A DNA stretch of 64,000 bases from Sedimentitalea xiamensis (GTDB taxonomy: Bacteria; Pseudomonadota; Alphaproteobacteria; Rhodobacterales; Rhodobacteraceae), in the NCBI RefSeq assembly GCF_030164465.1, contig NZ_JASNJE010000011.1:1-64000 (forward strand). Direction: 5' to 3'. Below are positions 1-64,000 of this stretch, one piece after another. The number at the start of each line of letters is the position of its first letter. Positions within the stretch are counted from its first letter, which is position 1. The notes under the pieces were generated by a model. That model saw only the letters and a list, made by a program, of their open reading frames with translations. It did no database searches and was not told the origin of the DNA. Position numbers and translations under genes: made by a program.

Positions 1-136
1 TGAACCGGTGCAGGCCCAGCTTGTCCTCCTCTGCATAGACCGCGACCGTGCGCTTGCCCATCTCATTCGCCGCCCGCATCACGCGAATCGCGATCTCACC
101 ACGGTTCGCTATCAGGATCTTGGAAAATTCGGTCAT
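1..136 (-). CDS. pyc: Pyruvate carboxylase, N-terminal fragment
   Basis: Only the first 45 codons are present; the gene runs off the left edge. The reverse-strand reading begins [18 protein letters not shown] and continues with [20 protein letters not shown], which is the start of a biotin carboxylase domain ([11 protein letters not shown] motif). The wording is closer to pyruvate carboxylase than to the acetyl- or propionyl-CoA carboxylase alpha subunits, so pyc is preferred. The enzyme carboxylates pyruvate to oxaloacetate using biotin and ATP (anaplerosis). The start ATG is at 134-136. The rest of the protein cannot be checked here. Confidence 0.8.
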
Positions 137-171
137 GGGGCCCCTGCGGCTTGAATGCGCTTGCAGCATCT

Positions 172-192
172 CTAGGGGCAATGTTCCCCTAG
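172..192. promoter_or_regulatory. Perfect inverted repeat upstream of pyc
   Basis: CTAGGGG at 172-178 is matched by CCCCTAG at 186-192 with a 7-bp spacer, giving a 21-bp dyad. It lies 36 bp upstream of the pyc start, between pyc and the end of the neighbouring dehydrogenase gene. This position and symmetry fit an operator for a dimeric regulator. A short mRNA hairpin in the leader is the alternative. No regulator is identified. Confidence 0.35.
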
Positions 193-248
193 GTAAACGG
201 GAAGAACCCGCGGAGCGGAAAAAAATCGTGGCGGCGGGGCGCGGCCCG

Positions 249-1397
249 TCAGGCCAGCGAGCGCATGTCGATCGCGTCGGGCAGGGCCGAAAGGTCATGC
301 GCCCCGATCTGGCCCATGTTGGCCTGCATGTCGAGGGCCAGGATCTCGATCAGGTGCGCCGGACCCCGGTCGCCAAGCGCGGCCAGGGCGAAGTGGAAGG
401 CGCGGCCCAACATCACGAAATCCGCCCCGAGTGCCAGGGCGCGCAGGATGTCGAGACCTCCCTCGACCCCGCTGTCGAAGATCAGCGGCAGGCGGGTCGC
501 GGCGCGCAGGCCGGGCAGGGTTTCGATGGTCGCGAGGGTGCCGTCGAACTGACGCCCGGCGTGGTTGGAGACCCAGAGCGCATCGACGCCGATCTCTTCC
601 ATCCCGGCGGCGTCCTCGGAGCGCATCACGCCCTTGACGATGAACGGCCCGTCCCAGTGATCACGCAGCCAGGCCACGTAATCCCGGTCGGGCGAGGTGC
701 GCAGGATATATCCGATATGCGCCGTCGGCGGCAGGTTCTTCCGCGATCCGTCGATATACTTGTCCAGCGTGCGCATCCGGGGCATTCCGGTGCGCGCCAT
801 GCCCATCGCCCAGGCGGGCCGCAGCGCGATCTGCGCCAGCAGCCGGGGCGTCAGCCGGGGCGGCTGGGTCAGGCCGGAGCGGGTCTGGCGTTCGCGCCGC
901 GACGCCATCGGCACATCCACGGTCAGCACCAGCGTCGTGAACCCGGCGGCGCGCGCCCGGTCCAGCAGGTCGCGGCGGATGTCTTCCTTTTTCGGCGGAT
1001 ACATCTGGAACCACGCGTGGTCGCCCAGATGGGGGGCGATGTCCTCGGGATTCCGGCTGGCGACGGTGGAGAGGCAGAACGGCAGGCCGGCCCCGGCGGC
1101 GGCCCGCGCCAGCAGGGGTTCCGCGTTCGGCCAGATCAGCCCGGACATGCCGATCGGAGCCATGCCGAAGGGCATCGGAAAGTCCCGGCCCAGAAAGCGC
1201 GTCGTCAGGTCCGGGTCGATGGGACCGTGCAGGATCGACGGCAGGAAGCCGACCCGGTCCAGCGCCGCGCGGTTGCGGGCCTTGGTGGCTTCGGTCCCGG
1301 TGCCGCTGTCGAGATATTCCCAGACGAATTTCGGCAGCCGTTTCTCGGCGCGCCATTTCAGATCCATGACGCCGGGATATGTGCTGTGCAGGTCCAT
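249..1397 (-). CDS. FMN-dependent alpha-hydroxy acid dehydrogenase (L-lactate dehydrogenase-like)
   Basis: A 382-residue protein of the FMN-dependent 2-hydroxyacid oxidase/dehydrogenase family (TIM barrel), which oxidises L-lactate or related 2-hydroxy acids to 2-oxo acids. Visible family marks are the WFQMYP stretch near residues 129-134, the FMN-contacting K255 in IVKGV, and the active-site segment [10 protein letters not shown] at 277-286 containing the proposed catalytic His279 and Arg282. Most relatives have SNHGGRQLD there, so Ala replaces a Gly. Length is normal for the family. The gene reads in the same direction as pyc, 112 bp upstream of it. L-lactate is the likeliest substrate, but glycolate or mandelate relatives cannot be excluded. 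Confidence 0.85.
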
Positions 1398-1512
1398 GCG
1401 TCTTTGTCAGCCGAGCGTGCGGCGGGCGCAAGCCCGTTATCGCGCCGTGCTGGTCCGGAACCGGAAAACATGCTATGGTTGTCTTTTTCAGACAGTTATT
1501 CAGGAGAGAATT

Positions 1513-2313
1513 ATGAGCATCGAATCCGCCATTCGTGTCTGCGCGTCCTCTTCCGTCACCGCGGGCGCGGCCTTTGCGGCCTGGCAGTCCGTCGAGGACA
1601 GGTTGCAGCGGATCGGGATCGACAACGACCGCCGCCGCGCGGCGCTGATCGGCCAATGCGCCCATGAAAGCGCGCGGTTCCGCACCCGGTTCGAGAACCT
1701 GAACTATTCCGCCGCCGGGCTGTGGAAGATCTTTCGCCGCCATTTCTCGTCCGAGGCGGAAACCCACCAGTTCGCCCGCCAGCCGGAAAAGATCGCCAAC
1801 CGGGTCTATCGCAACCGGATGGGCAATGGCGACACCGCGTCGGGCGACGGCTGGCGCTATCGCGGGCGCGGCTATCTGCAACTGACCGGCAAGGACAATT
1901 ACCGCCGCTACGGCGAGCATATCGGCGAGGACCTGGTGAACAACCCGGACCGGGCCGCCGATCCGGATGTGTGCTGGCTGATCGCGGCGGAATATCTGGC
2001 GCGAACGCACCGGTCGGGCAGGAGCCTGCTGGAATGGGCGGATGCGGACGACGTGCTGATGGTGACCAAGGGCATCAACGGCGGCACCCACGGCCTCGCC
2101 GACCGGGAGGTGCAGACCGGCCGGGCCTTTGCCGCGCTGACCGGCGAGGTGAGCACGGCGGAATGGCAGGCGCTGCTGCTGAACGCGGGGTTCAATCCGG
2201 GGCCGATCGACGGGCTGATGGGCGACAAGACCAGGGCGGCGCGGGAGGCGGCGGCGGCGCATTTCGGCGTCCAGGGCGACGCGCTGTTGCAGGTCTTGCG
2301 CGATATCACCTGA
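1513..2313 (+). CDS. GH19-like peptidoglycan hydrolase with C-terminal peptidoglycan-binding domain
   Basis: A 266-residue protein resembling glycoside hydrolase family 19 chitinase/endolysin enzymes. The CAHESARF segment at 49-56 carries the expected first catalytic Glu (E52), and WRYRGRGYLQLTGKDNY at 114-130 is the substrate-cleft motif of this family. Residues 217-250 (LLLNAGFNPGPIDG, then GDKT) look like a peptidoglycan-binding repeat. There is no clear signal peptide, as in many phage endolysins that rely on a holin. The start ATG has AGGAGA six bases upstream. No phage genes flank it, so it may be a domesticated endolysin or a gene-transfer-agent-associated lysin. It is followed by uvrD on the same strand after 84 bp. 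Confidence 0.75.
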   Translation: MSIESAIRVCASSSVTAGAAFAAWQSVEDRLQRIGIDNDRRRAALIGQCAHESARFRTRFENLNYSAAGLWKIFRRHFSSEAETHQFARQPEKIANRVYRNRMGNGDTASGDGWRYRGRGYLQLTGKDNYRRYGEHIGEDLVNNPDRAADPDVCWLIAAEYLARTHRSGRSLLEWADADDVLMVTKGINGGTHGLADREVQTGRAFAALTGEVSTAEWQALLLNAGFNPGPIDGLMGDKTRAAREAAAAHFGVQGDALLQVLRDIT

Positions 2314-2397
2314 TCCGCGGGCCGGTCGCGGGGAAATGCGCGGAACAAGCCGCGAACATCCCTTTTCCTGCGGCCGGGACTGGTCTACATTGCGCCC

Positions 2398-4827
2398 ATG
2401 AGCAGTTTCGACGACATGGACGCCTTCGAAGGCGCGTCGCTGTCCGCGCGCGCGATGGCCGCGCGGCCGCAGCCCTATCTGGACGGTCTGAACCCGGCGC
2501 AGCGCGAGGCGGTCGAGCGTCTGGACGGTCCGGTGCTGATGCTGGCGGGGGCCGGCACCGGCAAGACTAAAGCCTTGATGGCGCGTGTGGCCCATTTGGT
2601 CACTCTTCGCGCAGCACTTCCGAACGAAATCCTGGCAGTGACCTTCACCAACAAGGCTGCGCGTGAAATGGGTGAGCGTCTTAGGAAAACGCCGTTTGAC
2701 CTGCGCGATCCTATAAGATGGATGGGTACCTTCCACGCGATCTGCGTAAAGTTGCTGCGACGGCACGCCGAACTTGCCGGGCTCAAAAGCAACTTCACTA
2801 TCCTCGATACCGACGACCAGTTGCGGCTGCTGAAGCAACTGATCTCGGCGGCGGGGATCGACGACAAGCGCTGGCCGGCGCGGCAGCTGGCGGGGGTGAT
2901 CGACGGCTGGAAGAACCGGGCGCTGACGCCCGACAAGGTGCCCGCCGCCGATGCCGGGGCCTATAACCGCAAGGGTGTGGCGCTTTACGGCCAATACCAG
3001 ACCCGCCTGCGCGACTTGAACGCGGTGGATTTCGGCGACCTGCTCTTGCATATGGTGACGATCTTTCAGGACCATCCGGACGTGCTCGCGCAGTATCGGC
3101 GCTGGTTCCGCTATATCCTCGTGGACGAATACCAGGACACCAATGTGGCGCAGTATCTCTGGCTGCGGCTGCTGGCGGGGGGGCATCGCAACATCTGCTG
3201 CGTCGGCGACGACGACCAGTCGATCTATGGTTGGCGCGGGGCCGAGGTGGGCAACATCCTGCGGTTCGAAAAGGATTTCCCCGGCGCCCATGTGGTGCGG
3301 CTGGAACAGAATTACCGCAGCACGGCGCATATCCTCGCCGCCGCCTCGGGCGTCATTCGCGGCAACGAAAGCCGGCTGGGCAAGGAGTTGTGGACCGCCG
3401 CCGAGGGCGGCGAGAAGGTGCGGCTGATCGGCCACTGGGACGGCGAGGAGGAAGCCCGCTGGATCGGTGAGGAGATCGAGAGCCTGCAACGGGGAACCCG
3501 AGGGCTGCGGCCTTTCAATCTGGATGAAATGGCGATCCTCGTGCGCGCGTCCCACCAGATGCGCGCCTTCGAGGACCGGTTCCTGACCATCGGGCTGCCC
3601 TACCGGGTGATCGGCGGCCCGCGATTCTACGAGCGGATGGAGATCCGCGACGCCATGGCCTATTTCCGCGTCGTCACCAGCCCCGACGACGATCTGGCCT
3701 TCGAACGCATCGTCAACACGCCCAAGCGCGGGCTGGGCGACAAGGCGCAGCAGACCATCCAGACCATTGCGCGCGCCAATGGCGTTTCCCTGCTCGAGGG
3801 CGCGCGGCTGGCGGTGCGGGACGGGCTGATCCGGGGCAGGGGCGGCGCTGCACTGGGCGAACTGGTCGACGGGATCGCGCGCTGGCGCGAGATGACCCGC
3901 GGCCCCCGGATCGTGGTGGAGGATGACGACGCGGTGATCGAGGACGGGGACGGGCCGGTGCGCTCGGTCGAAAGCCCGCCGCCGGTCGGCCATGTGGAAC
4001 TGGCGCAGGTCATACTGGACGAAAGCGGCTATACGGCAATGTGGCAGAACGACAAGACGCCCGAGGCGCCGGGGCGGCTTGAGAACCTCAAGGAACTGGT
4101 CAAGGCGCTGGAGCAGTTCGAGAACCTGCAGGGATTCCTCGAACATGTCAGCCTGATCATGGACAACGAGCAGGAGGGCGGGGACGAGAAGGTCAGCATC
4201 ATGACCCTGCACGCGGCCAAGGGGCTGGAGTTCCCCGCGGTGTTCCTGCCGGGCTGGGAGGACGGGCTGTTCCCGTCCCAGCGCAGCATGGATGAAAGCG
4301 GGGTCAAGGGGCTCGAGGAAGAACGCCGCCTCGCCTATGTGGGGATCACGCGGGCCGAGGAAATCTGCACGATTTCCTTTGCCGGCAACCGGCGGGTCTT
4401 TGGCCAGTGGCAGTCGCAGATGCCGTCGCGCTTCATCGACGAACTTCCGGCGGAAAACGTCGAGGTGCTGACTCCGCCGGGGCTCTATGGCGGCGGCTAC
4501 GGCGCGGCGGCCCCGGTGGCCACGCCGCGAACCGACCTGGCGGCCCGCGCCGCCCGCGCCGACGGGTACGATTCACCGGGCTGGAAACGCCTTCAGGCCC
4601 GCGCCGGGCAGCGCGGGTTGTCGCAGCCCGGCGAAGCCCGCAACATGGTGATCGACATGAACGCGGTGAGCAGTTTCACCCTCGGGGAACGGGTGTTCCA
4701 CCAGAAATTCGGCTATGGCGCGGTGATCGGCATCGAGGGCGACAAGCTGGAGATCGATTTCGAGAAGGCCGGCACCAAGAAGGTCGTGTCCCGTTTCGTG
4801 TCGGCGAGCGACGATATCCCGTTCTGA
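2398..4827 (+). CDS. uvrD: UvrD/PcrA-type ATP-dependent DNA helicase
   Basis: An 809-residue superfamily 1A 3'-5' helicase. Walker A is GAGTGKT at 51-57, the Walker B/DEAD-like motif is VDEYQDTN near 242-249, QNYRST (motif IV) follows near 303, and TLHAAKGLEF (motif V) near 603. It unwinds DNA in nucleotide excision and mismatch repair and clears proteins from DNA. The C-terminal end (GERVFHQKFGYGAVIGIEGDKLEI) is the UvrD/PcrA tail. Codons 57-144 are visibly less GC-biased than the rest (see findings), although the protein motifs stay intact. The stop is 13 bp from the end of the convergent cardiolipin synthase gene. uvrD versus pcrA is a naming choice; the family call is firm. Confidence 0.93.
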   Translation: MSSFDDMDAFEGASLSARAMAARPQPYLDGLNPAQREAVERLDGPVLMLAGAGTGKTKALMARVAHLVTLRAALPNEILAVTFTNKAAREMGERLRKTPFDLRDPIRWMGTFHAICVKLLRRHAELAGLKSNFTILDTDDQLRLLKQLISAAGIDDKRWPARQLAGVIDGWKNRALTPDKVPAADAGAYNRKGVALYGQYQTRLRDLNAVDFGDLLLHMVTIFQDHPDVLAQYRRWFRYILVDEYQDTNVAQYLWLRLLAGGHRNICCVGDDDQSIYGWRGAEVGNILRFEKDFPGAHVVRLEQNYRSTAHILAAASGVIRGNESRLGKELWTAAEGGEKVRLIGHWDGEEEARWIGEEIESLQRGTRGLRPFNLDEMAILVRASHQMRAFEDRFLTIGLPYRVIGGPRFYERMEIRDAMAYFRVVTSPDDDLAFERIVNTPKRGLGDKAQQTIQTIARANGVSLLEGARLAVRDGLIRGRGGAALGELVDGIARWREMTRGPRIVVEDDDAVIEDGDGPVRSVESPPPVGHVELAQVILDESGYTAMWQNDKTPEAPGRLENLKELVKALEQFENLQGFLEHVSLIMDNEQEGGDEKVSIMTLHAAKGLEFPAVFLPGWEDGLFPSQRSMDESGVKGLEEERRLAYVGITRAEEICTISFAGNRRVFGQWQSQMPSRFIDELPAENVEVLTPPGLYGGGYGAAAPVATPRTDLAARAARADGYDSPGWKRLQARAGQRGLSQPGEARNMVIDMNAVSSFTLGERVFHQKFGYGAVIGIEGDKLEIDFEKAGTKKVVSRFVSASDDIPF
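2568..2830 (+). other. AT-richer codon-usage patch inside uvrD
   Basis: Between the Walker A codons and about codon 144, third positions change character. Codons rare in the surrounding gene (act, ttg, agg, ata, aga, gta) appear together, then normal GC-rich usage resumes. The reading frame is unbroken and the encoded helicase motifs look sensible. Boundaries are by eye and approximate. Confidence 0.5.
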
Positions 4828-4840
4828 TCCGCGCCCGGCG

Positions 4841-6268
4841 TCAGAGGATCGGGCCGATCGTGGCGACCGCGTTGTTCCACATGCGCCGGTGGATTGGCCA
4901 GGCGTTCACCTCGTCGATGCGGACACGCGATGACTGGCCGATGTAGTCGTCCTGCCGCGCCATGATCTGACGCGTCAGATCCGCGTCGCAGAGCAGCAGG
5001 TTGCTTTCGTAGTTGAGGTCGAAACTGCGCAGGTCGAGATTGGACGAGCCGACGAAACTGATCAGCCCGTCGATGGTCATGGTCTTGGCATGCAGCAGCC
5101 CGCCTTCGAATTCGTGGATCGCGACCCCCGCCGCCAGCAGCCGCCGGTAGGAGGAGCGGCTTGCCGCCGCGACGATCTTGGAATCATTGACCCGCGGCAG
5201 GACCATGACGACATCGACACCCCGGTAGGCGGCGGCGCAGATCGATTCGACCACGATGGCGTCGGGTACGAAATACGGGGTGGTGATGGTGACGCTGCGT
5301 TCGGCTGAATTCATCAGGGCGGAAAACAGGTGCGGCGTCGCCAGCCGCCGTTCGGTGGGACCGTCGCCCATGATCTGCGCCACGATTCCGGGTTTCTGCG
5401 GTTCGGCATGGACCGGGAAGTCCTGCAGCGTTCCGCCGCAATGGGCGATCCAGTCGCTGGCGAACAGGAGCTGGTTCTGCGCCACCACCGGCCCGGTGAC
5501 GCGCAGCATGATGTCGATCCACGGGCCGTATTTTTCCTTGACCCGGAATTCCGGGTCGGCGCAGTTCTGGCTGCCGCAATAGGTGATTTCGCCGTCGACG
5601 ATGGTGATCTTGCGGTGATTGCGCAGGTCGATGCGGCTTTTCAGCACCGTCATCACCGGGTTGCCGATGGGCAGCGCCACCGCGACCCGGACGCCGGCGG
5701 CCTCCATCTCCTTCCAGAGCGGCGAGCGGACGAATTTGCGCGAGCCCAGCCCGTCGGCCATGACGCGGCAGGTCACGCCGCGCTGCGCCGCCCGGATCAG
5801 CGCCCGTGCGGTGTTGGTGCCGGTCTCGTCGTCCAGCCAGATGTAATAGAGCACGTTCACGTGATGGCGCGCGGCGTCGATGTCGGCGATCAGCCGGGCG
5901 CGGGCGCTGGCGGCGTCGGGCATCAGTTCCACCGCGTTGCCGGGCAGGGCCGGAAAGCCGTTGATCGATTCGCTGTAGGCAAAGGCCGACCGGTATCGTT
6001 CGGGCACCGCCGGCAGCGCGTCGGGGACGGCCGGGACGAGGTCCTGCTTGTGGCTCTGGATCTGCCGGGCGACGGCGGCGATGCGGCCGCTGGCGGAATA
6101 GCCGAGGTTGGCTTCGCCGAAGAGGAAATAGATGATGACGCCGGAATAGGGCAGCAGGCCGATGACCACGATCCAGGCCAGACGGCTGGTGGCGGCGAGT
6201 TCGTCGCGCAGCAGCACCCGGACCATCAGTCCGAGAACGATCAGGATATGTATCGCCAGCAGGATCAT
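4841..6268 (-). CDS. cls: Cardiolipin synthase (phospholipase D family)
   Basis: A 475-residue membrane phospholipase D-type cardiolipin synthase, joining two phosphatidylglycerol molecules into cardiolipin at the inner membrane. Two N-terminal hydrophobic segments (about residues 1-18 and 30-51) are followed by two PLD catalytic motifs, HRKITIVDG near 218 and HAKTMTIDG near 393, each HxKxxxxD. The frame stays open 38 codons further upstream, but the ATG at 6266-6268 puts the hydrophobic segment at the N-terminus and gives the usual length; GGAGG lies about 14 bases before it. The gene is downstream of the DUF1127 gene and its small RNAs on the same strand, so it could receive read-through from that stress promoter. 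Confidence 0.9.
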   Translation of the reverse strand: MILLAIHILIVLGLMVRVLLRDELAATSRLAWIVVIGLLPYSGVIIYFLFGEANLGYSASGRIAAVARQIQSHKQDLVPAVPDALPAVPERYRSAFAYSESINGFPALPGNAVELMPDAASARARLIADIDAARHHVNVLYYIWLDDETGTNTARALIRAAQRGVTCRVMADGLGSRKFVRSPLWKEMEAAGVRVAVALPIGNPVMTVLKSRIDLRNHRKITIVDGEITYCGSQNCADPEFRVKEKYGPWIDIMLRVTGPVVAQNQLLFASDWIAHCGGTLQDFPVHAEPQKPGIVAQIMGDGPTERRLATPHLFSALMNSAERSVTITTPYFVPDAIVVESICAAAYRGVDVVMVLPRVNDSKIVAAASRSSYRRLLAAGVAIHEFEGGLLHAKTMTIDGLISFVGSSNLDLRSFDLNYESNLLLCDADLTRQIMARQDDYIGQSSRVRIDEVNAWPIHRRMWNNAVATIGPIL

Positions 6269-6371
6269 CTGGTTCGCTTGCGCCTCCGGCCGCGGGCCCG
6301 TTCCGCGCAGCAAAGACCATTTGGCGATTGCAGGCAACAGCCGGAACGGTTGCGTCGGAGGAGGGACGGAA

Positions 6372-6447
6372 AACGGCGACACCAGGGAGGAGGAGAGGTG
6401 TCGCCGTTCTCTTCAAACACCGGGCGCAGGGAGGAGGAGAGCGCCCG
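6372..6447 (-). ncRNA. Cuckoo/CcsR-family small RNA, distal unit (two hairpins)
   Basis: Two perfect hairpins whose 13-nt loops are identical. One has a 12-bp stem at 6372-6383/6397-6408 with its loop at 6384-6396; the other has a 7-bp stem at 6421-6427/6441-6447 with its loop at 6428-6440. Read on the minus strand, each loop is TCTCCTCCTCCCT, an exposed anti-Shine-Dalgarno-like CCUCCUCCC motif. This two-hairpin form and its place downstream of a DUF1127 gene match the Cuckoo RNA family (CcsR RNAs of Rhodobacter sphaeroides). The promoter-distal hairpin is followed on the minus strand by four Ts, so it may also act as the terminator. Confidence 0.8.
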
Positions 6448-6459
6448 ATGCATCCGAAC

Positions 6460-6475
6460 CCGGTCCTTGGACCGG
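6460..6475. repeat. Short perfect palindrome between the two small-RNA units
   Basis: CCGGTCC at 6460-6466 and GGACCGG at 6469-6475 form a 16-bp palindrome in the 37-nt linker between the two Cuckoo units. It could be a processing signal separating the two RNAs from a shared precursor, or simply a stem in the linker. Its role is inferred from position only. Confidence 0.35.
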
Positions 6476-6484
6476 TATAAAAGG

Positions 6485-6557
6485 GCGGCGACATCAGGGA
6501 GGAGGAGAGATGTCGCCGCTAGGACAGGCCATCCAGGGAGGAGGAGAGGAGGACCTG
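6485..6557 (-). ncRNA. Cuckoo/CcsR-family small RNA, proximal unit (two hairpins)
   Basis: Two hairpins separated by 5 nt, each presenting the same 13-nt loop as the distal unit. The first stem is 11 bp and perfect (6485-6495/6509-6519, loop 6496-6508). The second is 10 bp with one mismatch and one G-U pair (6525-6534/6548-6557, loop 6535-6547). Stem sequences differ between copies while loops are invariant, which is what selection on an exposed CCUCCUCCC loop would leave. It begins 28 nt after the stop of the DUF1127 gene on the minus strand, so co-transcription and processing from that mRNA are likely. Confidence 0.8.
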
Positions 6558-6585
6558 ATCTTGTCTGTGTCGTGCGCTGAGCCGG

Positions 6586-6795
6586 TCAGCAGATGTCGTA
6601 TGCGGCCTGGTAGGCAACGCGTGGCAGCATGGTCGGGGTCAGCCCCAGATCGGCAAGCTGGCACGGGTCCAGTTCCGAAAGTTCCTTCAACGTCTTCCGA
6701 TACAGCCGATGGCGGGCGAACCGGGATTTCACCTCGGCCAGCCAGCCGCCGGACAGCGGGCGGTCGTTCGTGCCGGCGAGGCTGTAACTGGCCAT
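6586..6795 (-). CDS. DUF1127 small protein (CcaF1-like)
   Basis: A 69-residue protein with a C-terminal DUF1127 helix pair: the arginine-rich RHRLYRKTLKEL stretch followed by LDPCQLADLGLTP. DUF1127 proteins of this size occur widely in Alphaproteobacteria; the R. sphaeroides homologue CcaF1 is an RNA-binding protein that influences maturation of the CcsR RNAs encoded just after it. The same order is seen here, with the two small-RNA units starting 28 nt past the stop. In R. sphaeroides this locus is under the heat-shock sigma factors RpoHI/RpoHII; similar control here is inferred, not shown. Confidence 0.8.
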   Translation of the reverse strand: MASYSLAGTNDRPLSGGWLAEVKSRFARHRLYRKTLKELSELDPCQLADLGLTPTMLPRVAYQAAYDIC

Positions 6796-6850
6796 AATCG
6801 TTAACCTTCGTGTTTTCCTGCGGCGCCTGTTAGCGCCCTAACTTGTCTCT

Positions 6851-6878
6851 AAGATAGCCGAATGCTGCAGTTGCACAA
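6851..6878 (-). promoter_or_regulatory. Candidate promoter of the DUF1127-small RNA operon
   Basis: On the minus strand TTGTGC (plus 6873-6878) and TATCTT (plus 6851-6856) are separated by 16 bp and lie 56 bp upstream of the DUF1127 start. They fit a sigma-70/sigma-32-type promoter. Which sigma factor uses it cannot be decided by eye. Confidence 0.4.
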
Positions 6879-7032
6879 TAGGGTGGGGAAACAATGCTGC
6901 CATGCAGCATCCGCATGGGTGAAATGGCGTTTTTTCGGGCGAACGGGCAAAAACAGGGCGGGGGCCGGTCGCCATTTGCGCGGCCTTGCCTTAGGACGCT
7001 GCGTAAAGCGGCGGGATGCGAAGGAGAACGGC

Positions 7033-8103
7033 ATGGGCGTGACACGGGAACAGATCGAAACCTGCCTTCAGCGGCTCGTCCTGCCGGATGGCGGCGACCT
7101 CGTGGGGCGGGACATGATTCGCGCGCTGTCGGTCGAGAACGGCGCGGTGCGCTTCGTGATCGAGGCTCCGTCGCCCGCGATCGCGCAGCAGATGGAGCCG
7201 CTGCGCCGCGCCGCCGAGGCCGCGGTGGCGGCGCTGGACGGGGTGACATCGGTCAGCGTGGCGCTGACCGCCCATGGCCCGGCGGCGAAACCGGCGGCGC
7301 CGGGCCTGAAGATCGGCGGCCATCCGAAACCGCAGGACGGGCCGGTGCGCCCCGGCGGGGTCGACCGCATCCTCGCCATCGCTTCCGGCAAGGGCGGGGT
7401 CGGCAAATCCACCGTGGCGTCGAACCTGGCCGTGGCCCTGGCGCGGGCCGGGCGCAGGGTGGGGCTGCTGGACGCCGACATATACGGACCCAGCCAGCCG
7501 CGGATGATGGGCGTCTCCGGGCGGCCGGAATCGCCGGACGGCAAGACGATCATCCCGCTGCACGCCCATGGCGTGACCCTGATGTCGATCGGCTTCATGG
7601 TCGAGGAAGGCAAGGCGGTGGTCTGGCGCGGCCCGATGCTGATGGGGGCGTTGCAGCAGATGCTGGGGCAGGTCGACTGGGGCCGGCTCGACGTGCTGAT
7701 CGTCGACCTGCCGCCGGGCACCGGGGACGTGCAGCTGACGCTTTGCACCAAGTCGCAGCTGACCGGGGCCATCGTCGTCAGCACGCCGCAGGACGTGGCG
7801 CTGATCGACGCGCGCAAGGCGCTGGACATGTTCGCGACGCTGAAGACCCCGGTGCTGGGGCTGATCGAGAACATGTCGATGTTCGTCTGCCCCGATTGCG
7901 GGAGCAGCCACCGCATCTTCGGGCAGGGCGGGGTGGCCGCCGAGGCAGACCGGCTGGGGGTTCCGCTTCTGGGCACGCTTCCGATCGACCTCGATACCCG
8001 GATCGCCGGGGATGAAGGCACCCCGGTCGCGGCGGGGGATGGGCCGATGGCGCAATCCTATGCGCAGATCGCGGACCGGCTGATCCGGGGCGGGGTGGCC
8101 TGA
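7033..8103 (+). CDS. apbC: Iron-sulfur cluster carrier ATPase Mrp/ApbC
   Basis: A 356-residue P-loop protein of the Mrp/Nbp35 family that carries and delivers [4Fe-4S] clusters to apo-proteins in the cytoplasm. An N-terminal DUF59 (MIP18-like) domain covers about residues 5-80. The deviant Walker [11 protein letters not shown] is at 118-127 and DLPPGTGD at 225-232. The cluster-bridging CPDC pair is at 286-289. The ATG at 7033 is preceded by AAGGAG at the right spacing, so the longer open frame upstream is not used. It reads away from the DUF1127 gene with 237 bp between the two starts. Confidence 0.93.
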
Positions 8104-9094
8104 AACTGGCCCTCTCAGCGGGACAAAATGCCGGTGATCACGCCGAGCGAGGTGAAGACCTCGTCGCAGACGGCGGTGATGTCCCGCTTCGGCGATGACA
8201 CGCCGTTCGTGCGGCGCAGCCGCCGGGCCGGGCGTTCAGGCCGAACGGGCCGGTGGCGTCACCGGGATGGACGCCTGCCAGCCCCACGTTGACGCAGATG
8301 ATTCCCGCCGTGAGTCAGTTTCCGGGCTGCCGCTGACGCTACTGCCGGTCCTTCGATTCCGTGCAGGTTTCGTCAAGGCGCGCCGCGCCCCGATGCTGAC
8401 GGGTTTGAACCGATCCGGTTTCCGTTCGCGCCGCGGGAATAGGGATCGTGGCGCCGGCCGGGGGGCGCAATGGCCTGTGAACGGCTCACGGGAATTGATG
8501 GGACGTGGCGGTTCAGCCGAGCCATCGAATCAGAATTCCGGGTGATCTGACGGTGATTCATCCGGGTCCACAGTCCAAAAGGCAGGAACAAACTGGAAAC
8601 ATGTTCGGGCTGATGGCAGACGGTGCGATTTATTCGGGAAATCATGGGATATTTTGGTGGGGTCTCAGATCTACCATATTTAGTGTTCATTCCCGCATTC
8701 TTACGCAAGCTGTTCCAAGGATTCGCCGAAACTGGCCTCTAGATGTTGTTTTCTTAACGCATCACAAGCAAGATTTAGGGAGTTATTAACGAAAAATCCC
8801 TTGCCAGACCATGAATTCCCACGGTATCCCTTGTTCATCGGATGAAGAAGACAGCAGGGGCACCAAACGACCCCGACCAACAAAAAGCAGGTTTCATACA
8901 GGCTTCGGCTTCATCAGACCAAGAGATCCGGCGCGCGAGCGAGCAGACATCCCCCCAGGTGGCGCGCGCGACTGGACACCCCGCACAGCGGGACGAGGGC
9001 GGCGGGTTGATCGGTGGCAGCGGATCAACCCGCCGTTTTCCATTCAAGGGGGGCGGAGACGCAGACGCGGGGCGCAGAACAAAGGACGGGGCAA
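8104..9094. other. Long non-coding region upstream of mraZ
   Basis: About 990 bp with no convincing gene. The left part is GC-rich and holds a possible gene remnant on the minus strand (8115-8240). From about 8490 to 8900 the DNA becomes AT-rich, which fits a long promoter/leader region for the dcw cluster. Two TTAACG hexamers (8754-8759 and 8786-8791) resemble CtrA half sites but are not paired as TTAA-N7-TTAA. TTGTTT at 8746-8751 with AAGATT 18 bp later is a weak promoter candidate. No RNase P RNA or tRNA was recognised. Confidence 0.5.
8115..8240 (-). pseudogene. Possible C-terminal remnant of an unidentified gene
   Basis: A 41-codon stretch ending in a stop at 8115-8117 reads SSPKRDITAVCDEVFT and then SLGVITGILSR, with helix-like composition and normal codon use. 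Immediately upstream, a second minus-strand frame reads ICVNVGLAGVHPGD and TGPFGLNA, as if one protein were split by a frameshift. No start or complete domain is visible and the family is not recognised. It could equally be chance open sequence in GC-rich DNA. Confidence 0.25.
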
Positions 9095-9613
9095 GTGGGC
9101 CGCAGGTTCAGGGGCGAAAGCCACCACAAGGTGGATGCGAAGGGCAGGGTGTCTATCCCGGCCTCGTTTCGCCGCGTGCTGGAAGCCGGCGATCCCGGCT
9201 GGACCTCGGGACTTTCCCCGGAACTGGTCATCGTCTACGGCGATCATCGCCGCAAGTTCCTGGAATGTTACACGATGGAGGCGATCGACGAGGTCGATGC
9301 CAAGATCGACGCCCTGCCGCGCGGTTCGATGGAGCGCAAGGCCCTGCAGCGGATGTTCCACGGGCAATCCTTTCCGACCAACGTGGATGAAACCGGGCGG
9401 CTCGTCCTGCCCGCCAGGCTGCGGGAAAAGATCGGTCTCGAGGGCGAGGCGTTCTTCATCGCCGCCGGCGATACCTTCCAGATCTGGAAGCCCGAAACCT
9501 ACGAAACCGAAGAACTGGCCAAGTCCGAGGCCTGGTTGGATGAGCAACCCGATGACTTTGATCCGATGGAATTTCTGGACAACCCCAGAGCGGGTGAACG
9601 GGACGGGGCGTGA
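9095..9613 (+). CDS. mraZ: Division/cell-wall cluster regulator MraZ
   Basis: A 172-residue AbrB-like DNA-binding protein that heads the dcw cluster; in other bacteria MraZ binds repeats upstream of its own gene. Two MraZ repeats are visible: [15 protein letters not shown] near residues 12-26 and [21 protein letters not shown] near 92-112. The start is the GTG at 9095 giving [18 protein letters not shown], the normal N-terminus of alphaproteobacterial MraZ; upstream codons in the same frame do not match the family. AGGACGGGG lies a few bases before it. The rsmH start lies 4 bp after the stop. Confidence 0.92.
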
Positions 9614-9617
9614 CGGC

Positions 9618-10613
9618 ATGGCTTCCGCGGTTCCCCCGGACGCTGCCGACCCGCATCTTCCCGTTCTGCTGCGCCCGTTGCTTGCCGCGGTCGCCCCGGT
9701 GTCGGGCGTCTGGCTCGACGGGACCTTCGGGGCCGGAGGCTATACCCGCGGATTGCTGGAGGCCGGAGCCGAGAGGGTCATCGCGGTGGACCGGGACCCG
9801 CTGGCCTTCGAGATGGCGCGGGGCTGGGCGGCGGAGTATGGCGACAGGCTGGTCCTGCAACCCGGCGTCTTTTCGCGGATGGACGAATATGCGTCCGATC
9901 TCGACGGGGTGGTGCTGGATCTCGGCGTGTCCTCGATGCAGCTCGACCGGGCGGAACGTGGGTTTTCCTTCATGAAGGACGGGCCGCTGGACATGCGGAT
10001 GTCCCAGGCCGGGCCGTCGGCCGCCGATCTGGTCAACGCGGCCAGCGAAAGCAACCTGGCGGATATCCTGTTCCACTATGGTGAAGAACGCGCCAGCCGG
10101 CGGATCGCGCGCGCCATCGTGCGGGAACGGGCGGATGCGCCGATCACCACCACCCTGTGCCTGGCGGCGATCATCGAATCCTGCCTGCCGCGCGCCAGGC
10201 CGGGGCAATCGCATCCGGCGACCCGCAGTTTCCAGGCGCTGCGCATCGCGGTGAACGAGGAATACCGGGAACTGTTCGAAGGGCTGATGGCGGCGGAACG
10301 CGCCCTGCGGCCGGGCGGCAAACTGGCGGTCGTGACCTTTCATTCCATCGAGGACCGCATGGTCAAGCGGTTCCTGGCCGATCGCGCGGGCCAGGGCGGG
10401 CGGGCCAACCGGTTCGCGCCGGAAACCGAACGCGCGGCGCCGCAGTTCATCCTGAAATCGCGCAAGGCCATTGGCCCGGACGACCGCGAGCTGGCCGAGA
10501 ATCCGCGGTCGCGCAGCGCCAAGCTGCGGGTCGCCATCCGCACCGACGCCCCGGCAGGGCCGGTGGACGCCCGCGCCATCGGCATGCCGCTGCTCAGGGA
10601 GGTCCGCGGATGA
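9618..10613 (+). CDS. rsmH: 16S rRNA m4C1402 methyltransferase RsmH
   Basis: A 331-residue SAM-dependent methyltransferase (formerly MraW) that N4-methylates C1402 in the decoding centre of 16S rRNA. The SAM-binding motif [13 protein letters not shown] is near residues 36-48. [18 protein letters not shown] near 103-120 and [13 protein letters not shown] near 239-251 are family signatures. The ATG at 9618 is 4 bp after the mraZ stop. Its stop codon overlaps the ftsL start (ATGA), so translational coupling is likely. Confidence 0.95.
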
Positions 10614-10960
10614 GGAGCGTCGCCTATGTCCTGGCCGCGATGGCGGTCTTCGGCCTGGCCTTCTGGGCCTACCGGGAAAACTATGCCACCCAGCGGGTGC
10701 TGTCGGACACCCAGCGGTTGCAGCGCGAGATCGGCGAAGCCCAGGTGCGGCTGAGCGTGCTGCGGGCGGAATGGGCCTATCTGAACCGCCCGGACCGTCT
10801 GGCGGAACTGGCGGAGATCAATTTCGACCGGCTGGGTCTTCTGCCGCTGCGGCCCGACCAGTTCGGGCGCATCGACGAGGTGAGCTTTCCGACCGTGTCG
10901 CTGCTCCCGATCACCGATGCGGTCGATGTTTCCAGCATGGCCGGGGAAGAACCGCTATGA
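10610..10960 (+). CDS. ftsL: Cell division protein FtsL
   Basis: A 116-residue single-pass protein with a hydrophobic segment at about residues 4-20, then a periplasmic coiled coil (about 25-70, ending [18 protein letters not shown]). FtsL bridges FtsQ/FtsB to FtsW/FtsI in the divisome. The [11 protein letters not shown] ending of the coiled coil is a family hallmark. The start overlaps the rsmH stop and the stop overlaps the ftsI start, both as ATGA, the standard dcw arrangement. Confidence 0.9.
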
Positions 10961-12741
10961 TCCGTACGCCGCTGCGCCCGCTCGCCCGCATCCTGTCCGC
11001 CCGCGCCAAGGGCGAGAACCCTGACGCCATCGAACGCGAAAACCTGCGTCGGCGCCACGAGGACATGCGCGACCGCGCCCGCGTGCGCGCCGAAGGGCGC
11101 CTGCTGGTGCTGGGGCTGTTCTTCTTCTGCGCCTTTTCCGTCGTCGGGGCGCGGATGGGGCTGCTGGCCACGTCGGAAGCGGTCGAACCCGTGGCCAGCG
11201 CCGCGGGATCGGCCATCGCGATGCAGCGGGCCGATATCGTCGACCGCGACGGGCGCATCCTGGCGACCAATTTCGAGACCCATTCGCTCTATGCCCAGCC
11301 GCCGTTCCTCGTCGATCCGGTCGCCTCTGCCCGGGGGCTGGCGAAGATCTTTCCGGATCTCGACGAGGCGCGCCTGATCCGGGATTTCACCGGCAAGCGG
11401 AAATTCGTCTGGATCAAGCGCAAGATCAGCCCGGAACAGAAGCAGGCGGTGCATGACCTGGGCGATCCGGGCCTGCTGTTCGGGCCGCGCGAGATGCGGC
11501 TCTATCCCAACGGCAAGCTGGCGGCGCATGTCTTGGGCGGTGCCAGTTTCGGCAAGGAAGGCGTGACCGCCGCCGAGGTGATCGGCGTTGCCGGGGTGGA
11601 AAAGCAGTTCGACGCCTTCCTGCGGGATCCGGCGAACGGGGGCGCGCCGCTGCAACTGTCCATCGACCTGACGGTGCAGGCGGCGGCCGAACGGGTGCTT
11701 TACGGCGGCATGAAGCTGATGAACGCCAAGGGCGCGACGTCGATCCTGATGGATGTGCACACGGGCGAGGTGATCTCGGTCGTGTCGCTGCCGGATTTCG
11801 ACCCCAACGACCGCCCGCGCCCTCCGGCCAGCGGAGACGATCCGTCGGTCAGCCCGCTGTTCAACCGGTCGGTGCAGGGGGTCTATGAACTGGGATCGAC
11901 CTTCAAGATCTTCACCGCGGCGCAGGCGATGGACCTGGGGCTGGTCGGTCCGGAAACCATGATCGACATTCGCGGCCCGTTGCGCTGGGGCAAGTTCCGC
12001 ATCCGGGATTTCCGCAATTACGGCAAGGAGCTGTCGGTCACGAAGGTGATCGTGAAATCGTCGAACATCGGCACCGCGCGGCTGGCGCAACAGATCGGGT
12101 CGGCCCGGCAGAAAGCGTTCCTGGACTCGCTCGGCATGCTCAGGGCGACACCGTTCGAAATCGTCGAGGCGGCGGGCGGCGAGCCGCTGTTGCCCCGGAA
12201 CTGGTCCGAACTCAGCACCATGACGATCTCCTACGGCCACGGGCTGTCCACCAGCCCGATGCATCTGGCGGCGGGCTATGCCGCGATCGCCAATGGCGGG
12301 CATTACGTCAGCCCGACGATCCTGAAGCAGGACGGGCCGAAATACGGCCCGCGCGTGATGTCCAGGGGCGCCGCCCGCGCCGCGCAAAGCATGCTGCGGC
12401 AGGTCGTGACCGACGGCACCGCCAGTTTTGGCGAAGTGCCCGGCTATGCGGTGGCGGGCAAGACCGGCACGGCGGACAAGCCAAAGCCCCGTGGCGGATA
12501 TTACGAGGACAAGGTGATCGCCACCTTCGCCAGCATGTTCCCGGCGCATGATCCGAAATACGTTCTGATCGTGACGCTGGACGAACCGACCGAGACCTCC
12601 GGCAGCGAACCGCGCCGCACGGCGGGCTGGACGGCGGTGCCCGTGGCGGCCGAGATGATCGGCCGCATCGCGCCGCTCCTGGGCCTGCGGCCGGACATTG
12701 AACCCGCACATCCGGCTGCTATAAGGCTGACGTCGAACTGA
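10957..12741 (+). CDS. ftsI: Septal peptidoglycan transpeptidase FtsI (PBP3)
   Basis: A 594-residue class B penicillin-binding protein that cross-links septal peptidoglycan. One transmembrane helix lies at about 49-66 after a basic, cytoplasmic N-terminus. The transpeptidase domain shows all three active-site motifs: STFK at 314-317 (nucleophile Ser314), SSN at 368-370 and KTG at 502-504. The PBP dimerisation domain occupies about 90-230. Position between ftsL and murE supports the septal assignment over the elongation PBP2. Confidence 0.95.
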   Translation: MIRTPLRPLARILSARAKGENPDAIERENLRRRHEDMRDRARVRAEGRLLVLGLFFFCAFSVVGARMGLLATSEAVEPVASAAGSAIAMQRADIVDRDGRILATNFETHSLYAQPPFLVDPVASARGLAKIFPDLDEARLIRDFTGKRKFVWIKRKISPEQKQAVHDLGDPGLLFGPREMRLYPNGKLAAHVLGGASFGKEGVTAAEVIGVAGVEKQFDAFLRDPANGGAPLQLSIDLTVQAAAERVLYGGMKLMNAKGATSILMDVHTGEVISVVSLPDFDPNDRPRPPASGDDPSVSPLFNRSVQGVYELGSTFKIFTAAQAMDLGLVGPETMIDIRGPLRWGKFRIRDFRNYGKELSVTKVIVKSSNIGTARLAQQIGSARQKAFLDSLGMLRATPFEIVEAAGGEPLLPRNWSELSTMTISYGHGLSTSPMHLAAGYAAIANGGHYVSPTILKQDGPKYGPRVMSRGAARAAQSMLRQVVTDGTASFGEVPGYAVAGKTGTADKPKPRGGYYEDKVIATFASMFPAHDPKYVLIVTLDEPTETSGSEPRRTAGWTAVPVAAEMIGRIAPLLGLRPDIEPAHPAAIRLTSN

Positions 12742-12755
12742 CGGGGGATGGTCTT

Positions 12756-14249
12756 GTGAACACTGATGAGTCGCCGGTGGCCAAGTCTCTCAGTCAGCTG
12801 GCGCTGACCGCGCGGGGCGGGCTGGACCCGGTGGTTTCCGGGCTTGCGGTGGACAGCCGGGATGTGCGCGAGGGGTTTCTCTTCGCGGCCCTGCCCGGCA
12901 CCCGCGTTCATGGCGGCGAATTCATCAAATACGCCCTGCGCATGGGGGCCGCCGCCATCCTGACGGATTCCGCCGGCGCGGCTCTGGCGGAAACCGAACT
13001 GGCCGCCTCCGACGCGGCGGTGGTCGTGACCGAGGACCCGCGCCAGACGCTGGCCTTTACCGCGGCGCTCTGGTTCGGCGCCCAGCCGGAGATCATGACG
13101 GCGGTGACCGGCACCAACGGAAAGACCTCGGTCGCCACCTTCCTGCGCCAGATCTGGACGGAGCTCGGCCACGCGGCGATCAATCTGGGCACGACCGGCG
13201 TCGAAGGCGCCTGGGCCGCGCCGCTGGCCCACACCACGCCCGAGCCGATCACCCTGCACCGCACGCTCGCGGCGGCGGTCAGGGCCGGCATCACCCATGC
13301 GGCGATGGAAGCGTCCAGCCACGGGCTGGAACAGCGGCGGCTCGACGGGGTGTATCTGACGGCGGCGGGGTTCACGAATTTCACCCAGGACCACCTGGAT
13401 TACCACGACTCCTTTGATGCCTATTTCGCCGCCAAGGCGGGGCTGTTCCGGCGCGTCCTGCCGCCCGAAGGCGCTGCGGTGATCAACCTGGACGACGGGC
13501 GCGGCCCGGAGATGCGCGCCATCGCGGCGGCGCGGGGGCAACGGATCCTCACCACCGGGCATGGCGTCGGCGACCTGAACCTCCTGGCGCAGCGGTTCGA
13601 CGCCACCGGGCAGGATCTGCGGTTCAGCTACGCGGACCGGGTTTACCAGACCCGGCTCAACCTGATCGGCGGATTCCAGGCGGAAAACGTGCTGCTGGCC
13701 TGCGGGCTCGCTATTGCCTGCGGCGATGCGCCGGGCGACGTGTTCGACACACTGCCGCGCCTGACCACGGTGCGGGGACGGATGCAACTGGCCGCGACCC
13801 GCGCCAACGGGGCGGCGGTGTTCGTGGATTATGCCCATACGCCCGACGCCGTGGCCAAGGCGCTGTCGGCGCTGCGCCCGCATGTGATGGGCCGCCTCGT
13901 CGCCATCGTCGGCGCCGGCGGCGACCGGGACGTGACCAAGCGCCCGCTGATGGGGCAGGCGGCGGCGGAGCATGCCGACCTGGTGATCGTCACCGACGAC
14001 AACCCGCGCAGCGAGGACCCGGTCCTGATCCGCGCCGCGGTGATGGCGGGCGCGCCCGAGGCCACCGAGATCGGCGACCGCGCCGAAGCGATTCTGCGCG
14101 GGGTCGACGGGCTCGGCCCCGGCGACGCGCTGCTGATCGCCGGCAAGGGCCACGAGACCGGCCAGACCGTCGGCGACGATGTGCTGCCGTTCGACGACGC
14201 GGAACAGGCGAGCGTCGCGGTCGCCGCGCTGGACGGAGGCATCGCATGA
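12756..14249 (+). CDS. murE: UDP-MurNAc-tripeptide synthetase MurE
   Basis: A 497-residue Mur ligase that adds the third stem-peptide residue to UDP-MurNAc-L-Ala-D-Glu. The ATP loop GTNGKTS is at 119-125. DNPRSEDP at 415-422 is the DNPR motif that marks meso-diaminopimelate specificity, as expected in a Gram-negative. The start is GTG at 12756, 14 bp after ftsI; the ATG at 12748 leads straight to a stop, so GTG is the better choice. The 3' end overlaps murF by 4 bp. Confidence 0.95.
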   Translation: MNTDESPVAKSLSQLALTARGGLDPVVSGLAVDSRDVREGFLFAALPGTRVHGGEFIKYALRMGAAAILTDSAGAALAETELAASDAAVVVTEDPRQTLAFTAALWFGAQPEIMTAVTGTNGKTSVATFLRQIWTELGHAAINLGTTGVEGAWAAPLAHTTPEPITLHRTLAAAVRAGITHAAMEASSHGLEQRRLDGVYLTAAGFTNFTQDHLDYHDSFDAYFAAKAGLFRRVLPPEGAAVINLDDGRGPEMRAIAAARGQRILTTGHGVGDLNLLAQRFDATGQDLRFSYADRVYQTRLNLIGGFQAENVLLACGLAIACGDAPGDVFDTLPRLTTVRGRMQLAATRANGAAVFVDYAHTPDAVAKALSALRPHVMGRLVAIVGAGGDRDVTKRPLMGQAAAEHADLVIVTDDNPRSEDPVLIRAAVMAGAPEATEIGDRAEAILRGVDGLGPGDALLIAGKGHETGQTVGDDVLPFDDAEQASVAVAALDGGIA

Positions 14250-15670
14250 CGCTTTGGACGGCAACGGGTGCGGCGGCCGCGACCGGCGGGCAGGCGCAGG
14301 GCGACTGGAGCGCCAGCGGCGTGTCCATCGACACGCGGACGCTGGCTCCCGGCGATCTTTTCGTCGCCCTGAAGGCCGCCCGCGACGGGCATGATTTCGT
14401 CGCGCAGGCGCTGGCGGCGGGGGCCGCGGCGGCGCTCGTCAGCCATGTGCCCGATGGCGTGGTCGCCGGCGCGGCGCTGCTGGTCGTCCCGGATGTGCAG
14501 GCGGCGCTGGAAGACCTGGGCCGGGCCGCCCGCGCCCGCACCGATGCCCGCATCGTCGCCGTCACCGGCAGCGTCGGCAAGACTTCGACCAAGGAGATGC
14601 TGGCCCGCATGCTGGGCGACCAGGGCCGGACCCATGCCAGCGTGGCAAGCTACAACAACCACTGGGGCGTGCCGCTGACCCTGGCGCGGATGCCGCGCGA
14701 CACCGAATATGCAGTGATCGAGATCGGGATGAACCATCCGGGAGAGATCGCGCCGCTGGCCCGGCAGGCCCGGCCGCATGCCGCCCTGATCACCACGGTG
14801 GCCGCCGCCCACCTTGAGGCCTTCGACGGCATCGAGGCCATCGCCGTGGAAAAGGCGTCGATCCTCGACGGGCTGGAGCCGGGCGGGACCGCGATCCTCA
14901 ATGCCGATATCGGCGAGGCGGCGATCCTACGTGACAAGGCCGCCGCTGTCGGCGCCACCTGCCTGTCCTTCGGGCGCAAGGCGCAGGATTACCGGCTGAT
15001 CGACGTGGCCGTGCAGGGCGACACCACCGTCGCGCGGGCCGAGATCCTGGGCGCGCCGGTGATCTTCAAGATCGCCACCGCGGGGCGGCATTTCGCGATG
15101 AACGGACTCGGGGCGCTGGCGGCCTGCGCTGCGCTTGGCGCGGACCCGACGCTGGCGGTGCTCAGCCTTGGCCGCTGGTCGCCCTACAAGGGGCGCGGGG
15201 TGCGCGAACGCGTCCCGCTGGACCCCGGCGACCCGGACCAGGCGCTGATCCTGCTGGACGACGCCTACAACGCCAACCCGACCTCGATGGCGGCGGCGCT
15301 GGAGGTGCTGGCCGCGACCGAGACCGACAGGGGGCGGCGCATCGCCATTCTGGGCGACATGAAGGAGTTGGGACCGGACGCCGAAGCGCTGCACGCAGGC
15401 CTCGCGGACCTGCCCGCGATGGCGCGGATCGATCGGGTCCATTGCATCGGCCCGCTGATGCGGGCGCTGCATGACGCGCTGCCACCGGAAAAACGCGCCG
15501 GCGTTCATGCGACCAGCGCCGATTGCGCCGCGGCGCTGCGCCACCGCCTGCACGGCGGGGACGCGGTTCTGGCCAAGGGATCGCTCAGCATGGATCTCGG
15601 CCTGGTCGTTGACGCGATCCGCAAAATGGGTCATGGCGAAGCGGCGAATTTGGCACAAGATGATGAGTAG
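14246..15670 (+). CDS. murF: UDP-MurNAc-tripeptide:D-Ala-D-Ala ligase MurF
   Basis: A 474-residue Mur ligase that attaches D-alanyl-D-alanine to UDP-MurNAc-tripeptide, completing the Park nucleotide in the cytoplasm. The ATP loop TGSVGKTS is at 107-114; [13 protein letters not shown] (about 135-147) and [12 protein letters not shown] (about 337-348) are MurF signatures. The ATG overlaps the murE stop. The stop is 11 bp before mraY. Confidence 0.95.
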
Positions 15671-15681
15671 GACCCGCTGAA

Positions 15682-16764
15682 ATGCTCTATTGGTTGACTG
15701 CATTGTCGGACGGCGGGGACTTCTTCAACCTCTTTCGCTACATCACCTTCCGGGCGGGCGGCGCGTTTCTCACCGCGCTCGTCTTCGGCTTTCTCTTCGG
15801 GCGCCCGCTGATCGCGGTGCTGCGCAGGCGGCAGGGCAAGGGCCAGCCGATCCGCGACGACGGCCCGGAGGGCCATTTCGTCAAGGCCGGCACCCCGACC
15901 ATGGGCGGTCTGCTGATCGTCGGGGCGCTGGTGACGGCGACGCTCTTGTGGGCGCGTCTGGACAACCCGTTCGTCTGGCTGGTGCTCTTTGTCACCCTCA
16001 GCTACGCGGTGATCGGGTTCGCCGACGATTACGCCAAGGTGTCCAAGCAGAACACCTCCGGCGTTCCGGGCAGGCTGCGGCTGGCGCTCGGCATCCTGAT
16101 CGCCGCCATCGCGGCCTGGTGGGCGGCGCAATACCATCCGCAAGAGCTTCAGGGGCAGCTGGCCCTGCCGGTGTTCAAGGACACGCTGATCAACCTCGGC
16201 TATTTCTACATCCCGTTCTCGATCTGCGTCATCGTCGGGGCGGCCAATGCGGTGAACCTGACCGACGGGCTGGACGGGCTGGCGATCATGCCGGTGATGA
16301 TCGCGGGTTCGACCCTCGGCGTCATCGCCTATGCGGTGGGCCGCGTCGACTTCACCGAATATCTCGACGTGCATTACGTGCCGGGCACCGGCGAGATCCT
16401 GATCTTCTCGGCGGCGCTGTTCGGCGGCGGCCTGGGATTCCTGTGGTATAACGCGCCTCCCGCGGCGGTGTTCATGGGCGATACCGGCAGCCTGGCGCTT
16501 GGCGGCGCGCTTGGCGCTATCGCCATCGTGACGAAACACGAACTGGTGCTGGCGATCGTCGGCGGGCTTTTCGTGGTCGAGGCGCTGAGTGTGATCATCC
16601 AGGTGCTCTATTTCAAGAAGACCGGCAAACGCGTCTTCCTGATGGCCCCGATCCATCACCATTACGAAAAGAAGGGCTGGGCCGAACCCACCATCGTGAT
16701 CCGCTTCTGGATCATCTCGCTGATCCTGGCGATGATCGGACTGGCAACGCTCAAGGTCCGGTAA
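15682..16764 (+). CDS. mraY: Phospho-MurNAc-pentapeptide translocase MraY
   Basis: A 360-residue polytopic inner-membrane enzyme (about ten transmembrane helices) that transfers phospho-MurNAc-pentapeptide to undecaprenyl phosphate, forming lipid I. Visible signatures are [12 protein letters not shown] near 54-65, GFADDYAK near 113-120 with the catalytic Asp pair, [10 protein letters not shown] near 192-201, and the C-terminal loop [13 protein letters not shown] near 321-333. It is the last gene of an uninterrupted run before unrelated genes enter the cluster. Confidence 0.95.
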
Positions 16765-16847
16765 CGCGCCGCTGCACTGCGTGAAATCGTGATATCCGGG
16801 GGGTGACACGCCTGCACCGGGCGCGTGCCGCCGCGGTGCAGCATGAC

Positions 16848-16876
16848 TTTTTGCCTGATCGCCGCCATGCTATGAT
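16848..16876 (+). promoter_or_regulatory. Candidate promoter of the TPR gene
   Basis: A good -10 hexamer, TATGAT at 16871-16876, lies 20 bp before the TPR gene start. A weak TTTTTG stands 17 bp upstream of it at 16848-16853. An own promoter would make this inserted gene independent of the dcw transcript. Confidence 0.35.
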
Positions 16877-16896
16877 TGCGGCGATTGCAAGAGGAC

Positions 16897-18582
16897 ATGG
16901 CCTTGCGACGTTTCAATTGGTGGAGAGACCCGGATAACCGCGACGGGGCGACCGCGATTGTCGGCCTGTTGAAAGTCGTGGTTCCGGCGGCGCTTGTCGT
17001 CGTGGCGGCCATCGCAGGCTGGTTCGGCTTCGATCCCGGCGGTTCGAAACCGGACCCGGCGCCGGCGATCCGGACCGGGAACAACAGCCCGGTCCAGACC
17101 GGATCCGGCACCCAGATCAATCTGGGCGATAACGGCCAAGTCGTGATGGCCGACCCGGAGAAAGTCGCCGAAGCGGCGCCGCCCGAACCGGTGATCACCA
17201 TGACGCTGGCGCAGTTCGAGGAACGGCAGCTTTACCTTAAACAACAGATCACCGCCGAACTGGACCAGGCCCATGCCGAGGACCGCGCGCGGCTGGAACA
17301 GGAACTTGCCGAAGTCACCCGCCGTCTCGCAGACCTACCCGCCGCCTATGAAGAGGCCACGGCCCGGATCGTCGAGCTGGAGGCCCGGCTGGCGGAGTTG
17401 CGGGGCGACGTTCCCGAGGCGAAATTGCAGGCCGCGCGGGCGGCGCTGGCCGCCGGCGACACCGGCAAGGCGGACGCGCTGTTTGCGGAGGTCGAGGAAA
17501 AGGAGGAACTGGCGATCCGCCGTGCGGCGGAGGCCGCCTATGCACGCGGGCAGATTGCCGAGGGAGAGGTTCGTTGGGCCGAGGCCGCCGACCACTATGC
17601 GCGGGCGGCCCGGCTCGAACCGAGCTATGACAATCTGCGCAAAGCCGGAACTTTTCTTTGGCGCGACGGCCGATACCGCGACGCAATTCGAAATGACGAA
17701 GACCTCGTTGCGTTCGCAATAAAGAATATGGGCGATGCCGACCCCAGAACCGCCACGGCCTTGAGCAACCTCGCCACAAGTCTGCGCGCGGGTGGAGAAT
17801 ACGAGCGCGCGGAAAAGCTCTTGAACGAAGCGCTCGATATTGACAAGTCGACGATCGGCGCCGGGCATCCCGATCATGCCACCCGCCTCAACAACCTCGC
17901 GATGGCGGTTGAGGCGCAGGGGCGGTATGAGGAGGCCGAGTTGCATTATCGCGAGGCGCTGAAGATCGACAAGACGACGATCGGGGAGGGGCATCCCGAG
18001 TATGCCATCCATCTCAATAATCTTGCGGGGGTGGTTCGGGCGCAGGGGCGGTATGAGGAGGCCGAGGGGCTTTATCGCGAGGCGCTGGAGATCGGCAAGG
18101 CGACGATCGGCGAGGCGCATCCTCACTATGCCGCCCAGCTAAACAACCTCGCAGTGGTTATTCGGGCGCAGGGGCGGTATGACGAGGCCGAGTTGCTTTA
18201 TCGCGAGGCGCTGAAGATCGGCAAGGCGACGATCGGCGAGGCGCATCCCGACTATGCCACCCAACTCGTTAACCTTGCGGGGGTGGTTCGGGTGCAGGGG
18301 CGGTATGTGGAGGCGGAGGGGCTCTTCCGCGAGGCGCTGGAGATCGACAGTGCGACGATCGGGGAAAGCCATCCCGACTATGCTACCGGCCTCAACAACC
18401 TCGCGGGTGTAATTCGGGCGCAGGGGCGGCATGCCGAGGCCGAGGGGCTCTTCCGCGAGGCGGTCATGATTCTCGAAACATCCCTGGGAGCGGATCATCC
18501 GAAAACCATAACAGCGCGCGGAAATCTTGAATTCCTCCTGGATGAGAAAGCCGCCGGGCCGGCGCCCGGCGAGGCGGACTGA
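16897..18582 (+). CDS. Membrane-anchored kinesin-light-chain-type TPR protein
   Basis: A 561-residue protein not normally part of the dcw cluster. A transmembrane helix at about residues 23-42 follows a basic N-terminus. Next come a low-complexity linker (NNSPVQTGSGTQINLG near 62-77), a charged coiled-coil region (about 100-190), and then TPR units of exactly 42 residues (HPxYAxxLNNLAxVxRAQGR-type, ending xxEAExLYREAL), the KLC form. Such domains serve as protein-interaction scaffolds. Function is unknown; its place between mraY and murD suggests a passenger insertion. ATG 16897 is chosen over an upstream TTG because AGAGG precedes it. Confidence 0.75.
   Translation: MALRRFNWWRDPDNRDGATAIVGLLKVVVPAALVVVAAIAGWFGFDPGGSKPDPAPAIRTGNNSPVQTGSGTQINLGDNGQVVMADPEKVAEAAPPEPVITMTLAQFEERQLYLKQQITAELDQAHAEDRARLEQELAEVTRRLADLPAAYEEATARIVELEARLAELRGDVPEAKLQAARAALAAGDTGKADALFAEVEEKEELAIRRAAEAAYARGQIAEGEVRWAEAADHYARAARLEPSYDNLRKAGTFLWRDGRYRDAIRNDEDLVAFAIKNMGDADPRTATALSNLATSLRAGGEYERAEKLLNEALDIDKSTIGAGHPDHATRLNNLAMAVEAQGRYEEAELHYREALKIDKTTIGEGHPEYAIHLNNLAGVVRAQGRYEEAEGLYREALEIGKATIGEAHPHYAAQLNNLAVVIRAQGRYDEAELLYREALKIGKATIGEAHPDYATQLVNLAGVVRVQGRYVEAEGLFREALEIDSATIGESHPDYATGLNNLAGVIRAQGRHAEAEGLFREAVMILETSLGADHPKTITARGNLEFLLDEKAAGPAPGEAD
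17866..18495 (+). repeat. Five tandem 126-bp units encoding KLC-type TPRs
   Basis: Units begin at 17866, 17992, 18118, 18244 and 18370, each exactly 126 bp (42 codons) and starting with the His-Pro codons cat ccc. DNA identity between units is high by eye, including synonymous sites (for example the repeated caggggcggtatg block), so they arose by recent duplication or are kept alike by recombination. Unit-number variation between strains is to be expected. Confidence 0.8.
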
Positions 18583-18620
18583 CCCCGTGCCGATCCGTAT
18601 TTCCAGGATCCGCCGCTGCC

Positions 18621-19196
18621 ATGTCGCTTGAAACGCTGGTTCAGGGCTATGGGCTGCGGGGCATCGTTGCCGGCACCGTCCTTGAAGGCGACACGGTGGC
18701 GTTCCTGGGCGGCGTGCTGGCGCATCGCGGGTTGCTGTCCTTTGCCGCGGTGGTGGGGGCCGTGGTGCTGGGGGCGGTGCTGGTGGACAACGGGGTGTTC
18801 CTGATGGGGCGCTACGCGGGGCAGCGGGCGTTCGTGCAGAGGCAGTTGGCGCGCGGGCCGGTCAGATTGTTGCGGGCGCGGCTGGACCGGCATCCGGTGG
18901 CGGTGATCCTGGGGTTCCGCTTTGTCTGGGGCATGACGACGCTGGGCGCGCTGATGCTGGGCGCGTCGCCTCTGAACTGGCCGCGGTTCGCGGTGCTCGA
19001 TCTTCTGGCCTGCACGCTCTGGGCGCTGGTCTTCTGTGCGCTGGGTTTTGGCGCGGGGCAGGCGATCCGTTCGGTCTTCGGGCATCTGGACCTGCACCTG
19101 CATCTCGGGCTGGCGGTCGCAATCTTCTTGACGGCGGCCGGATTGATCGCTCTGTGGCACCACAGGAAAAGGAAACACGGGGGGCGGCGGCAATGA
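18621..19196 (+). CDS. DedA-like (SNARE-associated) membrane protein
   Basis: A 191-residue hydrophobic protein with four or five membrane segments. The central [18 protein letters not shown] stretch (about 99-116) resembles the DedA/VTT-domain motif FxRFxPxxR-G, though the basic residues typical of the best-studied DedA flippases are only partly kept. DedA proteins are thought to move undecaprenyl phosphate or phospholipids across the inner membrane, which would suit a cell-wall cluster; this is inference. The C-terminus is very basic ([12 protein letters not shown]). The stop overlaps murD (ATGA), implying translational coupling. Confidence 0.65.
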
Positions 19197-20617
19197 TCCC
19201 AGTTCAGGGAATGGCCGGGCAGCATGTGGCGGTTCTGGGGCTCGGGCGGTCGGGGCTGAGCGCGGCGCAGGCGTTGCAGGCGGGTGGCGCGGTGCCGGTC
19301 TGCTGGGACGACAACCCGGCGGCGCGGGAACGGGCCGGGGCCGAGGGGCTGGCCTGCCGGGATCTGTCGAAGGCGGGGGCCTTCGAGGATGTCGCCGCGC
19401 TGATCGTCAGCCCGGGCATTCCGCATCTCTACCCGGCGCCGAACCCGGTGGTCGCCGCCGCGCTGGCTGCGGGCGTGCCGGTGGACAACGACATCGGCCT
19501 GTTCTTCCGGTCTTTCGCGACGCCGGACTGGGACGGGTTCGACACCGCGCCCCGCGTGGTGGCGGTGACCGGGTCCAATGGCAAATCCACCACCTCGGCG
19601 CTGATCCATCACATCCTGACGGCGGCGGGGCGGCCGGCGCAGCTTGCCGGCAACATCGGACGCGGGGTTCTGGACATCGACCCGGCCGTGGACGGCGAGG
19701 TCGTGGTTCTGGAACTCAGCAGCTACCAGACCGAACTCGCCCGCGCGCTGACGCCCGATATCGCCGTCTTCACCAACCTGTCTCCGGATCACCTGGACCG
19801 GCATGGCGGCATCGGCGGCTATTTCGCAGCGAAACGGCGCCTGTTCGCCGAGGGCGGCCCGGATCGCGCCGTCATCGGCATCGACGAGCCGGAGGGCGGC
19901 TATCTCGCCGGGCAACTGTCCGAAGGTCCCGCCGACGACCGGGTGATCCGCGTCTCGGTGACGCGGAAACCGGGCGGGCCGGGGTGGCGGGTGTTCGCCC
20001 GCAAGGGGTTTCTCGCCGAATACCGCAGGGGCCGGCAGGTCGTCTCGATCGACCTGCGCGCCATTGCCGGCCTGCCGGGGGCGCATAATCACCAGAATGC
20101 CTGCGCCGCCTTCGCCGTGTGCCGCGCGCTCGGGCTGGCGCCGCGCGCCATCGAAACCGCCCTGCACAGTTATCCGGGCCTGCCGCACCGCAGCCAGATC
20201 GTGGCGCAGGCCGGCGGCGTGACCTATGTGAACGACAGCAAGGCGACCAATGTGGACAGCGCCGTCAAGGCGCTGAGCGCCTTTGCGCGGATTCGCTGGA
20301 TCTGCGGCGGGTTGCAGAAGGAAGGCGGCCTGTCCGGGCTTGCAGGCGCCACGGATCGCGTGGTCCGGGCCTATGTGATCGGCCGCGAGGCGGCGGGCTT
20401 CGCCTTGCAGGTGGATGCGGACAGGGTGGTCTGCGGCACCATGGCCGAGGCGGTGGCGCAGGCGATGCGCGACGCGGAACCCGGCGATACGGTTCTGCTC
20501 GCGCCGGCGGCCGCGAGTTTCGACCAGTATGACAATTTCGAACAGCGCGGCGACGATTTCGCCGCCGAGGTGCGCAAGGGGCTGGCCGGGCAGGGGGCTC
20601 TGCCCCCGCCGCGCTGA
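19193..20617 (+). CDS. murD: UDP-MurNAc-L-alanine:D-glutamate ligase MurD
   Basis: A 474-residue Mur ligase that adds D-Glu to UDP-MurNAc-L-Ala. [13 protein letters not shown] near 14-26 is the N-terminal UDP-binding motif, [12 protein letters not shown] at 126-137 the ATP loop, and [11 protein letters not shown] near 196-206 and [11 protein letters not shown] near 347-357 are MurD signatures. The chosen ATG (19193) overlaps the DedA-like stop; an in-frame upstream start would lie inside that gene. The 3' end contains a GGGGGC/GCCCCC hairpin next to a dispersed intergenic element. Confidence 0.95.
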
Positions 20618-20656
20618 CGCGCGTCGCCCCCGGAGTATTGTCGCAAAGATGAAGAG
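20592..20656. repeat. Dispersed hairpin plus GGAGTATT element, copy at the murD 3' end
   Basis: A GGGGGC-tct-GCCCCC hairpin at the end of murD is followed by CCCCCGGAGTATTGTCGCAA and AGATGAAGAG (to 20656). The same two-part pattern recurs near 39.46, 44.19 and 45.5 kb. Here it separates the converging ends of murD and the FAD oxidoreductase gene, so a two-way terminator role is plausible. Confidence 0.6.
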
Positions 20657-20659
20657 CGG

Positions 20660-21841
20660 TCAGGGCGTGGCGGCGATGGCGGTGCCGGCGGCATGGCCGG
20701 AGGCCCAGGCCCATTGGAAATTGTAGCCGCCGAGCCAGCCGGTCACATCCACCGCTTCGCCGATGGCGTAGAGGCCGGGGACGGCGTGGGCCTGCAGGGT
20801 TCTTGAGGACAGCGCGGCGGTGTCGATGCCCCCCAGCGTGACTTCGGCGGTGCGGTAGCCTTCGCTGCCCGAGGGGGTGAGGCGCCAGTCGGTGAGTGCC
20901 GCGGCGAGTTGGGCCAGCCTGGCGTCGGACTGATCGGCGAGTCGTTCGGCGAGGGGGAGGGTCGTGCCGAGATGCTGCACCAGCCTTGCGGGCAGGTAGC
21001 GGGCGAGTATGGTGGCGATCCGGCGACGGCCCTCCCGCCGGCGCTGTTCGCGCAGGTGGGTCGGCAGGTCGAGATCGGGGAAGAGGTTGACCGCGATTTC
21101 TTCGCCTTCCCGCCAGTATGAGGAGAGTTGCAGGATCGCGGGGCCGGAGAGACCGCGATGGGTGAACAGCAGCGCCTCGTCGAAGCTGGCGCGGTCGTTG
21201 GACAGGCGCGCGGGGCAGGAGACTCCGGCGAGACCAGCGAAACGGCCTTCGGGGAAGGTGAGCGGGACGAGCGCGGGGCGGGTTTCGGTGACGCGCAGGC
21301 CGAATCGCGTGGCGATGTCGTAGGCAAGGCCCGTCGCGCCCATTTTCGGGATCGACTTGCCGCCGGTCGCGAGCACCAGGTTGCGGCAGTGGACCGCATG
21401 GCGGACGCCTTCCCTTTCGAGCGTCAGATCAAAGCCGCTCTCGCGCGCGGCCAGGTCGCGCAGGCTGGTCTGAAGCCAGAGCGTGCCGCCCGCGCGGTCG
21501 AGTTCGGCGACGAGCATGGCCACGATCTGTTTCGCCGAACCGTCGCAGAAAAGCTGCCCCAGCGTCTTTTCGTGCCAGGCGATCCCGTGGCGGTTCACCA
21601 GGTCGATGAAATCCCATTGTGTGTAGCGCGTCAGAGCCGACTTGGCGAAATGCGGGTTGGCCGACAGGAAATTGTCCGGTCCCGTGTGCAGGTTGGTGAA
21701 ATTGCAGCGGCCGCCGCCCGAGATGCGGATCTTTTCGCCGGGCGCGCGGGCATGGTCCACCACCAGCACGCCGGGCCCGGCATGGGCGGCGCACATCAGT
21801 CCGGCGGCGCCGGCGCCGAGGATGACGGTTTCATAGTTCAT
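20660..21841 (-). CDS. BaiN/HI0933-family FAD-dependent oxidoreductase
   Basis: A 393-residue flavoprotein. The Rossmann FAD motif ILGAGAAGLMCA is near residues 7-18, and the family signature KIRISGGGRCNFTN is at about 37-50. LATGGKSIPKMGATG lies near 155-169, and the C-terminal FAD-contacting GLYAIGEAVDVTGWLGGYN near 353-371. This family (COG2081, YhiN) includes proteins annotated as flavoprotein oxidoreductases with no settled substrate. It is the only gene reading against the dcw cluster, lying between murD and ftsW. Confidence 0.85.
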   Translation of the reverse strand: MNYETVILGAGAAGLMCAAHAGPGVLVVDHARAPGEKIRISGGGRCNFTNLHTGPDNFLSANPHFAKSALTRYTQWDFIDLVNRHGIAWHEKTLGQLFCDGSAKQIVAMLVAELDRAGGTLWLQTSLRDLAARESGFDLTLEREGVRHAVHCRNLVLATGGKSIPKMGATGLAYDIATRFGLRVTETRPALVPLTFPEGRFAGLAGVSCPARLSNDRASFDEALLFTHRGLSGPAILQLSSYWREGEEIAVNLFPDLDLPTHLREQRRREGRRRIATILARYLPARLVQHLGTTLPLAERLADQSDARLAQLAAALTDWRLTPSGSEGYRTAEVTLGGIDTAALSSRTLQAHAVPGLYAIGEAVDVTGWLGGYNFQWAWASGHAAGTAIAATP

Positions 21842-22086
21842 GCGCGGGCTTTACGCCGGCTCGGCGGGCAATGCAAAGCGCCAGGAAGAGCCGGGCGGCG
21901 GGCCGGATGCGAAACCGGCGGGTCAGGGGCGCGGCGGGCACCCGGTCCGGCCGCCGCCGGGCGCGGGGCCAGCGGGCATTCCGGCGCCGCGCCGCAGGAA
22001 GACGCTGGTCTGGCGGGCGATTTTGCTGTAGCCTCCGGCCACAGACCCCGCAAAGGGGCGATCAGAGGCAAAAACGGCGGTTGACC

Positions 22087-23253
22087 ATGACTGAAATGGT
22101 GTATGGCGCTGTCCCGGAACGGGGCGGTGAGCCTATTCTTCCCAAATGGTGGCGGACTTTGGACAAGTGGTCCATGTCCTGTGTGCTGATCCTGTTCGTC
22201 ATCGGGCTGCTGCTGGGGCTCGCGGCGTCGCCGCCCCTGGCCGCGCGCAACGGGCTCGAACCGTTTCACTACGTGTCGCGGCAGGCGTTCTTCGGAGGCC
22301 TGGCGCTGGTCGCCATGCTGCTGACGTCGATGATGTCACCGACCCTGGTGCGGCGGCTGGCGGTGATCGGGTTCCTGGGGGCTTTCGTCGCGATGGCCTT
22401 CCTGCCGCTCTTCGGCACCGATTTCGGCAAGGGGGCGGTGCGCTGGTATTCGCTCGGTTTCGCCTCGGTCCAGCCGTCGGAGTTCCTGAAGCCGGGGTTC
22501 ATCGTCGTGGCGGCCTGGCTGATGGCGGCAAGCCAGCAGATCAACGGGCCGCCGGGCACCCTGTGGTCCTTCGCGCTTTGCACGTCGATCGTGGCGATGC
22601 TTGTTTTGCAGCCGGATTTCGGGCAGGCCAGCCTGATCCTGTTCGGCTGGGGGGTGATGTATTTCGTCGCCGGCGCGCCGATGCTGCTGCTGGTGGCCAT
22701 GGCGGGGCTGGTGGTTCTGGGCGGAACCCTGGCCTATTCGGGGTCCGAGCATTTCGCGCGCCGGATCGACGGGTTCCTGTCGCCGGATGTGGACCCGACG
22801 ACGCAGCTTGGCTATGCCACCAACGCCATCCGCGAAGGCGGGCTGTTCGGCGTCGGTGTCGGCGAAGGCCAGGTCAAATGGTCGCTGCCGGATGCGCATA
22901 CGGATTTCATCGTCGCGGTGGCGGCCGAGGAATACGGGCTGGTGCTGGTGCTGATCCTGATCTCGCTCTATGCGCTTATCGTGGTGCGGTCCCTGTTCCG
23001 GCTGATGCGCGAACGCGATCCGTTCATCCGGCTGGCGGGCACCGGGCTGGCCTGCATCTTCGGGGTGCAGGCGATGATCAACATGGGCGTCGCGGTGCGG
23101 CTGCTGCCGGCCAAGGGCATGACGCTGCCCTTCGTCAGCTACGGCGGGTCCTCGCTGATCGCGGGGGGCATCGCGGTGGGTATGCTGCTGGCGATGACGC
23201 GGAGCCGCCCGCAGGGAGAATTCGGCGACCTGCTGCGGGGACGCGGCCGATGA
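22087..23253 (+). CDS. ftsW: Septal peptidoglycan glycosyltransferase FtsW
   Basis: A 388-residue SEDS-family integral membrane protein with about ten transmembrane segments, polymerising lipid II at the septum together with FtsI. The extracytoplasmic loop [20 protein letters not shown] (about 118-137) and the C-terminal [12 protein letters not shown] (about 347-358) are SEDS signatures. PEHxTD-like wording is seen as [18 protein letters not shown] near 269-286. The ATG at 22087 gives a normal N-terminus; the frame remains open upstream but matches nothing. It overlaps murG by 4 bp. Confidence 0.94.
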
Positions 23254-24344
23254 GCCAGCCGCTGCTGCTGATGGCCGCGGGCGGCACCGGGGGGCACATG
23301 TTCCCGGCCCAGGCCCTGGCCGAACGGATGTTGCGGGCGGGGTGGCGCGTGCGCCTGTCCACCGATGCGCGCGGCGCGCGTTACACCAAGGGGTTTCCCC
23401 ATTCGACCGAGATCGCCGAGGTCTCAAGCGCCACCTTTGCCCGCGGCGGGCTGGTGGCGAAGGCGATGGTCGCGCCACGGATCGCGGCCGGGGTGCTCAG
23501 CATGGCGCGGCAGATGCGGCGCGACCGTCCCGATGTGGTCGTGGGCTTCGGCGGCTACCCGTCGATCCCGGCGCTGGGCGCGGCGGTGCTGCTGAAACTG
23601 CCGCGGATGATCCACGAGCAGAACGGCGTGCTGGGCCGGGTCAACCAGATCTTCGCCACCCGCGTCGTCTGCGTTGCCTGCGGCGTCTGGCCGACCGACC
23701 TGCCGGAAGGCGCGAACGGCATTCATGTGGGCAACCCGGTGCGCGGCGCGGTGCTGGACCGGGCGGGCGCGTCCTATATCCCGCCGGGGGACTACCCGAT
23801 GTCGCTGCTGGTGATGGGCGGCAGCCAGGGGGCGCGCATCCTGTCGGACGTGGTGCCGGATGCGATCGCCGCCTTGCCGGACCCGATCCGCCGGCATCTC
23901 AGGGTCAGCCACCAGGCACGCCCCGAGGATATCGAGCGCGTCACCGCCGCCTATGCGGCGCAGGGCATCGGCGCGGAGGTGCAACCGTTCTTTCAGGACG
24001 TTCCGCGCCGCATGTCCGAAGCCCAGCTCGTGATCAGCCGCGCCGGGGCCTCGTCCATCGCCGATCTCACCGTCATCGGGCGGCCGTCGATCCTCATTCC
24101 CTTTGCCGCTGCCGCCGGCGATCACCAGACCGCCAATGCGCGCGGACTGGTCGAGGCGGGCGCCGCGATCATGATACCGGAAAAAGCCCTTGACGTCACC
24201 GCGCTCGCGGCGCAGATGGCCGCCGTCCTGAGCAATCCGGAAGCGGCCCTGCACATGAGCCAGGCCGCGCTTTCCGCGGGGATGCCGGACGCCACCGCGC
24301 GTCTGGTCGCTCTGGTCACTGAACTCGCCGAAAGGACGGACTGA
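23250..24344 (+). CDS. murG: Lipid II synthase MurG (GlcNAc transferase)
   Basis: A 364-residue GT-B glycosyltransferase at the inner face of the inner membrane, adding GlcNAc to lipid [11 protein letters not shown] at 11-20 is the N-terminal glycine-rich loop; GFGGYPSIP near 95-103, [11 protein letters not shown] near 120-130, and the UDP-GlcNAc-binding GGSQGAR near 190-196 and [11 protein letters not shown] near 264-274 are all present. The start overlaps the ftsW stop as ATGA. Confidence 0.95.
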
Positions 24345-24347
24345 GCC

Positions 24348-25766
24348 ATGAAGGATGGAAGCCCTGCAATGAACGCCGCAACCAAACTGCCCCTCGACGT
24401 GGGGCCGATCCATTTCGTCGGCATCGGGGGGATCGGCATGTCCGGCATCGCCGAGGTGCTGATGAACCATGGCTACACGATCCAGGGGTCCGATCTCAAG
24501 GCGTCCAGGATCACCGACCGGCTCGCGAATATGGGCGCGCGGATCTTCGTCGGACAGGAGGCCGGAAACCTGGGCGAGGCCGAGGTGGTGGTGATTTCCT
24601 CGGCGATCAAGCGTGGCAACCCGGAACTGGACGAGGCACGCCGGCGGGGGCTGCCGGTCGTGCGCCGGGCGGAAATGCTGGCCGAACTGATGCGGCTGAA
24701 ATCCAACATCGCCGTGGCGGGCACCCATGGAAAGACCACTACAACCACGATGATGGCGGAATTGATGGTGGCCGGGCATTTCGACCCGACCGTGGTCAAT
24801 GGCGGTATCATCCATGCCTATGGATCGAACGCCCGGATGGGTCAGGGCGAATGGATGGTGGTCGAAGCCGATGAATCCGACGGCACTTTCAACCGTCTGC
24901 CCGCGACCATTGCCATCGTCACCAATATCGACCCGGAGCACATGGAGCACTGGGGCGATTTCGACCGGCTGCGCGACGGGTTCTACGATTTCGTCAGCAA
25001 TATCCCGTTCTACGGGCTGGCGGTCTGCTGCACCGATCATCCCGAGGTTCAGGCGCTGGTCGGACGGATCAGCGACCGGCGCGTCGTCACCTACGGTTTC
25101 AACGCCCAGGCCGATGTGCGGGCCGTGAACCTGACCTACAAGGCGGGGATCGCCCATTTCGATATCCTGCTCCAGGCCGAGGACAAGGTGATTTCGGGCT
25201 GCACCCTGCCGATGCCCGGCGATCACAACGTGTCGAACGCCCTGGCCGCCGTTGCGGTGGCGCGCCACCTGGGCATGAAGATCGAAGAGATCCGCGCGGC
25301 ACTGGCCAACTTCGGCGGCGTCAACCGGCGCTTCACCAAGGTCGGCGAGGTGGATGGCGTCACCATCATCGACGATTACGGCCACCACCCGGTCGAAATC
25401 GCCGCGGTGCTCAAGGCGGCGCGGCAGGCCACGGACGGCCGGGTGATCGCGGTGCACCAGCCGCACCGCTATACCCGTCTGCACAGCCTGTTCGACGATT
25501 TCTGCGCCTGTTTCAACGATGCCGACGTGGTCGCCATCGCCGAAGTCTTCGCCGCCGGCGAGGACCCGATCGAAGGCGCGACCCGCGACGATCTGGTCGC
25601 GGGGCTGATCCGGCACGGCCACCGCCACGCCCGCGCCATCGTGTCCGAGGACGATCTGGAACGGCTCGTGCGGGAACAGGCCAAGCCCGGCGACATGGTG
25701 GTCTGTCTCGGGGCCGGCACAATCAGCGCCTGGGCCAACGCCCTGCCGGAGCGGCTGAAAGGCTGA
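24348..25766 (+). CDS. murC: UDP-MurNAc:L-alanine ligase MurC
   Basis: A 472-residue Mur ligase adding L-Ala to UDP-MurNAc, the first stem-peptide step. [17 protein letters not shown] near 25-41 is the N-terminal Rossmann motif, [12 protein letters not shown] at 125-136 the ATP loop, and [10 protein letters not shown] near 344-353 the C-terminal signature. Two starts are possible: ATG 24348 with AAAGGACGG before it, or ATG 24369, which gives MNAATKLP, the N-terminus more usual in this family. The first is reported because its ribosome site is better. Confidence 0.95.
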
Positions 25767-25772
25767 AGCGAC

Positions 25773-26960
25773 ATGGCGGACCAGCTCAAGCGTCGCATCG
25801 GTCCGGGTCTGCTGACCGCCTACGGGGTCGGCGTCATGGTCGGGGCCGGAATTTACGTTCTGGTCGGGGCCGTGGTCGGCGACGCGGGCATTCACGCGCC
25901 GCTGTCCTTCCTGCTGGCAGGGCTGATCGCCGCGCCGACCGCGCTCAGCTACGCGGAATTCTCGACCCGCCTGCCGGAGGCGGCGGGCGAGGCGGCCTTT
26001 GTCGGGCAGGGCCTGAACAGCCAGGCGCTGGCGCTTCTCGTCGGTCTCGCCATCGTCGCCGCCGGCACCCTGTCGGCAGGGGCGGTGCTGCGCGGCGGGG
26101 TCGGTTATCTGACCCATGCGATCGATATCGATGCGACGCTTGCGATCCTGCTGCTCGGCGCGGCGCTGACCGCGGTGGCGGTTGTCGGCGTTCTGGAAAG
26201 CCTGGCGCTGGTCGCGGTCTTCACCCTGATCGAACTGTCCGGCCTCTTTCTGGTGATCTGGGCCGGTCTCGGGGCCGCGCCCTCGGCGGACTGGACGCTG
26301 CCCGCGGATATCGCCTGGGGCGGCGTCGGACTTGGCGCGGTCCTGGCCTTTTTCGCCTTCATCGGGTTCGAGGACATCGTGAACATGGCCGAGGAAGTGG
26401 ATCGCCCGTCGCGGACCCTGCCGCTCGCCATCCTGGTCTCGCTGCTTCTGACCACTGTCGTCTATGCATTGGTGGCGCTGGCGGCGGTGCGGGCCGTGCC
26501 GCTGTCCGCCCTGTCGGTCAGCGAAAGCCCGCTGGCCCTGGTCTGGAGCACGGCGCGGGGCGGCGACGGGGCCTTCCTGTCGGCCATCGCGGTCTTCGCC
26601 GCGCTGAACGGGGTGCTGGCGCAGATCGTCATGGCCAGCCGGGTGCTGTTCGGTCTGGGAAAACGCAACGGCGCGCTGGCGGTGTTTCACCACGCGCATC
26701 CGAGGTTCGGGACACCGGCCCTGGCGACGCTTCTTCTGGGCGCGGCGGTCGTGCTCGGGGCGCTCTACGTGCCTTTCGCCACCCTGGCGGAAACGACCTC
26801 CTCGATCCTGCTGGGGGTCTTCGTGCTGGTGAACCTGGCCCTGATCCTGCAAAAGCGCCGCGTGAAATCCGCGCCCTTCCGGGTTCCGATGGCGGTGCCG
26901 CTTGCCGGATTCGTGATGTCGCTGGGCGCGCTGATCGTCGCGCTGACGGGGTTGGCCTGA
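25773..26960 (+). CDS. APC-superfamily amino acid permease
   Basis: A 395-residue integral membrane protein with 11-12 predicted helices. GVGVMVGAGIYVLVGAV near residues 18-34 is the helix-1 glycine motif of amino acid-polyamine-organocation transporters, and FFAFIGFEDIVNMAEEVDRP near 191-210 the helix-6/loop motif. Substrate is unknown. It starts 6 bp after murC, so it is probably co-transcribed with the cell-wall genes; supplying an amino acid for peptidoglycan is an attractive but unproved idea. Confidence 0.8.
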   Translation: MADQLKRRIGPGLLTAYGVGVMVGAGIYVLVGAVVGDAGIHAPLSFLLAGLIAAPTALSYAEFSTRLPEAAGEAAFVGQGLNSQALALLVGLAIVAAGTLSAGAVLRGGVGYLTHAIDIDATLAILLLGAALTAVAVVGVLESLALVAVFTLIELSGLFLVIWAGLGAAPSADWTLPADIAWGGVGLGAVLAFFAFIGFEDIVNMAEEVDRPSRTLPLAILVSLLLTTVVYALVALAAVRAVPLSALSVSESPLALVWSTARGGDGAFLSAIAVFAALNGVLAQIVMASRVLFGLGKRNGALAVFHHAHPRFGTPALATLLLGAAVVLGALYVPFATLAETTSSILLGVFVLVNLALILQKRRVKSAPFRVPMAVPLAGFVMSLGALIVALTGLA

Positions 26961-27000
26961 TGCGGCCGGTCCTTTCCGCCGCTTCTTCAACGGAGACGCC

Positions 27001-27267
27001 ATGACCCTGTCCCTCGTTCTCGCCGCGCTCTGGGCGCTGGTGGCCAACCTCTTGGCGCTGCTGCCAAGCCGTGACAATCACTGGCGGACCGCTTATGCCC
27101 TGATCGCGGTCGGCATTCCCCTGCTGGGGTATGTCACCTATGAAAACGGTCCGTGGATCGGCCTGGCGGTGCTGCTGGCGGGCATGTCGGTTCTGCGCTG
27201 GCCCGTGATCTTCCTGGGCCGCTGGCTGAAACGGCGGTTCCGGGACAAGACATTGACGCGGCACTGA
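27001..27267 (+). CDS. DUF2484 small membrane protein
   Basis: An 88-residue protein with three hydrophobic segments (about 2-20, 29-46, 50-72) and a basic tail. The motif LWALVANLLALLPSRDNHWR near 11-30 and the GxPLLGYVTYENGP stretch match DUF2484, a family I know only from Rhodobacteraceae dcw clusters between murC and murB. Function is unknown; conserved synteny suggests a role linked to envelope growth. Confidence 0.75.
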   Translation: MTLSLVLAALWALVANLLALLPSRDNHWRTAYALIAVGIPLLGYVTYENGPWIGLAVLLAGMSVLRWPVIFLGRWLKRRFRDKTLTRH

Positions 27268-27291
27268 TCCGCGAACCGGAAGGATGACGAC

Positions 27292-27588
27292 ATGGATGTG
27301 GCAGGAACAATCGCCTATTTGCCTCTGACCGCGATGGTGCTGGGGGCGATCGCGGGGCTGGTCGCCGGACGCTTTCTGACCGGGCGCTGGCTCTGGGCGC
27401 TGCCGGTCGGCCTGTTCGCGGTGGCGCTGGTGCTGATCGTGCGCCTGGCGATGATTCCCGCCGGACAGGAGGAAACCGCCTTCGGCCCCTTTGTCTGGCT
27501 GACGGGCGGAATCCTCCCGGCGCTGTTCACCGTCGTGATGGGCACGCTGGGCGGTCGCGCCCTGCGCGGCCGGGCAGAGCGGAAATGA
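27292..27588 (+). CDS. Small hydrophobic membrane protein, unrecognised
   Basis: A 98-residue protein with three probable transmembrane segments (about 5-27, 33-53, 66-87) and a basic C-terminal tail [26 protein letters not shown] before the ATG gives a fair ribosome site. It overlaps the murB start by 4 bp, so it is translated within the dcw operon. The family is not recognised and no catalytic motif is visible. Confidence 0.65.
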
Positions 27589-28523
27589 CAGCGAACCCGG
27601 CGGAGACCGGCGCGCGGGGGCGCATCAGCCAAGGGCGGCCGCTTGCGGACCTGACCTGGCTCCGGGTCGGCGGACCCGCCGACTGGCTGTTCCAGCCTGC
27701 GGATATCGACGATCTGGCGCGGGTGCTGGCGCGGCTGTCGCCCGAGATCGCGGTCTTTCCGATGGGGGTCGGGTCCAACCTGATCGTGCGGGACGGCGGC
27801 GTGCGCGCGATGGTCGTCCGGCTGGGACGCGGGTTCAACGCGATCACGGTCGACGGCGCGACAGTGACAGCGGGCGCCGCGGCGCTGGATGCCCATGTGG
27901 CGCGCAAGGCGGCGGATGCGGGCATCGACCTGACCTTTCTGCGCACCATTCCCGGCAGCATCGGCGGCGCGGTCCGGATGAATGCCGGCTGCTACGGCAG
28001 CTACGTCGCCGATCACCTGGTCTCGGCCCGCGCCGTGACGCGGCGCGGCGAGATCGTCACCCTCACCCCCGAGGACCTGAACCTGCGCTATCGCCAGTCC
28101 GACCTGCCGGACGGCGCGGTGCTGGTGGAGGCGACCCTGACCGGCCCCGTGAGCGACCCCGACACCCTGCACGACCGGATGGACCGGCAGCTTCGCCAGC
28201 GCGACGAGACCCAGCCGACGAAAGACCGCAGCGCCGGATCGACCTTTCGCAACCCGGCCGGGTTTTCCAGCACCGGGCGGGCCGATGACGTGCATGACCT
28301 GAAGGCGTGGAAGGTGATCGACGCCGCCGGGATGCGCGGCGCGCGGCGGGGCGGCGCGCAGATGAGTCCGAAACACTCCAACTTCCTCATCAACACCGGC
28401 GATGCCACCGCCGCCGACCTCGAAGGTTTGGGCGAAGAGGTGCGAAAAAAGGTTTACGATTCCAGCGGGATCACGCTAGAGTGGGAAATCATGCGGGTCG
28501 GCGAACCCGCGGATGATCGTTAA
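27585..28523 (+). CDS. murB: UDP-N-acetylenolpyruvylglucosamine reductase MurB
   Basis: A 312-residue FAD enzyme that reduces UDP-GlcNAc-enolpyruvate to UDP-MurNAc. The FAD-binding [14 protein letters not shown] stretch is at about 58-71 ([13 protein letters not shown]), [17 protein letters not shown] lies at about 122-138, the catalytic Ser motif AGSTFRNP near 218-225, and KHSNFLIN near 264-271. The layout (one short spacer between STFRNP and the C-terminal lobe) is type I. The start overlaps the upstream small gene. Confidence 0.95.
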
Positions 28524-28628
28524 CCTCTGACCGCGAATCCGAACAGGCAAATAAACGGACGTGGTGCGCACAGGGGACTGAGAATAACACGGACCGGTTC
28601 AAGGGTCCGGGACATCGAGGCATGTGTC

Positions 28629-29549
28629 GTGGGTCAGTCGAGCAGGACACCCCGGACTGTGGCGGTATTGATGGGCGGACCCTCGGCGGAACGCGAGGTT
28701 TCCCTGTCCAGCGGGCGCGAATGCGCCTCCGCGCTGCGGGACGAAGGATTTGAGGTGACGGAACTGGACGCCGGTCCGGATCTGTCCGAACGGCTGCGCG
28801 CGCTGGCTCCGGACGTGGTGTTCAACGCCCTTCATGGCCGCTGGGGCGAGGATGGCTGCGTTCAGGGCCTGCTGGAATGGCTGCGCATCCCCTATACCCA
28901 TTCCGGTGTTCTGGCCTCGGCTCTGGCGATGGACAAGCAGCGCAGCAAGGCCGCCTTCCGCGCGGGGGGCCTGCCGGTGGTCGACAGCCTGATCTGCCGC
29001 AAGGCCGATGTGATGGCCGCCCATGCGATGCCGCCGCCCTATGTGGTCAAGCCGAACAACGAAGGGTCGAGCGTCGGCGTCTATCTCGTCAACGAAGCGG
29101 CGAACGGCCCGCCGGTCCTGTCCGCCGACATGCCCGATCACGTCATGGTCGAAACCTTCGCGCCGGGGCGGGAACTGACCACCACGGTGATGGGCGACCG
29201 GGCGCTGACCGTGACCGACATCCTGACCGACGGCTGGTATGACTACGACGCGAAATACAAGCCCGGCGGGTCGCGCCACGTGGTGCCCGCCGACATCCCC
29301 ACCGACATCTTCGACCTGTGCCTCGACTACGCCCTGCGCGCCCACGAGGCGCTGGGCTGCCGCGGTGTCAGCCGCACCGATTTCCGCTGGGACGAAGCGC
29401 GCGGCGTGGATGGGCTGATCCTGCTTGAAACCAACACGCAGCCGGGGATGACCCCGACTTCGCTCACGCCGGAACAGGCGGGCGCGGCGGGCATGGGCTT
29501 TGGCGCGCTGTGCCGCTGGATGGTGGAGGACGCCTCGTGCAACCGCTGA
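28629..29549 (+). CDS. ddl: D-alanine:D-alanine ligase
   Basis: A 306-residue ATP-grasp enzyme making the D-Ala-D-Ala dipeptide used by MurF. LMGGPSAEREVSLSSGREC near residues 15-33 is the N-terminal signature, HGRWGEDGCVQGLLE near 74-88 the substrate region, and ETNTQPGMTPTSLTPEQA near 268-285 the C-terminal metal/substrate motif. The GTG at 28629 gives the expected short N-terminus and GAGG lies upstream; a nearby ATG is in another frame. 105 bp separate it from murB, and the 3' end overlaps ftsQ. Confidence 0.95.
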   Translation: MGQSSRTPRTVAVLMGGPSAEREVSLSSGRECASALRDEGFEVTELDAGPDLSERLRALAPDVVFNALHGRWGEDGCVQGLLEWLRIPYTHSGVLASALAMDKQRSKAAFRAGGLPVVDSLICRKADVMAAHAMPPPYVVKPNNEGSSVGVYLVNEAANGPPVLSADMPDHVMVETFAPGRELTTTVMGDRALTVTDILTDGWYDYDAKYKPGGSRHVVPADIPTDIFDLCLDYALRAHEALGCRGVSRTDFRWDEARGVDGLILLETNTQPGMTPTSLTPEQAGAAGMGFGALCRWMVEDASCNR

Positions 29550-30409
29550 CGCCGTTCGCGCGCGACCCCGCGCCCTCGCGCCTGCGCTACCGGATGCAGC
29601 GCTGGATGCTGACGCCGGGCATCCGCCGCGGGCTGAAGGTCGGATTGCCGCTCGCCATGGTCCTGGGCGCGGCCGTGGCCTATCTCGCCGACGCGGGACG
29701 CCGGGACGCCCTGCTTCAGGCGGCGGTCCAGATCCGGGAAGACATTCAGCAGCGCCCGGAGTTCATGGTCGGGCTGATGGCGATCGACGGGGCCGGGGCG
29801 AGCCTGTCCGCCGATATTCGCGGGAAGGTGCCGCTGAAATTTCCGGTCAGTTCCTTCGATCTCGACCTCGAAGAAATCCGCGGCCTGATCGCGGAGCTGG
29901 CCCCGGTCAAATCGGTCAGTGTGCGCATCCGGCCCGGCGGCGTGTTGCAGGTCGACGTGGCCGAACGCGTGCCGGTGCTGGTCTGGCGCACCCGCGAGGG
30001 CGTGCTGCTTCTCGACGAGACCGGCGCCCATATCCAGTCGATTCCCGGCCGCGCCGACCGGATGGACCTGCCGCTGATCGCCGGAGACGGGGCCGACAGG
30101 GCGGTGCAGCAGGCGCTGGCCCTGCACGAGGCGGCCAGGCCCTTTGGCGACCGCCTGCGCGGGTTCGTGCGGGTCGGCGAACGCCGGTGGGACGTGGTGC
30201 TAGACCGGGAGCAGCGCATCCTCCTGCCGGCGGAAGGCCCGGTGCGGGCGCTGGAACGGGTGATCGCCCTGAGCGAGGCGCAGGACATGCTGGACCGCGA
30301 CGTGGCGGTGATCGACATGCGGTTGGCGGACCGTCCGACTCTCAGAATGACGGCCGAGGCCACGGAGAACTGGTGGCGAATCCGCGATATCAATCAGAAC
30401 GGGCAGTAA
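29537..30409 (+). CDS. ftsQ: Cell division protein FtsQ
   Basis: A 290-residue single-pass divisome protein: a cytoplasmic N-terminus of about 40 residues, a transmembrane helix at about 39-56, then a POTRA domain (about 80-150) and the FtsQ beta domain. It recruits FtsL/FtsB and later divisome proteins. The GTG at 29537 has GGAGGA at ideal spacing; a longer reading would start inside ddl with no ribosome site. It overlaps ddl by 13 bp and ends 4 bp before ftsA. Confidence 0.9.
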   Translation: MQPLTPFARDPAPSRLRYRMQRWMLTPGIRRGLKVGLPLAMVLGAAVAYLADAGRRDALLQAAVQIREDIQQRPEFMVGLMAIDGAGASLSADIRGKVPLKFPVSSFDLDLEEIRGLIAELAPVKSVSVRIRPGGVLQVDVAERVPVLVWRTREGVLLLDETGAHIQSIPGRADRMDLPLIAGDGADRAVQQALALHEAARPFGDRLRGFVRVGERRWDVVLDREQRILLPAEGPVRALERVIALSEAQDMLDRDVAVIDMRLADRPTLRMTAEATENWWRIRDINQNGQ

Positions 30410-30413
30410 GAGA

Positions 30414-31748
30414 ATGGCAGATTTCTACCATACACAGCGAGCCATGCGGCAGATGCGGCGGCAGGCGTTGCAGCGCGGGGTGATCGCGATCCTGGACGTC
30501 GGGAGTTCCAAGACCGCCTGCCTGGTTCTGCGCTTTGACGGCGCCGAACGTCTGAGCGAAGACAATTCCATCGGCTCGCTGGCCGGGCAGTCGGGGTTCC
30601 GTGTCATCGGCGCCGCCACGACGCGGTCGCGCGGCGTGCAGTTCGGCGAAGTGTCGGCCATGCAGGAAACCGAACGCGCCATCCGCACGGCGGTGCAGGC
30701 GGCGCAGAAGATGGCCGATATCCGCGTCGATCACGTCATTGCCTGCTTTTCCGGGGCCAATCCGCGCAGCTACGGGCTTGACGCGCGCATGGAGCTCGAA
30801 GGGCAGGTGGTCACCGAACACGAAGTCGCCCGCGTGCTCGCCGCCTGCGACGTGCCGGAATATGGCGCCGGGCGCGAGGTCCTGCACGCCCAGCCGGTGA
30901 ATTTCGCGCTCGACCACCGGTCCGGCCTGTCGGACCCGCGCGGGCAGCTCGGACAGACCCTGTCCGTGGACATGCACATGCTGACGGTGGATGCGGACGC
31001 GGTGCAGAACCTGGTGCATTGCGTCAAGCGCTGCGACCTGGAACTGGCCGGGATCGCCAGTTCGGCCTATGCCAGCGGCATCTCGGCGCTGGTGGAGGAC
31101 GAACAGGAACTGGGCGCGGCCTGCATCGACCTGGGCGGCGGCTCCACTGGCGTGTCGATCTTCATGAAGAAGCACATGATCTTTGCCGATTGCGTGCGCA
31201 TGGGCGGCGATCACGTCACCAGCGACATTTCCATGGGGCTGGGCATCCCGGCGGCCAACGCGGAACGGATCAAGACCTTCTACGGCGGTGTGCACGCCAC
31301 CGGCATGGACGACCGCGAGATGATCGAGATCGGCGGCGACACCGGCGATTACGAACATGACCGCCGGCGCGTCAGCCGCGCGGAACTGATCGGGATCATG
31401 CGCCCGCGCGTCGAAGAGATCCTGGAAGAGGTGCGCGCCCGGCTGGACGCGGCGGGGTTCGAGCATCTGCCCAGCCAGCAGATCGTGCTGACCGGCGGCG
31501 GCAGCCAGATCCCCGGCCTCGACGGGCTGGCCAGCCGCATCCTGGGCCAGCAGGTGCGGCTCGGCCGTCCGCTGCGTGTGCACGGCCTGCCGCAGGCCGC
31601 CACCGGTCCCGGCTTTGCCAGTGCGGTCGGCCTGTCGCTGTTCGCGGCGCATCCCCAGGACGAATGGTGGGACTTCGACATCCCGGTCGACCGCTACCCG
31701 GCCCGGTCCTTCCGGCGCGCGGTCAAGTGGTTCCGCGACAACTGGTGA
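30414..31748 (+). CDS. ftsA: Cell division protein FtsA
   Basis: A 444-residue actin-like ATPase that tethers FtsZ to the inner membrane and recruits the divisome. ILDVGSSKTACLV near residues 26-38 is phosphate loop 1, CIDLGGGSTGVSIF near 237-250 phosphate loop 2, and VLTGGGSQIPGL near 359-370 the adenosine motif. The C-terminal RAVKWFRDNW is the amphipathic membrane-targeting helix. Length is normal for Alphaproteobacteria. Confidence 0.95.
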   Translation: MADFYHTQRAMRQMRRQALQRGVIAILDVGSSKTACLVLRFDGAERLSEDNSIGSLAGQSGFRVIGAATTRSRGVQFGEVSAMQETERAIRTAVQAAQKMADIRVDHVIACFSGANPRSYGLDARMELEGQVVTEHEVARVLAACDVPEYGAGREVLHAQPVNFALDHRSGLSDPRGQLGQTLSVDMHMLTVDADAVQNLVHCVKRCDLELAGIASSAYASGISALVEDEQELGAACIDLGGGSTGVSIFMKKHMIFADCVRMGGDHVTSDISMGLGIPAANAERIKTFYGGVHATGMDDREMIEIGGDTGDYEHDRRRVSRAELIGIMRPRVEEILEEVRARLDAAGFEHLPSQQIVLTGGGSQIPGLDGLASRILGQQVRLGRPLRVHGLPQAATGPGFASAVGLSLFAAHPQDEWWDFDIPVDRYPARSFRRAVKWFRDNW

Positions 31749-32145
31749 TCCGCCGAAGTCGCCGGATGCCGTGGATTTCCACGATCGGCGCGTGACAGCC
31801 ACGCCGGGCCATGGTATTGAAAATACGACGCCATCCGGGAATGAGGTGGCGCATGGGGATCGAGCAGGACCCCCCGATAGAAACGACAGGGCCGGATCTG
31901 GCCGGACAGGGCGCGCGCGCTTGCGCGGGGTCGCCTCGGACCTGTGTCTGGTGGTCATCGTCTCGAATCCCGCTATATAAGGGGAGGAAAGGCGAAATGC
32001 TGCCGGTTTCCGCATTCTTTCTGCCATATTTTGTGGGTTTTTGCCGTTTTTTTGGTGACGACCGGACTTGACGGCGATACAATCGCTGTAATTGAACGAA
32101 AAAACGCCCGGAAACGCGGGCAGGCAGCACAGGCGGACATTCTTG
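31749..32145 (+). promoter_or_regulatory. Long ftsZ upstream region with candidate promoter
   Basis: A 397-bp gap inside an otherwise tightly packed cluster, becoming AT-rich toward ftsZ. GTGACG at 32055-32060 with TACAAT at 32078-32083 (17-bp spacer) is the best promoter candidate; TTGACG at 32068-32073 is another -35 possibility. This fits separate, stronger transcription of ftsZ. No paired CtrA site was seen. Open frames inside it lack coding character. Confidence 0.4.
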
Positions 32146-33777
32146 ATGACACTGAACCTTACGATTCCCGGACAGGATGACTTGAAACCTCGGATCACCG
32201 TGTTCGGTGTCGGGGGCGCGGGCGGGAACGCCGTCAACAACATGATCGAGAAGCAGCTTGACGGGGTCGAATTCGTCGTCGCCAACACCGATGCGCAGGC
32301 CCTGCAGCAAAACGCTTCGGCGAACCGGGTGCAGCTTGGCGTGAAAGTCACCGAAGGACTGGGCGCCGGGGCGCGGGCCAGCGTCGGCGCGGCCGCGGCC
32401 GAGGAAAGCATCGAGGAAATCGTCGACCATCTGGCCGGGGCGCATATGTGCTTCATCACCGCCGGGATGGGCGGTGGCACCGGCACCGGCGCCGCGCCGA
32501 TCATCGCGCAGGCCGCCCGCGAACTGGGTGTGCTGACCGTCGGCGTCGTGACCAAGCCCTTCCAGTTCGAAGGCGCGAAGCGGATGCGCCAGGCCGAAGA
32601 CGGCGTCGAGGCGCTGCAAAAGGTCGTCGATACGCTGATCATCATTCCGAACCAGAACCTGTTCCGGCTCGCGAACGAGAAGACCACCTTCACCGAAGCG
32701 TTCAGCATGGCCGATGACGTGCTTTACCAGGGCGTCAAGGGCGTGACCGACCTGATGGTGCGGCCCGGCCTGATCAACCTCGATTTCGCCGACGTGCGCG
32801 CGGTGATGGACGAAATGGGCAAGGCGATGATGGGCACCGGCGAGGCCGAGGGCGAAGACCGCGCCATCCAGGCCGCCGAAAAGGCCATCGCCAACCCGCT
32901 GCTGGACGAAATCAGCCTGCGCGGCGCCAAGGGCGTGCTGATCAACATCACCGGCGGGCACGATCTGACGCTGTTCGAACTGGACGAGGCCGCCAATTGC
33001 ATCCGCGAACAGGTGGACCCGGACGCCAACATCATCGTCGGCAGCACGCTCGACACCGAGATGGCCGGCGTGATGCGGGTCAGCGTCGTCGCCACCGGAA
33101 TCGACGCGGTTGATGTGCAGACCGATATGCCGGTGCCACGCCGCCCGATGTCCGCGCCGCTGCGCCAGACGGTTTCCGCCGAGGCCGCGCGCGACACGGA
33201 CGAAGTCCGGCCCGAGCCGGTGGCCGCCGCCGTGGCCGAAGCCGCCGAGGAGCCTTCGCTGTTCGAACGGATCGACGATCGCGAGATGGCGGAAATGGAC
33301 GGGTCGGAGGATCTGTTCGGATCCGGCCGGGACGAACGCGGTCAGGACGACGGCCTGCCGCCGCCGGCCTATCGCCCGGAAATGCCGGCCTTCGAACCGC
33401 AGCCGGAGGCGTTTGACACCGATCCCGAAACCTTCGTTGCGCCGAGCAGGCCCGCGCCCGGCACACCGTCGCCCGAGACGCTGGCGCGGCTTCAGGCCGC
33501 GGTGAACAACGTCAAGGCCGTTCCGTCGAGCGCCGCGCCGGCGCAAGCCTCGGTACCGGCCGCCGCAGCCTCCCAGAAGCCCCGGTTTACCGTGAACTCC
33601 CTGATCAACCGGATGACGGGCCATGCCGCGGATACGCCCGGCGAACGGGTCGCGCAGACCATTCGCCAGCAGCCCCCGATGCGTCAGGCTGACGTAGCGG
33701 AACAGCGCCACCCTGAAACGGACCCGGAACACGACCGGATCGAAATTCCGGCTTTCCTGCGCCGCCAGGCCAATTGA
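32146..33777 (+). CDS. ftsZ: Cell division GTPase FtsZ
   Basis: A 543-residue tubulin homologue that polymerises into the Z ring. The N-terminal core shows [12 protein letters not shown] near 23-34, the tubulin signature [10 protein letters not shown] near 108-117, and the synergy-loop region [17 protein letters not shown] near 211-227. After the core (about residue 330) comes a long acidic, Pro/Ala-rich linker typical of Alphaproteobacteria. The conserved C-terminal peptide [12 protein letters not shown], which binds FtsA and other partners, closes the protein. A strong terminator follows. Confidence 0.96.
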
Positions 33778-33797
33778 GCCGGTCACATTCGTGACGT

Positions 33798-33823
33798 AAA
33801 AGGCCGCCTTCGGGCGGCCTTTT
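33798..33823 (+). terminator. Rho-independent terminator after ftsZ
   Basis: A perfect 11-bp stem (33798-33808 with 33813-33823) formed by AAAAGGCCGCC and GGCGGCCTTTT, with a TTCG tetraloop, followed by an AT-rich run. The A and T tails make it usable in both directions. It ends the dcw transcript, so lpxC needs its own promoter. Confidence 0.9.
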
Positions 33824-33987
33824 AATTATTAAGAACAACATGTTGCCCGGTGCGCGGCGGGGTTCTGCCGAATTGTTACAGACATGTTTCATTCGGTTGC
33901 AAAGATTGAGTTGAGAGATTGACCCGACCCGCTTAACTCATTTCACGCCAGCCCGGTCGAGGCTGGAGCAAGGGTTAGAGGCCAGTC

Positions 33988-34908
33988 GTGCAAAATACGC
34001 TGAAAGCTCCGGTGACGTTCGAAGGCGTCGGTCTGCACAGTGGTGCGCCGGCGAAAATGGTGCTGCGTCCGGCGCGGGCCGGTCACGGGATCCGCTTCCG
34101 CCGCAGCGACATCGAACTGGGCAATGCCGTGATCCCCGCGTTGTGGAACCGGGTCGATCGCAGCCCGCTGTGCACGCGGCTGGTGAATGACGCGGGCGTC
34201 TCCGTGTCCACCGTCGAACATGTGATGGCGGCGCTGGCCGGTTGCGGCGTGAACAACGCACTGATCGAAATCGACGGCCCCGAAGTGCCGATCATGGACG
34301 GGTCTTCCGCGCCTTTCGTGCGCGGCATCATGGCCGGCGGCGTGGTGGCGCAGGCGGCCCCGGTCGTCGCTCTGGAGATCCTGAAGACCGTGACCGTCGA
34401 AAAGGACGGCGCCCGCGCGACGCTGCATCCGTCCGACAGTTTCGAGATCGAATTCCATATCGACTTCGTGGACGCGGCCATCGGCCGTCAGTCGCGGGTG
34501 CTCGACATGCGCAACGGCGCCTTCGCCCGCGAACTCTGCGACAGCCGCACGTTCTGCCGTCAGGCGGACGTGGATGCGATGCATGAACACGGGCTGGCCC
34601 TGGGCGGAACCCTGGACAACGCGGTTGTGGTCGATGGCGACAGGGTGCTGAGCCCAGGCGGCTTCCGCCACGCGGACGAGGCGGTGCGGCACAAGATGCT
34701 GGACGCGCTCGGCGATCTGGCGCTGGCGGGCGGGCCGATTCTGGGCCGCTATGTCGGTGAACGCGCCGGTCATTCGCTGACCAACACCCTGCTGCGCGAA
34801 CTCTTCGCGACGCCCGGCGCCGTGCGGATGGTGGTCTGCGACGGGGAAAAGGCGGCGCGTCTGCCGGGGCAGGGCCTGGTCTGGTCGGAAATTCCGCAGG
34901 TGGCGTGA
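33988..34908 (+). CDS. lpxC: UDP-3-O-acyl-GlcNAc deacetylase LpxC
   Basis: A 306-residue zinc deacetylase catalysing the committed step of lipid A synthesis. FEGVGLHSG near residues 11-19 is the first signature, STVEHVMAALAGCGVNNA near 74-91 carries the zinc His, and VRHKMLDALGDLALAG near 233-248 carries the second zinc His and Asp. SPGGFRHADE precedes it. The start is GTG at 33988; this N-terminus matches the family. It follows the ftsZ terminator by 164 bp. Confidence 0.95.
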   Translation: MQNTLKAPVTFEGVGLHSGAPAKMVLRPARAGHGIRFRRSDIELGNAVIPALWNRVDRSPLCTRLVNDAGVSVSTVEHVMAALAGCGVNNALIEIDGPEVPIMDGSSAPFVRGIMAGGVVAQAAPVVALEILKTVTVEKDGARATLHPSDSFEIEFHIDFVDAAIGRQSRVLDMRNGAFARELCDSRTFCRQADVDAMHEHGLALGGTLDNAVVVDGDRVLSPGGFRHADEAVRHKMLDALGDLALAGGPILGRYVGERAGHSLTNTLLRELFATPGAVRMVVCDGEKAARLPGQGLVWSEIPQVA

Positions 34909-34928
34909 ACCGGCGGCCAGCCGCCGGT
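34909..34928 (+). terminator. Stem-loop directly after the lpxC stop
   Basis: ACCGGCGGC at 34909-34917 pairs perfectly with GCCGCCGGT at 34920-34928 across a 2-nt gap, starting at the base after the lpxC stop codon. There is no T-run, so it may be a mRNA 3'-end stabiliser or weak terminator rather than a classic intrinsic terminator. Confidence 0.5.
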
Positions 34929-35036
34929 CACGATCGGCGGACCCGGAAGCTTTAAGGCGTTTTGTACCCGAAATTAATGTGCTAGACCCGACCGCAAGCG
35001 GGATAATCCCCAGTAAGGCGATGAGGTTAGTCAAGC

Positions 35037-35882
35037 ATGATCGGCTGCAAGGTCAGGGCCAGAATCACCGGCACCGTTCTTCTTCTGTCTGTTATGGCGG
35101 CATGTTCTGGCAATTTCGGCGCCGACCGCACCGAGTCCCTGGAAGGATATTCGCCGGACCAGATCTTCGAACGCGGCGAATACGAACTGGCGCGGTCGCG
35201 TGAAGACGATGCGGCCTATTACTTTTCCGAGATCGAACGGCTCTACCCCTATTCGTCCTGGGCGAAACGGGCGCTGATCATGCAGGCCTATGCCTATCAC
35301 GAAGGCCAGGACTATCCCAACAGCCGGGCCGCGGCGCAGCGGTTCATAGATTTCTATCCGGCGGACGAGGATGCCGCCTATGCGCAATACCTGCTGGCCC
35401 TGTCCTACTATGATCAGATCGACGAGGTCGGGCGCGACCAGGGCCTGACCTTCCAGGCGTTGCAGGCGCTGCGCACCGTGATCGAGGTCTATCCCGACAG
35501 CGAATACGCGACCTCGGCGATCCTGAAATTCGACCTTGCCTTCGATCACCTGGCCGGCAAGGAAATGGAAATCGGGCGGTACTACCTGCGCGGCCAGCAT
35601 TACACCGCCGCGATCAACCGGTTCCGCGTCGTGGTCGAGGATTTCCAGACCACCTCCCATACCGCCGAAGCCCTGTTCCGTCTGATCGAGGCCTACCTGT
35701 CGCTCGGCCTTGCGGACGAGGCGCAGACCGCGGGGGCGATTCTCGGGTACAACTACCGGGCTTCGGAATGGTATCAGGACGCCTATGACCTGCTCGCCGG
35801 GCAGGGGCTCGGGATGAACGACCGCGGGGACAACTGGCTCAGCAAGATCTACCGGCAGTCGGTCAGGGGCGAATGGCTCTAG
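35037..35882 (+). CDS. bamD: Outer membrane assembly lipoprotein BamD
   Basis: A 281-residue lipoprotein of the BAM complex, which folds beta-barrel proteins into the outer membrane. A basic and hydrophobic signal peptide ends at the lipobox VMAAC with Cys23. TPR-like helices follow: DQIFERGEYELARSREDDAA near 41-60, YPYSSWAKRALIMQAYAYHE near 70-89 and YPNSRAAAQRFIDFYP near 93-108. The DxD-rich loop before YAQYLLALSYYDQID is typical. It is followed by recN on the same strand. Confidence 0.92.
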   Translation: MIGCKVRARITGTVLLLSVMAACSGNFGADRTESLEGYSPDQIFERGEYELARSREDDAAYYFSEIERLYPYSSWAKRALIMQAYAYHEGQDYPNSRAAAQRFIDFYPADEDAAYAQYLLALSYYDQIDEVGRDQGLTFQALQALRTVIEVYPDSEYATSAILKFDLAFDHLAGKEMEIGRYYLRGQHYTAAINRFRVVVEDFQTTSHTAEALFRLIEAYLSLGLADEAQTAGAILGYNYRASEWYQDAYDLLAGQGLGMNDRGDNWLSKIYRQSVRGEWL

Positions 35883-35921
35883 CTCTGGGCGGGGGAACAC
35901 CCGGCCGCACGGATGGTCCGG

Positions 35922-37571
35922 ATGCTGCGCGCCCTTGATATCCGCGACATGCTGATCATTGACCGGCTGGACCTTTCGTTTCAGCCCGGTCTCAACGTGC
36001 TGACCGGGGAAACCGGGGCGGGCAAGTCCATCCTTCTGGATTCGCTGGGCTTCGTGCTGGGCTGGCGCGGGCGCGCGGATCTCGTGCGGCAGGGGGCGGA
36101 CCAGGGCGAGGTGGTCGCCCTGTTCGATCTGGACAAGGGGCATCCGGCCCATGCGGTGCTGGCCGAGGCGGGCCTGCCCGGCGGCGCGGAACTGATCCTG
36201 AGGCGCGTCAACACGGCCGACGGGCGCAAGACCGCCTGGGTCAACGACCGCCGCTGTTCCGGAGAAGTGCTGCGCGCCCTGTCCGAAACCCTGGTCGAAT
36301 TGCATGGCCAGCACGACGACCGGGGCCTGCTGGACCCGCGCGGACACCGCGCGCTGCTGGATGCCTTCGGCGGGCTCGACGCGCCGCGCGCCGCGACCCG
36401 GACCGCCTGGTCGGGACTCGCCACCGCTCGCAAGGCGGTGGCCGCGACGCAGGCGGCGCTCGACGCGATCCGCGACGAAGAGGAATTTCTGCGCCACGCG
36501 GTCGCCGAACTGGACGCGCTGGACCCGCAACCGGGCGAGGACGCGGCGCTGGACCTGAAGCGGCGCACGATGCAGGGCGCGGCCCGCATCCGCGACGACA
36601 TCCTGCGCGCGGCGCAGCTTCTGGGCAACGAGGGGGCGGAAGGCGCGATGGGGCAGGCGGTGCGCTGGCTCGACGGCGCGGCGGATCGCGCCGGCGGCAC
36701 GCTGGACGCGCCGCTCGCCGCGCTGCACCGGGCGCTGATCGAACTCGCAGAGGCGCAATCCGGGGTCGACCACAGCCTCGAAACCCTGGATTTCGATCCG
36801 CTGGAACTCGAAGCGGTCGAAGAACGCCTGTTCGCCATCCGCGCGCTCGCCCGCAAGCACGGCGCGGCGCCGGACGATCTCGGGGATTTCGCCGGCGGCC
36901 TGCGCGACCGGCTGGCGGCGCTGGACGCGGGCGATGCGGACCTGGCGCGGCAGCAGGCCGACCTGCGGGCGGCGCAGGCGGGCTACGATGCCGCCGCCGG
37001 GCGGCTGTCCGCGGCGCGCGCCACCGCCGCGGCGGCGCTGGATACGGCGGTCATGGCCGAACTGTCGCCGCTGAAGATGGAACGCGCGGAGTTCCGGACC
37101 ATCCTGACCGCCGCCGATCCCGGCCCGGACGGGCGCGACACGGCCACCTTCACCGTTGCCACCAATCCGGGCGCCCCGGCGGGCGCGCTGAACAAGATCG
37201 CATCCGGCGGCGAACTCAGCCGGTTCCTGCTGGCGCTCAAGGTCTGCCTGACCGGGCAGGACAGCGGCGTGACGATGATCTTCGACGAAATCGACCGCGG
37301 CGTCGGTGGGGCCACCGCCGACGCGGTGGGCCGGCGGCTGGCGGATCTGGCGCAGAACGGACAGGTCCTGGTGGTCACGCATTCGCCCCAGGTCGCGGCG
37401 CGTGGGGCGCATCACTGGCGGGTGCACAAACAGGTGACGGACGGTCTGACCGTCTCCAGCGTCGCGGCCCTGTCGGAGCCCGACCGGATCGACGAGATCG
37501 CCCGCATGCTGGCGGGCGACACGATCACCGACGAAGCCCGCGCCGCCGCCCGCAAGCTGCTGGCCGGATAG
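35922..37571 (+). CDS. recN: DNA repair protein RecN
   Basis: A 549-residue SMC-like ATPase acting in recombinational double-strand-break repair. Walker A GETGAGKS is at 29-36; the signature KIASGGELSRFLLALK is near 423-438 and Walker B TMIFDEIDRGVGG near 448-460. Between them are Ala/Arg-rich coiled-coil arms. The ATG at 35922 gives MLRALDIRDMLIIDRLDL, the usual N-terminus; an ATG nine bases earlier (35913) is also possible. bamD-recN adjacency is common in this group. Confidence 0.93.
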   Translation: MLRALDIRDMLIIDRLDLSFQPGLNVLTGETGAGKSILLDSLGFVLGWRGRADLVRQGADQGEVVALFDLDKGHPAHAVLAEAGLPGGAELILRRVNTADGRKTAWVNDRRCSGEVLRALSETLVELHGQHDDRGLLDPRGHRALLDAFGGLDAPRAATRTAWSGLATARKAVAATQAALDAIRDEEEFLRHAVAELDALDPQPGEDAALDLKRRTMQGAARIRDDILRAAQLLGNEGAEGAMGQAVRWLDGAADRAGGTLDAPLAALHRALIELAEAQSGVDHSLETLDFDPLELEAVEERLFAIRALARKHGAAPDDLGDFAGGLRDRLAALDAGDADLARQQADLRAAQAGYDAAAGRLSAARATAAAALDTAVMAELSPLKMERAEFRTILTAADPGPDGRDTATFTVATNPGAPAGALNKIASGGELSRFLLALKVCLTGQDSGVTMIFDEIDRGVGGATADAVGRRLADLAQNGQVLVVTHSPQVAARGAHHWRVHKQVTDGLTVSSVAALSEPDRIDEIARMLAGDTITDEARAAARKLLAG

Positions 37572-37723
37572 GCCGGGCGCAATCCCGGAAAAACCCGGAA
37601 CCGGCGCGCCGCGCCTCCGTCCCGTTGCAACACCGGCCGGCTTTCCGACGCGCGACCGCGAAAAGGGTTTCACGCCCGGAACCGCTGTCCTAGACAGGTG
37701 GGAAACCAGTCACGAAATCGCCG

Positions 37724-39412
37724 ATGGCAAAGCCCGAACGCTCCTACCTGTCGCAACAGCTCTCCCTGGGAGCAGCCGTCTTTCGCGACGGGCTGCGGGT
37801 CGTGCGCCGCCGCGGACCCAGCCAGATCCAGTTCTGGTTCATTGCGCTCGCCATCGGAATCGGGGCCGGGTTCGCGGCCCTCGGGTTCCGGCTCGGCATT
37901 TCCGCGCTGCAATCGACGCTCTACGGAACCGACGACGTGCAGAACCTGCACAGCTTCGCCGAATCTTTGCCCTGGTACTGGATCCTGACCATCCCGATCC
38001 TGGGCGGGCTGGCGGTCGGCCTGATCCTGCACCGTTTCACCGACGACGGGCGGGTGCGCGCGGTGGCCGACGTGATCGAAGGCGCGGCGATGCGCGACGG
38101 GCGGGTCGAGACCCGCGAAGGCCTGGCCTCGATGGCGGCGTCGCTGATCACGCTTGGCTCCGGCGGTTCCTCCGGCCGCGAAGGCCCGGTGGTGCACATG
38201 GCGGGGGTCATCGCCACATGGGTCAGCAACCGGATTCACGCGGATGGCATCACCGGGCGCGACCTTCTCGGCTGTGCCGTGGCGGCCGCGGTCTCCGCCA
38301 GTTTCAACGCGCCGATCGCCGGGGCGCTCTTCGCGCTCGAAGTGGTGCTGCGCCATTTCGCCGTCCATGCCTTCGCGCCGATCGTCATCGCCAGCGTTGC
38401 GGGAACGGTCATCAACCGCCTGAATTTCGGCGATGTGGCGGAATTCAACCTGATCACGCCGGGGCCGCTGCAATTCTATGCCGAACTGCCCGCCTTCCTG
38501 ATCCTCGGATTGCTCTGCGGCGGCATCGCCGCCGTGTTCATGCGGTCGATCTTTTTCGCCGAAGACGTCGGAAACGGCGTTCAGTCCCGCATCGGCCTGC
38601 CGCGCTGGCTGCGCCCGGCGCTCGCCGGCGCCCTGCTCGGCGGGATGGCGATCTTCTATCCGCACATCATCGGGGTCGGCTATGAAACCACCCTGCTCGC
38701 GCTGAAGGGGCAGATTCCGCTCAACGACGCCATCGTGTTCGCGATCCTGAAAGTCGCCGCCGTCGCCGTCACCTTCGGCGGACGCATGGGCGGCGGGGTC
38801 TTTTCCCCCTCGCTGATGGTCGGCGCGCTGACCGGACTGGCCTTCGGCTATATCGCGACCGGCTTCCTGCCGGACATGTCCGGCGCCCGCACGCTCTATG
38901 CCTTCGCCGGGATGGGGGCGGTCGCCGCCGCGGTTCTCGGGGCGCCGATCTCCACCACGCTCATCGTCTTCGAACTGACCGGCGACTGGCAGATCGGACT
39001 GGCGGTGATGGTCTCCGTCAGCATGTCCACCGCGCTGGCGTCGCGACTCGTGGACCGGTCGTTCTTCCTGACGCAACTGAAACGGCGCGACATCCACCTG
39101 GCCGCCGGACCCCAGGCCTACCTGCTGTCGATGCTGCGCGCCGGCGTCGTTATGCGCACGACCGAAGACGACCGCGCCGCCGACCCGGAGCGTTGCGCGG
39201 AACTGATCGCGCAGGGCACCTGCATCACCCCGTCGACGACCCTCGAAACCGCGATGCCGCTGCTGGATCGCGGCGATGACGGATTCGTGCCGGTGGTGAT
39301 CCTCGACAAGGACGACGGAACGCCGCGCCTCGTCGGGGCCCTGTTCCATATCGACGCGCTGAAATCCTACAACCGCGCACTGGCCGCGACAGCGGCCGAA
39401 GAACACTCCTGA
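37724..39412 (+). CDS. CLC-family chloride channel/antiporter with CBS region
   Basis: A 562-residue CLC protein. The selectivity signature GSGGSSGREGP is at about 146-156 with the gating-Glu position in GREGP. NAPIAGALFALEV near 194-206 and GGRMGGGVFSPSLMVGALTG near 347-366 are further CLC motifs; about ten helices precede residue 440. The soluble C-terminus (about 450-562) looks like a CBS-domain pair. The family holds both Cl-/H+ antiporters and channels; the glutamate in GREGP suits an antiporter, but this is inference. Confidence 0.88.
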   Translation: MAKPERSYLSQQLSLGAAVFRDGLRVVRRRGPSQIQFWFIALAIGIGAGFAALGFRLGISALQSTLYGTDDVQNLHSFAESLPWYWILTIPILGGLAVGLILHRFTDDGRVRAVADVIEGAAMRDGRVETREGLASMAASLITLGSGGSSGREGPVVHMAGVIATWVSNRIHADGITGRDLLGCAVAAAVSASFNAPIAGALFALEVVLRHFAVHAFAPIVIASVAGTVINRLNFGDVAEFNLITPGPLQFYAELPAFLILGLLCGGIAAVFMRSIFFAEDVGNGVQSRIGLPRWLRPALAGALLGGMAIFYPHIIGVGYETTLLALKGQIPLNDAIVFAILKVAAVAVTFGGRMGGGVFSPSLMVGALTGLAFGYIATGFLPDMSGARTLYAFAGMGAVAAAVLGAPISTTLIVFELTGDWQIGLAVMVSVSMSTALASRLVDRSFFLTQLKRRDIHLAAGPQAYLLSMLRAGVVMRTTEDDRAADPERCAELIAQGTCITPSTTLETAMPLLDRGDDGFVPVVILDKDDGTPRLVGALFHIDALKSYNRALAATAAEEHS

Positions 39413-39455
39413 ATACCGCCGCCCCGACTTCGCGACGGGAAAGACCGCCCGGCGC

Positions 39456-39500
39456 CTTCCTCTTGCCGGAAATACTCCGGGGTCCGGGGCGGAGCCCCGG
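39456..39500. repeat. Dispersed hairpin plus GGAGTATTT element, copy after the CLC gene
   Basis: CTTCCTCTTGCCGGAAATAC then TCCGGGG (39456-39482, i.e. the element in reverse orientation) is followed by a 7-bp hairpin CCGGGGC-gga-GCCCCGG at 39484-39500. It sits between the converging ends of the CLC gene and the DUF427 gene, as the first copy sits between murD and the FAD oxidoreductase gene. Confidence 0.65.
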
Positions 39501-39509
39501 TCCGCAGGC

Positions 39510-39854
39510 TCAGATCTGCTCGACGGTGACACGCTCCCCGGTGCGAAACGCCAGGTGATCCTTGATGGCCGCGACCGCGTCCAGCGGGGTTTCATAGCTC
39601 CAGACCGCATCCTCCACCGTGTCCGACCGGTTCACGATGTGAAAATGCCTGGCGTCTCCCTTGTGCGGGCAATGGGTGGTCTTTTCGGAACGATCCAGCA
39701 TCGCCATGGCGATGTCGGAGCGCGGGAAATACACCACGGGCGGATAATCCCCCTCGCTCAGTTCCAGAGCCTGCGTGCTTTCCCCCAGAACCGCCCCGCC
39801 CGAACGCACCGTCCAGGTTCCGGCGAGCTTGCGAATCCGAATGTGATCGGACAT
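39510..39854 (-). CDS. DUF427 domain protein
   Basis: A 114-residue protein made of a single DUF427 domain (beta-rich fold). Marks are SGGAVLGESTQALELSEGDY near residues 18-37, PPVVYFPRSDI near 38-48, and the HCPHKGDARHFHI stretch near 61-73. Biochemical role is unknown. The ATG at 39854 has GGGAGGATT just upstream, so the longer open reading is not used. It ends 9 bp from the CLC-side hairpin and follows the aminopeptidase gene on the same strand. Confidence 0.85.
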   Translation of the reverse strand: MSDHIRIRKLAGTWTVRSGGAVLGESTQALELSEGDYPPVVYFPRSDIAMAMLDRSEKTTHCPHKGDARHFHIVNRSDTVEDAVWSYETPLDAVAAIKDHLAFRTGERVTVEQI

Positions 39855-39917
39855 CCCGAATCCTCCCAAAATGAACTGCGGCCCGGTTCCGGGCCGCGAT
39901 ACCAAGGCGACCGTCGG

Positions 39918-41708
39918 TCAGATCGGCGCCGTTGCCGCATCCAACCATACATTCGCGGCCTTGCCCAGACGCGGGGCGATCTTTTCCCGGACCTCGGCGT
40001 GATAGGCGTTCAGCCAGCCGCGCTCCGCGGCGCTCAGCAGATCGGTTTCGATCAGCCTCCGGTCGATCGGCACGAAGGTCAGCGTCCGCCAGCACAGCAT
40101 GGCGCGGTCGTGATCGCCGCCGGGCAGATCCGGGGCCTCCTGCGCCACCAGCAGGTTCTCGATCCGGATCCCGAACGCGCCTTCGCGGTAATAGCCCGGT
40201 TCGTTGGACAGGATCATCCCCGCTTCCAGCGGCACGGTCGACAGCCGGCTGAGCCGCTGCGGCCCCTCGTGCACGCTCAGGTAGGCGCCGACGCCATGGC
40301 CGAGCCCGTGGTTGAAATCCTGCCCCGCGAGCCAGAGCGGCATCCGCCCGACGGCTTCGATGTCGCGTCCGGCAAGCCCCCTGGGCCAGCGCAGGCGCGA
40401 CATGGCGATCATCCCCTGCAGGACGCGGGTGAAGGCCATGCGCTCCTCCGGCCCGACCTGGCCGATGGCGACGGTCCGCGTGATGTCGGTGGTGCCGTCC
40501 AGATACTGCCCGCCGCTGTCCAGCACCAGCAGATGCCCGTCCTGAAGCCGGCGGTCGGTGTCTTCGCTGACCCGGTAATGCATGATCGCGCCGTTGGGGC
40601 CGGTTCCGGCGATGGTGTCGAAACTGATGTCCTGCAATGCGTTGTCCCTGCGGCGGCAGGTTTCCAGCCGGGTGACGACCTGGGTTTCGGTCACGCTGCC
40701 CGGCGGCTGCGCGTCCAGCCAGCACAGCAGTTCGACCACCGCCGCCCCGTCCCGCAGATGCGCGGCGGCGCTGCCTGCGATCTCGGCGGCGTTCTTGCGC
40801 GCCTTGGGCAGCGCGCAGGGATCGTCGCCGAACGCGACCGCCGCGCCCAGCACATCCGCCAGCTTCTGCGGCGCGCTCGCCTTGTCCAGGCGCACCGGAC
40901 CGGTCAGCCCGGCGAGCGCGTCCAGAAACCCGTCCGGAGCCTGCACCGTGACCGCCGCGCCCAGATGGTCCCTCACGCCCGCCAGCTTGGCCGGCTCCAT
41001 GAACAGATCGACGCGCCCGTCGTCATGCAGCACCGCGAACCCCTGCGCGACCGGGTTGCGCGGGATATCGCTGCCCCGGATATTGAGCAGCCACATGATC
41101 GAATCCGGCTGCGTCAGGACCGCGGCGCGATGCCCCGCCTTGCGCAATTCCCCGGCCAGCGCGGCGCATTTCTCCGCCGCGAACTGTCCGGCGAATTCCA
41201 GCGGATGCGCTTTCACCGGGTTGCTCGGCGGCTCGGGCTGGTCCTCCCAGATCGTATCGACGAGATTGGCGCTTTGCACCATCTCGATTTCGCTGCCGCT
41301 CAGCGCCTCGGTCCAGCGCGTCACCTCGGCCACCGTGTGCAGCCAGGGGTCGAAGCCGACTCGTCCTCCGTCCGGCAACTGCTCCTTCAGCCAGTCCGCC
41401 AGCCCCCGGTCGGGCCAGGGCACCGGGGTATAGACATCGGCCACCTGCGATTTCACCTGGGTGCGGTAACGCCCGTCGACGAAAACCCCCGCGACATCCG
41501 GAAGGGCCGCGCAGAATCCGGCGGACCCGGTGAAGCCGGTCAGCCAGGCCAGGCGCGCGTCGTGATCGGCGACATATTCGCCCTGATAGGCGTCGGCGCG
41601 CGGCACCAGGAACCCGTCCAGCCCCGCTGCGCGCATCGTCTCGCGCAGGCGGGCCAACCGGGGCGGACCCTGTTCCGGGCGGGCTGTGACTTCGAACGTC
41701 TGAAACAT
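39918..41708 (-). CDS. pepP: M24-family aminopeptidase P (Xaa-Pro aminopeptidase)
   Basis: A 596-residue metallopeptidase of the long aminopeptidase P class (two creatinase-like N-terminal domains plus a pita-bread catalytic domain), cleaving N-terminal residues before proline in the cytoplasm. Metal ligands are visible: the Asp pair in LDSGGQYLDGTTDITRT, His in GHGVGAYLSVHEGP, Glu in NEPGYY and Glu in RIENLL. The ATG at 41708 gives MFQTFEVTARPEQGPPRLARL, a normal start; the upstream open frame is not conserved-looking. Confidence 0.88.
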   Translation of the reverse strand: MFQTFEVTARPEQGPPRLARLRETMRAAGLDGFLVPRADAYQGEYVADHDARLAWLTGFTGSAGFCAALPDVAGVFVDGRYRTQVKSQVADVYTPVPWPDRGLADWLKEQLPDGGRVGFDPWLHTVAEVTRWTEALSGSEIEMVQSANLVDTIWEDQPEPPSNPVKAHPLEFAGQFAAEKCAALAGELRKAGHRAAVLTQPDSIMWLLNIRGSDIPRNPVAQGFAVLHDDGRVDLFMEPAKLAGVRDHLGAAVTVQAPDGFLDALAGLTGPVRLDKASAPQKLADVLGAAVAFGDDPCALPKARKNAAEIAGSAAAHLRDGAAVVELLCWLDAQPPGSVTETQVVTRLETCRRRDNALQDISFDTIAGTGPNGAIMHYRVSEDTDRRLQDGHLLVLDSGGQYLDGTTDITRTVAIGQVGPEERMAFTRVLQGMIAMSRLRWPRGLAGRDIEAVGRMPLWLAGQDFNHGLGHGVGAYLSVHEGPQRLSRLSTVPLEAGMILSNEPGYYREGAFGIRIENLLVAQEAPDLPGGDHDRAMLCWRTLTFVPIDRRLIETDLLSAAERGWLNAYHAEVREKIAPRLGKAANVWLDAATAPI

Positions 41709-41844
41709 CGCGGACCTGTCTGATACCTGATCTGCCCGGACCCTGTCCGCCCCTTGCCCAAATGTCCAGTGCCCCGTTCCGCTTGTCACTGGCAGGGCGA
41801 TTCCGGATTTGCTAGGCTCGACCGGCAACAGGGAATTCCGATAG

Positions 41845-42198
41845 ATGACACGCAACGCTCTCGCCATTTGCTGCCTGGTCCTCGCTCCGCTGGCCGGGCT
41901 TGCCGAGGGAACCGGGCAAAAGCCCGACCTGCCCGACCTGGCGCTTCAGGCGCTGGCGGAAAAGGCGGGCGGCGCCGATCATCTCAGCACCCCCGAATTC
42001 TCGACGATCCGCGAGCGCAACGGGGCTCCGAGCCTCTGCGCCACCACCAACGCCTATGATTCCAACGGCTATTTCATCGGCCTGACCTACTGGCAGGTGG
42101 AATTCAACGCCGACGGGACCGAGGTGACCTCCCTGCGCAACGTCACCGGCCTGAACAGCGCCTGTTACAGCGAAAGCTACCGGGGGCCGGGGAACTGA
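41845..42198 (+). CDS. Small secreted protein, unrecognised
   Basis: A 117-residue protein with a probable Sec signal peptide (MTRNALAICCLVLAPLAGLA, cleavage near residue 20). The mature part contains the motif LCATTNAYDSNGYFIGLTYW near 64-83 and a second cysteine in LNSACYSESY near 103-112, so a periplasmic disulfide is likely. The family is not recognised. It is transcribed divergently from pepP with 136 bp between starts. Confidence 0.6.
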   Translation: MTRNALAICCLVLAPLAGLAEGTGQKPDLPDLALQALAEKAGGADHLSTPEFSTIRERNGAPSLCATTNAYDSNGYFIGLTYWQVEFNADGTEVTSLRNVTGLNSACYSESYRGPGN

Positions 42199-42273
42199 CC
42201 GGCATGGAACCGGTCCGGCCGATGGCCTTGATCCGCCCGCGGCCCGCGCCGGACCGAACGATCCGGTCGCCGG

Positions 42274-44148
42274 TCAACTCGCCCGCTTGATACCCATGAC
42301 CCGCGCCCGCGCCCGCGGGTCGCTGTCAAACAGCGCCGCAAGCTGCTCGGTCATCGCGCCGGCCAGCTGCTCCACATCGGTGATGGTCACGGCGCGGTCG
42401 TAATAGCGCGTCACGTCATGGCCGATCCCGATCGCCAGCAGTTCGACCTGCTTGCGTTTTTCCACCATCGCGATCACGTCGCGCAGGTGCTTTTCCAGAT
42501 AGTTCGCGGGGTTGACCGACAGGGTCGAATCGTCGACCGGCGCGCCGTCCGATATCACCATCAGGATCTTGCGCGCCTCGCGCCGGTTCACCATCCGGCG
42601 ATGCGCCCATTCCAGCGCCTCGCCGTCGATGTTTTCCTTCAGCAGCCCTTCCTTCATCATCAGTCCAAGGTTCGGCCGCGCCCGCCGCCAGGGGGCATCG
42701 GCGCGCTTGTAGATGATATGGCGCAGGTCGTTCAGACGGCCCGGCTGCTGCGGGCGGCCATCGTTCAGCCAGGCTTCGCGCGCCATGCCGCCCTTCCAGG
42801 CCTTGGTGGTAAAGCCGAGGATCTCGACCTTGACGTTGCAGCGTTCCAGGGTGCGCGCCAGCACGTCGGCGCAGATCGCCGCGATGGAAATCGGCCGCCC
42901 CCGCATGCTGCCGGAATTGTCCAGCAGCAGCGTCACGATGGTGTCGCGGAACTCCGTGTCCTTCTCCACCTTGAAGGACAGCGGCGTCGTCGGGTTGGCG
43001 ACCACGCGGGCCAGACGGCCGGCATCCAGAATGCCTTCCTCCCGGTCGAATTCCCAGCTCCGGTTCTGCTGCGCCTGAAGCCGGCGCTGCAACTTGTTGG
43101 CCAATCGGCTGACGGCCCCCTTCAGGGGTTCGAGCTGCTGGTCGAGATAGGCCCGCAACCGTTCCAGCTCGACCGGATCGGCCAGATCCTCGGCGGCGAT
43201 CTCCTCGTCGTCCTGGGTCCGGTAGACCTTGTAATTCGGGTCCGCATCGGAAACCGGCTGCGGGACGGGCGGCTCCAGCGGCGCCTCTCCCTCGGGCATC
43301 TCCGCGTCCTCGGCCATGTCCTGGTCCGCGAGGTCGTCGGCGCTGAGCTGCGCCTGCGCCTGGTCCTGCTGGTCCTCCTGGCTCTGCTCGGGATCGGCAT
43401 CCGCCGCCTGGTCGTCGTCGTCCTCGCCGGTGCTGTCCGGGGTCTGATCGTCCTCGGTATCGTCCTCGGCCTGATCTTCCTGGTCGTCGTCCTGGCTGTC
43501 GGGGTCCTCGCCCAGCTGGTCGCCATAACCGAGATCCGAAATCACCTTGCGGGCGAATTTCGCGAATTCGGTCTGGTCGGCCAGGATGTCCTTCAGATCG
43601 TCCAGCCGGTCGCCCGCCTGCTCCTCGATGAAACCGCGCCACAGCTCCATCACGTTCTGCGCGCCCGCCGGCAGATCGCGGCCCGTGGCCAGATGGCGGA
43701 TCAGGTAGCCTGCCGCAACCGCCAGCGGCGCTTCGGACGCCTCGCTGATCTGGTCATAGCCCTTGCGCTGCGCTTCGTGGCCGATCTTGGCGTCGATATT
43801 GCCCGCGGTGCCCGGCATGTCGCGCGCGCCCATCGCCTCGCAGCGCGCGGTTTCCATCGCCTCGTAGAGATCGCGCGCCATCTCGCCCGGCGGCGCATAG
43901 CGCGCATGGGTCTTGTCGCTGTGATACTTGCGGTTCAGCGCCAGCGCATCGGCGGTGCCGCGCGCCAGCAGCACCTCGTCCCGCGTCATCCGCCGGCTGA
44001 CCTGCGGCAGACGCATGGAATCGCCCGACAGGCCCGAAGGATCGACCGTGTAGCTGATCGTCAGATCGGGATCGTCGGCCATCACCTTGGTGGCCTCGGC
44101 CAGAGCCTTCTTGAAGGGATCGGCCGGATTGTCGGATTTCTGTGCCAT
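42274..44148 (-). CDS. cobT: Aerobic cobaltochelatase subunit CobT
   Basis: A 624-residue subunit of the CobNST cobaltochelatase, which inserts cobalt into hydrogenobyrinic acid a,c-diamide in aerobic cobalamin synthesis. A highly acidic Asp/Gln/Glu-rich segment (about 215-300) separates the N-terminal domain from a C-terminal von Willebrand A domain whose MIDAS motif [11 protein letters not shown] lies near residue 408. CobT and CobS form the AAA+ motor that drives CobN. cobS lies just upstream on the same strand. Confidence 0.95.
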
Positions 44149-44193
44149 CAGCCCATCTCACCCCGCATCGCATAAAATGACAAGCCGCGCCCG

Positions 44194-44222
44194 CTTCCTC
44201 TTGCCCGAAATACTCCCGCCGG
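44194..44222. repeat. Dispersed GGAGTATTT-type element between cobS and cobT
   Basis: CTTCCTCTTGCCCGAAATAC then TCCCGCCGG (reverse orientation) lies in the 113-bp gap between the cobS stop and the cobT start. It matches the core of the copies near 20.6, 39.46 and 45.5 kb. A copy inside an apparent operon argues against it being only an operon-end terminator. Confidence 0.6.
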
Positions 44223-44261
44223 AGGCATCGCGCCCCCGGCGCGATTTCCGCGGCGCAAGAC

Positions 44262-45248
44262 CTACCCCAAGGCGGTGCTCGCCGCGCTTTCCGGCAGTTC
44301 CTCGTCAAAACAGCGCTGGTAGAACTCGGCGACGGTCTGCCGCTCCAGCTCGTCGCACTTGTTCAGGAACGACAGGCGGAAGGCATAGCCCACGTTGCGG
44401 AAGATCTCGGCGTTCTGCGCCCAGGTGATCACCGTGCGCGGGCTCATCACCGTGGAAAGATCCCCGTTCATGAAGGCGGTCCGGGTCAGGTCGGCCACCG
44501 TCACCATCTGGCCGACGATCTTGCGGCCCTTCTCGGTGTTGTAATGCGGCGCCTTGGCCAGCACGATGGCGCTCTCGGCATCGTGGCTCAGATAGTTCAG
44601 CGTCGCCACCAGAGACCAGCGGTCCATTTGCGCCTGGTTGATCTGCTGGGTCCCGTGGTAAAGCCCCGTGGTGTCGCCCAGACCCACCGTGTTGGAGGTC
44701 GCGAACAGGCGGAAATACTTGTTCGGCGTTATGATCTCGTTCTGGTCGAGCAATGTCAGCTTGCCGTCATGCTCCAGCACTCGCTGAATCACGAACATCA
44801 CGTCGGCCCGGCCCGCGTCATATTCGTCGAAGACGATGGCGGTCGGGTTGCGCAGGGCCCAGGGCAGGATGCCCTCGTGGAACTCGGTCACCTGCTTGCC
44901 GTCGCGCAGCTTGATCGCGTCCTTGCCGATCAGGTCGATCCGGCTGATATGGCTGTCGAGGTTGACCCGCACCGTGGGCCAGTTCAGCCGCGCCGCCACC
45001 TGCTCGATATGGGTCGACTTGCCGGTGCCGTGATAGCCCTGGATCATCACCCGGCGATTGTGCGAAAACCCGGCCAGGATCGCCAACGTGGTGTCGGGAT
45101 CGAACTTGTAGGTATGGTCCACCTCGGGCACGCGGTCGGTGCGGTCTGCAAATCCCTTGACCGTCATCGGAGTGTCGATCCCGAAGACTTCCCGCACCGA
45201 AATCTCCTCGGTCGGCTTCGCATTCATGTCCATTGCGCCATCGGCCAT
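44262..45248 (-). CDS. cobS: Aerobic cobaltochelatase subunit CobS
   Basis: A 328-residue AAA+ ATPase of the CobNST cobaltochelatase. Walker A is GYHGTGKST at 71-79 and Walker [12 protein letters not shown] at 136-146; [20 protein letters not shown] near 185-204 is sensor-1 and family-specific. The ATG at 45248 is preceded by AAAAGGACG, and the upstream part of the open frame is low-complexity Arg-rich shadow. CobS hexamers work with CobT. Confidence 0.95.
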
Positions 45249-45592
45249 GCCCGTCGTCCTTTTCCTCTGTCCCCCGGATGGGGTCCGAACCCGCACGTCG
45301 TGCAACATAACGCGGCCAAGGGCAAGGGGAAGGCGGCGGGAATTTCGGCCCGAGACAAGCGATCTCGCGGCGGGGAGGGGGTGAGGGCGTCGTCCGCGCC
45401 GTGCCGGAAAGGCGCGCCTTCGGCGCAAGCGATCCATTCGCGTTCAGGCCACGCGGGCCTTGAGGGACGTTGTCCCTCAAACTCCCTGGAGTATTTGCGG
45501 CAAGAAGAGAAACATGGTTCCCCCCTTCATCTTTGCCGAAATACTCCGGGGGAGTCCGCCGCAGGCGGACGGGGGCAGCGCCCCCGCACCGC
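45249..45592. other. Intergenic region holding two inverted repeat-element copies
   Basis: A 344-bp gap upstream of cobS and downstream of the J-domain gene. Nothing in it looks coding. Its right half is filled by two head-to-head copies of the dispersed element (see next entry); the left half is GC-rich leader sequence of cobS with its ribosome site AAAAGGACG. Confidence 0.6.
45460..45585. repeat. Double, inverted copy of the hairpin plus GGAGTATTT element
   Basis: The left half has hairpin TTGAGGGAC-gtt-GTCCCTCAA at 45460-45480, then CTGGAGTATTTGCGGCAAGA and AGAG (45486-45509). The right half is CTTCATCTTTGCCGAAATAC and TCCGGGGG (45525-45552) in opposite orientation. Hairpins GTCCGCC-gca-GGCGGAC (45554-45570) and GGGGGC-agc-GCCCCC (45571-45585) follow. 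The two halves form one large palindrome, each side having its own GC hairpin. Confidence 0.7.
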
Positions 45593-46219
45593 TCAGTCCT
45601 TGAAATTCCGGCTGGCCTTGATCTGGTCCCAGGCCCAGACGACTTCCTGCAACTGTTCTTCCTGGCTGCGGTCGCCGCCGTTCATGTCCGGATGCAGCAC
45701 CTTGATCAGCTTCTTGTAGGCCGCGCGCACTTCGGTCTTGGTCCAGCTGTCCCTGGCGTCGAGGATTTCCACCGCCCGGCGCTCCGTGGGCGGCAGCCGC
45801 TTGCCGGCGCCGTTGCTGCGGCCCGGGTTCTGCGTCGCGTTGGCGCCCAGCACCTGGTGCGGGTCCTCGATGCCCAGCCTGGCCCAGGCGCGGGCTTCCG
45901 GGTCGCCCATCGGCTTCGTCGCGCGTTCCCAGACCTTGTCCTTGGATTGCTGCGCGTTGATCTCCGCTTCGGTGGTGCCGTCGAAGAAGTTCCATTTGAG
46001 ATTGTATTCCCGCACGTGCTGCTGGCAGAACCAGAAATAGTCGTCCAGAACGTCCGGCGCCTTGGGCGCGCGGAATTTTCCCGGCTCCTCGCAGCCTTCG
46101 TGTTCGCACTGCCGCACGGAGGTTTCGGATGCGCCCGACATCCCCCGCCGGCCGCGCGGGTTCTTTTTCTTGGCCGACTTGATCGACATGTCGAATCCAA
46201 ACGGGTCTGATTTTGTCAT
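45593..46219 (-). CDS. J-domain (DnaJ-like) protein
   Basis: A 208-residue protein with a C-terminal J domain: KTEVRAAYKKLIKVLHPDMN near 161-180 with the HPD motif at 176-178, needed to stimulate DnaK ATPase. The N-terminal half has a possible zinc-binding set (C38, C43, C65, H68 in CEHEGC and FCQQH) and the phrase YNLKWNFFDGTTEAEINAQQ typical of this alphaproteobacterial family. The client is unknown. The ATG at 46219 follows GAAAGGG. It is divergent from bolA. Confidence 0.88.
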   Translation of the reverse strand: MTKSDPFGFDMSIKSAKKKNPRGRRGMSGASETSVRQCEHEGCEEPGKFRAPKAPDVLDDYFWFCQQHVREYNLKWNFFDGTTEAEINAQQSKDKVWERATKPMGDPEARAWARLGIEDPHQVLGANATQNPGRSNGAGKRLPPTERRAVEILDARDSWTKTEVRAAYKKLIKVLHPDMNGGDRSQEEQLQEVVWAWDQIKASRNFKD

Positions 46220-46325
46220 TGCGGATCCCTTTCGGACGCAGCATTTTCGAGTCGGAGACAGGAGTTTAGTCAATGTCCCGGCAGATAGAAGAGGGTGCGG
46301 CAAAATATTTGCGGCAATTGATGAT

Positions 46326-46583
46326 ATGAGCGTGACAGAAGAGATCAGAACCCGCCTGCAATCCGCCTTCGCGCCGAGCGTCCTGACGGTGGTGGACGAC
46401 AGCGAGCGGCATCGCGGGCATGCGGGCTACCGGGACGGCGGGGAAAGCCATTTCAACGTGACGATCCGGGCCGACGCTTTCCGGGACCAGTCCCGCATCC
46501 AGCGCCATCGCGCCGTCCATTCGGCGCTTGGCCCGGAGCTGGTCGGGCGGATCCACGCCCTGTCCCTGGACATCGACGGCTGA
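46326..46583 (+). CDS. bolA: BolA family protein
   Basis: An 85-residue BolA-like protein. HAGYRDGGESHFNVTIRADA near residues 32-51 is the BolA signature, and QRHRAVHSALGPELVGRIHALSLDI near 59-83 the C-terminal helix-strand. BolA proteins pair with monothiol glutaredoxins in iron-sulfur trafficking and also act in morphology and stress regulation. The start (ATG 46326) lies 107 bp from the divergent J-domain gene, an arrangement common in Rhodobacteraceae. Confidence 0.9.
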   Translation: MSVTEEIRTRLQSAFAPSVLTVVDDSERHRGHAGYRDGGESHFNVTIRADAFRDQSRIQRHRAVHSALGPELVGRIHALSLDIDG

Positions 46584-46667
46584 ACCGGCCGATGCCGCAC
46601 AGGCGGCTGGACAAAGACGCGGCGGCCCCCTAGCGTCGGTTTTCAGGGCGTGTCGGAGATCTTGATC

Positions 46668-48602
46668 ATGCGCGTTGCAAAAGCCGCTATCGACCTGTCG
46701 GCGCTCCCCGACATGCGCGCCTTGCTGGCGGCACAGCAGGTTCTCGCCGGAACGCTCAAGACCGAGAAGGGCGAAGCCGACCCTCAGACCGAAGCCCACA
46801 GGCTGCGCAAGGAAAAGGTCCGGCTCCAGGCGGCCGAAGCCGCGCTGCGGGACCGGATCGCCCGGTCGCGGCAGCTTCAGGCCGGGCTGACGCAGCGGAT
46901 CGACGCGGAGAAGTCCGTCCTGCAGGACGCGCAATCCGCCCTGACGGTGGACGAGGACACGCTGCTGCTTCTAAACGCCGACATCCGGGATCTTCAGCGC
47001 GAAGTCGATTCCGCGAACATGTCGCGCCTCGATCTGGAAGCGGCCTATCCGGCGCTGGCCAGACCGGTGCCGGACCTGCCCGACGCGATCCGGGACTGGA
47101 TCGCCGAGTTTCAGGGCATCACACCGAATCCCGCTGTCAGCAAGAGCATTCACAAGACCTATTTCCTGGCCGTGTCCAGGCTTCAGACCGAGGGCGCGAA
47201 GCTGAAGGCCCTGGACGCGGAACGCGCGGCGCTGGTGTCGAACGCGGAGGCGCAGCGCAAGAAACGGGATGCGGCGCAACGGTCCGTCGACACCATGATC
47301 GCCGAAGCCACGGCGCTGAAGCAGAAGATCCGCAAGGATGCGAACGACGCGCGGGCCGCGGCCGACGCCGCAGAGCAATGCGACATCGATCTCGTCCCGG
47401 TCGCCGCCCGCGCGATGACGGTGCAGGACGCGAAATCCGTGATCGACCAGATGAACGCCGCTCTGGCCGGGGCCTTCTCCCAACTGGCCGACACCGCGAA
47501 GACCCTGAGCGCCGCGCTTGACGGCATCGCGGAGGATGCCCCCGTCGCCGATACCGGACTGACGCGCAAATCGTTCCAGGACCGTCTATCCGCGCGCCGC
47601 AACGAATCCGACTTCATCGGCAAATCGGCGGCCAAGGGGGACACCGCGCTCGGGATCTCGCGCATTTTCGACCTGATCGCTGGTCTGGATCAGGATGTCG
47701 ACGCGGGCAATGCGGCGCTGCGCCGGAAACGGTCCGACGACAACAGACCGAGGCTGATCGCGGCGGCCCGCGCCAGCGCGGAACAGATCGCCGCCCTGCC
47801 GCGCGAGGGCGATCCGGTCCCGGTCGACGACCTGCTGATCGACGAGGCGGTGCTCGAAGGGCTGGAGCAGGGGCTGGACGACAGCGCCGACATCGACACG
47901 CTGACGCCCGAGATCGAAGCCCAGATCGAGGCGAAGCTGAAGGAGATCCTTGACGCGCGGGCGTCAAAGGCCAAGGCCGAAGCGCTCGCGCAGCGCAAGC
48001 TGCAACGCGAGGCCGAGCGGCAGGCGATCCTGCTTCTGCGCGAGGATCCGGCCTTCAAGGAACTGGTGCCGATGGTGCGCAACACCATCGTCGTCGATTG
48101 CGCGGGCAAGGCCCTGACCGGCAAGGCCACCGTCGCCACCGCCACCGCCGATCTGAACGCCGCGCTGCTCGCGCAATACAAGCCCGCGAACGCCGAAATC
48201 TGGAAAAAGGCCCTCGGGATCATCGGCAAATCCTTTCCGGACAGCGGCTCCACCTATGCCGATTGCGCCATTCACGTCTCGTTCTTCGGCGGCAACCTCA
48301 GTTCGGACGCGAATGGCGTTCTGGAAGCCCGCAAGCCGAACGGCGATCCGGTCAATGTCGATACGCTGCTGGACAGTCTCCTGAAGCGCAGCACCATCAC
48401 CGCACGGGTTCACGCGACGCTGGAAACCGGCGCCAACAAGACCCCGAAGGTGTATTATCCGGGAAACGACTTCACCACGGAGACCCGGCATTTCACCGCC
48501 CTGGGCGGCCAGCAGGCGGTCAGGGACGCGCTGAATGACTACCTGCAGAACACGATCAAGCCGCGTCTTCAGACATTCATCGACAACTACGGACGTCTTT
48601 GA
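46668..48602 (+). CDS. Large coiled-coil protein, unrecognised
   Basis: A 644-residue soluble-looking protein with no signal peptide or membrane helix. Residues about 30-120, 165-225 and 385-445 are charged, Ala/Lys/Glu/Gln/Arg-rich probable coiled coils. The C-terminal 190 residues are globular: DSGSTYADCAIHVSFFGGNL near 526-545 and TARVHATLETGANKTPKVYY near 580-599. GGAGA precedes the ATG at 46668, preferred over a GTG 18 bases upstream. It converges with the 150-residue gene, with stops 9 bp apart. I do not recognise the family. Confidence 0.7.
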   Translation: MRVAKAAIDLSALPDMRALLAAQQVLAGTLKTEKGEADPQTEAHRLRKEKVRLQAAEAALRDRIARSRQLQAGLTQRIDAEKSVLQDAQSALTVDEDTLLLLNADIRDLQREVDSANMSRLDLEAAYPALARPVPDLPDAIRDWIAEFQGITPNPAVSKSIHKTYFLAVSRLQTEGAKLKALDAERAALVSNAEAQRKKRDAAQRSVDTMIAEATALKQKIRKDANDARAAADAAEQCDIDLVPVAARAMTVQDAKSVIDQMNAALAGAFSQLADTAKTLSAALDGIAEDAPVADTGLTRKSFQDRLSARRNESDFIGKSAAKGDTALGISRIFDLIAGLDQDVDAGNAALRRKRSDDNRPRLIAAARASAEQIAALPREGDPVPVDDLLIDEAVLEGLEQGLDDSADIDTLTPEIEAQIEAKLKEILDARASKAKAEALAQRKLQREAERQAILLLREDPAFKELVPMVRNTIVVDCAGKALTGKATVATATADLNAALLAQYKPANAEIWKKALGIIGKSFPDSGSTYADCAIHVSFFGGNLSSDANGVLEARKPNGDPVNVDTLLDSLLKRSTITARVHATLETGANKTPKVYYPGNDFTTETRHFTALGGQQAVRDALNDYLQNTIKPRLQTFIDNYGRL

Positions 48603-48611
48603 GAGAGGTGA

Positions 48612-49064
48612 CTACCGGGCCGCGATGGCGGCGATCCGGTCCAGGGCGGCGCCCAGCTGTGCCCGGATCGGCACCGACACGCCGAACGGGTTCCTTTCGC
48701 AGAGCGCAATGACCCGGTTGCTGTCCAGAAAGCCGCGATAGGCATCGACCTGCTGCACCAGCGCCACCGCCTTTTTCGCGCGATCCGCGGGCGCGGCGCC
48801 CCGGAACTCCATCAGGGCGCGCATCATCGCCGTCTGGTTGCCTTCGGTCACACCGTTCAGCCCCGCATCGGCGATGTTGTCCAGATCGGGATGCTTGTAG
48901 GACCGTATCGCCGCCTGCAGGGCGGAAATGCCGGCATCCGTGCTTTCCTTGGCGGAGTTCCAGACCGCCAGCGGGTCATCGCCCCCGGTGTCGATGGGCG
49001 CGGAGCGACCCAGGACGAAGATCTCGACAAAATCGCGCTGGGACTCGGTCAGGGCCATCGGCAT
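48612..49064 (-). CDS. 150-residue protein, unrecognised, convergent with the coiled-coil gene
   Basis: A helical protein with no signal peptide. Notable stretches are SQRDFVEIFVLGRSAPID near 8-25 and the C-terminal LCERNPFGVSVPIRAQLGAA near 121-140, which looks like a conserved functional tail. The start could be ATG 49064 or the ATG six bases later; upstream in-frame codons look non-coding. The family is not recognised. Its end abuts the coiled-coil gene (9 bp), so the two may form a functional pair. Confidence 0.6.
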   Translation of the reverse strand: MPMALTESQRDFVEIFVLGRSAPIDTGGDDPLAVWNSAKESTDAGISALQAAIRSYKHPDLDNIADAGLNGVTEGNQTAMMRALMEFRGAAPADRAKKAVALVQQVDAYRGFLDSNRVIALCERNPFGVSVPIRAQLGAALDRIAAIAAR

Positions 49065-49154
49065 CACGCTTTCGCATCCGGGCGGCGCGCATGGTCGCGG
49101 CACCGCTCACGCGGGAAACCTAGACCCGTCCCGATCCGCTGACAATCCCCGCCG

Positions 49155-49604
49155 TCACGGCTGATCCGTCGACCGCAGCGCCCGCAGAACCGCCCGTTCC
49201 GCACTCGCCGCGTCCGGTTCCGCGCGGGCGGGATCATCCGCCGTGTCCGGCTCCTCCGCGCCGCTGCCGGCAAGGTCGGCGTCGGCGATCACCGACGGAG
49301 CCGGGACGCTGGCGGGGGCCGCGGCACCCGGCGCATCCAGCAATCGCGGCCTGAACGCCTCCGTCTCGCTGTCGCGCTCCCGGCGGAACACCAGCACGTT
49401 GCGCCAGTTGGTCGTCGATCCGGTCAGGCCGCTGCGTTCCTCGCTGGGCAGCAATTCGGCGCGCAGGTATTCCCACCCCGCCGCGCCCATGTCGTTCAGC
49501 ACCGCCTCGATGGACAGGGCGAACCGCCCTTCCGCCGTCTTGACGCCCTTGGCCTTGGCCCCCTTCGCCGGAGCGGGAACGACCTTGTACTCGAATAGTG
49601 GCAT
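49155..49604 (-). CDS. DUF4177 domain protein
   Basis: A 149-residue protein whose first 75 residues match DUF4177: MPLFEYKVVPAPAKGAKAKG, then the GAAGWEYLRAELLPSEER stretch and NVLVFRRE. The remainder (about 85-149) is a Pro/Ala/Asp-rich disordered tail. No enzymatic role is known for DUF4177. It lies 10 bp downstream of the thioesterase gene on the same strand, so the two are likely co-transcribed. Confidence 0.75.
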   Translation of the reverse strand: MPLFEYKVVPAPAKGAKAKGVKTAEGRFALSIEAVLNDMGAAGWEYLRAELLPSEERSGLTGSTTNWRNVLVFRRERDSETEAFRPRLLDAPGAAAPASVPAPSVIADADLAGSGAEEPDTADDPARAEPDAASAERAVLRALRSTDQP

Positions 49605-49614
49605 GTTCTGGCCT

Positions 49615-50148
49615 TCAGAGATTCCTGTCCGGCGACCCTAGCCCAGTGGCGGGGCCAGTGCCAGCCGCCTTGCCGGTCTTGCGCCTTATCCCGATACTGC
49701 GCCCGACGCGCTCGGGGCGGGGCAGGGCGGCATGGGCCTCGGCCATCGCCGCGAACCTCGCCGCCACGTCCGGCGGGAAGGGCGCCACCTTCGGCCCGCT
49801 CATGTCGATATGCAGCCCCAGCGCCTCGCCCGTCGCCGCCAGCCAGCCGTCCTCGTGATACAGTTCCTGGTAGGTGTGAAAGCTCCTGTCGGAATGATCC
49901 ACCAGCTGCAGGCTCACCCGCACCCGGTCGCCCTCGTGCAGCTCGCGCAGGTAGCAGATGTGGAACTCCGCCGTATAGGTCGTGAACCCCCGCGTCCTCG
50001 CATAGTCCGGCCCCAGCCCCAGGAGCTCATAGGCCTCGTCCCCGCAGGCGTCGAACAGCACGTTGTAATAGGCCATGTTCAGATGGCCGTTGTAATCGAT
50101 CCAGTCCGGTTTCACCGTCATCACGCTCGACATGAATGGGGCAGGCAT
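49615..50148 (-). CDS. Hotdog-fold acyl-CoA thioesterase
   Basis: A 177-residue hotdog-fold protein. VKPDWIDYNGHLNMAYYNVL near 12-31 carries the Asp/Asn-Gly-His active-site motif of 4-hydroxybenzoyl-CoA thioesterase-like enzymes, and YTAEFHICYLRELHEGDRV near 58-76 follows. The substrate is unknown; relatives act on short acyl-CoA or betainyl-CoA. The ATG at 50148 has AGGAGAG upstream, so the long open frame before it is excluded. Confidence 0.85.
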   Translation of the reverse strand: MPAPFMSSVMTVKPDWIDYNGHLNMAYYNVLFDACGDEAYELLGLGPDYARTRGFTTYTAEFHICYLRELHEGDRVRVSLQLVDHSDRSFHTYQELYHEDGWLAATGEALGLHIDMSGPKVAPFPPDVAARFAAMAEAHAALPRPERVGRSIGIRRKTGKAAGTGPATGLGSPDRNL

Positions 50149-50597
50149 CGGCAACTCTCCTTCTGAACTTTTCCGCCACCCTAACCGGCATTGTTCACGA
50201 GGTGTAGGGGGCAGACTGTCCCCGTATTTCCAGCGCGCCCGGCAAGCGGTGACTCCTGGTTCACAGCCGGGCGCGCGCCTGCCCGTGGGATGGCGCATCC
50301 AACAATCGTTCACCTCGATATGGCAGCCATGGTAGCACGACCTCCATTCGGCGCGCTCCGTGCCCAAAGCGCCAACCCGCCGGGACGGGCCGGCGCTCGC
50401 CCGGCGGCCTTCGGCCTTGTTCCGGGCGAAAATCTTGCGTCATCCATCGGTACGTTTCGGTAGGGTGGGGGCTCACTTCGCCATTTCAGATCAAACGCTC
50501 CCTGCGAGCCCAGGTCATTTTCGCGCGCCGATTTTTCAACGTGTCCGCCCGACGCAGGGGCAGATTGATGAGAGAAGGATTGGTAGGGATAAAGGTG
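50149..50597. other. Non-coding block ending in a sharp GC drop
   Basis: About 450 bp without a supported gene. The left 330 bp are GC-rich and carry a perfect 11-bp inverted repeat (50233-50243 with 50266-50276). At about 50475 composition changes abruptly to the AT-richer island that carries the HNH gene. The GC-rich part resembles degenerate or repeat-derived DNA but matches no element I can name. Confidence 0.45.
50233..50276. repeat. Long stem-loop (11-bp perfect inverted repeat)
   Basis: GCGCGCCCGGC at 50233-50243 and GCCGGGCGCGC at 50266-50276 enclose a 22-nt segment whose GTGA/TCAC ends can pair further. It stands between the thioesterase start and the HNH gene end and could terminate HNH transcription (minus strand) or be a recombination relic. 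Confidence 0.5.
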
Positions 50598-51288
50598 CTA
50601 GCTGTCGGACTTTCCACTATTGCGGTCGAAGCAGAGAGTTTGCAGATTGTTCATTTCATCTGAACCTCCCTTCGCGACCGGTTCAATATGATCAACCTGT
50701 AAAACCGCTCCATCTTTTGCAGATATGCCACAAATCACACATCTTCTGTTGTCTCGTTCCAATACAGCGAAACGTTTTTTTTGGGGATAGTCCTGAGCGC
50801 CGCAAAGTTGATCGAATTTTACAAGGGTAGTCTGGTTCCTCAATTGATTCCCGAAAGAGGGCGCTGCGATCATGCAATTCAGCGGCTCGCCAACGCCAGA
50901 TTTCTCTTTCCATTGGTTCAAGTAGACTGATCGCATCGGTCAGCGGTTCCACTTTTTGTTTTGCCGCGACAAATCCATGCACGAAACCGCGTCTGTAGCA
51001 TTGTTCCTCTCCTGGAGTATTCTCTCCGCCGACATCTTTTTTGAATTCAGGATGGTCGTGGTCTAGAACTTTGGCTTTGAATGTAAGGCGAACACCTTCT
51101 GGTTCCCAAGGAACCGTCCAGTTCGCCATCCGACAAGCATCCTTCAGCAAATCTTCGAGTCTATCCTCGAACTGACGCTCGTCGCACAGATAGCAGAGAT
51201 AATCAAACTTCTCCAGAACGATCGCAGGTGGAGACAATAGAATGAGGTTTTCTCGGAATCTTTCTCGTTGAGATTTGCTGAATGTCAT
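50598..51288 (-). pseudogene. HNH endonuclease gene interrupted by a one-base frameshift at an A8 run
   Basis: The first frame starts at ATG 51288 and codes about 169 residues (MTFSKSQRERFRENLILLSP onward, with a CYLCDE Cys pair near 32-37), to RSGLSPKK at an A8 run. It then runs into a stop at 50692. The neighbouring frame continues as RFAVLERDNRRCVICG, DHIEPVAKGGSDEMNNLQTL and ends at 50598, a typical HNH nuclease domain. One fewer A would join them into about 229 residues. The second HNH Cys pair is imperfect (LCFDRNSGK). The DNA is visibly AT-richer than its neighbours, so recent acquisition is likely. It is either a pseudogene, a slippage-expressed gene, or a phase-variable one. Confidence 0.65.
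50775..50782 (-). repeat. T8/A8 homopolymer at the HNH frameshift point
   Basis: Eight T on the plus strand (A8 in the mRNA), bounded by G4 and C. The upstream frame reads cca aaa aaa acg; with seven A it would read cca aaa aaa cgt and enter the HNH domain. The position exactly at the frame switch points to slippage rather than random decay. Confidence 0.7.
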
Positions 51289-51309
51289 GTTTTTCCTCGC
51301 GAACCAAAC

Positions 51310-51337
51310 ATAGTAACTGTTGTGCCAATTGCGTCAC
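51310..51337 (-). promoter_or_regulatory. Candidate promoter of the HNH gene
   Basis: On the minus strand GTGACG (plus 51332-51337) and TACTAT (plus 51310-51315) are 16 bp apart. They end 22 bp before the HNH ATG and lie within the last codons of the upstream 84-residue gene. Confidence 0.35.
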
Positions 51338-51588
51338 AGTTCGGTCAACCGCATCGTTATCACCGTCAGAATAGCCATCATGTCGTTCTCGCCCAGAAAC
51401 GACCGCATCGCCCGCAGCATCTCCGCTGCCGCGCCATTGCCTGAGCGCAGCACCTCGGCAAACGCCGCCTCCGCCTCGTCGCCCCAGCTCCCGGTGTCGT
51501 CGAACGCCTCGATCTGCGTCGCCGCCCATTGCAGCGGCACCCGCTCGCGCGTCCGCTCCTTCAGCGCCTCGGTATTGGCGTAGCTCAT
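51334..51588 (-). CDS. 84-residue protein, unrecognised
   Basis: A small, probably helical acidic protein beginning MSYANTEALKERTRERVPLQ. It lies downstream of gatB on the same strand with 142 bp between, and 45 bp upstream of the HNH gene. Codon use is GC-rich like the core genome, unlike the HNH gene next to it. No domain is recognised. Three phased GTATGCAC repeats lie about 100-125 bp upstream of its start and may control it. Confidence 0.5.
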   Translation of the reverse strand: MSYANTEALKERTRERVPLQWAATQIEAFDDTGSWGDEAEAAFAEVLRSGNGAAAEMLRAMRSFLGENDMMAILTVITMRLTEL

Positions 51589-51684
51589 CCCGGCCCCCGT
51601 GCCGACCTGACGCTAGATCGCATAGGAGCCCTTGGCAATGGCGCGGCGAAGGCGGATCTGACTGCGCGCCCGGCTGCACTCCGC

Positions 51685-51714
51685 GTATGCACGCGGTATG
51701 CACAGCGTATGCAC
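51685..51714. repeat. Three GTATGCAC repeats at exact 11-bp spacing
   Basis: GTATGCAC occurs at 51685-51692, 51696-51703 and 51707-51714, so starts are 11 bp apart, one helical turn. The copies lie just after the gatB stop and upstream of the 84-residue gene. Direct repeats in helical phase are typical of operators bound cooperatively by a regulator. Confidence 0.6.
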
Positions 51715-51730
51715 GCCTGGCACAGGCGGG

Positions 51731-53320
51731 TTACAGCCCCAGCCGGGCCTGCACGATCTGGTTGACGGCGGCCGGGTTGGCCTTGCCGCCGGTCGCCTTC
51801 ATCACCTGTCCGACGAACCAGCCGGCCAGTTTCGGGTTGACCTTGGCCTTTTCCACCTGCGCCGGGTTGGCGGCGATGATCTCGTCCACCGCGGCCTCGA
51901 TGGCGCCGGTGTCGGTGACCTGTTTCATCCCGCGCGCGGCGACGATCTCGGCCGGGTCGCCGCCTTCCTTGTAAACGATTTCAAAGAGTTCCTTGGCGAT
52001 CTTGCCGCTGATGTCGCCCTTGGTTACAAGCAAGACCAACGACGCCAATTGCTCCGGCGAAATAGGACTGGCTTCAATTCCTAGTTCAGACTTCTTTAAC
52101 TGCCCAAATAGCTCGTTGATAATCCAGTTTGCTGCGAATTTCCCATCTACCATCGGAAGTTTTGGCAGCGAGTTGTCGGGGTCCATACGTTCTCTGGTTC
52201 TGACCAATACTTGTCCAGATGAATCTATGCATTGGAGCACCCTTTCAAAAAATCCGGCACTTTCCAGATCAGCGGTCAACACAGAGGCGTCATAGTTGGA
52301 GAGTTCGAAGTCCTTGACAAACCGTGCTTTTTTCTCGTCCGGCAGTTCCGGCAGGCTGGCCGCGATCTCGTCCACCCAGGCCTGTTCGATCTCCAGCGGC
52401 AAGAGATCCGGATCGGGGAAATAGCGGTAATCATGCGCCTCTTCCTTGGACCGCATCGACCGGGTTTCGCCCTTGTCCGGGTCATAGAGCCGGGTTTCCT
52501 GCACCACCGCGCCGCCGGCCTCGACGATGGCGATCTGCCGCCGCGCCTCGACCTCGATGGCTTGCTGGATGAAGCGCATCGAGTTCATGTTCTTGATCTC
52601 GCAGCGCGTGCCGAGATGGGAAAAGTCCTGAGTTTCCTGATACTTCTCATAATCCCCGGGCCGGCAGATCGACACGTTCACATCCGCCCGCAGGTTGCCG
52701 TTCTGCATGTTGCCGTCGCAGGTCCCGAGATAGCGCAGGATCTGGCGCAGCTTGGTGACATAGGCCGCCGCCTCTTCCGGGCCGCGGATGTCGGGGCGGG
52801 ATACGATCTCCATCAGCGCAACCCCGGTGCGATTGAGATCGACGAAGGACATGTTTGGATCCATGTCATGGATCGACTTGCCCGCGTCCTGCTCGATATG
52901 GATGCGCTCGATCCGCACCTTGCGGGCCACGCCTTCGCCCATCTCGACCAGAACCTCGCCTTCGCCGACGATGGGGTGGTAAAGCTGTGAAATCTGGTAG
53001 CCCTGTGGCAGGTCGGGATAGAAATAATTCTTGCGGTCAAAGGCGCTTACAAGGTTTATCTCGGCCTTCAGGCCCAGCCCGGTGCGCACCGCCTGTTCGA
53101 CGCAATATTCGTTGATCACCGGCAGCATCCCCGGCATCGCCGCGTCCACGAAGGCCACGTTGGAATTGGGTTCCGCCCCGAATTTGGTCGAGGCGCCGGA
53201 AAACAGCTTGGCGTTGGAGCTGACCTGGGCGTGCACCTCCATGCCGATCACCAGTTCCCAGTCGTATTTCGCACCTGCGATGGTCTTGGCCTTGGGGGCG
53301 GTATAGCTCAGGTCCAGCAT
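51731..53320 (-). CDS. gatB: Asp/Glu-tRNA amidotransferase subunit B
   Basis: A 529-residue subunit of the GatCAB complex that amidates Glu-tRNAGln and Asp-tRNAAsn. [20 protein letters not shown] near 20-39, [17 protein letters not shown] near 61-77 and [15 protein letters not shown] near 206-220 are cradle-domain signatures. The C-terminal YqeY-like tail ([20 protein letters not shown]) is intact. It is some 25 residues longer than usual; the extra part (near [20 protein letters not shown]) falls in an AT-rich patch (residues about 332-436) with foreign-looking codon use. gatC and gatA are not adjacent. Confidence 0.94.
52012..52325 (-). other. AT-rich patch inside gatB
   Basis: About 310 bp in frame within gatB where GC-rich third positions give way to A/T-ending codons and runs such as ctttcaaaaaatcc. 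Both edges are sharp. The patch encodes the linker between the cradle and the tail domains and includes an insertion relative to relatives I know. The reading frame is unbroken. Confidence 0.6.
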
Positions 53321-53392
53321 GGGGCAGCCTCTTGTCGATGTCGCCTTGCCTTCTAGGCCAGCCCGCCCTGCGGGGCAAGGGCCGCGGACGGA

Positions 53393-53827
53393 TCAGAAAA
53401 ACGAAAAATGCGTCCGTTTCACCGGGATCCTTCGATCCTCGAAAGCGGTTTCGAACTCACGATGCGGCGGGGTGGATTCAAAGGGGAGATGCACGCGTTT
53501 GTCGCCCTTCAACACCGCGCTGACCCGCACCGAGAAATCCCACCGCGTGTCAAACCGCATGTGGTCGATTTCATTCAGCGCCAGCGCGCCCGAGCGCCGC
53601 CCGCTGTGCCAGCGGATCCTTGTCGCGTCGAGCCGGACGCCGGCGCTCGGGTTGCGCCAGAGATCCCAGAGCGCGGGCAGGGTCGGCAGCGCCAGAAGAC
53701 CGATCACCCACCAGGCCGCATCGACCAGGACGAACAGTCCGATCAGGGTCGCGTAGACCGGGATCAGCACGGCCAGCGTGCGCCGGGACCGGCCCGGGCG
53801 CACAAAGACGAAAACGTCCGCTGTCAA
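53393..53827 (-). CDS. Small two-helix membrane protein, unrecognised
   Basis: A 144-residue protein with two adjacent hydrophobic segments at about 16-36 and 38-58, followed by a soluble beta-rich C-terminal part (RIRWHSGRRSGALALNEIDH near 70-89). That layout resembles small PH-like-domain membrane proteins, but no family is assigned. It overlaps the SDR gene stop by 4 bp, so it ends a three-gene operon with pepN and the SDR. Confidence 0.6.
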   Translation of the reverse strand: MTADVFVFVRPGRSRRTLAVLIPVYATLIGLFVLVDAAWWVIGLLALPTLPALWDLWRNPSAGVRLDATRIRWHSGRRSGALALNEIDHMRFDTRWDFSVRVSAVLKGDKRVHLPFESTPPHREFETAFEDRRIPVKRTHFSFF

Positions 53828-54564
53828 CGTCCGCCCGTGACCTCCAGAACCGTGCCGGTGACATAGCTGGCCTGATCCGACAGCAGGTAGAGAACCGCGT
53901 CTGCGATCTCCTCCGCCGATCCGGTGCGCTTCATCGGGACCATGTGGGCCAGCCGTGCGGCGCGGCCGGGTTCACCGCCCTTGGCGTGGATGTCGGTGTC
54001 GATCAGGCCGGGGCGGATCGAATTGACCCGGATGTTGTCGCCGGCCACCTCGTCGGACAGGCCCTTTGTAAAGATGTCGATGGCAGCCTTGGAGGCGGCA
54101 TAATCGACATACTGGTTGCCGGAACCAAGACGCGCGGCGGCGGATGAGATGTTGACGATTGCGCCCCCGTCGCCCTGCGCAAGCATCCGCGAAACGGCCT
54201 CTTTCGCGACGAGGATCGCGCCGATGACGTTGATGTCGAACATCCGGCGCAGGCGGGCGTGGGTCAGGTCGGTCACGCGGGCGGTCTGGTCCACCACGCC
54301 GGCGTTGTTGACCAGCGCGTCGAGCCTGCCGAATTCGGCGTCGATCCGTGCGAACATGGCCGTGATCTGCTCCGGGTCGACCACGTCGGCCTGGCAGATC
54401 AGAGCCCGCGCGCCGGCGGCGCGGGCGTCGGATGCGACGGCCTCTGCTCCTGCCCTGTCGCTGTTGTAGTTCACGATCAGGTCGTAGCCCCGGGTCGCGG
54501 CGAGCCGGGCCGACGCCGCGCCGATGCCGGCGCTGGCCCCTGTGACTAGAAGGGTTTTGCGCAT
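53824..54564 (-). CDS. SDR-family oxidoreductase
   Basis: A 246-residue classical short-chain dehydrogenase/reductase. The cofactor loop TGASAGIG is at 8-15, NNAG at 86-89, the catalytic Ser is in NISSAAA at 138-144, and Tyr155 and Lys159 lie in YAASK. The end of the first strand lacks the acidic residue expected for NAD, so NADP(H) is likelier. The substrate is unknown. The ATG follows directly on the pepN stop, indicating co-translation. Confidence 0.88.
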   Translation of the reverse strand: MRKTLLVTGASAGIGAASARLAATRGYDLIVNYNSDRAGAEAVASDARAAGARALICQADVVDPEQITAMFARIDAEFGRLDALVNNAGVVDQTARVTDLTHARLRRMFDINVIGAILVAKEAVSRMLAQGDGGAIVNISSAAARLGSGNQYVDYAASKAAIDIFTKGLSDEVAGDNIRVNSIRPGLIDTDIHAKGGEPGRAARLAHMVPMKRTGSAEEIADAVLYLLSDQASYVTGTVLEVTGGR

Positions 54565-57120
54565 CTATGTCACCTCTCTGATCCGGGAGATCATTTCCGT
54601 CGTGTCGCGGGACAGGTCCGGAGCGGCGAGGATCCGGTCCAGCTGTGCCCCGATCAGCGTCTGGCGGGCCGGATCGTATCGCCGCCAGGTCTGGAAGGCG
54701 CTGCACATGCGCGCGGTGGTCTGCGGATTGACGGGATCGAGCCGGATCAGCCAATCGGCCAGCAATGCATAGCCGGATCCGTCGGACGCGTGAAAGCCCG
54801 CGTGGTTCATGCCAAGAGCGCCGAATGTCGCGCGGAAGCGGTTGGGATTCTTCCAGTTGAAATCCGGGTGACGGGTCAGTGCATCCGCCACCGCCACGGC
54901 CTTGTTCGGGGCCGCCTGCATGACCTGAAGCCCGAACCATTTGTCGATCACAAGGCGGTCGGCCTTCCATTGCTGGTAGAAGGAAAGAACCTGCTCTTCG
55001 CCCTTCTGCGCGGACAGCAGGCAGGACAGGGCCGACAGTTGCAGGGTCATGTTGTCCGCCGTCGCATATTGCGCCGAGGCCTGGACGCCGCCGTCCAGGC
55101 GGGTCAGCAACGACAGGGCCGCGCCGCCGAGGGCGCGCTTGCCGGTCTGGTCCGGGTCGGGGCGGTAGGCCCCGTCGACCCGGCAATCGGCGAGGATGCG
55201 GGGCAGAACGTCCTGCGCGTGCTGGGCGAGCGCCTGTTTCAGCCCTTCCGATGCCTGCCAGATCGTGTGCGGGTCCGGTGTCGTGCCGTCTTCGGCAAGC
55301 GCGGCGGCCAATTCGGATTGTCCCGGCTGCGCCAGCATCAGCGCCCGGTAAGCGGGGTCGAGCGTGTCGTCGCGCAGGACCGACAGCATGCCGTCGAGAT
55401 AGTCGGCTCCGGGTGCCGCGCCGTCGCGGATCATGTCCATCAGCGTTGCCCGCGCCAGCGCGCGGCCGGATTCCCAGCGGTTGAACGGGTCGGTGTCATG
55501 CGCCAGCAGGAAGGCCCGGCCGGCCGATGTCATCTCGCGCTCCAGCACCACCGGGGCCGAAAACCCGCGCAGGATCGACGGGACCGGTTTCGCCGCCAGC
55601 CCGTCGAAACGGAAGCTCTGCGTCGCCCCGGTCATTTCCAGCGTTTCGGTCGGGCGCACCTCGTCGCCGTTGCCGCCGAGCAGGCCGACATCGATCGGGA
55701 TGACCAGCGGCTTCGGCTCCGGTGTGGCGGCGGAAGGCGGCGTGGTCTGGGTGAAGGTCAGGGTATAGGTTCCGTCGGCCCAGTCTTCGGCCACCGACAG
55801 GCGCGGCGTTCCGGCCTGCGAATACCAGCGCTTGAACTGGGTCAGGTCGCGGCCCGTCACCTCTTCGAACACCGCAAGCCAGTCCTCGATGGTGCAGGCC
55901 TGGCCGTCATGGCGGGCGAAATAGAGGTCCAGCGCCTCGGCATAGGCGGCATCGCCCACCAGCCGTTTCAGCATCCCGATCACCTCGGCGCCTTTTTCAT
56001 AGACGGTCGCGGTGTAGAAGTTGTTGATTTCCTGAAAGCTTTCCGGGCGCACGGGATGCGCCAGCGGTCCCTGATCCTCCGGGAACTGGCGGGCGCGCAG
56101 GTCGATCACGTCGGTGATGCGCTTCACCGGCGCGCTGCGCATGTCGCTGGTGAACTGGCTGTCGCGAAAGACGGTCAGCCCTTCCTTCAGGCAGAGCTGG
56201 AACCAGTCGCGGCAGGTGATCCGGTTGCCGGTCCAGTTGTGGAAATATTCATGCGCGATGATCGCCTCGATACGTTCGAAATTGGTATCGGTCGCGGTCT
56301 CGGGGCTGGCCAGGACGGCGGAGGAGTTGAAGATGTTCAGCCCCTTGTTTTCCATCGCGCCCATGTTGAAATCGTCCACCGCGACGATGTTGAACACGTC
56401 CAGATCGTATTCCCGGCCATAGACCTCTTCGTCCCAGGCCATGGATTTCCTGAGCGCCTCCATCCCGAAGGCGCATTTGTCTTCGTCGCCGGGACGCACC
56501 CAGAGGTTCAACGCGACCTTGTTCCCCGAACAGGTGGTGAAACTGTCCGAATGCGCGATCAGGTCGCCCGCGACCAGTGCGAACAGGTAGGCCGGCTTGG
56601 GCCAGGGGTCGTGCCAGGTCGCGCTGTGCCTGTCGGCCTTGACCGGGTTGCCGTTGGACAGCAGCACCGGGTGCGGTCCGTGGATGTCCACGGTGAAAAC
56701 GCTCAGCACGTCGGGGCGGTCGGGATAATAGGTGATCTTGCGAAACCCTTCGGCTTCGCATTGCGTGCAGTACATGCCGTTTGACATGTAGAGCCCTTCG
56801 AGCGCGGTATTGTTGGCCGGGTCGATTTCGACCACGGCTTCCCAGATGAAAGGCGCATCCGGCACCGGGCAGGTCAGGCCCGCCCCGGTCACATCCGGGG
56901 TGACGTCCTTGCCGTCGATGCGGGCGCTGATCAGCTTCAGGTTTTCGCCATGCAGGAAAAACCGGCGATCCGTGGCGTCCGGGTTCGGGCTGAACGCGAT
57001 CCTGCTCGTGACCCGCGTGGCGTTGGGGTTCAGGTCGAACCGCAGATGAACCGACTCCGCCGTGAAACCGAAGGGCGAATAGTCTTTCAGGAAGATCGTC
57101 GTGGGGGCGGCGTCGCGCAT
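54565..57120 (-). CDS. pepN: Aminopeptidase N
   Basis: An 851-residue M1-family zinc aminopeptidase that removes N-terminal residues from peptides in the cytoplasm. GAMENKGLN lies near 253-261 (exopeptidase motif) and the zinc-binding HEYFHNWTGNR near 291-301. The first 190 residues form the N-terminal beta domain (MYCTQCEAEGFRKITYYPDR near 112-131). Length matches the proteobacterial PepN type with the DUF3458 ARM-like C-terminal region. It heads an operon with the SDR gene and is divergent from glcB. Confidence 0.94.
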   Translation of the reverse strand: MRDAAPTTIFLKDYSPFGFTAESVHLRFDLNPNATRVTSRIAFSPNPDATDRRFFLHGENLKLISARIDGKDVTPDVTGAGLTCPVPDAPFIWEAVVEIDPANNTALEGLYMSNGMYCTQCEAEGFRKITYYPDRPDVLSVFTVDIHGPHPVLLSNGNPVKADRHSATWHDPWPKPAYLFALVAGDLIAHSDSFTTCSGNKVALNLWVRPGDEDKCAFGMEALRKSMAWDEEVYGREYDLDVFNIVAVDDFNMGAMENKGLNIFNSSAVLASPETATDTNFERIEAIIAHEYFHNWTGNRITCRDWFQLCLKEGLTVFRDSQFTSDMRSAPVKRITDVIDLRARQFPEDQGPLAHPVRPESFQEINNFYTATVYEKGAEVIGMLKRLVGDAAYAEALDLYFARHDGQACTIEDWLAVFEEVTGRDLTQFKRWYSQAGTPRLSVAEDWADGTYTLTFTQTTPPSAATPEPKPLVIPIDVGLLGGNGDEVRPTETLEMTGATQSFRFDGLAAKPVPSILRGFSAPVVLEREMTSAGRAFLLAHDTDPFNRWESGRALARATLMDMIRDGAAPGADYLDGMLSVLRDDTLDPAYRALMLAQPGQSELAAALAEDGTTPDPHTIWQASEGLKQALAQHAQDVLPRILADCRVDGAYRPDPDQTGKRALGGAALSLLTRLDGGVQASAQYATADNMTLQLSALSCLLSAQKGEEQVLSFYQQWKADRLVIDKWFGLQVMQAAPNKAVAVADALTRHPDFNWKNPNRFRATFGALGMNHAGFHASDGSGYALLADWLIRLDPVNPQTTARMCSAFQTWRRYDPARQTLIGAQLDRILAAPDLSRDTTEMISRIREVT

Positions 57121-57272
57121 GGGGGCCTCTCTGTGTCAGTGGGCGCAGGTTAGGAACTTCGCCCCGGGCCCGCAAGCGACCTTTCCCCGCTCTTTTCCCC
57201 GGCATTTGCGCGCGCATCTGGCCGGCAAGGGCGCGCCTCGCAGGGGAAGCCGTTTCGCCGGTGTTCGGCATG

Positions 57273-57301
57273 TTGCCTATCGGAAACTTTCGTTCTAACA
57301 A
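57273..57301 (+). promoter_or_regulatory. Candidate glcB promoter
   Basis: TTGCCT at 57273-57278 and TAACAA at 57296-57301 are separated by 17 bp and stand 44 bp before the glcB ATG, in the 225-bp gap shared with the divergent pepN. The -10 match is moderate. Confidence 0.35.
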
Positions 57302-57345
57302 CCCTTCGGCATACGACGGCACACATTTTGACAGAGGGACCGGGA

Positions 57346-59487
57346 ATGAGTGACAGGAGACTGATCGACGGGCTGCGGATCGCACCCGAACTGGCGGATT
57401 TCATCGAACAGAGGGCCTTGCCCGGAACGGGCGTGTCGCCTGCCGATTTCTGGTCCGGCCTGTCGCGCGTCCTGCATGATCTCGGTCCCGAGAACCGGGC
57501 GCTTCTGGAGCGGCGCGAAGAACTTCAACGCCAGATCGACGCCTGGCATCTGGAGCGGCGCGGCCAGCCCCATGACCACGACGCCTACAAGGCGTTCCTG
57601 GAAGAGATCGGGTATCTCCTGCCCGAAGGTTCGGCGTTTGAAATCGATACCGCCAATGTTGATCCCGAGATCGCCCATGTGCCGGGACCGCAGCTCGTGG
57701 TGCCCGTCACCAACGCCCGCTATGCCCTGAATGCCGCCAACGCCCGCTGGGGCAGCCTCTATGACGGGTTCTACGGGACCGATGCCATGGGCAGCCAGCC
57801 GCCCGCCGGCGGCTACGACCGCGGCCGCGGGGCGCGGGTCGTGGCGCGGGCGCGGGTGTTTCTTGACGAAGCCTTTCCGATCGCCGGGACGAGCCATGCG
57901 GATGCGCGCCGCTATTACGTGAACGACGGCGCGTTGCTGGTGGACGATCACCCGCTGGTGAACCCGGCGCAGTTCGTCGGCTATCGCGGCCATCCGAAAG
58001 CGCCGGATGCGGTGGTCCTGGTCAACCACGGGCTTCACGTCGAACTGGTGTTCGACCGCACCCATCCGATCGGCAGCCGCGATCAGGCGGGGCTTGCCGA
58101 CGTCCTGCTGGAAAGCGCCATGACCGTGATCATGGACTGTGAGGATTCCGTGGCCTGCGTCGATGCCGAGGACAAGGTGCTCGCCTATGGCAACTGGCTG
58201 GGACTGATGCAGGGCGACCTGTCGGCGACCGTCGAGAAGGGCGGCAAGTCGATGACCCGCGCGCTGAACCCGGACCGGACCTATACCGCGCCGGACGGCA
58301 GCCCCCTGACGCTGAAGGGGCGGGCGTTAATGCTGGTGCGCGATGTCGGCCATCTGATGACCAACCCGGCGATCCTGGACCGGGACGGCAACGAGACCTA
58401 CGAAGGGCTGATGGATGCGATGATCACCGTGCTGATCGCCATGCACGACCTCGGGCGCGAGGGCGGTAATTCGGTCAAGGGCTCCGTCTATGTGGTGAAA
58501 CCCAAAATGCACGGACCCGACGAGGTCGCCTTTGCCGCGCGGACCTTCGACATGGTCGAGGACGCGCTCGGCCTGCCGCGCAACACGGTCAAGATCGGCA
58601 TCATGGACGAGGAACGGCGCACCAGCGTCAACCTGAAACAGTGCATCGAGGCGGCGAAAAGCCGGGTCTGCTTCATCAATACCGGGTTCCTCGACCGCAC
58701 CGGCGACGAGATCCACACCTCGATGGAGGCCGGGCCGTTCTCGCGCAAGGATTTCATCAAGCGCAAGGACTGGATCGGCGCCTACGAAGACCGCAATGTC
58801 GATATCGGCCTGGAATGCGGGTTGCAGGGCAGGGCGCAGATCGGCAAAGGCATGTGGGCGATGCCCGACATGATGGAGGCGATGCTGGACCAGAAGATCG
58901 CCCATCCCCGCGCCGGCGCCAACACCGCCTGGGTGCCGAGCCCCACGGCGGCGACGCTGCACGCGCTGCATTACCACAAGGTCGATGTCTTCACGGTGCA
59001 GGAGAAACTCAAGGCCGGCGGTCGGCGGGCGCATGTGGACGCCGTGCTGGACATTCCGCTGGCCACCTACCGGCGCTGGACCGACGAGCAGAAGGTCCGC
59101 GAAGTCGAGAACAACGCGCAGGGCATCCTGGGCTATGTGGTGCGCTGGATCGACCAGGGTGTCGGCTGTTCCAAGGTGCCCGACATCAACAATGTCGGCC
59201 TGATGGAAGACCGCGCCACCTGCCGGATCTCGGCCCAGCACATTGCCAACTGGCTGCATCACGGCGTGGTCAGCGAAGCCCAGGTGATGGAGGCGATGAA
59301 GAAGATGGCGGCGGTCGTGGACGGGCAGAATGCCGGCGATCCGTTCTATCGGGCCATGGCGCCCGGTTTTGACGGCATCGCTTTCCTGGCCGCCTGCGAC
59401 CTCGTTTTCAAGGGGCGCGAACAGCCGTCGGGCTATACGGAACCGGTGCTCCATGCCCGGAGATTGCAGTTGAAGGCCGCCGGCTGA
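57346..59487 (+). CDS. glcB: Malate synthase G
   Basis: A 713-residue malate synthase G, condensing glyoxylate with acetyl-CoA to malate. [20 protein letters not shown] near 263-282 contains the catalytic acidic residues, [18 protein letters not shown] near 325-342 follows, and the C-terminal region [20 protein letters not shown] near 588-607 holds the second catalytic element. The ATG at 57346 gives [20 protein letters not shown]; a TTG 18 bases upstream is less likely. A glcG-type gene follows. Confidence 0.95.
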
Positions 59488-59506
59488 CGCGCCGGGTCGG
59501 AACGAA

Positions 59507-59535
59507 GGGGCCGGAGGTTTCGCGTTTCCGGCCCC
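59507..59535 (+). terminator. Stem-loop between glcB and the DUF336 gene
   Basis: GGGGCCGGA at 59507-59515 pairs with TCCGGCCCC at 59527-59535, loop 11 nt. No T-run follows closely. It may reduce read-through from glcB into the DUF336 gene or protect the glcB mRNA end. Confidence 0.5.
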
Positions 59536-59569
59536 ATCAGGTCATTTTGAGACAGGGAAAGAGGCGGAC

Positions 59570-59995
59570 ATGACGATTTCATTGCGCAAGGCGCGCACCA
59601 TCATACGCAAGGCGCTGGAAAAGGCGCGAGAAATGGAGCTGAAACCGATGTCGGTGGTGGTGGTCGATGCGGGTGGCCATGTGCAGGCGTTCGAGCGCGA
59701 GGACGGCGCGGCGCCGGGGCGTTTCGCGGTGGCCCATGGCAAGGCTTTCGGGTCGGTCATGCTGGGCATGGCCGGCACTGCGCAGATGGCGCGTGCCGAA
59801 CAGCAGGCCTATTTCATCGGCGCGATGAACGGGCTGTTCAACGGCCAGTTCGTTCCGGTGCCCGGCGGCGTCCTCGTGCGCGACAGGAAAGGCGCCGTGG
59901 TCGGCGCGGTCGGTGTGACCGGCGACACCTCGGACAACGACGCCATCGCGGCTATGGCCGGGATCGAGGCGGCCGGTCTGACCGGCGAGATCTGA
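59570..59995 (+). CDS. GlcG/HbpS-family (DUF336) protein
   Basis: A 141-residue DUF336 protein. VVVVDAGGHVQAFEREDGA near 29-47, the central AxxKAxxS-like HGKAFGSVMLG stretch near 56-66, and VPGGVLVRDRKGAVVGAVGVTGDTSDND near 97-124 are family marks. Members include GlcG of glycolate operons and heme-binding HbpS. The neighbour glcB strongly favours a role with glycolate/glyoxylate use, although the biochemical function of GlcG is unclear. Confidence 0.85.
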   Translation: MTISLRKARTIIRKALEKAREMELKPMSVVVVDAGGHVQAFEREDGAAPGRFAVAHGKAFGSVMLGMAGTAQMARAEQQAYFIGAMNGLFNGQFVPVPGGVLVRDRKGAVVGAVGVTGDTSDNDAIAAMAGIEAAGLTGEI

Positions 59996-60200
59996 TCGGA
60001 GCGGAGCCCCGGACGTAGCGGGCCGCTGGCGAAAACGGCAGGGCCGCGGTCGCGCGCCATGGCTCGAACGAACGGCGGATAAAACTCCGATCTGAACCCG
60101 GTCTGCGGCGGAAGGGGGGCTGCGGATCTTTTCCTTGCCCGGGCAGATGAGCGACGCGGCTTGCCTTCCGGCGCGGCGCGGACGCGAGAGCCCGGCCAGC

Positions 60201-60320
60201 CACAACCGAGATTTCTGCAAGCGGCGGCACGGAATCAAGAACCTCTTCGCCCGCCTCAAGGACTGGCGACGTATCGCAGCCCGTTACGGCAGATGCGGCG
60301 AACTCTTCATCTCCGCGCTG
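60201..60320 (+). pseudogene. IS5-family transposase C-terminal remnant
   Basis: Forty codons read HNRDFCKRRHGIKNLFARLK and then DWRRIAARYGRCGELFISAL, the well-known C-terminal region of IS5/IS427-group DDE transposases (the E of the DDE triad would be in the RIENxFxRLKDWRR motif; here it is changed to IKNLF). Neither the rest of the gene nor inverted repeats are visible, so this is a dead fragment. It marks past insertion at the edge of the transporter operon. Confidence 0.75.
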
Positions 60321-60373
60321 AGCAAAACCCAGACCGCATGTTCTGGTCGCGAGTCCCGAGCCTGGATCAAATA

Positions 60374-60402
60374 TTGTATTAAATATTAAATTTTGCTAGC
60401 AT
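60374..60402 (+). promoter_or_regulatory. Candidate promoter/operator of the tct operon
   Basis: TTGTAT at 60374-60379 and TAGCAT at 60397-60402 are 17 bp apart, in an AT-rich stretch 59 bp before tctB. Two direct AAATATT copies (60369-60375 and 60381-60387, 12 bp apart) overlap the -35 and spacer and could bind a regulator. Confidence 0.5.
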
Positions 60403-60460
60403 TTGGCCAATAACAAGAGCCGCGCCGATTCTGCGGCCAAGACAACCGGGAGAGACAGCC

Positions 60461-60940
60461 ATGCGCTTTGGCGCGGACATGGCCGTGGCCGTTGCGGCTG
60501 TCACGGTTGGAACGGCGATATTGCTCTTGTTGCCAGCGCAGATTTCGGGTGCGCATCTTGGCGATATTTCGAACATGGACTCGCCGGCATTCTTTCCGAT
60601 CCTCAGCGGTGCATTCCTGATCCTCAGCGGTATCGCGCTCGGCGCACAGAAAGCCATTCAGGGTCCGCGTGACGCTGACCGCATCGCTCCCTTCTTCGAG
60701 AGCGGTATCGGCATCATCCGGCTCTTGTCGATCGCGGCTCTCCTGGTCGTCTATCTCTTTGCCATCCGCATGATCGGGATGGTCGTTTCCTCCATGGTGC
60801 TGATCCTTGTCATGGCGCCAATGCTCAACTTCCGGAACCTGCGGGTCATTCTGCCCTCTGCCCTGATATTTCCGTTTTGCGTCTACGTTCTGTTCGAGAA
60901 AGTGCTGCGGATCTTGCTGCCGCACGGAGGGATCTTCTGA
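60461..60940 (+). CDS. tctB: Tripartite tricarboxylate transporter small membrane subunit TctB
   Basis: A 159-residue TctB-family protein with four transmembrane segments (about 8-26, 45-63, 84-104, 108-150 as a pair). DSPAFFPILSGAFLILSGIAL near 40-60 is the family's characteristic first-loop motif. It forms the membrane part of a TTT solute importer with TctA. It is first in an operon with tctA 2 bp after its stop. Confidence 0.85.
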   Translation: MRFGADMAVAVAAVTVGTAILLLLPAQISGAHLGDISNMDSPAFFPILSGAFLILSGIALGAQKAIQGPRDADRIAPFFESGIGIIRLLSIAALLVVYLFAIRMIGMVVSSMVLILVMAPMLNFRNLRVILPSALIFPFCVYVLFEKVLRILLPHGGIF

Positions 60941-60942
60941 CC

Positions 60943-62442
60943 ATGCTGGACCTGATCGCCCAAGGTCTGGCCCTTGTCATGACCCCCTTGAGCATCGGCG
61001 CCGCCGTCTTGGGACTGGCGGCGGGGATCGTTGTCGGCGCATTGCCCGGGCTGACGGCAACCATGGCGGTCGCGGTGCTCAGCCCGTTCACCTTCTTCCT
61101 TGATGCCACGATCGGGATTCCTTTCCTGCTCGGCATCTACAAGGGGGCAATCTACGGCGGTTCCATCCCCGCGATCGTGATCAATACGCCGGGCACCGCG
61201 GCTGCGGCCGCCACGGCGCTCGACGGGCATGAACTGGCCCGGAAGGGACAGGGCAGGCGCGCATTGGAGATGAGCCTTTACGCTTCCGTCATCGCGGACA
61301 TGCTGGCGACGATGGTGCTGATCTTCGTCGCCGCACCGCTGGCGACCGTGGCGCTCAAGTTCAGCTCGCCCGAGTTCACCATGCTGTTCCTGTTCTCGCT
61401 GACCATGGTGTCCGCGGTCAGCGGCGACAGTCTGACCAAGGGGCTGATCAGTACCGCCCTTGGCATCGGGCTTGCGATCATCGGGCTGGAACCGATGACG
61501 GGCCAGATGCGCTACACCTTCGGAATGCCCGACCTGATGGGCGGCATCTCCCTCATTCCGCTGCTGATCGGCATGTTCGCACTGAGTGAAATCCTTCTTC
61601 AGGCCGAACGCGGCGCACCAGCGATCGACGCGGTGGGCCAGCAAAGGAACGAGCGCGGCGCAAGCTGGCTCGATGTCAAGGGGTCGATGCGGACGATCCT
61701 CCGCTCCTCGGGTGTCGGCGTGGTGCTGGGCGCCTTGCCCGGCCTTGGAGCGGAAATCTCCTGCTGGATCTCCTACGGGCTGGCCAGGCGGGGCTCCAAA
61801 AAGCCCGAGGAATTCGGCAAGGGCTCGATCGAAGGCGTCGCTGCGGCCGAGGCCGGCAACAACGCCGTCTGCCCCGCCGCCCTGATCCCGATGCTGGTGT
61901 TCGGCATTCCCGGCGATACCATCACTGCCGTGCTGCTGGGTGCCTTCATGGCGCAGGGCCTGCTGCCGGGGCCGCTTCTGTTCACGAAGTCGGGTGACAT
62001 TGTCTACGGTCTGTTCGTTCTGCTGATCCTGACCAATATCCTGCTGTTGATCTTCGGCTACTTCGCCATCCGGCACCTCAGAAAGATCACGCTGGTCCCG
62101 TCAGGCATCCTTTACCCGCTGGTCACCGTGATGTGCTTTGCCGGGGCTTACGCGGTGAACTCCAGCATCTTTGACCTCGTAATCATGGTGTGCGGCGGTT
62201 TCGCCGGCTACCTGATGCGCAAGACAGACGTGCCGATCCCGCCCTTGGTGATCGCCGTGCTGCTTGCGCCCGGACTGGAAAGCGCCCTGCGCCAATCGCT
62301 GGTGTTTTCCGACAACAGCCTCTCGATCTTTGTCAGCCGACCGATCAGCGGGGCCATCGTGCTTCTCCTCGTGACTGTCCTGTCGTGGATGGCCTTCCAG
62401 ACACTCCGCAAGCGGGCACGGGCGAGAACAGCAGAAGAATAA
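60943..62442 (+). CDS. tctA: Tripartite tricarboxylate transporter large permease TctA
   Basis: A 499-residue polytopic permease of the TTT family. GLAAGIVVGALPGLTATMAV near 24-43 and YKGAIYGGSIPAIVINTPG near 66-84 are TctA signatures; GVVLGALPGLGAEISCWISY near 260-279 is the repeated glycine-rich motif in the second half, and PLLIGMFALSEIL precedes it. About 11-12 helices. It probably uses the proton or sodium gradient to import a carboxylate presented by TctC. The ATG at 60943 follows the tctB stop by 2 bp. Confidence 0.92.
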   Translation: MLDLIAQGLALVMTPLSIGAAVLGLAAGIVVGALPGLTATMAVAVLSPFTFFLDATIGIPFLLGIYKGAIYGGSIPAIVINTPGTAAAAATALDGHELARKGQGRRALEMSLYASVIADMLATMVLIFVAAPLATVALKFSSPEFTMLFLFSLTMVSAVSGDSLTKGLISTALGIGLAIIGLEPMTGQMRYTFGMPDLMGGISLIPLLIGMFALSEILLQAERGAPAIDAVGQQRNERGASWLDVKGSMRTILRSSGVGVVLGALPGLGAEISCWISYGLARRGSKKPEEFGKGSIEGVAAAEAGNNAVCPAALIPMLVFGIPGDTITAVLLGAFMAQGLLPGPLLFTKSGDIVYGLFVLLILTNILLLIFGYFAIRHLRKITLVPSGILYPLVTVMCFAGAYAVNSSIFDLVIMVCGGFAGYLMRKTDVPIPPLVIAVLLAPGLESALRQSLVFSDNSLSIFVSRPISGAIVLLLVTVLSWMAFQTLRKRARARTAEE

Positions 62443-62449
62443 CCATAAC

Positions 62450-62460
62450 AAGGAGGTAAG
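62450..62460 (+). promoter_or_regulatory. Near-perfect Shine-Dalgarno before tctC
   Basis: AAGGAGGTAAG stands three bases before the tctC ATG, the strongest ribosome site in the window. It suits a binding protein needed in excess over its membrane partners. Confidence 0.7.
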
Positions 62461-62463
62461 AAT

Positions 62464-63417
62464 ATGCGCATTATCAAGGGACTGGCGCTGGGGGCGATTC
62501 TCGGAACGCTCGGCGCGTCGGCCACGCTGGCCGAGGAATTTCCCGAAAAGCCGATCCGGTTCGTGACACCGTACCCGCCGGGCGGCTCACACTCGCTGCA
62601 TGCCGGCATCATCACCACGGTGGCCGAAGCATATTTCGGCCAGCCGATGATTTCGGTCATCCGGGCAGGGGGCGGCGGCGTCGTCGCTGCCGCCGAACTG
62701 GCCCAGGGTGACGCCGACGGCTACTCTGTCCTGTTCGGGGATCCGACTATCAACTCCCTGCGCCCTCAGGTCGAGGATCTGCCCTATGACATCGACGCCT
62801 TCGTGCCGGTGGCGCGGATAAACTATTCGCCCGCCGTGTTCGTCGCGGCGGCGGATGCGCCGTTCGACGACCTGGACGGGATGATCGCCTATGCCAAGGA
62901 AAACCCCGACAAGCTCATCTACAGCTCTGACAACAAGAACGGCTTCACCTATGTCGCCTTCGAGATGCTGAAGCTGAAGACGGGAACCCAGATGAAAGGG
63001 ATCGAGTTCGGCGGCGGGGGGCCGGCTATCGCCCAGGTGCTGGGGGGCAACACCATGGCCTATGCCGGCGCGCCCAGCGTGGTCGGCGATCATATCGAAG
63101 CCGGCACCCTGAAGGCGATCTGCGCCACCGACCTTGAGCGCTGGGAAAAGTTGCCCGACGTGCCCACATGCCAGGAAGCGGGCGTGGATATCGTCTGGCA
63201 CTTCTGGCGCGGCGTGCTGGCCAGGGCCGGAACCCCCGAGGACCGTGTCCAGATGATGAGCGACGCCTTCGGCAAACTGGTCGAGGACGAAGGATTCCTG
63301 CGCCTGATCAACACGATCAATTCGCGGGTCGGCTATCTTGATGCCGAAGCCTTCGGCGAGCTTCTTGCCCGCGAGCAGAAAGACCTGAAGGAACTGTATG
63401 ACGCCATCGGCGGCTGA
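62464..63417 (+). CDS. tctC: Tripartite tricarboxylate transporter substrate-binding protein TctC
   Basis: A 317-residue periplasmic binding protein of the Bug/TctC family. A Sec signal peptide (about 1-23, ending ASATLA) is followed by FPEKPIRFVTPYPPGGSHSL near 26-45, the usual strand and ligand loop. VLFGDPTINSLRP and the GIEFGGGGPAIAQVLGGNT stretch near 179-197 also fit. The ligand is not readable from sequence; the downstream amidohydrolase suggests a nitrogen-containing carboxylate or ring compound. Confidence 0.92.
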   Translation: MRIIKGLALGAILGTLGASATLAEEFPEKPIRFVTPYPPGGSHSLHAGIITTVAEAYFGQPMISVIRAGGGGVVAAAELAQGDADGYSVLFGDPTINSLRPQVEDLPYDIDAFVPVARINYSPAVFVAAADAPFDDLDGMIAYAKENPDKLIYSSDNKNGFTYVAFEMLKLKTGTQMKGIEFGGGGPAIAQVLGGNTMAYAGAPSVVGDHIEAGTLKAICATDLERWEKLPDVPTCQEAGVDIVWHFWRGVLARAGTPEDRVQMMSDAFGKLVEDEGFLRLINTINSRVGYLDAEAFGELLAREQKDLKELYDAIGG

Positions 63418-63436
63418 CCGGCTTTGTCAACGCAAA

Positions 63437-63462
63437 CCGCGGCAAGGGAACCCTTGCCGCGG
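63437..63462 (+). terminator. 12-bp perfect stem-loop after tctC
   Basis: CCGCGGCAAGGG at 63437-63448 pairs with CCCTTGCCGCGG at 63451-63462 with a 2-nt gap. No T-run follows, so it may be a mRNA stabiliser that keeps tctC transcript levels high and partly insulates the amidohydrolase gene. Confidence 0.6.
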
Positions 63463-63500
63463 CTCGGTTTCGACGATCTGGCAACTACAGGAACATGACC

Positions 63501-64000
63501 ATGCCAAGCACGACTCTTGTGGGCTGTCAGCTTCTTCCCGGCGACCGCCCCGAGCGGGAGAACGGACCCTTCGATATCGTCCTGCGCGGCTCGCACATCG
63601 CCGATGTGCGGCCGACTGGCGAGACCCCGCCAGAGGGCAGGGTGGTCGATGCCCGGAATAAACTTGTCACCGCGGGGCTGATCAACGGCCATCACCATTC
63701 TCACGAGCATTTCTACAAGGGGCGCTATGACAATCTGCCCCTGGAACTCTGGATGAACTACGTGCGCCCGGTCACACCGCTGCCGCTGACCGCGCGCGAT
63801 GTCTACCTGCGCACGCTCATAGGCGCGATCGAGGCAGTTCGCACCGGCACCACGACCCTGGTCGACGATCTGAACGTCAGCCCCGTTCTTGTGCCCGAGC
63901 ATGTCGAGGCGGCTGTCAGCGCTTACGAGGATATCGGCCTGCGCGCCCTGATCGGCGTCTCGCTGTTCGACCGCCCCTTCTTTCGCGCCGTCCCCTTTGT
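63501..64000 (+). CDS. Amidohydrolase (cytosine/guanine deaminase or TrzN-like superfamily), N-terminal part
   Basis: The gene runs off the right edge after about 166 codons. VTAGLINGHHHSHEHFYKGR near 55-74 carries the HxH metal motif of the ATZ/TRZ-type amidohydrolases, and the next part (RTGTTTLVDDLN near 115-126) is the usual following strand. Enzymes of this class deaminate or dechlorinate nitrogen heterocycles or hydrolyse related amides. ATG 63501 has AGGA ten bases upstream; ATG 63495 is an alternative. Co-orientation with the TTT operon suggests it acts on the imported compound. Confidence 0.85.
   Translation, partial: MPSTTLVGCQLLPGDRPERENGPFDIVLRGSHIADVRPTGETPPEGRVVDARNKLVTAGLINGHHHSHEHFYKGRYDNLPLELWMNYVRPVTPLPLTARDVYLRTLIGAIEAVRTGTTTLVDDLNVSPVLVPEHVEAAVSAYEDIGLRALIGVSLFDRPFFRAVPF

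Follow-up and report, generated by a model that had tools for sequence, protein, structure and literature searches.

Paired PhaR-like palindromes at the promoter of a CIN1-type DUF1127/Cuckoo RNA locus suggest a link between stress riboregulation and carbon storage in Rhodobacteraceae

The closest described system is the ccaF1-CcsR1-4 operon of R. sphaeroides (Rfam CcsR1, RF02791), in which CcsR1-4 share one transcript with the DUF1127 gene ccaF1, made from an RpoHI/HII promoter and cut by RNase E (PMC10253847, PMC8625941, PMC8307010; these and all other papers are cited here from excerpts). According to the same sources, CcsR-like RNAs also lie beside DUF1127 in other Alphaproteobacteria, an arrangement called the "CIN1 locus". 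In R. sphaeroides the CcsR RNAs target flhR (PMC8307010), and RpoHI/HII promoters carry a -35 TTG and a -12 TAT (PMC10673084, figure legend). The loop motif has been described in rhizobia as well (PMC3927594, section 2.7), and rhizobial NfeR1 / alpha-r14 (Rfam ar14, RF02344) carries identical CCUCCUCCC anti-Shine-Dalgarno (anti-SD) loops on differing stems, such loops silencing mRNAs redundantly (PMC10746234). A precedent of another kind is the S. meliloti repressor PhaR (AniA), for which mmgR, an sRNA gene, is a bound and repressed target, i.e. a PhaR site is located at an sRNA promoter (PMC12542648).

The window, i.e. the whole 64,000-nt stretch of Sedimentitalea xiamensis DNA that was analysed, contains a locus that is, judged by its features, of the known CcaF1-CcsR / Cuckoo "CIN1" type. 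A small DUF1127 gene for a CcaF1-like protein of 69 aa (6586..6795, minus strand; Pfam PF06568, 37.8 bits, cut-off 23.3; no NCBIfam match) lies directly upstream, on the same strand, of units of two hairpins with unpaired CCUCCUCCC loops in the predicted fold. The loop motif CTCCTCCTCCCT occurs exactly four times in the window, always on the minus strand (6384, 6428, 6496 and 6535), and with one mismatch allowed none of 100 dinucleotide shuffles gave four matches; in the whole genome (4.75 Mb) these four are the only exact copies of the 12-letter core, and one mismatch adds 11 places. When 6365-6585 of the minus strand is folded, each of the four hairpins leaves the 13-nt loop UCUCCUCCUCCCU unpaired in the minimum-energy fold, whose energy of -102 kcal/mol was matched by none of 200 shuffles (-69.8 +/- 4.4 kcal/mol; z -7.3). 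According to this fold, unit 1 consists of hairpin 1 (6525..6557, loop 6535-6547), which has the weakest stem by duplex energy, and hairpin 2 (6485..6519), and unit 2 of hairpin 3 (6417..6451) and hairpin 4 (6369..6411), the T-rich end of the latter making it a likely terminator; all are on the minus strand. Motif count, fold and Pfam match thus confirm what a first-pass annotation had proposed, namely that four minus-strand hairpins sharing one 13-nt loop follow a DUF1127 gene. Its description of the stems as unrelated was partly wrong, as the stems of hairpins 2 and 4 are almost alike (CGGCGACATC / CGGCGACACC). The palindrome that it noted in the linker between the units is real (16 nt, a predicted minus-strand hairpin at 6460..6475), and what the genus retains at this place, as judged by eye, is no more than a short and variable hairpin.

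Both units align over their full length with the Rfam CcsR1 model (6562-6480, including hairpin 2, 52.3 bits, E-value 2.6e-12; 6454-6368, including hairpin 4, 42.0 bits, E-value 2.9e-9), the E-values coming from a 261-base search at an E-value threshold. Both scores lie under the gathering score of 65.3, the curation threshold at which Rfam gives nothing in the window, i.e. the covariance-model check that had been proposed gives full-length alignments short of the curated cut-off. The earlier assignment of a DUF1127 gene with two Cuckoo/CcsR units is supported, and the order matches the published CcaF1-CcsR1-4 (PMC10253847). The upstream DUF1127 gene, the two-hairpin units, the CCUCCUCCC loops and an RpoH-like promoter are common to both systems, whereas there are two units here and four in R. 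sphaeroides, and the Rfam score here is below the gathering score. A PhaR-like double operator, discussed below, is a feature of the locus here for which the excerpts on the R. sphaeroides operon have no mention. The Rfam ar14 model likewise aligns below its cut-off (50.1 against 58.8 bits); NfeR1 / alpha-r14 differs in having three hairpins and regulation by LsrB and NtrC in S. meliloti, and the excerpts of PMC10746234 describe no DUF1127 operon for it.

The locus is present in five of five genomes of the genus, with two units in four of them and three in one, each of the four stems is similar to its counterpart in the other genus genomes, and the second hairpins of the units have a CGGCG-type stem in common. 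At L042 (genome G151) the third Cuckoo unit is almost identical to the second, linker included, which indicates a recent tandem duplication. The two-loop pattern occurs in 106 of 149 genomes of the family, a reversed control giving far fewer matches. Genome G039 has identical or near-identical single Cuckoo pairs outside its main array (C16:6324, C17:202 and C62:106022 (L029)), perhaps carried on a repeated element.

Upstream of the DUF1127 gene the minus strand carries a proposed RpoHI/HII-type promoter (6854..6878), in which TTG (6878-6876) and TAT (6856-6854) lie 22 nt apart, start to start. It is accompanied by two palindromes: site 1 (TGCTGCATGGCAGCA, 6895..6909, minus strand) is of the form CTGCN3GCAG and a proposed PhaR operator, and site 2 (TTGTGCAACTGCAGCA, 6863..6878, minus strand), the proposed second operator, runs from the TTG of the -35 element into the spacer. 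These paired palindromes, flanking and overlapping the RpoH-like promoter, had no place in the first-pass annotation and are the new part of this analysis; their letters suggest a connection to carbon storage. The connection to stress would come from analogy and from the RpoHI/HII-like promoter with its -35 TTG and -12 TAT. In 71 named promoters, among the matches listed, the TAT place reads TAT in 29, CCA in 19 and otherwise in 23, and because these letters vary, we infer the sigma factor rather than read it from the promoter.

Ahead of DUF1127, sequence conservation within the genus is good, and the stretch holds site 1 (TGCTGCATRGCAGCA) and site 2 (TTGTGCANNYGCAGCA), or close variants. A wider sample comprised 51 arrays in 46 genomes, chosen by the hairpin pattern alone and including the window, 40 of them with DUF1127 upstream. 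Site 2 lies upstream of 45 of the 51 arrays, five of which are without DUF1127. In all 40 arrays with DUF1127, site 2 agrees at no fewer than 13 of its 14 letters (exactly in 38), and in 36 of them site 1 agrees at no fewer than 10 of its 12. When the strongest palindrome of each promoter was compared with shuffles, allowing both spacers, 32 of these 40 promoters were equalled by at most two of 100. The 11 arrays without DUF1127 have an exact site 2 upstream in five cases and not in six. The arrays L017, L054, L055, L061 and L067 lie right under site 2, with no DUF1127 gene found in between.

Scanning named GTDB genomes with the operator pattern only gave at least 117 stretches, 80 of which became loci, four of them identical in DNA to loci already in the sample of 51 hairpin-pattern arrays. 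Among the matches listed, a DUF1127 frame, recognised by a profile built from the 40 DUF1127-bearing arrays of the hairpin-pattern sample, starts within 260 nt downstream in 71 of the 80 loci, at least two loop motifs lie within 2.2 kb in 60, and the gap within the double operator is 13 or 14 nt in 75. The nine loci without DUF1127 comprise four under titles of other phyla that look like chance (L188, L190, L200, L221), one cut by a contig end (L193) and four with loop motifs directly downstream of the double operator (L179, L208, L209, L242), the sequence of L208 ending after 157 nt. At L204 (Roseobacter sp. LH_M50), counted among the 71, two tandem double operators lie 223 nt apart, the first preceding a single stand-alone Cuckoo unit and the second a DUF1127 locus. 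In a sample across the Alphaproteobacteria the strict double operator was found in two of 387 genomes, both of this family, and four of five other family genomes sampled were without it. This, like the six arrays that have neither DUF1127 nor site 2, speaks against the PhaR reading set out below.

The best explanation, to which we give a probability of about 0.7, is that the locus is a CIN1 operon with an RpoH-type promoter and two PhaR operators, from which PHB titrates the repressor PhaR off. A single transcript from the RpoH-type promoter would comprise the CcaF1-like DUF1127 gene and the two CcsR/Cuckoo units; the units would be cut out as small RNAs, and their anti-SD loops would cover ribosome binding sites of target mRNAs, both steps being assumed because of what R. 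sphaeroides CcsR and rhizobial NfeR1 do. PhaR, which binds PHB granules, would have one operator upstream of the -35 element and one over the -35 element and the spacer, and a repressor on site 2 would exclude polymerase. With little PHB stored, PhaR would occupy both sites and the RNAs would be low; once PHB accumulates, the granules would draw PhaR off and RpoH could fire the operon. What the sequences show directly is the anatomy of the locus, how far it is conserved, and that palindromes of similar form are present at PHB genes; that PhaR binds and represses, that RpoH is used and what the RNAs do is inferred.

The binding sequence that PMC12542648 cites for R. sphaeroides PhaR is CTGCNNNGCAG, and for B. 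diazoefficiens PhaR the site is TGCRNYGCASMA (PMC6201568); site 1 has the CTGCN3GCAG form cited for R. sphaeroides. The host genome encodes one PhaR (PF07879, E 1.3e-27; TIGR01848, 145.3 bits, cut-off 109.45), whose gene clusters with phaC and phaZ, both over cut-off, and with a phasin gene (Pfam Phasin_2, just over cut-off). The phaP gene of the host is preceded by a site that shares the 12 fixed letters of site 1 (TGCTGCN3GCAGCA), and the exact site-1 pattern is found at six places in total, four of them, besides CIN1 and phaP, without a recognised PHB link. In S. meliloti, phaP1 and phaP2 each have two PhaR sites flanking the -35 element, and the PhaR site of mmgR, TTGTGCACCGCAGCA, is close to site 2 of the window (PMC12542648). 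The MmgR system differs in that it concerns another sRNA and a single site with a 3-nt spacer, in a rhizobium outside the Rhodobacteraceae.

Genomes that lack PhaR provide a natural test. PF07879 matches 144 of the 149 family genomes, once in each. Genome G003, rated 100% complete and in one contig, has no match; its CIN1 locus (L293) retains apbC, DUF1127 and three exact loop motifs, and TTG and TAT stand as far apart as in the window, yet within 260 nt no site 2 does better than 9 of 14 letters (8 of 14 where the promoter lies) and no site 1 better than 8 of 12. Thus, a genome without a PhaR match has lost both sites and kept the CIN1 locus, although this is a single case. G098 has no PhaR match and keeps both sites; as its assembly is 84% complete, phaR may lie in the part that was not assembled. 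G033 and G136, also without a PhaR match, have DUF1127 genes with no loop motifs beside them, and G090, the same in this respect, has no DUF1127 match in its genome.

Among the alternatives, the one that survives best, though we consider it unlikely, is that the palindromes at CIN1 promoters bind another transcription factor with a PhaR-like site. It draws on a systematic departure from the form seen at phaP. In the 19 of 21 pha regions in which phaP was found, each has two palindromes with a 3-nt spacer, 26-30 nt apart, and their centre is RNY in 38 of 38 (19 genomes, by eye), in line with published rhizobial PhaR sites, which are mostly TGC-RNY-GCA with a 3-nt spacer (PMC6201568, PMC12542648). 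The 36 scored site-1 copies at CIN1 have 18 ATA, 15 ATG, one AGG and two ATT centres, i.e. 34 of 36 have ATA, ATG or AGG, and site 2 has a 4-nt spacer, all of which speaks against a plain PhaR site. At the window locus itself the TGC-RNY-GCA form is absent, the centre of site 1 being ATG and the spacer of site 2 being 4 nt, and membership in the PhaR regulon is therefore proposed, not established.

The intergenic region of phaC and phaZ bridges this gap between CIN1-type and phaP-type sites, since the same departures occur there, and this weighs against another factor. From 24 regions tried, 21 gave both genes, and three of these (L153-155), chosen for their site 2, were left aside. Nine of the other 18 have, at the equivalent position (judged by eye), a palindrome with a 3-nt spacer that fits at least 10 of 12 letters, with centres such as TAT, TAC and CAT, which, again by eye, are the CIN1 kind on the other strand and not the phaP kind; three of the 18 have a palindrome with a 4-nt spacer at 9 letters or more, and the remainder are weaker or without one. 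Orthologous regions thus have 3-nt spacers in some genera and 4-nt spacers in others. In another genus, the phaC/phaZ region L135 has the letters of site 1 of the window as reverse complement.

Outside CIN1, 30 places with an exact copy of site 2 were examined: seven upstream of a malyl-CoA-lyase-like gene, three in phaC/phaZ regions, which had been picked for nearness to phaR, one upstream of a thiolase gene (TIGR01930 over cut-off, PhaA model below cut-off) and 19 with no recognised PHB gene nearby. The last favour another factor; the thiolase gene argues against it, as do the decay of the sites in G003 and the single PF07879 match in each of the 144 genomes, i.e. no paralogue of the PhaR family was seen there. 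The malyl-CoA-lyase-like gene, which we take to be mcl1, belongs to the HpcH/HpaI family (Pfam), with dgcN divergent in six of seven cases (DgcN over cut-off in L142), and its site 2 suggests the same regulator as at CIN1. These seven places are in seven genera (L142, at C23:40211 of the host genome, L091, L097, L110, L111, L166 and L168). At L143 (C66:61443 of the host genome) an exact site 2 lies a few bases upstream of the start of a DusB-like gene (182 bits over a 158-aa piece).

The preferred reading, a PhaR-controlled operon of trans-acting RNAs, also has to be weighed against the idea that the hairpins are only 3' UTR structures of the DUF1127 mRNA, i.e. terminators or stability elements with no action in trans. 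The terminator-like last hairpin and the conservation in the genus of the second stem of each unit would fit this idea, which we nonetheless find very improbable, as arrays exist without DUF1127, the CcsR RNAs of R. sphaeroides target flhR (PMC8307010), and the loop is kept while the stems vary. Stem pairing was judged by duplex energies in place of a fixed register, after removal of four duplicate loci: in 103 distinct arrays the arms of 648 hairpins pair with their own partners at a mean of -20.5 kcal/mol and at -11.0 kcal/mol when swapped, and own arms are better than every within-array swap in 477 of 647 hairpins. Hence stems vary in these arrays, and pairing and loop are kept. In a fixed register the pairing signal is weak (mean 5.2 of 8 versus 4.3), probably because loop sizes vary.

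A still slighter chance attaches to the view that the palindromes regulate the divergent apbC/Mrp gene for a P-loop ATPase (7033..8103, plus strand; Pfam PF10609, start codon by homology) and not the RNA operon. Such a gene is indeed divergent within 500 nt at 47 of the 62 loci whose upstream DNA extends 900 nt or more, but the other 15 (12 without an apbC match, three with apbC about 1.3 kb off) all keep the palindromes, each of the tandem operators of L204 precedes a Cuckoo RNA, and site 2 overlaps the promoter that faces DUF1127, and apbC was rejected as target of the operator. Equally faint is the proposal of the first-pass annotation that two stress-induced Cuckoo RNAs are coupled to the lipids of the membrane by way of the cardiolipin synthase gene next to them, cls (4841..6268, minus strand; TIGR04265, 333.6 bits, cut-off 290; the listed ORF begins at 6382, and the ATG at 6268 fits relatives better), which we reject as a feature of the family, since cls follows the locus in five of five genus genomes but in one of six other loci tried and, among the matches listed, in none of the 49 named loci that have DUF1127 and extend 1500 nt or more downstream, so that this neighbour is a local one, and since the terminator-like hairpin 4 stands between the RNAs and cls.

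Returning to the PhaR operators, their meaning for the family can be put as one joint reading, to which we give slightly better than even odds. Accordingly worded, the Cuckoo/CcsR RNAs of Rhodobacteraceae would belong to the PhaR regulon, PHB granules would license the RpoH promoter by titrating PhaR, and the RNAs would be made only under stress that coincides with stored carbon; the anti-SD RNAs would act on carbon metabolism, and the operator would follow the RNAs even where DUF1127 is absent. A link between PhaR and Cuckoo RNAs is not stated in the titles and abstract openings found by a keyword search, a search with subscription papers mostly outside its range, so that it may be noted elsewhere, and it is not stated in the excerpts of PMC9230146, PMC4344238, PMC11354728 and PMC5107571. 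The type of small-RNA operon, in which hairpin RNAs able to block ribosome binding sites follow the gene of a small protein, is known, and the comparison of promoters suggests that the paired PhaR-like sites are what is new. If this reading is true, a conserved operator like that of PHB genes would connect riboregulation under stress with the storage of carbon, in a family that is both large and of ecological importance.
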